Below the pieces are notes generated by a model. That model made no database searches, was not told the DNA's origin, and saw only the letters and a program-made list of their open reading frames with translations. From Acidobacteriota bacterium (GTDB lineage: Bacteria; Acidobacteriota; Thermoanaerobaculia; Multivoradales; JBCCEF01): 34,088 bases of DNA. Below, piece by piece: positions 1 to 34,088 of the stretch. The position numbers were made by a program, and so were the translations under genes. The stretch is taken from the NCBI GenBank assembly GCA_039028635.1, contig JBCCHV010000070.1, positions 1-34,088 of the forward strand, read 5' to 3'. Each line of letters opens with the position of its first letter. Within the stretch, counting starts at the first letter, position 1.

Positions 1-2
1 CC

Positions 3-83
3 GGTTGGGTGCAGATCTTCGAGCAGGGCTACAAGAACGCCTGCGTCGACTTTCAGCAGGACTCGCCCAACCAGCCGGGATAA
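3..83 (+). CDS. 3' end of an unidentified gene (partial)
   Basis: An open frame enters from the left edge and gives the 26 C-terminal residues starting GWVQIFEQGYKNAC and ending in NQPG before a TAA stop. It could be the tail of a real protein, because the next gene is convergent and ends only about 20 bases further on. The piece is too short to name a family. It contains one cysteine and several aromatic residues and no recognisable motif. The call rests on the open frame, the sensible gene spacing and the lack of a competing frame here. Confidence 0.4.
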   Translation, partial: GWVQIFEQGYKNACVDFQQDSPNQPG

Positions 84-105
84 AGCTCACAGTCGCTCGT
101 GCGGC

Positions 106-807
106 TCAGCCAGCGGATCCACCGCCGGCCTCCGCGAGCCGGGCCTGGCGAGCGCGGGCGCGCTCTTCCAGGACTCGAGCCCGTCGGCTCTGTTGGGCTG
201 CGGCGATCTCCTTCACCAAGCTCATCGCCGCCAGTCCGAGAAGCACCGCGGTGCCATCGGCGGAGATCTGGAGGAAGGTGGCTCGCATCAGGTCGACGAC
301 GCCTTCAGCGCGCAACAGGGCCCGACCGGCGAGCGATTGGAGGGCTCCCGCCAGCAGCCAGAGAAGCCACCAGAGGGGCAGGATCGCCCCGGCCGCCAGA
401 CTGCTCCAGGAGGCCTGGTTGTGGCTCGCCTGCCAGAGGTCCTTCATTCCCTGATAAGGACGCCAGAGGTTGAGCAGCGGCAAGAAGAAGTAACCCACGG
501 CCCACCCCGGCGTCATCCGAAGTTTCTCGCCGCCGAAGGCCCAGGCATTGCGATGGGCGCGCACGATCCAGCGCGCGAAAAACACCACCGTGATGAGGTG
601 GACGATCAACTGCAGACCGGTCACCACGAGCTGACGGCTGTCGTGGGACTCGGCCTCGGCCGGAGTCAGGACATCGCTGCTCAGGAAATTGGTGACCATC
701 ACCGAGGAGACGATCGCCACCACCGCCAGGACGACCCCCAGGCCAAGCCAGAACCTGACCGCCTGGGTGAGCTCCCCGAGGTCCCGATAGGAGTACCTCT
801 GGTTCAT
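106..807 (-). CDS. DUF4328 domain membrane protein
   Basis: A 233-residue integral membrane protein that resembles the DUF4328 family, whose function is unknown. Hydrophobic segments lie near residues 17-40, 62-82, 100-115, 135-160 and 178-195. The family-like signature is the FFLPLLNLWRPYQGMKDLW stretch around residues 107-125, preceded by an RAHRNAW segment. The C-terminus is a charged, arginine- and alanine-rich helix predicted to be cytoplasmic. The ATG has a purine-rich AAGGGG about nine bases upstream, and a GATAAT -10-like hexamer lies about 20 bases upstream. It appears monocistronic, lying downstream of the serine-hydrolase gene on the same strand but 258 bases away. Family call is fairly firm, role unknown. 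Confidence 0.75.
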   Translation of the reverse strand: MNQRYSYRDLGELTQAVRFWLGLGVVLAVVAIVSSVMVTNFLSSDVLTPAEAESHDSRQLVVTGLQLIVHLITVVFFARWIVRAHRNAWAFGGEKLRMTPGWAVGYFFLPLLNLWRPYQGMKDLWQASHNQASWSSLAAGAILPLWWLLWLLAGALQSLAGRALLRAEGVVDLMRATFLQISADGTAVLLGLAAMSLVKEIAAAQQSRRARVLEERARARQARLAEAGGGSAG

Positions 808-827
808 AGGAATGGCCCCTTCCCAAC

Positions 828-833
828 ATTATC
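828..833 (-). promoter_or_regulatory. Candidate -10 element upstream of the DUF4328 gene
   Basis: Reading the minus strand, GATAAT (5 of 6 to TATAAT) lies 21 bases before the ATG, leaving room for the AAGGGG ribosome-binding site. No good -35 is visible at 16-19 bases, so this is a weak prediction. The rest of the 808-1065 gap contains an imperfect palindrome around the GAGATCTC near 900, flanked by G and C runs, which could be a hairpin, and nothing else I recognise. Confidence 0.3.
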
Positions 834-1065
834 CGAAGACACTCAAACGAAAACAGACCAGTCACCCCTCAGCCCGTGGGCGAGGGAACGGCGGGGGAGA
901 GATCTCCCCGGGCTGACCGAATATCCGAATGTTACAGGGCTGATGTGTCGCCGGCCAAAGCAGTGGGGACAAAGGCCGCGTGACGATTATCGCTTGGGCA
1001 CTTGCTAGCGACTCCAGGGCCAGGCTTCTGGACACCAATCGCCGCCGCGCCGCGGGCAGGCGAGG

Positions 1066-2184
1066 CTAAGGGTCCACCGAGGTTGCCCGTTCGGCGAAAT
1101 AGTCCAGAGCCCCCTCGAGAATCTCGACCCGGCCGGGATACTGGTTCTGATTGATCAGCACAGCCCCGGCAATGCCGAGGTCCGGAAAATACTCCACCAG
1201 CCCCGTGTAACCAGTGCCGGCGCCGCTGCGATACACCACCCGGCGCCCTTTTTCCTCGACCAGGTTCCACCCGAGGGCCTGGGAGGCTGCGACGGTAGGG
1301 TCTGCCACGGTGAGCATCCGCTCGCGGTTGGCGGGCCTGAGAAGACGCCCCTCCTCGAGGGCCAAGAACAATCGCACCAGGTCCGAGGGCGTCGCCACCA
1401 CGCCACTCGATCCGTACTTGCCGCTGACATTCGGCAACTCGTCGATCTCGCGATGGCTCCCCGCCCGCGGCGGCCAGTAGGCCTTGGCGAGGCCATCACC
1501 GCTCCGCCCCACCAACGCCAGCGAAGAGCGACTCATGGCGGCCGGCCCGAAGACATCCCGTTGCAGAATCTCATCGAAGCCGGCGCCATGGACCGCCTCG
1601 AGAGCGCCGGTGAGGAGATTGAATCCGAAAGAGGTGTAGCGGTAGGCAGTCCCCGGCTCGAACTCCAAGGGATCGTCGCCAAACACCACCAGAGATGCGG
1701 CCAGGCTCGGATACTCGACCGTCGACGAGATCTCGCCGGCGTTTTTCTTGTAGTGACGGATGCCCGAGGTGTGGGTCAGGAGATGCCTCAACCGCACCGG
1801 CCATGGTTTCTCGGGAAAGGCGGGAACGAACTGGCGAATGTCAGCGTCGAGATCGAGAAGATCCGCCTCGACGGCCTGCATCACGGCCACGGCGGTAATG
1901 CCCTTGGAAACCGAATAAGTGCGGTAGGCAGTCTCGGGAGTCGCCGCCACCTGGGCTGCGATATCGGCCCAGCCGACGGCTTCGGCGACCACGATCTCGC
2001 CGCCGACGGCCACCGCCAGGGAAATGGATGGTGGCCCGCCGGGCGCTTCGACAAAGGCCTCCAAGTAGGCTCGCGTGTGCTCCGGCCCACGGTACTCGAC
2101 CTCGGGGACGACGGCGTCAATGGAAGAACAGGAGCACAGGATCGGAAGAACGAAGAGAAGTGTTACGCGCGAGTTCTTGAACAT
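1066..2184 (-). CDS. Serine hydrolase lipoprotein of the beta-lactamase/LACTB-like family (PF00144 type)
   Basis: A 372-residue class-C beta-lactamase-fold protein, probably a peptidase or esterase rather than an antibiotic resistance enzyme. The N-terminus is a lipoprotein signal with lipobox LCSC at about residues 16-19, so the mature protein is likely membrane-anchored in the periplasm. The nucleophile motif SVSK (S91, K94) is in the expected YSVSKGITAV context. The second motif is YTS (about residues 183-185) in YRYTSFGFNLL, like the Tyr-Ser-Thr of LACTB-type proteins rather than the Tyr-x-Asn of AmpC. The third motif region reads YRSGAGTGYTG, with Arg-Ser-Gly where many relatives have His-x-Gly. 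LTHTSGI near 137 is also typical. The next gene upstream on this strand encodes the AraC-type regulator, 162 bases away. Confidence 0.85.
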   Translation of the reverse strand: MFKNSRVTLLFVLPILCSCSSIDAVVPEVEYRGPEHTRAYLEAFVEAPGGPPSISLAVAVGGEIVVAEAVGWADIAAQVAATPETAYRTYSVSKGITAVAVMQAVEADLLDLDADIRQFVPAFPEKPWPVRLRHLLTHTSGIRHYKKNAGEISSTVEYPSLAASLVVFGDDPLEFEPGTAYRYTSFGFNLLTGALEAVHGAGFDEILQRDVFGPAAMSRSSLALVGRSGDGLAKAYWPPRAGSHREIDELPNVSGKYGSSGVVATPSDLVRLFLALEEGRLLRPANRERMLTVADPTVAASQALGWNLVEEKGRRVVYRSGAGTGYTGLVEYFPDLGIAGAVLINQNQYPGRVEILEGALDYFAERATSVDP

Positions 2185-2346
2185 GCACCGAGCTTGCGAC
2201 GGCGGCCCGGTGCGAGTCTTGAATGATCTGAACCCCGGGACGAGACCAACCCCCTCAGCGAGGCGATCGAGCTCGGAGGAGCGGGTCGGTGACCGGCCCG
2301 GGTAGGACAGCCGGTCTTGCAGCAGAGCGTCAGGACTAAGGGCGGA

Positions 2347-3114
2347 TCAGCTCCGGTTTAGCCGTCCGAAGGAAGAGGCCGTGCGTCGGAAGCTCGCCGG
2401 CGTCCATCCGGTGCGCCGTTTGAACTCGCGCGTCAGATGGCTCTGGTCAGCGAAGCCCAGGCGATGGGCGACGGTCGCCACCGAGGCTTCGTCTCGGCTC
2501 AGGAGGTCGATGGCCCGCGCCACCCGGTGGCGGCTCCGCCACTCACCGATCGAACAACCTCGCGCCCGCCGGAAGGCGCGCACCAGCGAGCCGGGATGAA
2601 GGCGAAAACGACGCCCTAGATCGGTCAGGCTCGGAGCTTTCTCGTCCTCCTGCCGCAACAAGTCTTCGACCTCGCCAATCCAGGCCGGGCCCGCGGTTTC
2701 ACCGCCCTCTTGGTGGTCGAAGTGATCGAAGATCTCGACCGCCAGCTCGCGCGTCAGCTTCATGCCCTCGGCATCGCGAAGGGCCAGCAGAGCGCCGAAG
2801 GCTCTGGCCGAGCTGGCGGCCACGGCACGGCTCCGCGCCGACCTCGGCAGCCGCTCTTCGAGCCAATCGTCGCGAACCCCGAAAATCAGCATGCGGACGC
2901 CTTCGAGGCCCACCGCGGTTTCGTGCACCACCGCCCGGGGCTTGAAGTGGAGCTGCCAGCTATCGCAGCTCTGCACACCTTCCGAGAAGCACTCGTCGAG
3001 GCGACCGTGCAGTACCAACGTGAGCACCGCGTAGTCGTGACTTCCCAGCCCGTGACCTTCGCCGGGATACATCGTCTTGTCTTTGAGAAACCAGTCGCGC
3101 TCCGAAACTCGCAC
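2347..3114 (-). CDS. AraC/XylS-family transcriptional regulator
   Basis: A 255-residue regulator. The C-terminal third (about residues 155-250) carries the two helix-turn-helix units of the AraC family: first unit near LTDLGRRFRLHPGSLVRAFR, second near SVATVAHRLGFADQSHLTRE followed by FKRRTGWTPASFRR, the family's most conserved stretch. The N-terminal half is a cupin-like sensing domain (HDYAVLTLVLHGRLDECF, then HFKPRAVVHETAV), ligand unknown. The GTG start was chosen because it lies exactly six bases after a TAGAAT -10 element and no Shine-Dalgarno sequence exists, suggesting a leaderless message. The nearby serine-hydrolase gene on the same strand is a possible target, which is inference only. 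Confidence 0.88.
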   Translation of the reverse strand: MRVSERDWFLKDKTMYPGEGHGLGSHDYAVLTLVLHGRLDECFSEGVQSCDSWQLHFKPRAVVHETAVGLEGVRMLIFGVRDDWLEERLPRSARSRAVAASSARAFGALLALRDAEGMKLTRELAVEIFDHFDHQEGGETAGPAWIGEVEDLLRQEDEKAPSLTDLGRRFRLHPGSLVRAFRRARGCSIGEWRSRHRVARAIDLLSRDEASVATVAHRLGFADQSHLTREFKRRTGWTPASFRRTASSFGRLNRS

Positions 3115-3120
3115 CCCCGA

Positions 3121-3126
3121 ATTCTA
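3121..3126 (-). promoter_or_regulatory. TAGAAT -10 element, leaderless start of the AraC-family gene
   Basis: On the minus strand TAGAAT is followed by six bases and then the GTG start. With the usual six to seven base distance from -10 to the transcription start, the message would begin at the start codon. No -35 of good quality is visible. The same spacing occurs before the UbiA-family gene at 4788 and before ruvB. The remainder of the 3115-3394 gap shows no other feature I can support. Confidence 0.5.
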
Positions 3127-3394
3127 GCCCCTGCCTGGAAATCCGATTCCCGGCGAATCGAGTCGTCCTTCACCCCTTGGCATCGGCTGGCGCAGCGACG
3201 ACGCCGGAGCCGAACGGTCAGGAGCGAAGCCAGCCGCTGGTTCCGGAGCCGCTTCATCGACCCGCGACCGCGCGCTGCAATGAGGGCACCCGTCGGAATC
3301 CCCGTGGAGCGGACGGAGAACCAGGCCTCCAGGTGCCCCGGCTCTTCCCTCCGCCCGCCTCGCCAGCGCCTTGTTCTCGAACCATCGTCGGACC

Positions 3395-4066
3395 ATGACC
3401 GAGAGCTCGAGGGGTCCCCGCGTCCTGCTCCTCAACGGCGCCTTCGGCGTCGGCAAGACGACCGTTGCCCGACTCCTGGTGAGGCGCCTACCGGGCAGCG
3501 GCATCTTCGATCCCGAACGCCTGGGATTCGTCCTGCGCCACCTGCCGCGCCGCCTGCCGGGATCGACCCGTCATCTCGCCGACTATCAAGACTCGGCCAC
3601 CTGGCGTCGCAAGACCGCCCAGTTGATCGGTTGGGCGGCGCGGCTCTACCAGCCGGTGATCGTGCCGATGTGCTTCCGCCGCATCGAGTACCTGAGCGAA
3701 ATCCGTCGCCACCTCGAGAGGCGCCGATTGAGCCACCGCCACCTCTGCCTGGTCGCTCCCGAGCGTACCGTGATCAGCCGCCTGCTATTGCGCCGCGTCG
3801 ACCCCCTGTCAGCCGCCGGCGAGTGGGTTTTTCCGCGTGCCCTCGACGCCTGCCGCCAGCACCGCCGCACCGAGTTCGCCACCACCATCGACACCGACGA
3901 TCGAGCCCCGGCCGACATCGCCGCCGAGATCGCCTGGCGCCTTGCCGAGCCGGCCGCTCACTCGACCGGGGTCGGACGGTCGCTGTCGCCCTCGAGCTCC
4001 CGGCCGAGCTCGTCGATCGCGGCGTCGAAAGGCGTCGGCTCTCCGCCGGGCTCGACCACCGGCTGA
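3395..4066 (+). CDS. TmrB-like P-loop ATP-binding protein
   Basis: A 223-residue P-loop protein resembling Bacillus TmrB (tunicamycin resistance) and related small AAA/kinase-like proteins. The Walker A motif is NGAFGVGKTT (residues 14-23). The layout then follows TmrB: an FDPERLGFVLR segment near 42, a tryptophan region near 70, a VPM motif near 90, and the RLLLRR region near 130. Biochemical activity is unknown for most members; a phosphotransferase acting on a small molecule is plausible. The ATG has no clear Shine-Dalgarno; a TTG eight codons upstream is an alternative start. The last 30-35 residues are serine- and proline-rich and lie entirely over the convergent lipoprotein gene, a 109-base overlap, so the normal stop may have been lost. 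Confidence 0.75.
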   Translation: MTESSRGPRVLLLNGAFGVGKTTVARLLVRRLPGSGIFDPERLGFVLRHLPRRLPGSTRHLADYQDSATWRRKTAQLIGWAARLYQPVIVPMCFRRIEYLSEIRRHLERRRLSHRHLCLVAPERTVISRLLLRRVDPLSAAGEWVFPRALDACRQHRRTEFATTIDTDDRAPADIAAEIAWRLAEPAAHSTGVGRSLSPSSSRPSSSIAASKGVGSPPGSTTG

Positions 4067-4671
4067 GTCACGACCTGAAAGCGCTCGAGCTCCGCCGCCG
4101 TCATCCAGTGCATACCGCGCGAAGGCGCCGCTTCGAGGGTGAACCAGTAGAAGTCCTCCGGCGTCCCGAGGTCGCGGTAATAGTCGAGGTAGAGCCGATG
4201 GTCCGGGTGGTCGCGATCGAGCTGGTCGCCCTTCATCGCCACTCCCGATGCCCACGAGTGCACCCCCACGAAGGCCCCCTTTTCAATCTTCCGCTCGACG
4301 CCGGCGAGGAACAGGTCGACGCCGCCGGAGGCGATCATGCCTCCGCCCACCAAGTGGGTGTCGAGGCCGAGCTGGCGCACCTTGCGGCCGAGGGCGAGAT
4401 TGACCTCGTCGTCGACCGAGCCGGGAACGATCGTCAGGACCAGGGTGTCGATCTCGGGATGCTCGGCGACCACGGCCAAGAACTGATCGAGGGTGCGGCT
4501 GTTGACCTCGTGGGCCATGTAGAGACGACTGCCATCGACCTCGAGCTCGGTGAGGTCGCGGTTGTTGAGGCGCGCCACCTCGAGCACCGCGCAGCCGGTC
4601 ACGAACAACGCGATCAACCCACCGGCGAGCCCAATCCCCGTCTTCCAAGACCGACCACCCCAGTTCGCCAT
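3958..4671 (-). CDS. Lipoprotein with ClpP/crotonase-like fold (COG3904-like)
   Basis: A 237-residue exported lipoprotein: a hydrophobic segment at about 12-26 ends in the lipobox VTGC (C27). The body resembles periplasmic ClpP-fold proteins of the COG3904 type: a beta strand DTLVLTIVPGS near 75-85, a helix, then GGGMIASGGVDLFLAGVERK with a candidate nucleophile S115, and GVHSWA with a candidate catalytic H138. Proteolysis is therefore possible but unproven; the loop before the serine is glycine-rich. An AAGGGAG ribosome-binding site sits seven bases before the ATG. It is convergent with the TmrB-like gene and divergent from the UbiA-family gene. Confidence is good for a lipoprotein of this fold and low for the exact activity. 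Confidence 0.68.
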   Translation of the reverse strand: MANWGGRSWKTGIGLAGGLIALFVTGCAVLEVARLNNRDLTELEVDGSRLYMAHEVNSRTLDQFLAVVAEHPEIDTLVLTIVPGSVDDEVNLALGRKVRQLGLDTHLVGGGMIASGGVDLFLAGVERKIEKGAFVGVHSWASGVAMKGDQLDRDHPDHRLYLDYYRDLGTPEDFYWFTLEAAPSRGMHWMTAAELERFQVVTQPVVEPGGEPTPFDAAIDELGRELEGDSDRPTPVE

Positions 4672-4775
4672 CAGAATCTCCCTTCAAGCGCCGCGAAGGC
4701 TCCGCCATCAACGGCGCCAAGCCTCACCGAATCAAACATTTCCGACCTCCCCATGGACTTCCTCCGGGGGGCCCA

Positions 4776-4781
4776 TAGAAT
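4776..4781 (+). promoter_or_regulatory. TAGAAT -10 element, leaderless start of the UbiA-family gene
   Basis: TAGAAT is followed by AGCGCC and then the ATG at 4788. A TGGACT hexamer 16 bases upstream (4754-4759) is a passable -35 (4 of 6). No Shine-Dalgarno lies before the ATG. The layout predicts a transcript beginning at the start codon. Confidence 0.55.
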
Positions 4782-4787
4782 AGCGCC

Positions 4788-5660
4788 ATGGTCGCCGCCC
4801 TCGTCCGCTCATTGCGCCCGACACAGTGGGCCAAGAACCTCTTCGTGCTGGCTCCGCTGGTCTTCGGCCATGCCTTGTTCGACCGCGAGCTGCTCGGCCG
4901 CGGCCTCGCCGCCTTCGCGGCCTTCTGCCTCGCCGCCTCGGCGATCTACCTGTTCAACGATCTGCGTGATCGCGAGCGCGACCGGCTCCACCCGCTCAAG
5001 CGCCATCGGCCGATCGCCTCCGGGGCCCTGCCGGTGGGCCTTGCCACCACCGCCTCGCTGACCGCCGCCGCCGCCGCCCTCGGCATCGCCTACGCCCTCG
5101 GACCGCTCTGCCTGCTGGTGATCGCCATCTATCTGGTGCTCAACGGCCTCTACACCCTGCACCTCAAGCAGGTGGTCATCCTCGACGTCATGATCATCAG
5201 TCTGGGCTTCGTGCTGCGGGTGCTCGCCGGTGGTGCCGCCATCGGCGTCGCCGTCTCCCACTGGCTGCTTCTCTGCACGATTTTTCTCGCCCTCTTCCTG
5301 GGCTTCTCGAAGCGCCGCCACGAGATCAGCCTGCTGGCCGAACGCGCCGCCGACCAGCGCCAGGTGCTCAGCCAGTACAGCCTGCCCTTCCTCGATCAGA
5401 TGATCAACGTCGTCACCGCCTCGTCGGTGGTGGCCTATGCCCTCTGGGCAGTGGCGCCGGAAACCACCGCGCGCTACGGCGGCCCCTACCTCATCTACAC
5501 CATTCCCCTGGTGCTCTTCGGCGTCTTCCGCTATCTGTATCTGGTCTATCAGCGCCGCGACGAGCGCAACCCCACCGAAGCCCTGATGAAGGACTGGCCC
5601 TTCCTCACCAACCTGCTGCTCTGGGGCGTGACGGTGACGGCGATCGTCTACCTGACCTAG
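4788..5660 (+). CDS. Decaprenyl-phosphate phosphoribosyltransferase-like UbiA-family enzyme
   Basis: A 290-residue polytopic membrane protein of the UbiA prenyltransferase superfamily, most like decaprenyl-phosphate phosphoribosyltransferase (mycobacterial Rv3806c type), which joins PRPP and polyprenyl phosphate to make a lipid-linked ribose precursor. Signatures: the N-terminal [17 protein letters not shown]; the first aspartate motif [20 protein letters not shown] (about residues 58-77), where the HPxKxxRPIASG tail marks this subfamily; and the [19 protein letters not shown] segment near 125-143. About eight or nine membrane helices. No DprE1/DprE2-like epimerase gene is in the window. A glycosyltransferase operon begins 1.4 kb downstream beyond serS and could use the lipid-linked pentose (inference). 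It shares a CTAG with convergent serS, so both stops overlap. Confidence 0.82.
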
Positions 5661-6940
5661 ACGCGCGGCGCGATGACCTCGGCGCCGCCCATGTAGGAGC
5701 GCAGCACCTCCGGCACGCGGACGGTGCCATCGGCCTGGAGGCCGTTTTCGAGGATCGCCACCACCGTGCGGCCGACAGCCAGGCCGGAGCCGTTCAGGGT
5801 GTGGAGGAAGCGCGGCTTACCGCCTTCCGCCGGGCGGTAGCGCAGATTGGCTCGACGGGCCTGAAAGTCGAGGAAGTTACTGCACGAGGAGATCTCGCGG
5901 TAGGCCTCCTGACCCGGCAGCCAGACCTCGAGGTCGTAGGTTTTGGCGCTCGAGAAGCCGAGGTCGCCGGAGGACAGGGTGACCACCCGGTAGGGCAGCT
6001 CGAGGAGCTGCAAGACGCGCTCGGCGTGACCGGTGAGCTCCTCGAGGGTCTGCCAGCTCTGGTCCGGCAGGGTGAGGTGCACCAGCTCGACCTTGTGGAA
6101 CTGATGCTGGCGGATCAGACCGCGTACGTCCTTTCCGTAGGAGCCGGCTTCGCTGCGAAAGCAGGGGGTGAAGGCGCAGTAGCGAACCGGCAGGTCGGCC
6201 TCGTCGAGGGTCTCCCCGCGGTGCAGGTTGGTGAGCGGCACCTCGGCCGTGGGAATCAGGTAGTACTCGGTGTCGCGCAGCTTGAACAGGTCCTGCTCGA
6301 ACTTCGGTAGCTGGCCGGTGCCGAACAGCGAGTCGCCGTTGGCGATGTAGGGCGGCACCACCTCCGTGTAGCCGTGCTGCTCGCCGTGGAGATCGAGCAT
6401 CCACGCCACCAGCGCCCGCTCGAGGCGCGCTCCCAGCCCGAAATAGGCGGTGAAACGTGCTCCCGCCACCTTGGCGCCGCGCTCGAAGTCGAGAATGCCG
6501 AGGCGAGTGCCGATGTCCCAATGGGCTTCGGCCTCGCACGGCAGGGCAGGGGGCTCGCCGACCACCCGCTCGACCCGATTGGACGCTTCGTCGTCGCCGT
6601 CGGGGACGCTGTCGTGGGGCAGGTTGGGAAGCGAGATCTCGATCACCGAGAGATCGCGCTCGATGGCCTCGAGGTTCTCCTCGATCTCGCCGATCCGCTT
6701 CTTGAGAGCTCCCACCGCGGCGATCGCGTCGGCGGCGTCACCGCCTTGCTTCTTGATCTCACCGATCGACCGGCTGGCCTCGTTGCGCTGCCGCTTGAGG
6801 TCCTCGACCTCCACCAGCAACCCCCGGCGCTCGCCGTCGAGGCGGCTCCAGTGGTCGATCATCTTGAGGTTGGCGCGGCGGCCTTCGAGGCCTTTCCGCA
6901 CCCGTTCGGGATCGCTGCGCAAGAGGTCGCGGGACAACAT
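5657..6940 (-). CDS. serS: Seryl-tRNA synthetase
   Basis: A 427-residue class II aminoacyl-tRNA synthetase that charges tRNA-Ser (and tRNA-Sec) in the cytoplasm. The N-terminal antiparallel coiled-coil arm that holds the tRNA variable loop covers about residues 30-105 ([14 protein letters not shown] onward). Motif 2 is the [20 protein letters not shown] region near 265-290, and motif 3 contains [18 protein letters not shown] near 385-402. Length is normal for bacterial SerRS. The gene stands alone, preceded by a near-consensus promoter with a very short leader and no Shine-Dalgarno. Its stop TAG and that of the convergent UbiA-family gene share one CTAG palindrome, leaving no space for a terminator between them. 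Confidence 0.97.
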
Positions 6941-6949
6941 GACCGCGGC

Positions 6950-6978
6950 AGTCTACTCCCCCGTCTGCAGGGGGTCAA
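6950..6978 (-). promoter_or_regulatory. serS promoter (TTGACC - 17 - TAGACT)
   Basis: On the minus strand TTGACC (6973-6978) and TAGACT (6950-6955) are separated by exactly 17 bases, the best sigma-70-type promoter in the window. The -10 ends nine bases before the serS ATG, so the leader would be only about three bases. Just upstream of the -35 lie nested inverted repeats. Confidence 0.6.
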
Positions 6979-6979
6979 C

Positions 6980-7016
6980 GCACTCCGAGGAACCTCGGCC
7001 GGGAGCCTCTGAGTGC
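6980..7016. repeat. Nested inverted repeats between serS and the glycosyltransferase operon
   Basis: GCACTC (6980-6985) pairs with GAGTGC (7011-7016), and inside it CCGAGG (6985-6990) pairs with CCTCGG (6993-6998) across two bases. A further ten-base palindrome CCCGATCGGG lies at 7029-7038. The set abuts the serS -35 and precedes the divergent operon, so it may be an operator. This is structure seen in sequence only; no regulator is implied. Confidence 0.35.
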
Positions 7017-7062
7017 GCCCAAATCGGCCCCGATCGGGCAGCTTCGCGGCGCCGCCGGTAAG

Positions 7063-8739
7063 ATGCGCCCAGCCGTGCGACACCTCGCCCTCATCCCCTG
7101 GACACGTTTGGTCGTGGTCGCCTCGGCGGCCCTGCTTCTGGCCCTCTTCGCGAGCTCCGAAAACGCGCCCACGGCGGCCCTCGAAAGCTCTTGGCTGACC
7201 GCCGTCGCCACCCTCGCCCTGCTGGCCTCGGCCTTCGTCGGCGGTCGCTTCTTCCTCCCCGCCGCACTGCTTCTGCCGTTGACCATCCTGGCACTGCCGG
7301 CGGGCCCCGGCCGCGGCACCGTGGTCGGTCTGCTGGCGGTGATTTTGGTGGTGTCCGAGGGGTACCAGGCCTGTGCTCGCGATTGCCCGCGCTGGAGCGA
7401 GCGGTTCGCCCTCCTCGGTCCGCTGGCGCTGGCCCTCCACGGCTTGCTGCGTGGCCCCGCCCTGCTGCAAGGCGGCGAGTCCTGGGAGCGGTTCGCGCTC
7501 CTGCCGCTGGCCGCCGCCGCGGTGCTGGCGCTGATTCCGGATTTGCGCCGGTCGGCCCTCGCCGGCGCGGCGGTGGTGGTACTCGCGCCGGGATTCAATC
7601 TGGTCGCCGTCTTGACCCTCGGCGTCCTCGCCGCTGGTGATCGATTGCGCCAACGTCCCGCCCTGAGCCCCAGCCTCCTCGCCCTCGGACTGCTCGCCGC
7701 CCTGTTCCTGCGTGAGCCGCGAGCCGCCGTCGTCGCCCTCGCCGCCGCCTTGGTCCTGACTCGCCGGCCTCTCGCCCTGGCCAGCGCCGGAGTCCTCGCC
7801 GTCGGTCTCGCCCTGGGGTTTCAGCTGCGGCCTTGGCCCGAGATCGGCTCGCTGGCGGCCTTCGCCATCGTCCTCATGCCCTTGGTTCTGCCGACGCTGC
7901 CCAGCAGCCGTAGAGGTTGGCCTCTCGGCCTGGCTCTGCTGGCGGTCTGGCTGGCCGCCGGCGCTGCCGTCCCCGGCGCTCCGGCGCTGGTGGCTCCTCT
8001 CGCCTTGGTCGCTCTCCTCGCCGAACCAGCACCTGCGCGCACCGTCCAGGGCACCTGGACCTGTGCGCTGCTGACCGGCACCGCCCTGGCGGCCGGCTAC
8101 CCCTGGCTGCGCCTCGACCCGCTGGGCGCCTGCCTGCGGGGATTCGGCATGCAGGGCGACTGGGACAGCATGGCGCTGGCTTTGCTCGCCATGATCGCCT
8201 TCGCCTGGCTCGGCAGACGCTTCGGTCACCCGCTGCGCTGGGCGGCGATCGGGCTGACTTTGGCGCTAGCCCTCACCAACGGACCGCGCCTCGAAGCCGT
8301 CGCCACCGGACCGCCCTGGGTCCTCGACCAGAAAACGCCGCGCGCCGTCGTCGAGGTCGCGCCGCCCCTGCAGCGGCTGGTCCTCTCGACTCATCTCGCC
8401 CAGGCCGCCGAGCTACCACCCGAAACCGAGGTGGCTCGCCTGAGCCTGCTCGACATCCAGGGCAATGTCCTCCAGGAATGGCCCGTGGCGAGCGGTGTCG
8501 ATACCAATGAATGGGCCGCCCGCAGGTCCGACCTCGCGGCCTTGCCGCAGCTCGCCGAACCGGTGCCCTGGAGCGGCTGGCTGGCGGCCGGTGATCCACC
8601 CTTCTTCGGGGCCCTCTATCGCGCCGACTTCACCGTCGACGACAGCGGCGCCAAGGCCAGCCATCTCGTGCTCCGGCGCAACGACGAGCTGCCAGAGGGG
8701 GTCGAGATCCGCCTCTTCCGGGTCGAGGTAAAGCGATGA
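7063..8739 (+). CDS. Large polytopic membrane protein, first gene of a glycosyltransferase operon
   Basis: A 558-residue protein I cannot assign to a named family. Roughly the first 415 residues are almost continuous hydrophobic helices (about 12-14), rich in Leu, Ala and Gly, with short Arg/Pro-rich loops. From about residue 420 to the end it becomes a soluble, probably beta-rich domain (starting LDQKTPRAVVEVAPPLQRLV and containing LSLLDIQGNVLQEWPV). That architecture (membrane body plus C-terminal beta domain) is also seen in the next gene, suggesting a related role in a surface-glycan or lipid-linked sugar pathway. The stop overlaps the next start by four bases (ATGA), so the two are translationally coupled. 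The ATG lacks a strong Shine-Dalgarno. Confidence 0.7.
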   Translation: MRPAVRHLALIPWTRLVVVASAALLLALFASSENAPTAALESSWLTAVATLALLASAFVGGRFFLPAALLLPLTILALPAGPGRGTVVGLLAVILVVSEGYQACARDCPRWSERFALLGPLALALHGLLRGPALLQGGESWERFALLPLAAAAVLALIPDLRRSALAGAAVVVLAPGFNLVAVLTLGVLAAGDRLRQRPALSPSLLALGLLAALFLREPRAAVVALAAALVLTRRPLALASAGVLAVGLALGFQLRPWPEIGSLAAFAIVLMPLVLPTLPSSRRGWPLGLALLAVWLAAGAAVPGAPALVAPLALVALLAEPAPARTVQGTWTCALLTGTALAAGYPWLRLDPLGACLRGFGMQGDWDSMALALLAMIAFAWLGRRFGHPLRWAAIGLTLALALTNGPRLEAVATGPPWVLDQKTPRAVVEVAPPLQRLVLSTHLAQAAELPPETEVARLSLLDIQGNVLQEWPVASGVDTNEWAARRSDLAALPQLAEPVPWSGWLAAGDPPFFGALYRADFTVDDSGAKASHLVLRRNDELPEGVEIRLFRVEVKR

Positions 8740-10919
8740 GCCAGGCGCTCCTTCTCGCCGCTGGGCTGCTGGGTTCTTGGCTGGTCGCCCGCTGGGGTCC
8801 GCTGGCGCCGGCGGACCCCTTGCGCACCACCCTGATCGCCGTGCCCTTGGTCATCGGAGCTTTGCTTTGGATCGAGCGCCGTAGCGTCGCACTCGGGGGA
8901 CGAAGAATCGCCACCGGGGTCAGCACCTGGCAAGGCATTGCCGGCCTCGCTTTGGTGGCGGCCACCCTGCTGCGGACTGCGCTCGCCGCTGATCTGCCGG
9001 CCGGCCCGCTGTTCGCGGCTTGGGTCCTGCTGCTCGCTCACCGGGTGGCGCACCAGGTTGTCGCCCTCCGGCCACTCCTCGGAAAGGCGCTGCCGCGACG
9101 CCCCTCGCTGCTCTTCTTCCTGCTGCCATTGGTGGTCTATGGCGCCCTGATTCCCTGGTCCACCCACCACCGGCCGCCGGACGGCGACGAGCCCTTCTAT
9201 CTGCTCATCACCCACAGCCTGACCCACGATTTCGATGCCGACCTGACCAACAACTATCAGCAGGGCGACTGGCGCTTCTTCATGGACCGCCCCCTCGAGC
9301 CGCAACCGGGGGACCCGGTCGGACCGAATGGCGAGCTCTACTCGCGCCACAACGAAGCGCTGCCGATGTTGTTGGTGCCGGCCTATGCCCTCGGCGGGCG
9401 CCTCGGAGCTCTCGGCGCGATGGCCGCGCTGACCGCCGCCCTCGCCTGGTTGACGCTGCGCGTCGCCCGCCACTACGCCCCGGCATTCCCCGGCGAAACC
9501 CTCCTCGCCTGGTCCCTCCTGGCCTTCGCGCCGCCGCTCCTTCTCTACAGCTACCAGGTGTGGGTCGAAGTGCCGGCGGCACTGCTCGGTCTGATCGCCC
9601 TCGACTGGATTCACGACGGCCGCGGCCGCCCCTGGAAAGCCCGGCGCTGGCTGCTCCTCGCCCTGCCGTTGATGCTCCTGCCACTGCTCAAGATTCGCTT
9701 CATGCTGCTGGCGGCGCCACTCCTCGCCCTCGGCTGGTGGTATTCCGGCCGCCGGCTGCGCCCGGCGATCATTCTGGGGGGCGCCCTCGGCGCCCTCGGC
9801 GTCGGCATCCTGATCTACAACCAGTGGCTCTACGGCAATCCCCTGAAGATTCACACCTGGGGTGAGCTGGAGCCCACCCGCTACGGCTTGATCGAGTATC
9901 TCAAGGGCAGCAGCGGCCTGTTCTGGGACTGCGCCTTCGGCTTGATCGCCTGCGCTCCTCTGTGGGGCTTGCTGGTTCCGGCCATTCTGCGCCGTCGGCG
10001 CCAGCCGGGCGATCACACCGGCCGTTTGTTCTTCGATCTGGTGGCCTTCACCGCCCCTTACCTGCTGATCGTCGTACCACGCTCCGAGTGGTACGGCGGC
10101 TGGTCGCCGCCCTTCCGCTACGCCCTGGTGGCCCTGCCGCTGCTCGCCCTCGCCCTCGCCCCGCTCCTCGCCGAGCGCCGCCGCGGCGGCAGCCGCGCCC
10201 TGATCACCGCCCTCGGCCTCGGCACCGTGGCGCTGACCCTCTGTTGGCTGGTGGTCCCGGGCTGGACCTACAACGTCGCCGACGGCCGCAACTTTCTGCT
10301 CGACGCCTTCGCCAACCGCACCGGCCTCGATCTGGCGCGCTTCTTCCCCAGCTCGATCCGACCGCGCTGGGCCACCTGGCTGTGGCCCAGCCTCGGGGCG
10401 CTGGCCCTATGGTTGGGCTGGCAAGGTCCGCGGCGGCTACGCCGTGCTCCCCTCTGGGGGGCCGCCGCCAGCCTCGGCCTGGTGGCCGGCCTCTGGCTGG
10501 CGGCGGAAAGGCTGCCCACCACCACGGTGCAGTTCGAAGATCACCAGGTGGCCAAGAGCGGCGGTCACGTCTTCCCCGATCGCTGGGTGATCGAGCGCCG
10601 CCGGTTCACCGGCGGCTGGACCCTGCGCGAAGGCGAGACGGTGACCGCCCCGGTGATCGCCGGCAGCGGCGCCGCCAGCCTGCGCCTGCACCTACAGTTC
10701 GTCCGCAACAAACGCGCTCCCCTGGACCTCGAGATTCGGGCCGGCGATCAGCTCCTCGAAACCTGGCGAGCGCGCCACGACCGGCGCTGGAGCTGGGTCG
10801 AAGTCGGGCCCTTCGAGTGGCCCGAGGGAGCGCCGCTGGTGATCGCGGCGCGGTTACCCAAGAAGCGTGGCCGTCCCAACGGCGTCGTGCTCGACCGCGC
10901 GGAGCTCCACTGGTGGTGA
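8736..10919 (+). CDS. GT-C-type membrane glycosyltransferase (ArnT/PMT-like)
   Basis: A 727-residue polytopic protein. After about four membrane helices comes the loop HHRPPDGDEPFYLLITHSL (residues 144-162), whose D149/D151/E152 cluster matches the acidic first-loop motif of GT-C enzymes that take sugars from polyprenyl-phosphate donors. About eight more helices follow, with an RSEWYGGWSPPFRYAL loop near residue 450 typical of such proteins. The last 150 residues or so are soluble and beta-rich, ending in LDRAELHWW, possibly a carbohydrate-binding jelly-roll. Predicted role: transfer of a lipid-linked sugar onto a glycan or protein on the outer face of the inner membrane. Start and stop both overlap the neighbouring genes by four bases, indicating a tight operon. 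Confidence 0.78.
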   Translation: MSQALLLAAGLLGSWLVARWGPLAPADPLRTTLIAVPLVIGALLWIERRSVALGGRRIATGVSTWQGIAGLALVAATLLRTALAADLPAGPLFAAWVLLLAHRVAHQVVALRPLLGKALPRRPSLLFFLLPLVVYGALIPWSTHHRPPDGDEPFYLLITHSLTHDFDADLTNNYQQGDWRFFMDRPLEPQPGDPVGPNGELYSRHNEALPMLLVPAYALGGRLGALGAMAALTAALAWLTLRVARHYAPAFPGETLLAWSLLAFAPPLLLYSYQVWVEVPAALLGLIALDWIHDGRGRPWKARRWLLLALPLMLLPLLKIRFMLLAAPLLALGWWYSGRRLRPAIILGGALGALGVGILIYNQWLYGNPLKIHTWGELEPTRYGLIEYLKGSSGLFWDCAFGLIACAPLWGLLVPAILRRRRQPGDHTGRLFFDLVAFTAPYLLIVVPRSEWYGGWSPPFRYALVALPLLALALAPLLAERRRGGSRALITALGLGTVALTLCWLVVPGWTYNVADGRNFLLDAFANRTGLDLARFFPSSIRPRWATWLWPSLGALALWLGWQGPRRLRRAPLWGAAASLGLVAGLWLAAERLPTTTVQFEDHQVAKSGGHVFPDRWVIERRRFTGGWTLREGETVTAPVIAGSGAASLRLHLQFVRNKRAPLDLEIRAGDQLLETWRARHDRRWSWVEVGPFEWPEGAPLVIAARLPKKRGRPNGVVLDRAELHWW

Positions 10920-11830
10920 GCCCGCACCGTGGAAGCCTGGCGAGCGCCCACCTTTCGGCGATCGTGCCGACCCTCGGCAAGAGCCCCTGGTTGCGCGCCT
11001 GCCTCGAAGCCCTGCGCGCCGATGGCGGAAAAGACCTCGAGATCGTCCTGGTGGCGCCGGCCGACCTCGACCTCGATGACGCGGGCGAGGCGGCCGATCT
11101 GCGCCTCGACGCCCCGGCACCCGGTGGCTTCGCCGCCGCCACCAACGCCGGCATCGCGGCATCGTCGGGCGAGCTGGTCGCCACCATCAACGACGATGCC
11201 CTGATCCAGCCCGGCTGGTGTGCCGAGCTCACCGCCGGCCTGGCGGCCGACCCCCAGGCCGGTGCCGCCCAGGGTGCCAACCTGCAGCTTCGCCAGCCCC
11301 ACCTGGTCGATGGCCTCGGGCTGGAGTGGAACCGCTGGTGGCAAGCGGTCCAGATCGGCCACGGTGAGATTTTCGAGGCAGGCCTGCCGGCGCGCCGGGT
11401 GTTCGGCGTTTCGGCGACCGTCGCCCTCTATCGACGCCGGGCCCTCGAGCAAGCAAAGAGCGATCTCGGCCAAGTGTTCGATGAACGTCTGCATTCCTAC
11501 TACGAGGACGCCGAGCTCGCCGGGCGCTTGCGACGCGCCGGCTGGCGCGCCCTCTCAGTACCGGCGGCGCGCGCCCTCCACGCCGGCTCGACCACCGCCG
11601 GCGGCAGCGTGCAGCAGTGGAGCTGGATCTACGGCAACCGTTGGCTGGCCGTGGCGCAGCTTCTCGGCCACGACTTCTCCGCGGCCCGCTCCCGGCTGCT
11701 GCTGCGCGATCTGCGCGATCTCCTCCGCCACCCCCGGCGCCTTCGCGGAGCTCTCGCCGGCTGGCGGCGCGCCCGACGCCTCCTGGCCGAGTTTCGCCAC
11801 GACGGCGAAGCCCTGCTGCCGCCGCACTAG
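10916..11830 (+). CDS. Glycosyltransferase family 2
   Basis: A 304-residue GT-A-fold glycosyltransferase. The core shows the usual order: SAIVPTLGKSPWLRACLEAL at the N-terminus, GGFAAATNAGIAASSGELVA near 70-88, the metal- and nucleotide-sugar-binding NDD (residues 92-94), and the YYEDAELAGRLRRAGW acceptor-site region near 195. This pattern is typical of rhamnosyl- and related transferases; donor and acceptor cannot be told. The C-terminal 70 residues are arginine-rich, amphipathic and probably membrane-associated. The GTG start was chosen because it overlaps the previous stop as GTGA, which fits translational coupling. As last gene of the three-gene operon it probably extends the sugar chain handled by the GT-C enzyme. 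Confidence 0.87.
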   Translation: MSPHRGSLASAHLSAIVPTLGKSPWLRACLEALRADGGKDLEIVLVAPADLDLDDAGEAADLRLDAPAPGGFAAATNAGIAASSGELVATINDDALIQPGWCAELTAGLAADPQAGAAQGANLQLRQPHLVDGLGLEWNRWWQAVQIGHGEIFEAGLPARRVFGVSATVALYRRRALEQAKSDLGQVFDERLHSYYEDAELAGRLRRAGWRALSVPAARALHAGSTTAGGSVQQWSWIYGNRWLAVAQLLGHDFSAARSRLLLRDLRDLLRHPRRLRGALAGWRRARRLLAEFRHDGEALLPPH

Positions 11831-11898
11831 TCGAACCTCACGAGCGATTCCCCCTCGGGAGTTCCGTCTTCTCCGATGCAGAAGGCTGTGACTTTGAA

Positions 11899-11920
11899 TG
11901 TAACTACAAATGGAGTTACA
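11899..11920. promoter_or_regulatory. Inverted repeat over the brnT start codon, candidate BrnA operator
   Basis: TGTAACT (11899-11905) and AGTTACA (11914-11920) form a perfect seven-base inverted repeat with an eight-base spacer that contains the brnT ATG at 11910. BrnA-type ribbon-helix-helix antitoxins are known to repress their own operon, so this is a sensible autoregulatory site. It is less GC-rich than its surroundings. Confidence 0.5.
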
Positions 11921-12215
11921 GTTGTCGCTCGAATGGGACTGGCGAAAATACCAACGAAATCTCTTCAAGCACGGCTTGAACTTCCGCGACGCGGAGCTCG
12001 TCTTCGACGGTCCGTGTTTGACCCTCGAGGACGAACGGTTCGGCGACGGCGAACAACGCTTCGTCACCCCGGGAAGTCTCGCCGGCCGGGTGGTCGTGAT
12101 CGCCCATACCCCACGCGGCGAGAACACACGCATCATCTCGATGAGAAAGGCCAACAGCCGTGAGCGAAAACACTACGACGAGCGACTTGAAGCGCCTCGA
12201 CGCGCTGACCGATGA
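11910..12215 (+). CDS. brnT: BrnT-family toxin of a type II toxin-antitoxin system
   Basis: A 101-residue protein with the BrnT pattern: LEWDWRKYQRNLFKHGLNF at residues 7-25 (family: F-E-W-D-x-x-K-x-x-x-N-x-x-K-H-G), then a VFDGP segment, GEQRFVT, VVVIAHTPRG, and the C-terminal RIISMRKANSRERKHYDE. BrnT toxins are small RNase-like proteins that inhibit translation and are neutralised by BrnA. The conserved H-G, the R-x-I-S-x-R-x-A region and the E-R-x-x-Y tail are present, so the toxin looks intact. No Shine-Dalgarno precedes the ATG. It lies 79 bases after the glycosyltransferase operon and overlaps its antitoxin by 56 bases. Confidence 0.9.
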   Translation: MELQLSLEWDWRKYQRNLFKHGLNFRDAELVFDGPCLTLEDERFGDGEQRFVTPGSLAGRVVVIAHTPRGENTRIISMRKANSRERKHYDERLEAPRRADR

Positions 12216-12423
12216 GACCATCGACTACTCGGACCTTCCCGAGCTCGATGCCGAGTTCTTCCGCCACGCCAAGGTGGTGGTGCCGCCGCGCAAGAAACAG
12301 CTCACCATTCGCCTCGATGAGGACGTTCTGAGCTGGCTGAAAAGCCAGGGGCGGGGCTACCAGAGCCGCATCAACGCCATCCTGCGCGCCTACTACGAGG
12401 CCCACCGGGAAAACACCCGCTAG
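12160..12423 (+). CDS. brnA: BrnA-family antitoxin
   Basis: An 87-residue antitoxin. The N-terminal half (to about residue 45) carries the toxin-binding region ending in ELDAEFFRHAKVVVPPRKKQ. The C-terminal half is a ribbon-helix-helix DNA-binding domain: strand QLTIRLDEDVLSWLKSQG, then GYQSRINAILRAYYEAHRE. BrnA proteins bind and neutralise BrnT and repress the operon. The GTG start lies inside brnT; the order toxin first, antitoxin second, is normal for this family. A start further downstream is unlikely because it would remove part of the toxin-binding region. Confidence 0.9.
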   Translation: MSENTTTSDLKRLDALTDETIDYSDLPELDAEFFRHAKVVVPPRKKQLTIRLDEDVLSWLKSQGRGYQSRINAILRAYYEAHRENTR

Positions 12424-12451
12424 GAACGCTGCTGGTTCGAACGATCGCGCC

Positions 12452-14596
12452 TCAGACGGCGCCGGTCGGCGGCGCCTCGACCCGGATGCGCACATCCACC
12501 GCCTGGGCGGTGCGGCCGCCGCCTCCGGCGAGGAAGGGGTTGATGTCGAGCTCGGCGAGGCGGGGGTGGCGGGTGGCGAGCTGGGCCAGGCGCAGCAGCG
12601 TGTCGACCAGGACGTCGAGGTCGGCGGGAGCTTCACCGCGCACTCCCTCGAGCAGGCCGAAGCCGCGAATACCGCGAATCATCTGCTCGGCTTCGTGACG
12701 GTCGAGGGGCGTGACCCCGAAGCGCACGTCTTGGAAGACCTCGACGTACTTGCCCCCCAGACCGAACATCAGCAGCGGGCCGAAACGGGCATCGCTGGAG
12801 ATCCCGAAGATCACCTCGTGTCCGCCATCGGACACCATGCGTTGAACCAGGAAGCCGCTGGGCGGGTGGCCAGCCCTGGTCAAGGCTTCGGTCATGTCGC
12901 GCGCCGCGGCCTCGACTTCGGCGCCATCCGCGAGGCTCAGCCGCACCGCCCCCAGGTCGCTCTTGTGGACCAATCCCGGAGCGATCGCCTTGAGCACCAC
13001 CGGAAAACCCAGCTCTTCGGCCGCCGCCAGCGCTTCCGCAGGCGTCGCGACCTGGCGCCACGGGGCCACCGCCAGGCCATAGAGCTCGAGCACTCGAAAG
13101 GCCTGCGCCGGCTCGAGATAGCCCGCGTCGACGGACTCGAGGAGCGCCCCGACGGCTTCGTCGTCGACCTCGAAGACGGGCGGACCGTTGGACACCGGGC
13201 GGCGCCGCCACTCACCGTAGGACGACAGCATCGCCAGCGCCCGCGCCGCCGGTTCCGGAAAGCGATAGACCGGCGGGTGCCGCTCGTCCCCTCTGATCGA
13301 CTCGTAGAACTCGTCCGTCGCCATCATCACCACCAGGATCGGCTTTTCGGAGCTTCGGGCCACCCGCGACACGGCCTCGAGCACATCCATCGGATGGGTC
13401 AGGATCGGAGTGACGTTGATCGCCATGGCGAGGTCGACCTCGGGATCGTCGATCAACGCCTGCAGCGTCGCCTCGTAATGCTCCGGCGTCGCCGACGCGA
13501 TCATGTCGACCGGGTTGGCGACGCTCGCTTCGGCGGGCAAGAGGCGCCGCAGCAAGGCGGTGGTCGCGGACGACAGCTCGGCCATCTCCAACCCCTGGTT
13601 GACGCAGGCATCGGTCGCCATGATCGCCGGACCGCCGGCATTGGTGACGATGCTGACCCGCCGACCGTTGGGCAATGGGCAACGATCGAGGGCGAGGGCG
13701 ACGTCGAACAGCTCCTCGATGGTGTTGGCGCGCAGCACGCCGCACTGGGCGAGGAAGGCGGAGGCGGTGACGTCGGCGCCGGCGATCGCTCCGGTGTGGC
13801 TCGAGGCGGCCCGCGCACCGGCATCGGTGCGGCCCGACTTGACCAGCAGAATCGGCTTCTTGCGGCTCACCCGCTTGGCGATCTGGGTGAAGTGGCGCGG
13901 GTTTCCGAAGGACTCGAGATACATGGCGATGACGTGGGTCGAGTCGTCGTGCTCCCAATACTCGAGCAGGTCATTGCCGGAGACGTCGGCCTTGTTGCCC
14001 ATCGACACGAACTGAGTGAGGCCGATGCCGAGGTTCTCGGCGACATTGAGAATCGCCACCCCGAGGGCTCCGGACTGGCTGACGAAGCCGATCGAGCCCG
14101 GGTTCGCCGGCGTCGGCGCGAAGGTGGCGTTGAGGTGCACCCCAGCGGCGGTGTTGATCACCCCCATGCAGTTCGGGCCGACCATCCGGACACCCGCTGC
14201 TCGCACCTGGTCGCGAAGCTGAGCTTCGATGGCAGCCCCGGCGGCGCCGGTCTCGCCGAAGCCGGCGGTGATCACCACCAGACCCTTGACCTTCGCCGCC
14301 AGACACTCGTCGACGATCGTCGGCACGAGCTCCTTGGGCACCGCCACGATCGCCAGATCGACCGCATCGGGAATCGCCGCCACCGATGGATAGGCCTTCA
14401 AGGAGTGGATCGAGCGGGCTCCCGGATTGACCGGAAAGATGGGGCCGTCGAACTCCGCCAGCAGCAGATTGTGGATCAGTGAATAGCCGATCGAGCCGAC
14501 CTTGCGGGAGGCACCGATCACCGCCACCGATCGGGGCGAGAAGATGGCGTCCAAGGATCTTTCGGAGGCAACTGGAAGAGTCGGTGTGTGGTTCAT
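12452..14596 (-). CDS. ADP-forming acetate/acyl-CoA synthetase (NDP-forming, fused alpha-beta type)
   Basis: A 714-residue enzyme of the acyl-CoA synthetase (NDP-forming) superfamily, which interconverts acyl-CoA plus ADP and phosphate with free acid, CoA and ATP through a phosphohistidine. Domain order: CoA-binding Rossmann domain (about 15-145, with SVAVIGASRKVGSIGYSL and GPNCMGV), succinyl-CoA-ligase-like domains (about 160-450) with the candidate phosphohistidine H267 in SSHTGAIAGAD, and a C-terminal ATP-grasp domain (about 490-710, with FPVVLKAIAPGLVHKSDLGAV). It lacks the GNAT acetyltransferase domain of the Pat/YfiQ type. Substrate is not predictable. It follows ruvB on the same strand after 61 bases that include a small GCCCG/CGGGC hairpin. 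Confidence 0.9.
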   Translation of the reverse strand: MNHTPTLPVASERSLDAIFSPRSVAVIGASRKVGSIGYSLIHNLLLAEFDGPIFPVNPGARSIHSLKAYPSVAAIPDAVDLAIVAVPKELVPTIVDECLAAKVKGLVVITAGFGETGAAGAAIEAQLRDQVRAAGVRMVGPNCMGVINTAAGVHLNATFAPTPANPGSIGFVSQSGALGVAILNVAENLGIGLTQFVSMGNKADVSGNDLLEYWEHDDSTHVIAMYLESFGNPRHFTQIAKRVSRKKPILLVKSGRTDAGARAASSHTGAIAGADVTASAFLAQCGVLRANTIEELFDVALALDRCPLPNGRRVSIVTNAGGPAIMATDACVNQGLEMAELSSATTALLRRLLPAEASVANPVDMIASATPEHYEATLQALIDDPEVDLAMAINVTPILTHPMDVLEAVSRVARSSEKPILVVMMATDEFYESIRGDERHPPVYRFPEPAARALAMLSSYGEWRRRPVSNGPPVFEVDDEAVGALLESVDAGYLEPAQAFRVLELYGLAVAPWRQVATPAEALAAAEELGFPVVLKAIAPGLVHKSDLGAVRLSLADGAEVEAAARDMTEALTRAGHPPSGFLVQRMVSDGGHEVIFGISSDARFGPLLMFGLGGKYVEVFQDVRFGVTPLDRHEAEQMIRGIRGFGLLEGVRGEAPADLDVLVDTLLRLAQLATRHPRLAELDINPFLAGGGGRTAQAVDVRIRVEAPPTGAV

Positions 14597-14657
14597 GATC
14601 GCGAAAGGGAGCAGCCCGAAGCCGGGCGCGTCAAGTGAGGATCAGTAGAAGACGGCG

Positions 14658-15686
<1,029 letters not shown>

Positions 15687-15692
15687 GGAGCC

Positions 15693-15698
15693 ATTCTA
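15693..15698 (-). promoter_or_regulatory. TAGAAT -10 element, leaderless start of ruvB
   Basis: On the minus strand TAGAAT is followed by GGCTCC and then the ruvB ATG. A CCGACA hexamer 16 bases upstream is a weak -35. Spacing is identical to that before the AraC-family and UbiA-family genes. Confidence 0.5.
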
Positions 15699-15742
15699 TG
15701 GCGCCCGACGTGCCTGTCGGGAGCCCTCGGCGAGAACTCGGC

Positions 15743-16336
15743 TCAAGCTCGCGACAGGCGTCGCAGGCTGGCGCGCAGAAGGTCCGAAAACTCGCCCTCG
15801 GGATGCTCGCGGCGGGCTTCGGCGACCGCCTTCTCGGCGCGGTTCTGACGGTAGCCGAGGTTGACCAGGGCCGAAACCAGTCCATCGTCGGCCCCCATCG
15901 GCAGCGGCTCGGCGGTTTCGATGCCGACGTCCCGCACCTTGTCGCGCAATTCCAAGATCATGCGCTCGGCGGTCTTCTTGCCGACCCCGGGGATGCCGTT
16001 GAGCTTGACCAGGTCACCGCCGGCGATGGCGATCACGAGATCTCCCGGCGCCATGCCCGACAGCGCCACCCGGGCCAGCCGCGGCCCGATGCCGGAGACT
16101 CCGATCAACAGCTCGAAGAGCTGGCGTTCCGTATCGGTCCAGAATCCGAACAGCGAGAGATCGTCCTCCCGCACGTGGGTGTGGATATGGAGGCTGACCT
16201 CGGCGTCGCCGCCGAGGCGTTCGATCTCGTAGTAGGTGGAGACGGGGATGTGGACGCGATAGCCCACACCCCCGGTGTCGAGGACGACCGACTCCGGGCT
16301 CTTACTGAGCAGCCGACCCCGCAGATAGGCGATCAG
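15743..16336 (-). CDS. ruvA: Holliday junction DNA-binding protein RuvA
   Basis: A 197-residue protein that forms the tetramer holding the four-way junction for RuvB. It begins IAYLRGRLLSKSPESVVLDT, the typical RuvA OB-fold start, followed by GVGYRVHIP, the HTHVREDDLSLFGF segment, and two helix-hairpin-helix motifs (LIGVSGIGPRLARVALS and LVKLNGIPGVGKKTAERMIL). Domain III at the C-terminus (VSALVNLGYRQNRAEKAV) binds RuvB. The only start matching the family N-terminus is a CTG just seven bases after the ppiD stop; an upstream in-frame extension would run inside ppiD and lacks RuvA similarity. A CTG start is unusual, and low-level initiation coupled to ppiD is plausible. Confidence 0.93.
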   Translation of the reverse strand: MIAYLRGRLLSKSPESVVLDTGGVGYRVHIPVSTYYEIERLGGDAEVSLHIHTHVREDDLSLFGFWTDTERQLFELLIGVSGIGPRLARVALSGMAPGDLVIAIAGGDLVKLNGIPGVGKKTAERMILELRDKVRDVGIETAEPLPMGADDGLVSALVNLGYRQNRAEKAVAEARREHPEGEFSDLLRASLRRLSRA

Positions 16337-16343
16337 GAGACGA

Positions 16344-18293
16344 TCACCCGCTGACCTCGACCAAGCCGAGGTCCTCCTGGAGCTGGCGCGAGTAGGAGAT
16401 ATCGGACTCCAAACGTCGCTGCTGAAGGAGCGACGAGAGGAGCTGGCCGAGCTCCTGATTCTCGAGCCGGGCCCGGGTGCCGGAGCGCGCCTCCTCGAAG
16501 GCCGCCGCATCGTAGACGACGCGATCCGTGACCTCGAACAGCACGGCCCCCTGGTTGGTGCCGTAAGGACCGTCGACGGCGCCGACATCGAGACCCATGG
16601 CGGCCTCGGCGATGCGCGGACTGAAGCCGAGCCCTTCGACCACCCCACCGGTGCCGAAGGAATCGCTCTCTTCGACCGTCAGACCGAGGTCTTCGGCCAC
16701 TGCATCGAGGGTCTTGTCGCCACCTTCGATGTCAGCTTTGGCGGCAGCGATGCGATCCATCGCGAGCTGCTGACGCTTTTCCTTCTCGGCGGCGGCCCGT
16801 ACCTTGGTCTCGACCTCGACCAGCTCCGGGGCGCGCGGCTCGAGCACCTCCCGCACCAGCGGCAGGGCCCAACCCCGGGGCACCTTGATCGGATCTCCGA
16901 TCGCCCCGGTGGCGAGCTCGAAGACCGCCGTCATGAACTCCGGCGCCCGCCCGAGACCGGGAATCAGATCCTCCTGGCCGAAGGGCTCCGGCGAGTTGAT
17001 CGAGACCGCCGCCTCGTCCTCGGCGAGGGCGGTGAGGGCGTCGAGATTGACGCTTCCGGCCTCGCCGAGCTGAGCCGTCAGCTCGGTGGCCTTCTGCTCC
17101 GAGGCTGACACCACCTGCTCCGAGAGCAGCTTGCTGCGAATCCGCGCCTGCACCTTGTCGAACTCCTGCAGGCCGGCGTCGAGACGGCCGGTGACCTCGA
17201 GCAGATGCACACCGAAGGGCGTTTCGATCGGCCCGATGAGCTCGCCCTGGGGCGACTCGAAGGCGGCCTTCTCGAACTCTGGCGTCATACGGCCCCGGCC
17301 GAAGAAGCCGAGATGACCGCCGCGACCGGCACTGCCGGGATCGTCGCTGGTGTCGGAGGCGACCTGAGCGAAGCCCTCGCCGCCCTCGATGCGCGCCCGA
17401 ATCGCCTCGAGCTCGACCTTGGCCTGATCGAGATCGCGCTCGTCACTGGTACGCAGCAGAATGTGCCGGGCCTGCACCTGCTCTTCCTGCGTGAACTCGT
17501 CGGGGTTGGCGTCGTAGTAGGCGCGCACCGCGTCATCCTCGACGGTGACCTCATTGCGCATCCGACCGTTGTCGACCAGCAGAAAAGAGACCCGCCGCCG
17601 CTCACCGAAGCGGAAGTCCTCGGGGTTCGCCTCGAGGTAGGCCTTGAGCTCCTCGCGGGTCGCCCTGCCCTCTTCCTTCAGGGTGTTCTCGGGCAGCATC
17701 AGGTAGCGGATCGAAGCCCGCTCGGTCTGCTCTCGGTAGGACTTCTCGACCGCCTCGTCGGGAATGTAGAGGCTCTCCGCCAGCACCCGGTTGAGACGCT
17801 CCAGGGTGATCTGCTGACGCAGGTCGTCCTCGAAGGCCTCCGGCGAGATGCGGCTGCGGTCGAGAATCGACAGGTACTCCTCGCTACCGACGAAGTTGCC
17901 CTGGTCGTCCTGCAGCCAGGGGATGTCGAGCACGGCGTCGCGAACCTCCTGGTTCGACACCCGGATGCCGAGCTTGTCGGCCTCGCGCAGCAGCAGCCGG
18001 CGATCGACCACCTGCTGCAGGGCCTGCTGTGGCAGACGAAGCTGCTCGGCGAGCTCGGACGAGTACTGGTCGCCATAGATCTGGCGGAAGCGCTGCTCCA
18101 GGTTGCGGTACTGGGAGCGGAACTCGTCGAAACCGATCTCTTCGCCGTTGACCACCGCGGCGGCGGTGTTGTTGCCAGCCAGACCACGACCCGCGGAGCC
18201 GAAGTCGACGAACACGAACAGAATGAAGACCGCGATCACGAGCCAGAGGATCCAGCTGAGGTACTTGAGGTTGTCGCGGAAGACCTTGAGCAT
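16344..18293 (-). CDS. PpiD/SurA-type membrane-anchored peptidyl-prolyl isomerase
   Basis: A 649-residue periplasmic foldase anchored by one N-terminal helix (about residues 13-31). A SurA-N-like chaperone region follows (about 45-240, beginning AAVVNGEEIGFDEFRSQYR). The parvulin (PPIC) domain covers about 271-370: QVQARHILLRTSDERD, then FAQVASDTSDDPGSAGRGGHLG, and ELIGPIETPFGVHLLEV. A second, degenerate parvulin-like stretch may lie near 430-470. The overall layout is that of PpiD, which assists folding of exported proteins at the Sec translocon. The ATG has a clear AAAGGAG ribosome-binding site. It probably leads a transcript containing ruvA, an odd functional pairing. Confidence 0.9.
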   Translation of the reverse strand: MLKVFRDNLKYLSWILWLVIAVFILFVFVDFGSAGRGLAGNNTAAAVVNGEEIGFDEFRSQYRNLEQRFRQIYGDQYSSELAEQLRLPQQALQQVVDRRLLLREADKLGIRVSNQEVRDAVLDIPWLQDDQGNFVGSEEYLSILDRSRISPEAFEDDLRQQITLERLNRVLAESLYIPDEAVEKSYREQTERASIRYLMLPENTLKEEGRATREELKAYLEANPEDFRFGERRRVSFLLVDNGRMRNEVTVEDDAVRAYYDANPDEFTQEEQVQARHILLRTSDERDLDQAKVELEAIRARIEGGEGFAQVASDTSDDPGSAGRGGHLGFFGRGRMTPEFEKAAFESPQGELIGPIETPFGVHLLEVTGRLDAGLQEFDKVQARIRSKLLSEQVVSASEQKATELTAQLGEAGSVNLDALTALAEDEAAVSINSPEPFGQEDLIPGLGRAPEFMTAVFELATGAIGDPIKVPRGWALPLVREVLEPRAPELVEVETKVRAAAEKEKRQQLAMDRIAAAKADIEGGDKTLDAVAEDLGLTVEESDSFGTGGVVEGLGFSPRIAEAAMGLDVGAVDGPYGTNQGAVLFEVTDRVVYDAAAFEEARSGTRARLENQELGQLLSSLLQQRRLESDISYSRQLQEDLGLVEVSG

Positions 18294-18329
18294 TAGGGGA
18301 CTCCTTTCACCCCGGAACGGGGGGCGAAG

Positions 18330-18359
18330 ACTTTACCAAGGGGCTTCGAGCCCCGGCAA
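18330..18359 (-). promoter_or_regulatory. Candidate ppiD promoter with a hairpin in its spacer
   Basis: On the minus strand TTGCCG (18354-18359) and TAAAGT (18330-18335) are 18 bases apart, each 4 of 6 to consensus. The spacer almost coincides with a six-base-arm inverted repeat (GGGGCT, TCG, AGCCCC; 18340-18354). A ten-base palindrome GAAGCGCTTC lies just upstream at 18362-18371. Together these could be an operator for a regulator of envelope stress, which is inference. Confidence 0.4.
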
Positions 18360-18455
18360 GACGAAGCGCTTCGCGAGAAGCTTCGATGGCCGCGATATAT
18401 AGTCGTCTTTCTCAGTCTGCGGCCGGCGAGAACGCCGGTAGGACCAGGGCCCGCC

Positions 18456-19898
18456 ATGAGCCAAGACCGCAAATCGCACCCCACCCTGCATGTGCAGCGC
18501 CGATGGTACACGTTGTCGGTGGATTCGCTGCGCGGCTGGGCGATTTTCTTCTTTCTCGTCGCCCTCGTCGCGGTCTCCTTGGTGGGCTATCGCCAATGGG
18601 AAGAGTACGCCCGTCGCTGGGAGGCTGCGGACCTCATCGCCGAAGCCAGCGGGCTGGCCACCAAGGTCAACGCCCACGAAGGCATGTCGCGTTTCCGCGG
18701 CGAGTACGAGACCGGCCTGCGCTATCTGCAGGAGGCGCGACGCGCCCAGGCGGTGGAGAACTACCGCAAAGCAGTGACCTCGGGCCTGCTGAGCCGCAAC
18801 GTCCTGCGCGCCATCCTCGAGCCCCTCGAGCGCTCCGTGGAGCGCGGTGAAGCGAGCTTCATCGCGGTGCAGGGCAACGTCGAGTTCCGGCGCGGCGAGA
18901 CCGGCGAATGGCAGGGAGCGCGCTCCCGCATTCCGCTGCGCTCGGGCGACTACGTGCGCACCTCCAACGATGGCTCGGCGGAAATCCTGTTCGACGACGG
19001 CACTCTCTACACGGTCAGCGCCAACACCTCCTTCATCGTCTCCCGGCAGCGGGCCAGCGGTGACGAATCGCGCTCCATCGACATGCAGTACGGCTGGGTC
19101 AACCTCAACACCGCCAGTCAGCCGGCGGTGGTCACCACGCCGTCCGCCTCGGCGCGCGTCGAGGAGGCTTCGGAGGCCTACGTCAGCTACCAGGAGTCCA
19201 CCGGCCAGGCGCGCTTCGGCGCCTTCCGCGGCCGCGTCGAAGTGGCCACCGAGGGCGGCGACAGCCAGGACCTCGAAGAGCTCGAGCAGGTCCAGCAGGT
19301 CAACGACCGGCTGAGCTCGACGCAGAGCCTGCCGGGCCGCAGCGAGCCGCTGGCACCGCAGGACAACTTCCAGCTCGACTCGGACCGCGAACGCGAGATC
19401 CTGCTCACCTGGGCGAACGTCGAAGGCGCCGCGCGCTACGCCCTGCAGGTGTCCCGCAACTCCCTGTTCGTCGACAACGTGATCGACGTCGACGACCGCT
19501 CGCGGCCACGGGCACGGCTCGGAATTCGAGGCGGCGGCAGCTTCCAGTGGCGGGTCGCCGCCATCTCCCGCGGCGGCTTCCTCGGACCCTGGAGCCCACC
19601 GCGCCGATTCCGCATCTCGTCCCTCTCCCAGGACAGCCTGGAGAAAGACGAAATTCCACCGCTATTGGAGCTCGAAAAAGCCAGTGCCTACGGTAATATC
19701 GTGCTCATCGGTGGAAGGACCGAGCCGGGGGCCGTCGTCGAGATCGACGGGGAGCCGATTCAAGCAGCCGCCGACGGCTCCTTCTTCAAGACTATCCAGC
19801 TCGCCAACGAGGGTTGGAGCTTTATCCAGGTCCGGGCGCGTGACGTCTGGGGCAACGAAACCGCCAAGCGTCAACGCGTATTCGTCGAGCCCCTCTAG
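18456..19898 (+). CDS. FecR-domain membrane protein preceding mreB
   Basis: A 480-residue protein with a cytoplasmic N-terminus and one membrane helix (about residues 27-46). After a helical repeat-like linker (about 50-130) comes a FecR-like domain (about 135-240; ASFIAVQGNVEFRRGETGEW, then LRSGDYVRTSNDGSAEILFD and GTLYTVSANTSFIV). Beyond residue 290 lie two probable Ig/FN3-like beta domains, one with ALQVSRNSLF and FQWRVAAISRGGFLGPWSPP, the other with GGRTEPGAVVEIDGEPIQAA near the C-terminus. FecR-like domains of this stand-alone type often sit in envelope proteins, not iron sensors; no sigma factor gene is adjacent. It precedes mreB by 71 bases in the same direction, suggesting a scaffold role linked to the rod complex. 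That role is inference. Confidence 0.8.
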   Translation: MSQDRKSHPTLHVQRRWYTLSVDSLRGWAIFFFLVALVAVSLVGYRQWEEYARRWEAADLIAEASGLATKVNAHEGMSRFRGEYETGLRYLQEARRAQAVENYRKAVTSGLLSRNVLRAILEPLERSVERGEASFIAVQGNVEFRRGETGEWQGARSRIPLRSGDYVRTSNDGSAEILFDDGTLYTVSANTSFIVSRQRASGDESRSIDMQYGWVNLNTASQPAVVTTPSASARVEEASEAYVSYQESTGQARFGAFRGRVEVATEGGDSQDLEELEQVQQVNDRLSSTQSLPGRSEPLAPQDNFQLDSDREREILLTWANVEGAARYALQVSRNSLFVDNVIDVDDRSRPRARLGIRGGGSFQWRVAAISRGGFLGPWSPPRRFRISSLSQDSLEKDEIPPLLELEKASAYGNIVLIGGRTEPGAVVEIDGEPIQAAADGSFFKTIQLANEGWSFIQVRARDVWGNETAKRQRVFVEPL

Positions 19899-19919
19899 CG
19901 CTTCGCAACCGCTCGCCGT

Positions 19920-19931
19920 GACCCCGGGGTC
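19920..19931. repeat. Twelve-base palindrome between the FecR-domain gene and mreB
   Basis: GACCCCGGGGTC is a perfect palindrome in the 71-base gap before mreB. The loop would be too tight for a normal terminator and no U tract follows, so a protein-binding site or chance in GC-rich DNA are both possible. Confidence 0.3.
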
Positions 19932-19969
19932 GGGCCCTGCTCTGCCCTCGACGCTTCAAAGGAAGACCC

Positions 19970-20995
19970 ATGCCGCTCGCATCGCTGCTGCGCCATTTCT
20001 CGAAGGATCTCGCCATCGATCTGGGCACCGCCAACACCCTGGTGTTCGCCCGCAATCAGGGCATCGTCGTCCGCGAGCCCTCGGTGGTGGTGATCAACAA
20101 GCTCACCAATCGCATCGAGGCGGTGGGAGCCGAGGCCAAGCAGATGCTCGGCCGCACCCCGGGCAATATCGAGTCCATCCGCCCCATGAAGGACGGCGTG
20201 ATCGCCGACTTCGAGGTCACCGAGCGCATGCTCGAGTACTTCATCAAGAAGGCACACGGGCGCAAGATGTACGTTCATCCGCGCATCGTGATCGGCGTGC
20301 CTTCGGAGATCACCCAGGTGGAGAAGCGCGCCGTCAAGGACTCGGCGATGCGCGCCGGCGCCTCGGAGGTCTTCCTGGTGGAGCAGGCGATGATGGCGGC
20401 GATCGGTGCCGGCCTGCCGATCACCGAGCCTTCCGGCAACATGATCGTAGACATCGGGGGCGGCACCACCGACGTCGCCGTCATCTCCCTCGCCGGCACC
20501 GTCTACAGCCGCTCCGTGCGCATCGCCGGCAACGAGATGGACGAAGCGGTGATCCAGCACCTGAAGCGCAAGTACAACCTGTTGATCGGTGAGCGCACCG
20601 CCGAGCAGATCAAGTGGGAGCTCGGCTCCGCCTATCCCCTGAAGGACGAGATCCGCATGGAGATCAAGGGTCGCGACCTGGTCGAAGGGGTTCCCAAGAC
20701 CTTGATGATCAGCGACGAGGAGATTCGCGACGCCCTCGCCGAGCCGGTGGCCACCATCGTCGACGCGGTGCGCATGGCCCTCGAGCGCACTCCGCCGGAG
20801 CTCTCCGCCGACATCATGGACAAGGGCATCGTGCTCTCCGGCGGCGGCGCCCTGCTGCGCAACCTCGATCAGCGCCTGCGCGAGGAGACCGGTCTGCCGG
20901 TGGTGCTGGCGGAAGATCCCCTGGCTTCGGTGGTGCTCGGCACCGGTCGCCTGCTGTCGGACTTCGACCTGCTGCGCAAAGTCTCGATTCGATGA
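19970..20995 (+). CDS. mreB: Rod-shape actin homologue MreB
   Basis: A 341-residue cytoskeletal ATPase that polymerises under the inner membrane and directs lateral wall synthesis. Phosphate-1 motif is [10 protein letters not shown] (near residues 14-23), phosphate-2 is [14 protein letters not shown] (near 160-173), and the adenosine motif is [15 protein letters not shown] (near 285-299). The N-terminal [11 protein letters not shown] can form the membrane-binding amphipathic helix. Length is normal. AAAGGAAG lies five bases before the ATG. It is followed by mreC after 38 bases. Confidence 0.97.
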
Positions 20996-21033
20996 TCGGC
21001 ACCGTCACCGCCTCGTCGTCCGGCGACTGACCC

Positions 21034-21873
21034 GTGGACGAACGCCGCACCGCCTGGTTACTGGTCTTCGTGGTGGCGGCGCAGCTTCTCCTGCTGGCTC
21101 TGCAGGCACCTTCGCGCAGCGCCGGCGACAACTTTCTCGAAGGCTTGGTATTGCGTCTGGTGGCGCCGATCCCGCGCGGCGTCTCGGCGGTCAGCGCTCG
21201 GGCGGCGCGCTTTCTCGAGGGTCTGCGCCGCCAGTCCGAGATCATCCACCGCAATCGCGATCTGCGGCGCGAGATCGAGCAGCTCGAGATCGAGGTCACC
21301 CGGTTGCGGCAGGTCGAGTCGGACCTCGCCGCCCTTTCGCTGGCCCTGCAGTACGAACGTCCCCCGGGTCTCGAGCTGTCGGTGGCGGATGTCGTGTTCC
21401 TCGACCGCAGCAACTGGCTGCGCAGCCTGATCCTGTACGTCGGCGAAACCCCGGTCGAGATCAACCAGGCGGTGATCACCAGCGCCGGACTACTCGGTCG
21501 CATCGTGCAAGTGGCACCGCCCTACGCCAAGGTCCAGCTGATCACCGACCAGACCGCCGCCGTCGGCGCCATGATCGAGCGCACCCGACGCCAGGGCGTG
21601 GTGCGCAGCGGTGCCAGCGGCCTCGAGCTCGACTTCCTACCCTTGCGCGCCGACATCCAAGAAGGGGATCAGGTACTGACCTCGGGCATCGACGGCGTCT
21701 TCCCGCGCGGCATCCCGATCGGCACCGTTTCCGACGTCTCGCCGGGGGACGACCTCTTCTACCGCATCCGGCTGTCGGCGGCGGTCGATCCCGACCGTCT
21801 CGATCAGGTCTACCTGCTGGCCCCTTCGCCGCTGCCGGAAGAAATCCTGGAGGAGGGTTCCAGTGCGCCCTAG
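21034..21873 (+). CDS. mreC: Rod-shape protein MreC
   Basis: A 279-residue single-pass protein. One hydrophobic helix near residues 8-24, a coiled coil about 65-105 (EIIHRNRDLRREIEQLEIEV and onward), then the beta-barrel periplasmic domain with the MreC pattern DVVFLDRSNWLRSLILYVG, INQAVITSAGLLGRIVQV, VQLITDQTAAVGAMIERT and GDQVLTSGIDGVFPRGIPIG. MreC links the MreB filament to PBP2 and activates it. GTG start. The 3' end overlaps mreD by 11 bases, and the mreD ribosome-binding site AGGAGG is inside this gene. Confidence 0.93.
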   Translation: MDERRTAWLLVFVVAAQLLLLALQAPSRSAGDNFLEGLVLRLVAPIPRGVSAVSARAARFLEGLRRQSEIIHRNRDLRREIEQLEIEVTRLRQVESDLAALSLALQYERPPGLELSVADVVFLDRSNWLRSLILYVGETPVEINQAVITSAGLLGRIVQVAPPYAKVQLITDQTAAVGAMIERTRRQGVVRSGASGLELDFLPLRADIQEGDQVLTSGIDGVFPRGIPIGTVSDVSPGDDLFYRIRLSAAVDPDRLDQVYLLAPSPLPEEILEEGSSAP

Positions 21874-22378
21874 CCGCTACCTCGCCGCCCTGGTGATCGT
21901 TCTCCTGGTGCACTCGATCGCCTTGCGATTGGCGCCCTCGCTGGTGGTCTACCTCGACTTCTTCGCCATTTTGGTGGTGCTCAACGGCCTCGACGGGGAC
22001 TCCCTCGGCGGGCTCCTCGGCGGCCTGGTGGCGGGCCTGATCCAGGACTCTCTGACGGTCGGCCTGTTCGGCCTCTATGGCTGCGCCAACACCTTGATCG
22101 GCTACGCCGCCGCCAAGGTGGTGCAGCGGCTGGTCATCGAGCGCGCCATCGGGGTTTTGCCGTTGGTCGCCGGTGCGGTGCTGGCGCAACAGCTCATCGT
22201 GCTCGGCCTGACCGCCATCCTGCTGCCCTCACCGCCATTCCCGGCCCCTCTGGTACTGCTCCTCAAGGCGGTGGCCTGCGGTATCTTGGGTTCGCTGCTC
22301 TACTCCCTCGCCGGCTGGTGGCGAGGCAGCTCCGACCGACGCCGAAGGCGACGCATGGATCGCCTGCAGATGGGATGA
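21863..22378 (+). CDS. mreD: Rod-shape protein MreD
   Basis: A 171-residue membrane protein with about five or six helices and the MreD features VVYLDFFAILVVLNGLDGDS, GGLLGGLVAGLIQDSLTVGLFGLYG and a C-terminal arginine-rich tail. It is a subunit of the rod elongation complex with MreC, RodA and PBP2. The GTG start follows a strong AGGAGG at a spacing of seven bases. It overlaps the mrdA start as ATGA. Confidence 0.9.
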   Translation: MRPSRYLAALVIVLLVHSIALRLAPSLVVYLDFFAILVVLNGLDGDSLGGLLGGLVAGLIQDSLTVGLFGLYGCANTLIGYAAAKVVQRLVIERAIGVLPLVAGAVLAQQLIVLGLTAILLPSPPFPAPLVLLLKAVACGILGSLLYSLAGWWRGSSDRRRRRRMDRLQMG

Positions 22379-24174
22379 GCCAGAGAACCGACATGCGCGC
22401 CGTCCGGGAGCACCGCGAGGTGCTGCTCATCCGCGTGCGGGCGCTCACCGTCTTGGTGGTCACGGTGATCACCTTGATCACCGGCAGCTACTGGTACCAC
22501 CAACTGGTGCGCGGTGCCCACTACGCCAACTTGGCGGACAACAACCGACTCCGCAAGCTCTCGATCCGCGCCCCCCGCGGCCTGATCTTCGACCGCCACG
22601 GCAAAGTGCTGGTGGAGAACATCCCGAGCTACGACCTGATGCTCGATCGCAGCCGCGCCGACGACATCGCCGCCAGCCTGGTGTTCGCCGCCGGCGTCCT
22701 CGAGCGGCCGGTGGAGCGCCTCGCCGCCGAGCTCGAGAAAGCCAGCAACCGACCCGACTTCGTGCCCGTGCCGGTGGCCGGCAACCTGACCCTGGCGCAG
22801 GTCGCCCAGATGAGCGTCACCGGCCGCGAGCACCCCGAGTTCGAAATTCGCGCCCGGCCGCTGCGCCTTTATCGCCATGGCCCCCAGACCGCCCACGTGC
22901 TCGGTTACATCGGCCACGTTTCGAAGCAGGACCTCGCCACCCAGCCGGGCTTTCTCCCCGGCGACCGCATCGGCAAGGACGGCATCGAGCAAACCTACGA
23001 CAGCGCCCTGCGCGGCGGCGCCGGTCAACAGGTGGTGGTGGTCGACAGCCGCGGCAAGTCGCTGCAGGAACAGCATCGCAAGCCCGCCGACCCGGGCCAG
23101 GACCTCCACCTCACGCTCGACCTGCGGTTGCAGCAGGCGGCGGAAGAGCTGATGCGCGACCGCACCGGTGCGGTGGTCGCCCTCGATCCGCGCAACGGCG
23201 AGATCCGGGCGATGGTGTCGTCGCCGCCCTTCGACCCCAACCAGTTCGCCCGCGGCCTCGGTGCCAAGCAGTGGCAGGCTCTTCTCGACGATCCCCAAGA
23301 TCCGCTGCAGAACCGCACCGTTCGCAACTCCTACGCCCCCGGCTCGGTGTTCAAGATCATCATGGCCTTCGCTGGCCTGCAGGAAGGCGTGATCAACGAG
23401 AGCGAACGGGTCTACTGTCGCGGCTCGGCCACCATCTACGGCCACCGCTTCGGCTGCGACCGTCGCTCCGGCCACGGTTGGGTCAACCTGCGAGAGGCCA
23501 TCGAGCGGTCTTGCAATGTCTACTTCTACCACCTCGGTCAGACCCTCGGCATCGAGACCATCGCCCGCTACGCCCGCGCCTTCGGCATGGGTACCGCCAC
23601 CGGAGTCGACCTCTCCGGCGAGAAGGTCGGTCTGGTGCCCGACAACGCCTGGAGCGAGAAAACCCGCGGCACCCGCTGGTACGCCGGCGAGACCATTTCG
23701 GTGGCCATCGGCCAGGGCCCGCTGCTGGTCACCCCGCTGCAGACCGCTCGCCTGATGGCGGCGGTCGCCAACGGTGGCGCCCTGGTGCGCCCCCATCTCG
23801 TCCGCGGCGCCTTCGGCGAAGAGCCGCCACCGCGCCTGCCGGGCTCGATGCGCTGGCTCGACCCCATCCGTGACGGGCTCAGAGCGGTGGTCAACGCCCC
23901 CACCGGCACCGCCTACTGGAACGCCCGCCTCGCCGACGTCGAGGTCGCCGGCAAGACCGGCACCGTGCAGGTGATCTCGCGCGCCAAGGTGGATGGCGAG
24001 CTGAGCGGCAATCTGCGCAACCACGGCTGGTTCGCTTCCTTCGCCCCGGCGGACGACCCGCAGCTGGTGATCGTGGTGTTCGCCGAACACGGTGAGAGCG
24101 GCTCCTCCGGTGCCGCCCCGATCGCCAAGGCCCTCTATGAAGAGTTCTTCGCGAGCCGCGCTGGGACTGCCTGA
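22375..24174 (+). CDS. mrdA: Penicillin-binding protein 2 (rod elongation transpeptidase)
   Basis: A 599-residue class B PBP that crosslinks side-wall peptidoglycan. One N-terminal helix (about residues 23-42), then the pedestal region beginning LRKLSIRAPRGLIFDRHGKV. Transpeptidase motifs by position: SxxK is SVFK (S324, K327), SxN is SCN (S379, N381), KTG at K527. Length fits PBP2 (MrdA) rather than FtsI, and its place between mreD and rodA supports that. The ATG was chosen because it overlaps the mreD stop as ATGA; a start 19 codons upstream would lie within mreD. The 3' end overlaps rodA by 38 bases. Confidence 0.96.
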   Translation: MSQRTDMRAVREHREVLLIRVRALTVLVVTVITLITGSYWYHQLVRGAHYANLADNNRLRKLSIRAPRGLIFDRHGKVLVENIPSYDLMLDRSRADDIAASLVFAAGVLERPVERLAAELEKASNRPDFVPVPVAGNLTLAQVAQMSVTGREHPEFEIRARPLRLYRHGPQTAHVLGYIGHVSKQDLATQPGFLPGDRIGKDGIEQTYDSALRGGAGQQVVVVDSRGKSLQEQHRKPADPGQDLHLTLDLRLQQAAEELMRDRTGAVVALDPRNGEIRAMVSSPPFDPNQFARGLGAKQWQALLDDPQDPLQNRTVRNSYAPGSVFKIIMAFAGLQEGVINESERVYCRGSATIYGHRFGCDRRSGHGWVNLREAIERSCNVYFYHLGQTLGIETIARYARAFGMGTATGVDLSGEKVGLVPDNAWSEKTRGTRWYAGETISVAIGQGPLLVTPLQTARLMAAVANGGALVRPHLVRGAFGEEPPPRLPGSMRWLDPIRDGLRAVVNAPTGTAYWNARLADVEVAGKTGTVQVISRAKVDGELSGNLRNHGWFASFAPADDPQLVIVVFAEHGESGSSGAAPIAKALYEEFFASRAGTA

Positions 24175-25273
24175 GGAACGGCGCACCTTCGCCGGTGCGT
24201 CGCGGGTGGACAGCGGCCTGCTGGCCGCCACCCTCTTGCTCGCCGCCATCGGCCTGGCGACGGTGCAATCAGCGAGCGCCGAGCTCAGCATCGACTACCT
24301 GCCGCGGCAGGCCGTCTGGGTCGGTCTGGGCCTGGTGCTGCTGCTGGTCACCTTGGCGATCGATTACCACGACCTGGTGGACTTCTCGCCCTTTTTCTAC
24401 CTCGGCGGGCTCGCCTTGCTGGTGGTGGTCCTGATCTTCGGCGAAGGCCCCGGCGGCACCCGTTCCTGGCTCACCATCGGGGGTGTTCGGCTGGGCCAGC
24501 CGGCGGAGTTCGCCAAGCTCACCACCGCCCTGTTCCTGGCCCGCTACCTGGCCTCCGCCGGTGAGCGCCACCTCGACCTGCGCCAGATCGCCACCGCCTG
24601 CGCCATCGTCGGTATGCCGATGGCCTTGATCGCCCTCCAGCCGGACCTCGGCAGCGCCGCCATGTTCGTGCCCCTGGCCGCCGGCATGATGCTGATCGCC
24701 GGCCTTCGCCTGCGCTTTCTGATCGCCACCGCCCTGGTGGTGCTCGCCCTCGGAGCGGTGGGCTGGCACTTCGGCATGAAGGACTATCAGCAGGAGCGGG
24801 TGATCACTTTCCTATCCCCCGAAAGCGATCCCCTCGGTGCCGGCTACCAGGTGCAGCAGAGCAAGATCGCCGTCGGCTCCGGCGAGCTCACCGGCAAAGG
24901 CTACGGCCAGGGCACCCAGAGCCAGCTGCGCTTCCTGCCAGCCCGCCACACCGACTTCGTGTTCGCCGTGCTGGCCGAAGAATGGGGCTTCTTCGGCGTC
25001 GCGGTCGTTCTCGGCCTCTACCTGCTCTACATGGTGAGTGCCCTGCGCATCGCCCTGCGAGCGCGCGATCGCGGCGGCATCCTGCTGGTGGTCGGCCTGA
25101 TCTCCCTGCTCGGCTTCCACGTCGCCTACAACACCGCCATGGTGGTCGGCCTGCTGCCGATCACCGGCATCCCGCTGCCCTTTCTCTCCTACGGCGGCTC
25201 CTTCACCCTGATCAACTTCATCGCCACCGGCCTGATCCTGGGCATCGACCTGCGCCGCTACGTCAATCGTTAG
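24137..25273 (+). CDS. rodA: Peptidoglycan glycosyltransferase RodA (SEDS family)
   Basis: A 378-residue polytopic SEDS protein that polymerises lipid II with PBP2. Signatures include AVWVGLGLVLLLVTLAIDYH in the N-terminal half, the RLGQPAEFAKLTTALFLARYL region, LQPDLGSAAMFVPLAAGMM, KGYGQGTQSQLRFLPARHTD, FAVLAEEWGFFGVAVV, and the C-terminal LPITGIPLPFLSYGGSFTL. About ten membrane helices. The ATG lies inside the 3' end of mrdA; the first 25 or so residues are polar and poorly conserved, so a start a few codons downstream cannot be excluded. Coupled to mrdA, it completes the elongation synthase module. Confidence 0.95.
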   Translation: MKSSSRAALGLPEERRTFAGASRVDSGLLAATLLLAAIGLATVQSASAELSIDYLPRQAVWVGLGLVLLLVTLAIDYHDLVDFSPFFYLGGLALLVVVLIFGEGPGGTRSWLTIGGVRLGQPAEFAKLTTALFLARYLASAGERHLDLRQIATACAIVGMPMALIALQPDLGSAAMFVPLAAGMMLIAGLRLRFLIATALVVLALGAVGWHFGMKDYQQERVITFLSPESDPLGAGYQVQQSKIAVGSGELTGKGYGQGTQSQLRFLPARHTDFVFAVLAEEWGFFGVAVVLGLYLLYMVSALRIALRARDRGGILLVVGLISLLGFHVAYNTAMVVGLLPITGIPLPFLSYGGSFTLINFIATGLILGIDLRRYVNR

Positions 25274-25289
25274 AGGCCAAAGTCAGGGG

Positions 25290-25295
25290 TACAAT
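25290..25295 (+). promoter_or_regulatory. Candidate -10 element (TACAAT) in the rodA-rng gap
   Basis: TACAAT (5 of 6) starts 16 bases after the rodA stop and would give a leader of about 70 bases for rng. No good -35 is seen, so rng may equally be read through from the rod operon. Confidence 0.3.
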
Positions 25296-25317
25296 TCGGC
25301 CGACCGGCGACGTGGTA

Positions 25318-25343
25318 ATTCGTCACAGTGATTCGCCACAGTG
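25318..25343 (+). repeat. Tandem 13-base repeat in the rng leader
   Basis: ATTCGTCACAGTG (25318-25330) is followed directly by ATTCGCCACAGTG (25331-25343), identical except for one base. It lies between the candidate -10 and the rng ribosome-binding site, so it would be in the 5' untranslated region if that promoter is used. Two adjacent protein or RNase recognition sites are conceivable. Confidence 0.6.
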
Positions 25344-25371
25344 CCGCCCCGGAGTGAGGAGACGACGCCCC

Positions 25372-26865
25372 TTGGCCAACAAAATGCTCGTTGAGAGCGA
25401 TCCCCACCAAACTCGTATCGCGGTGCTCGAGGACGATCGCCTGACGGAGATCTTCGTCGAGCGCAAGCGCCACCGGGGTCTGGTGGGCAACGTCTACAAG
25501 GGACGGGTGACCCGTGTTTTGCCTGGCATGCAGGCGGCCTTCGTCGACATCGGCCTCGAGCGTGACGCCTTTCTCTATGTCAGCGACGTGGTGGAGAACG
25601 TCGACGCGGTGGAAGGCCTGGATCTGGCGCAGGAAGATGTTCACGATCTGACGGCGCCGGAGGACCTCTCGATCGACGATCTCCTCAAGGCCGGCCAGGA
25701 AATCATCGTGCAGGTGGTGAAGGACCCCTTGCCCAACAAGGGAGCCCGCATCAGCACCCACGTCACCCTGCCCGGACGCTATCTGGTGCTGCTGCCCACG
25801 GTCCGCCACTTCGGGGTGTCGCGCCGCATCGAAGAAGAGGACGAGCGCAATCGCCTGATCGAGCTCCTCGAGGGGCTGCCGCCGGCGAGCGGCGGCTTGA
25901 TCGTCCGCACCGTCGGCGAAGGGCGCGAGCGGGATGACTTCACCAGCGACCTCGACTACCTCAACTCGCTCTGGCACCGGGTGCGCTCGCGGGCCTCGAA
26001 GGTTTCCGCACCGACCCTGCTGCATCGCGACCTCGACCTCGCCCTACGGGTGGTGCGGGATGTCGTGACCCAAGACTTCACGGTGCTGTGGGTGGACGGC
26101 GAAGAGACCTACGAGCGCATCGTCGAGTTTCTCGACCAGGTGCAGCCGCGCCTGGTCGGCAAGGTCAAGCTCTATGGCCAGGACTCGTCCCTGTTCGAGC
26201 AGTTCGGCATCGAGACCCAGATCGAGGCCGCCCTGCGCAGCAAGGTCTGGCTCAAGTCCGGCGGCTACATCGTGATCAATCCCACCGAGGCACTGGTGGC
26301 GATCGACGTCAACACCGGTCGCTTCGTCGGGCAGCGGAACCTCGAGGACACGGTGCTCAAGACCAACCTCGAGGCGGTGCGCGAGATCGTCCGCCAGATT
26401 CGCCTGCGCGACCTCGGCGGCATTCTGGTGATCGACCTCATCGACATGGTCGAAGCGGAGCACCGCGAAGAGGTCTTCGCCCTGCTCGAGACCGAGCTCC
26501 ACAAGGATCGCGCCAAGACCAAGGTGCTGTCGATCTCGGAGTTCGGCCTGGTCGAGATCACCCGCAAGCGCAGCCGCGCCAATCTCCAGCGACTGCTCAC
26601 CCAACCGTGCCCCCATTGCAGCGGCTCGGGACGCATCCAGTCGCTCTCGACCATCTGCCTCAAGCTACGCCGGGAAGTGCTCAAGGTGGTCACCGGAGCC
26701 GCCGGCTCGGAGCTGCTGTTACGCGTCCACCCGGACGTTGCCCAGGCGCTGCAGGCGGATGAGCTGTCGATCCTCTCGGAACTCGAGCGCGAGCTCGGTG
26801 GCCGCATCCTGCTGCAGAGCGACCCCGAGCTGCACCAGGAAAACTTCAACGTGACGGAAGTCTAG
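25372..26865 (+). CDS. rng: Ribonuclease G/E family endoribonuclease
   Basis: A 497-residue single-strand endoribonuclease that processes rRNA and mRNA in the cytoplasm. An S1 RNA-binding domain is at the N-terminus (RHRGLVGNVYKGRVTRVLPG near 30-50), followed by the RNase H-like and DNase I-like core. The metal-binding aspartates are D312 in VAIDVNTGRFVG and D355 in VIDLIDMVE, 43 residues apart as in E. coli RNase E (303 and 346). The zinc-link CPHC (C413, C416) is 58 residues further, again as in RNase E. It ends soon after, without the long degradosome scaffold, so RNase G is the better name. TTG at 25372 is preferred because GAGGAG (25356-25361) is ten bases upstream; the in-frame ATG at 25384 would be 22 bases away. 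Confidence 0.94.
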   Translation: MANKMLVESDPHQTRIAVLEDDRLTEIFVERKRHRGLVGNVYKGRVTRVLPGMQAAFVDIGLERDAFLYVSDVVENVDAVEGLDLAQEDVHDLTAPEDLSIDDLLKAGQEIIVQVVKDPLPNKGARISTHVTLPGRYLVLLPTVRHFGVSRRIEEEDERNRLIELLEGLPPASGGLIVRTVGEGRERDDFTSDLDYLNSLWHRVRSRASKVSAPTLLHRDLDLALRVVRDVVTQDFTVLWVDGEETYERIVEFLDQVQPRLVGKVKLYGQDSSLFEQFGIETQIEAALRSKVWLKSGGYIVINPTEALVAIDVNTGRFVGQRNLEDTVLKTNLEAVREIVRQIRLRDLGGILVIDLIDMVEAEHREEVFALLETELHKDRAKTKVLSISEFGLVEITRKRSRANLQRLLTQPCPHCSGSGRIQSLSTICLKLRREVLKVVTGAAGSELLLRVHPDVAQALQADELSILSELERELGGRILLQSDPELHQENFNVTEV

Positions 26866-26980
26866 TCCGACCCTCTCACCGACTTTCAGCGCCAATCCGT
26901 ATGTCCCCGAATCTGCTGCGGCCGACCGCTGACGCCCATCTCCGAAAACCGGCAAACCTGATGAAGGGATTGGACTGACC

Positions 26981-29197
26981 GTGGCGGCGCCACCGGCCTC
27001 TGCCGTGGCCGATTTCGGCGAGCCCTTCGAGGTGGAGGGCTTCGAAGGCCGGGTCGCGTCCGCCTACCAGCCCGCCGACCTGGCGGCGACGGTGGCCCAC
27101 GCCCTCGATCCGGCGGCGGCCATCGAAACCCTTCACTGGGGGCGCAACTACCTCTACCGAACCCTTTTCGAGACCGCCGACGGCAGCGTCGAGGTGGTGG
27201 TCAAGCAGTTCCGCAATGCCAGCCGCCGGCAGCGCCTCGATCGTCGAATCAAAGGCAGCAAGGCGGAGCGCAGCTGGCGAACGGCGGTGGCCTTCGGCGC
27301 CGCCGGCCTGTTGACCCCGGAGCCGGTGCTCCTCGCCGAGTCGAAGCGCCCGGACGGTCCCTCTTTCTATCTCTGCCGCTACCTCGGCGAAGTGGTCGAG
27401 GCGCGCTACTTCTTCCGCGCCCGCAATGTCGGTGAGGAAGGCCAGGAGTTTCCCCACCTCGACCCGGAGGCGGTCCTCACCGGCCTCGGCCAGAGCCTGC
27501 GGCGAATGCACGATGCCGGCTTCCTGCATCGCGACATGTCGAGTGGCAATGTCCTGATCGAGCCGCGGCGAGGCGACGGCGAAGGCCCGAACCTGGCCTT
27601 TCACATCATCGACCTCAACCGCACCCGCCGCCTCGCCTCCCTGTCGGACCGTCAGCGCAGCCGCGACCTCAGCCGCCTGATGATCTTCCGGCCAGAGGAT
27701 CAACGCCGCTTCCTCGACGCCTACTGGGGTCCGGCGAGTGAGCGCCAGCGAAACCTCTACCAGCGCTACCACCGCGGCTTCTTGAACAAAAACCGGATCA
27801 AGAAGCAGGTGCGGGGCCGACTTCGAGGGTTGACCCAATGGCTCCGCGACCTGGTGTTGCCGCGCCACGCCCACGCCCACATCCCGAACGTCCCGGAGGG
27901 CACCGAAACGCGCGAGAAGGTGGTCTGGGATCGCCTTTCGGATCAGCCTCACCAACACGCCGGCAAGCTCGAGAAGCTCGGCACCCGCATGGCCGACTTT
28001 CCCCAGCATGCGGCCGAGCTGGCCGCCGCCGCCGGCGCCCTACCGGCGGCTCGCAAACGCTACCGTGAGCTCACCGCCGACCTCTACCAGAGCCCCGCCC
28101 CGTGGCCCGGAGCCGGCATCTGCCTACGTCCCTGGCCGGAAGATCCGGAGGCCCTGCTGACCGCCGTCGACGAGCTCGGAGTCCGCCAGATCCTGCTCCG
28201 CCTCCACCCCTGGCAGGAAGACCACGGGGACGAGGAGAGCCTCGCCCGAGAGCTCGCCCAACGCGGCTACGAGCTGACCTTCGCGCTGCCTCAAAACCGT
28301 GAGCTGGTGCGCGACCCGGAGCGCTGGCGGCACGCCATCGAGGAGCTCGCCGAGCGTTTCCGACCCTTCGGCAGCACCTTTCAGATCGGCCAGGCGATCA
28401 ATCGCAGCAAATGGGGAGTGTGGAACCTGCGAGAGTACTTCGAGCTCGCCGAGACCGCCGCCGGCATTCTGCGACGGCGGCCCGGCACCCAGATCCTCGG
28501 CCCGGGCGTGATCGACTTCGAGCTCCACGCCACCGCCGCGGCTCTCAACTGGCGTCACACCGACCTCTGCTTCGACGCCATGGCCAGCCTGCTCTACGTC
28601 GACCGCCGCGGTGCTCCCGAGAATCGCCAGGTGGGCTTCGACACGGTCGGCAAGGTGACCCTGCTCAAGGCGATCGCCGAAACCGCCCGCAACTGTCGCG
28701 GCCGGAGCTGGATCACCGAAGTCAACTGGCCCCTCTGGGAAGGTCCCCACTCGCCCGCCGGCCGCTCCGTCTCGGTGAGCGAAGAAGTCCAGGCCCACTA
28801 CCTGACCCGTTACTTCTTGCTCGCCTTCGGCACCGGCCTGGTGGAGCGCATCTTCTGGTGGCAGTTGGTGGCCCGCGGCTATGGGCTGACCACCGAGGAG
28901 GACGGCGTCCTACGCCGCCGGCCGAGCTTCCACGCCCTCGCCTTCCTCGAGCGGGAGTTGCGCCACGGTCAGCTCGTCGGCCCCCTCGAAGTGGCGCCGC
29001 CGGCGCGAGCGATTCTCTACCGCAACGGCGGCGGAGACGCCGGGCTGATCGCTTGGTCGACGGAGGGCGAGGTCGAGGTCGAGCTGCCCGGCGTCGGCGG
29101 CGTCGGCCGCGACCTCACCGGTCGTGAGGTGAAGCTGCCCAGCCCCGGCCGAGCCCGCCTCGGACCGGGCCCGTCCTTCTATCCGTTCGAAGCTTGA
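26981..29197 (+). CDS. WaaP/InaA-type kinase fused to a GH-A-like (beta/alpha)8 domain
   Basis: A 738-residue two-domain protein. Residues 35-270 resemble LPS sugar kinases (WaaP/InaA/KdkA type): candidate ATP-binding K75 in VEVVVKQFRN, catalytic loop LHRDMSSGNVLI with D185, and metal-binding D211 in IIDLNRTR. An arginine/histidine-rich linker follows (270-370). Residues 375-680 resemble a clan GH-A glycosidase barrel: strand QIGQAINRSKWG (468-479), then ITEVNW with candidate nucleophile E580, then a small beta domain at the end. Where GH39/GH5 relatives show Gly-Asn-Glu-Pro, this protein has Gly-Gln-Ala-Ile, so the general acid seems lost. GTG start with AAGGGA about 11 bases upstream. No signal peptide, so it is cytoplasmic. 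The 3' end overlaps the next, convergent gene by 19 bases. Confidence 0.72.
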   Translation: MAAPPASAVADFGEPFEVEGFEGRVASAYQPADLAATVAHALDPAAAIETLHWGRNYLYRTLFETADGSVEVVVKQFRNASRRQRLDRRIKGSKAERSWRTAVAFGAAGLLTPEPVLLAESKRPDGPSFYLCRYLGEVVEARYFFRARNVGEEGQEFPHLDPEAVLTGLGQSLRRMHDAGFLHRDMSSGNVLIEPRRGDGEGPNLAFHIIDLNRTRRLASLSDRQRSRDLSRLMIFRPEDQRRFLDAYWGPASERQRNLYQRYHRGFLNKNRIKKQVRGRLRGLTQWLRDLVLPRHAHAHIPNVPEGTETREKVVWDRLSDQPHQHAGKLEKLGTRMADFPQHAAELAAAAGALPAARKRYRELTADLYQSPAPWPGAGICLRPWPEDPEALLTAVDELGVRQILLRLHPWQEDHGDEESLARELAQRGYELTFALPQNRELVRDPERWRHAIEELAERFRPFGSTFQIGQAINRSKWGVWNLREYFELAETAAGILRRRPGTQILGPGVIDFELHATAAALNWRHTDLCFDAMASLLYVDRRGAPENRQVGFDTVGKVTLLKAIAETARNCRGRSWITEVNWPLWEGPHSPAGRSVSVSEEVQAHYLTRYFLLAFGTGLVERIFWWQLVARGYGLTTEEDGVLRRRPSFHALAFLERELRHGQLVGPLEVAPPARAILYRNGGGDAGLIAWSTEGEVEVELPGVGGVGRDLTGREVKLPSPGRARLGPGPSFYPFEA

Positions 29198-29415
29198 GAT
29201 TGGCCGTTCGAGCCCTCGCTGGGCTCCAAGGCTTCGTGCAGGGCGGCCACGAACCAAGACTCCGGATCGGCGATGCGGTCGTACTTGAACCACATGGCGC
29301 TGATCAGCTCGGTCAGGATTTCCTGGGCGCGGTCCGGCGAAACGTTGTGAGCCGAGAGAATCAGCTCGGCCAAGACGCTGAGCCGCGCGAGCAAATCTTC
29401 GCTAGGCCCGCTCAT
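29179..29415 (-). CDS. Small hypothetical protein
   Basis: A 78-residue acidic, mostly helical protein starting MSGPSEDLLARLSVLAELIL. I do not recognise a named family. The central WFKYDRIADPESWFVAALHEAL recalls the helix of ECF-type sigma factor region 2 (the F-x-x-Y-D-R-x-x-x-P-x-x-W-L pattern), but regions 3-4 are absent, so it is not a working sigma factor as it stands. The start chosen is the ATG eight codons inside the longest frame; a TANNNT-like hexamer (29423-29428) lies seven bases upstream of it. It overlaps the end of the kinase-fusion gene. Coding potential is supported by an ordered amphipathic sequence; function unknown. Confidence 0.55.
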   Translation of the reverse strand: MSGPSEDLLARLSVLAELILSAHNVSPDRAQEILTELISAMWFKYDRIADPESWFVAALHEALEPSEGSNGQSQASNG

Positions 29416-29511
29416 GGGCGCCAGCGTAGCACGCGGCACCCATACACCTAAACCCTCTTACTCCAAGATCGTCAGTTTTTCAGGATATTCAGCCCAAAGT
29501 GCTTGCAAAGC

Positions 29512-31055
29512 TCACGAAGGGCCCCCGGCGGCGGGCTTTTTCGGCCCGCCTTCGAACATTTCGGAGACCGGAATCACCTCCACGCGGGTGGCCTCGATGG
29601 GCCGCTTCTCGATCTCTCGATCGGCTTTCTGAATCGCTTCCGGAACCGCCGCCTCGTAGGTGATCGGGCTGGCTTCGTCGGCGACCAGCGCCTGCCGCAG
29701 GCCGTCGCCATCGCCGGTGACCAGGACCGCGACGTAGTCATCCGTCGACAGGTACTTGCGCACCGCCGCGTTGACCTCCTCGACGGTCAGAGCACGCAGG
29801 CGGCGCTCGATCTCGGCGATGAAGGAAGGCATGCCGTAGTAACGGCTGTCGAGCTCGAAGCCGAGGCGAGTCTCGAAGGAGCGCGCCCAAAGCTTGGAGT
29901 AGTTGATCAGGAAGTCGCGGGTGAGCTCGAACTCCTCCTCGGTCAGGCCGCGATCGATCAGTCGGTCGACCTCCGAGAGGGCGGCGCGCAGGGCAAAATG
30001 AGCCGTCTTCGGCACCACCGGACGGACCCACACCGAGAAGTACTGCTGCCGCCGCGGCACGTTCGGGGTCGGGTTGCTGGTGAAGGGCGGGCTGTCGTAG
30101 TACTCGATGTAGGAGTAGTCACCGTAGTTGAGGCCGCGGACGCCGCGCAGCTGCTGCATCAGGCGACCATGGAAGGTGCGGTGCTCGCCCAGGAAGCTGT
30201 TGGCGACCATCAAGGGGTAGTAGTCGGCAGCGGAGCGATCGAGCGGCAGCGGAAAACCGAGATGGATGCCCACCGAGGCGGTTTCCTTCTCGATCAGCCG
30301 AAAATGCCGCCCCTCGATTGGCTTCGGCGCCGGAATCTCGCCGACCCGCGCCTTGCCCTCCGGCAGGCCCCGCAGCGCCGTCTCGAGGTGAGCCGGATAG
30401 CTCTCCGGGAAGCCCCCTCCCAGGCCGACGATCAATCGCCGCAGCACATAGTGGGAGCGATAGAAGGCCTGGATGTCGTCCAGGCCGATGGCGGCGAGCC
30501 CTTGCACCGTGCCGAGGGGCGGATGCTGGTAGGGGTGATCCGCGAAGATCGCCCCCTGGAGCGCCTCGAGGCCGAGCAGCTCGTCACTTCCGGAGCGGAG
30601 ATTGGCGGTCAGATAGGTGGTCGCCAGCTCGCGATTGCGCTCGAAGTCGTCGCCGGCGAAGGCCGGCCGCAGCAGCGCCTCGAGGAGAAGCTCCGTGTAG
30701 GCCTCGAGATGATCGCGATGGACGCTGCCCGAGATCACCGTCACCTCGCGATCACAGGACACCTCGATGGCGGCGGCCATCGGATAGAGCGCTTCCACCA
30801 GCTCGGCGAAGGAGCGCTCGCTGGTCGCCGCCTGGCCGATCATCGCCGAGGTCAGGCAGGCGAGGCCTTCCTTGCCGGCGGGATCATCGGCGGAGCCGAC
30901 CTCGAAGAGCAGGCGCACGGCAATCAGCGGCGACGCCGGCTGACGCTGGGTCAGCATCTCGACCGCCGGGGGAGCCGGCACCGTCAACGCGACGGTGGGC
31001 AGGGCACAGCACAGCATCAGGGCCAGGGCCAAGCAGCGGTTATTGATCGCAGTTC

Positions 31056-31059
<4 letters not shown>
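29512..31059 (-). CDS. M16-family peptidase-like protein lacking the zinc motif (non-catalytic subunit)
   Basis: A 515-residue exported M16 (pitrilysin) homologue. A signal peptide covers about residues 1-25. The position that should hold the His-x-x-Glu-His zinc site reads DPAGKEGLACLTSAMIGQ, so metal binding is lost. The C-terminal half keeps the substrate-binding Arg/Tyr region, GVRGLNYGDYSYIEYY (near 302-317). This split, one subunit with zinc ligands and one with the Arg-Tyr pair, is known for heterodimeric bacterial M16B enzymes. The gene overlaps its upstream catalytic partner by four bases (ATGA), which strongly suggests they form one complex in the periplasm. The C-terminus is Gly/Pro/Lys-rich. 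Confidence 0.9.
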
Positions 31060-32450
<1,391 letters not shown>

Positions 32451-32563
32451 GGGATCTCCTTCGGTTTGCGCCAGCGGCCGGAAAACCAGCGGCGGCCCGA
32501 CTCCAGAACCCGCCAACTCTAACCCACGGGTCGACCTCGACCCCGAATCGATCCGAGAACGTC

Positions 32564-33856
32564 ATGAGCCGACTCCCCCGAACCGCCCTCGCCCTGCTCC
32601 TCGTCGCCCTCGGCCCGCTGCCCGTCGCCGCCGTCGAGGAAGTACGCCGCACCCCCGTCGTCGAGGTCGTCGAAACGGTCTCTCCGGCGGTGGTCAACAT
32701 CGCCGCCGAGGCCATGGTGCGGGACGTCGACCCGTTCTTCGGACCCTTCTTTTCGCGCCAGCGCAAGGCCCAATCCCTCGGCTCCGGCCTGATCATCGAG
32801 GCCAACGGCATCGTGGTGACCAATGCCCATGTCGTCGACGGCGCCTCGCGCATTCTGGTCAACACTCAGGACGGTCGCGAGCTCGAGGCCGAGGTGCTGG
32901 GCTCGGACCGCGACTCGGATCTCGCGGTGCTGAAGGTCGAGGGCCGCAACCTGCCAGCGGTCGCCCTCGGCACCAGCACCGACCTGCTGATCGGCGAAAC
33001 GGTGGTCGCCATCGGCAATCCCTTCGGCCTCTCCCACACGGTGACCGCCGGCATGCTGTCGGCGCGCGGCCGCACCGTGCCGGCGGAGAGCGGCGAGAGC
33101 CTGTACACCGACTTCCTGCAGACCGACGCCTCGATCAACCCGGGCAATTCCGGCGGCCCGCTGGTCAACCTCGCCGGCTCGGTGATCGGCATCAACACCG
33201 CCATCATCAGCGGCGCCAACGGCATCGGCTTCGCCATCCCCGCCGACCGCGCCCGCCGGGTGGTCGGCGATCTGCTGCGCTTCGGCGAGCTGCAGCCCTT
33301 GTGGACCGGGCTGAGGGTGGTCAGCATTCACCCCGAGCTGGCGCGCCGCCAGGGTCTGTCGCTGGATCGCGGCGTGCTGGTGGCCAAGGTCTACCCCGGC
33401 TCCCCGGCCGCCCAGGCGGGATTGGTCGAGAACGACATCATCCTCGCCGCCGGCAGCCGCTCCGCCGACAGCCGCGAAGACCTCACCACCGCCCTTTACT
33501 CGATCGCCGTCGGAGAACCGCTGGCCCTCGCGGTGCAGCGCGGTGGCGAGCGCATCGACCTCGAGCTGCGCGCCCAGCGGCCGCCGCGCGGCCTCGGCTT
33601 GCGTTTCCTCGAGCGCGCCATCGGGCTCAGCGTCGAGCCGCGACGCAATGGCCTCACCATCACCCGCGTGCTGACCGGCACCGCCGCCCACGAGCGTGGC
33701 CTACGGCCTGGCGACCGCATCGCCGCCGCCAACGGCCAGCGCCTGGCGGGCACCGAAGAGCTCGGCCGCGAAGTGCTGCGCGGCCTCGAGCGCGGTGGTC
33801 TGTTGCTCCAGGTGGTGCGCGGCCGCTACGCCTACAACCTCAATTTCGGCCTGTAG
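32564..33856 (+). CDS. HtrA/DegP-type periplasmic serine protease
   Basis: A 430-residue trypsin-fold protease. A signal peptide covers residues 1-23. The catalytic triad is H89 (VVTNAHVVDG), D119 (SDRDSDLAVL) and S196 (NPGNSGGPL). Two PDZ domains follow: about 250-340 (LDRGVLVAKVYPGSPAAQAG) and about 345-425 (NGLTITRVLTGTAAHERGLR). The arrangement is that of DegP/DegQ, which degrade or refold damaged envelope proteins. The linker before the triad (DPFFGPFFSRQRKAQSLGSG) is typical. The ATG has no strong Shine-Dalgarno and was chosen because the signal peptide starts there. It is divergent from the M16 pair and is followed by a repeat-rich noncoding stretch. Confidence 0.95.
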   Translation: MSRLPRTALALLLVALGPLPVAAVEEVRRTPVVEVVETVSPAVVNIAAEAMVRDVDPFFGPFFSRQRKAQSLGSGLIIEANGIVVTNAHVVDGASRILVNTQDGRELEAEVLGSDRDSDLAVLKVEGRNLPAVALGTSTDLLIGETVVAIGNPFGLSHTVTAGMLSARGRTVPAESGESLYTDFLQTDASINPGNSGGPLVNLAGSVIGINTAIISGANGIGFAIPADRARRVVGDLLRFGELQPLWTGLRVVSIHPELARRQGLSLDRGVLVAKVYPGSPAAQAGLVENDIILAAGSRSADSREDLTTALYSIAVGEPLALAVQRGGERIDLELRAQRPPRGLGLRFLERAIGLSVEPRRNGLTITRVLTGTAAHERGLRPGDRIAAANGQRLAGTEELGREVLRGLERGGLLLQVVRGRYAYNLNFGL

Positions 33857-33864
33857 CACCGACT

Positions 33865-33910
33865 AGCAGGCTGCTGAAAAAGTCGCGTGGCGACTTATTC
33901 AGCGCCTGCT
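33865..33910. repeat. Long imperfect palindrome (REP- or insertion-remnant-like hairpin)
   Basis: AGCAGGC, a bulged T and a 14-base arm (33873-33886) pair across a GTG loop (33887-33889) with a 14-base arm (33890-33903) and GCCTGCT (33904-33910). The 21-base stem has one mismatch and one bulge. It starts eight bases after the htrA stop, so it may end that transcript, though no U tract follows. The GCAGGCTGCTGAAAAA opening resembles a dispersed repeat that I associate with the ends of some insertion sequences; this is recollection, not a demonstrated match. Confidence 0.7.
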
Positions 33911-33933
33911 GTTTGTTTCAGGGGCGCCCGGCC

Positions 33934-33956
33934 AGGGGGGCTAAAGGCGCCCCCCT
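33934..33956. repeat. Second perfect hairpin downstream of the HtrA-type gene
   Basis: AGGGGGGC (33934-33941) and GCCCCCCT (33949-33956) pair perfectly across a seven-base loop. An alternative pairing uses GGGGCGCC (33921-33928) with GGCGCCCC (33946-33953). Either fold could act as a transcript end or as part of a repeat element. Confidence 0.5.
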
Positions 33957-33971
33957 CAGGCGCACGCACAT

Positions 33972-34088
33972 GTCGTGCGCCTTCACCCCCGTCCTCGGCG
34001 GCTTTGCCGCCGCCTCGCCCCTCGGGCTCGGGAACTCTTGAGGACCAAAGATGCGCCGTCGTGCGCCTTCACCCCCGTCCTCGGCGGC
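33972..34088. repeat. Direct repeat of at least 31 bases at the window end
   Basis: The 31 bases at 33972-34002, beginning GTCGTGCGCCTTCACC, recur without change at 34058-34088, where the window ends, so the true repeat may be longer. The start-to-start distance is 86 bases. Between them lies GGCGGC-TTT-GCCGCC (33997-34011), a small hairpin that begins inside the first copy. No open frame here looks like a gene, so I read it as the edge of an intergenic repeat array. Confidence 0.65.

Follow-up and report, generated by a model that had tools for sequence, protein, structure and literature searches.

The window, by which we mean the whole stretch of DNA that was analysed (34,088 nucleotides), contains on its forward strand a gene in which a sugar-kinase domain is followed by a glycosidase-like barrel. 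The open reading frame at 26981–29197 is real and conserved: the 738-residue protein is matched in 77 of 98 genomes, its own included, some of the matches being to the kinase only, and the whole protein has no second match in its own genome. Named relatives come mostly from records titled Acidobacteria or Thermoanaerobaculia, which suggests that phylum for the window, and the records that carry the barrel are titled Acidobacteriota, Aminicenantes, Verrucomicrobiota, Gammaproteobacteria, Campylobacterota, Planctomycetota and others. The features are as follows.

26981–29197, + strand: whole kinase–barrel fusion gene, GTG start, stop included, 738 aa
27020–27850, + strand: WaaP/KdkA-type kinase domain, about residues 14–290 (PF06293 at 86–235; Foldseek match to WaaP 6dfl; homology from residue 14)
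27203–27205, + strand: K75, ATP-binding lysine (K in 61 of 62 aligned domains, one gap)
27533–27550, + strand: D185 to N190, catalytic loop DMSSGN (D185 and N190 each in 62 of 62)
27611–27613, + strand: D211, metal-binding Asp of the DLNR motif (62 of 62)
27917–28960, + strand: GH39-like (beta/alpha)8 barrel with the N-terminal W..SDQP segment, about residues 313–660 (model, fold search, hhalign)
28376–28417, + strand: strand-4 motif TFQIGQAINRSKWG, with A472 (28394–28396) at the GH39 acid/base Glu position
28499–28522, + strand: strand-5 motif GPGVIDFE with D512 (88 of 88 barrels) and E514 (86 E and 2 D)
28586–28621, + strand: strand-6 motif SLLYVDRRGAPE with L537, Y539, D541 and R542, L537 falling on the His that is invariant in GH39 set A3
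28706–28732, + strand: strand-7 motif SWITEVNWP with nucleophile-position E580 (28718–28720), from the alignment
28970–29194, + strand: C-terminal beta-strand region, residues 664–738 (secondary structure of the model)

As the preliminary description had stated, no signal peptide is visible on inspection by eye, and kinase homology begins near residue 14. A membrane segment ahead of the barrel was considered, and a periplasmic barrel is unlikely in the window protein, as the helix preceding the barrel has a hydropathy of only 0.49 here, compared with 1.56–2.06 in six Verrucomicrobiota rows. The W..SDQP segment ahead of the barrel is present in standalone barrels too.

The assignment of K75, D185 and D211 to the catalytic set of a WaaP-type kinase was borne out by the alignment of 62 kinase domains, in which the Lys (but for one gap), the catalytic Asp, the Asn and the metal Asp are all present. 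PF06293 (Kdo/WaaP) scored 36.4 bits, above its cut-off of 21.3, and a Foldseek search with the whole model matched WaaP 6dfl with an E-value of 3.0e-10. The equivalog models were not reached, KdkA giving 27.8 bits against a cut-off of 142 and RfaP 21.7 against 170. Judged by these scores, the kinase is a member of PF06293 and neither KdkA nor WaaP proper. The conservation of the catalytic residues suggests that the kinase half is probably active. PF06293 is a broad family, with 18 matches in this genome alone. WaaP, the LPS core heptose kinase, and KdkA, the Kdo kinase, are known as stand-alone enzymes. The window kinase shares with them the PF06293 domain, the catalytic set and the structural match to 6dfl, and relatives in several other lineages have the LPS neighbourhood; it differs in falling below both equivalog cut-offs and in having an additional barrel domain, or, in the split relatives, a partner gene.

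The C-terminal half had been taken for a clan GH-A barrel. The predicted model of the fusion, built with 100 sequences, has a mean pLDDT of 94.6 and a pTM of 0.90 and contains an eight-stranded barrel; the possibility of a fold other than a (beta/alpha)8 barrel was checked in this predicted model and did not occur, and the half is GH39-like. Whether another Glu faces E580 was judged by alignment, in which A472 takes the acid/base position. The best Foldseek match was PslG 4zn2 (E 2.0e-18). In the VIA comparison, GH39 5jvk gave Z 31.4 (rmsd 2.8, 342 residues) and three PslG entries gave Z 28.9–29.4 (rmsd 3.0–3.1, 355–356 residues), with the next row at Z 24.9. The standalone barrel of L102, a Campylobacterota record, behaved similarly (model pLDDT 92.2; VIA Z 30.1 with 5jvk and 29.5–29.9 with PslG). 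Strand 4 of the fusion model spans 466–469 and strand 7 spans 576–581, in agreement with the motif assignment.

Family models gave no such kinship. No Pfam or NCBIfam model covers the barrel of the window protein (Pfam searched to E≤1), and one split barrel gave none either. The GH39 model PF01229 was absent for the window protein at E≤1, had 0 matches in its own genome, and was missing from the 8 families that 37 barrels gave at E≤0.1. Sequence searches of solved structures with the protein and with the barrel profile gave nothing firm, IF-3 and 5jvk appearing at weak E-values. The fold makes the barrel GH39-like; its defining residues are not those of a GH39 hydrolase.

PslG of Pseudomonas aeruginosa is a GH39 retaining endo-beta-glucosidase (PMC11912335, PMC9075953) with Glu165 as acid/base and Glu276 as nucleophile (PMC11912335). 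The likeness extends to the barrel and the C-terminal strand region (4zn2, Z 28.9, rmsd 3.1, 356 residues, 20% identity), to the nucleophile (Glu276 there, E580 here) and to the link of a glycosidase-type protein with a polysaccharide synthesis pathway. PslG keeps its acid/base Glu165 and cuts glycan, whereas the window barrel has Ala at that position; moreover, the window barrel is fused to a kinase and has no visible signal peptide.

QIGQAIN (468–474) and ITEVNW (E580) read as first described, and the proposed alignment of A472 with the acid/base Glu was reproduced in two profile–profile comparisons. The reference sets were drawn from 30 same-phylum GH39-type loci, 22 of them in A3 and 10 in A4, and hhalign gave a probability of 98.2 with E 2.9e-14 for A4 and 98.25 with E 2.6e-14 for A3. 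FQIGQAIN aligns without gaps to WxIWNEPN, which places Q471 on Asn, A472 on the acid/base Glu, I473 on Pro and N474 on Asn, and WITEVNW aligns to WLTEVGW with E580 on the nucleophile Glu. In the same alignment L537 falls on the His invariant in A3 and Y539 on Tyr. The spacing from 472 to 580 is 108 residues, close to the 111 between Glu165 and Glu276 of PslG. That NEP does not vary in A3 is in part a consequence of the choice of loci, as L117, L123, L125–L128, L132 and L133 were left out, most of them having no NEP motif in the chosen frame. The NEP Glu is taken as the acid/base position because of PslG Glu165 and because of the unselected hits L157, L170, L172 and L173.

The proposed check whether position 472 is ever Glu in homologues gave no such case within the barrel family. 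Among 88 distinct barrels it is Ala in 81 and Gly in 6, with 1 uncovered, and the six Gly barrels are those of six Verrucomicrobiota loci. Position 580 is Glu in all 87 covered rows of the same 88 (1 uncovered); among distant relatives, L155 is an exception with His. Since the 80-locus scan had used six motif patterns, one of which was FQIGQAIN, column 472 was recounted on loci found with protein and profile searches. All 42 strong hits have Ala at 472 and Glu at 580, though these loci overlap the first set (L001–L030 belong to the pool that supplied the 88 rows, and several others are from the same genomes). The strong hits are the 42 of 51 matches with E<1e-100; the remaining nine comprise L155 and eight distant hits (two from L171), among which L157, L170, L172 and L173 show NEP. 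In a further sample of 60 genomes related to that of L102, the barrel was found in 10, with L102, L105 and L108 recurring among them; position 472 is Ala in eight and Thr in two, and position 580 is Glu in all ten. Judged from these alignments, the absence of the acid/base residue is a family-wide trait. The distant same-phylum relatives L170, L172 and L173, whose N-termini look lipoprotein-like by eye, retain NEP, which suggests that the loss is probably derived.

The remainder of the predicted pocket is fixed. The covered rows of the 88 barrels show no variation at N474, R475, K477, W478, D512, R542 and K558, D541 is D in 86 and N in 2, and Y539, N582 and W583 are strictly conserved across the covered main-family rows.

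The search for other fusions yielded 80 loci, of which 39 are kinase–barrel, one is barrel–kinase (L093) and 40 have the barrel with no kinase in the same reading frame. A kinase is present in 69 of the 80; three of the 11 loci with none (L084, L088 and L096) are truncated by the contig end. Outside Thermoanaerobaculia the two are mostly separate, tightly spaced genes with the kinase first. Of the 29 split loci that have a kinase, 25 place a candidate barrel start between −11 and +19 nt from the kinase stop, 14 of those at +1 nt; L077, L097, L098 and L106 fall outside this spacing. A split pair also occurs in Pelagicoccus mobilis (L095), a cultured carrier. In a quick barrel tree with long branches flagged, the 40 kinase–barrel fusions used formed one group with an SH-aLRT of 99. 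The pairing of kinase and barrel is conserved, and the two form a real module.

Reverse-order fusions number two, L093 and L155. In the latter, from the same-phylum sample, position 472 is Thr and position 580 is His; it has further lost R407 (to D), Y539 (to F) and N582 (to C), and keeps N474, R475, R477, W478, D512, E514, E541, R542 and K558. As L155 has lost the nucleophile and kept the charged set, the charged pocket can apparently outlive the nucleophile, and this sequence suggests a binding-only barrel for one lineage, represented by a single sequence. A second full-length copy of L155 was not found in a search of 80 genomes.

The pair is linked strongly and not strictly. In five barrel-bearing genomes of unspecified completeness (L102, L105, L108, L087 and G494) a kinase of this type was not found, the L087 genome giving weak generic kinase hits alone (best E 3.2e-5), and no plasmid record matched the L102 barrel. 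In the other four of the eight loci without a kinase whose genomes were searched, a related kinase lies elsewhere in the genome: L082 (E 2.3e-24), L091 (9.4e-21), L092 (1.4e-20) and L107 (5.8e-43). Six of the seven further L102 relatives with the barrel have the kinase, G494 having none; in four of these six it shares the contig of the barrel, about 2.3 to 5.1 kb away. Conversely, G088, from the class of the window, has a related kinase and no barrel. The five genomes with barrel and no kinase found argue against the simplest form of the idea that the barrel recognises the kinase substrate, as does the nucleophile Glu, which no covered main-family barrel has lost.

Neighbours of the relatives were examined as had been proposed, and in several phyla they point to the LPS inner core and lipid A. 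Gene clusters were made over the 80 loci and one representative per cluster was annotated. Around the Aminicenantes-type pairs there are GT9 heptosyltransferase (12 loci), O-antigen ligase (8), PfkB kinase (8, one of them L082), GT4 (9) and methyltransferase (15 loci). In Verrucomicrobiota L094, L099 and L103 an MsbA-like ABC transporter adjoins the pair on the other strand; for L094 the best NCBIfam model is MsbA, at 462 bits and below the cut-off of 602. In Gammaproteobacteria a lipid A acyltransferase lies beside the kinase of L097 and L106, and ManC-type and GT4 genes lie near L098. The genes divergent from L155 code for a GT9 enzyme, an MsbA-like transporter, a lipid A acyltransferase, a further WaaP-type kinase and glycosyltransferases. 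Among the L102 relatives, L201 and L202 have a GT9-type gene on either side of the barrel; downstream it is heptosyltransferase II (194.8 and 155.9 against a cut-off of 134.6), and upstream it scores below any cut-off. HldE is near the barrel in both, with both domain models over and the full model below the cut-off, and in L202 HldD and GmhB also exceed theirs. In L203 and L204 the barrel is not adjacent to a GT9-type gene. A PMT/ArnT-like transferase, for which ArnT is the best NCBIfam model, below cut-off, comes after the barrel in L102, L105, L108 and L082. The gene before the barrel in the gammaproteobacterial L092 is Methyltransf_4, which is tRNA-type and not LPS.

When 74 neighbours from mixed phyla were pooled, LPS-type genes were a minority, the best 25 of 112 families including for example four ABC transporter membrane domains, four PMT and two lipid A acyltransferases. 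The LPS signal thus comes from specific lineages. The window gene itself lies behind mreB, mreC, mreD, PBP2, rodA and RNase G, and M16 peptidase genes come after it on the opposite strand; this locus has no adjacent LPS gene, the surrounding genes being of cell-shape, peptidase and housekeeping type, and where neighbours of other fused loci were annotated they are not LPS genes either. A WaaA-type Kdo transferase family member was found in its own genome and, this one included, in 39 of 40 genomes searched.

The explanation that we tentatively favour is that of an LPS inner-core/lipid A module composed of an active kinase and a barrel which binds anionic core glycan and does not cut it. The fusion would be the joined form of a two-protein module that makes lipid A and the inner core of LPS. 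Because no signal peptide is visible and the kinase needs ATP, the site of action would be cytoplasmic, at the cytoplasmic face of the inner membrane. Going by its family, the kinase half would phosphorylate a core sugar. Lacking a general acid/base, the barrel is not expected to cleave ordinary glycosides in the usual way. It would most likely bind a phosphorylated or carboxylated core glycan through the predicted set N474/R475/K477/W478/D512/E514/D541/R542/K558, in which the conserved basic residues would contact phosphate or carboxylate; we infer the geometry of this pocket from the sequences. The barrel might then present the glycan to the kinase, or check and license it as substrate. The intact kinase catalytic set and Ala or Gly at the acid/base position in all covered rows of the 88 barrels support this proposition, as do the gene pairing, the fusion in both orders, the LPS neighbourhood in several other phyla, the charged residues kept by L155 and the WaaA-type family member of its own genome. 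Nevertheless, the invariance of E580, N582 and W583 in the main family is more than a binding site seems to need, and L155 is one sequence. The kinase-free barrels of five genomes and the barrel-free kinase of G088 also count against it, as do the fused loci, that of the window among them, with no LPS neighbours, and the minority share of LPS-type genes in the pool.

It is rather unlikely, on our estimate, that the barrel is a retaining glycosyl-transfer enzyme which needs no general acid, yet the strict retention of E580 makes this proposal nearly as attractive as binding. E580 would form a glycosyl-enzyme from a phosphate-type donor held by R475/K477/R542/K558, and an LPS core acceptor, perhaps the kinase-made phosphate, would receive the sugar. 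Y539, N582 and W583 are conserved as strictly as E580 in the covered rows, the four basic residues in the strand-4 and strand-6 regions are invariant, and the barrel is retained by genomes in which a search gave no such kinase, all of which would suit a transfer enzyme. ArnT-like transferases use lipid-phosphate sugars, and ArnT-like (PMT) transferases are among the neighbours. In laboratory thioglycoligases, which are made from retaining glycosidases, the nucleophile is kept and the acid/base residue is replaced. The window barrel likewise keeps the one and replaces the other, and an acid-free transferase would be the natural counterpart of such acid/base-mutant ligases; those are engineered, and any such activity of the barrel family is putative. 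Thioglycoligases derived from glycosidases do exist (PMC7519651). Nevertheless, no donor was identified, L155 keeps the charged residues with no nucleophile, and the near-invariant strand-2 Arg of the GH39 set falls on L405 and not on the conserved R407. A bolder proposition, which we consider doubtful, is that the barrel has turned from cutting to building: together with the fused or adjacent kinase, acting on the same core sugar, it would carry out acid-free sugar transfer from a phosphate-activated donor to the LPS inner core, and some lineages would have dropped the nucleophile and kept docking alone.

An ordinary hydrolase with its general acid relocated to D512, E514 or D541, as might be predicted from the near-invariance of these three acids, appears improbable. 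D512 was set aside as the replacement acid, since L170, L172 and L173, which retain the NEP Glu, have D in that column too. Both the Asn–Glu pair and the strand-6 His are replaced, and a cytoplasmic hydrolase within LPS synthesis would have no obvious substrate. That the module serves cell-wall or cell-shape control and not LPS, as the order mreBCD, PBP2, rodA, RNase G and kinase–barrel in the window and the RNase G cluster in 20 of the 80 loci, all 20 fused-type, could suggest, is very improbable: other fused loci differ (alanyl-tRNA synthetase in L062, LepA in L056) and the split pairs of other phyla sit with LPS genes, so that the mre context looks lineage-specific.

In titles and the openings of abstracts, subscription journals and preprints excepted, no description of the kinase–barrel pair or fusion was found. 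The nearest puzzle found in print is the predicted glycosyl hydrolase 2898 of A. baumannii, which lies within the LOS core locus and whose deletion partly truncates the outer core; the authors call its role unclear (PMC10936431). The likeness, a predicted glycosyl hydrolase in a core locus, is one of description, and any kinship with the barrel would be conjectural. The kinase–barrel module may bear on the need for a glycosyl hydrolase gene in the Acinetobacter core locus. The family offers a clean case in which a catalytic residue is absent family-wide and the rest of the pocket is fixed, and the gene pairs make the module directly testable. A conserved kinase partner of glycosidase fold that lacks the general acid would represent a hitherto undescribed step of outer-membrane assembly.

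In the window, the RNase G frame overlaps the end of rodA by approximately 290 nt. The true RNase G start probably lies downstream of 24982, because the conserved domain begins only near residue 262 of the frame. Two further long frames, which adjoin one another and both open with hydrophobic stretches, gave no Pfam match at thresholds of 1e-3 and 1e-5.

24982-26862, +, RNase G open frame
7063-8736, +, ORF of 558 aa
8736-10916, +, ORF of 727 aa

In a same-phylum sample, the fusion occurs in reverse order, with the barrel preceding the kinase, and both catalytic positions are lost (locus L155). This gene sits within a lipid A/inner-core cluster (locus L182), in which a second WaaP-type kinase gene was found.

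L155:940-3144, +, barrel-kinase fusion
L182:5199-6104, WaaP-type kinase (PF06293, E 6.1e-19)

Among the barrels from relatives of the genome carrying L102, a standalone barrel, position 472 is Ala or Thr and WHQL replaces WWQL in strand 8 (L187-L193); heptosyltransferase-type genes flank the barrel at two loci of this group (L201 and L202). In six Verrucomicrobiota barrels (L094, L095, L099, L101, L103 and L104), Gly occupies the acid/base position; each of these barrels is preceded by a strongly hydrophobic helix (hydropathy 1.56-2.06), which may serve as a membrane anchor. In the tree, the barrels of two records titled Deltaproteobacteria and Clostridiales (L042 and L085) group within the fused Acidobacteriota cluster and the Aminicenantes cluster, a placement likely due to mislabelled bins or transfers.

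In three same-phylum proteins the NEPN motif is intact and a GPA..D stretch is present; their N-termini appear lipoprotein-like by eye.

L170:824-2182, -
L172:747-2033, -
L173:98-1468, +

From their sequences, these proteins are candidate catalytic relatives of the retired barrel family.
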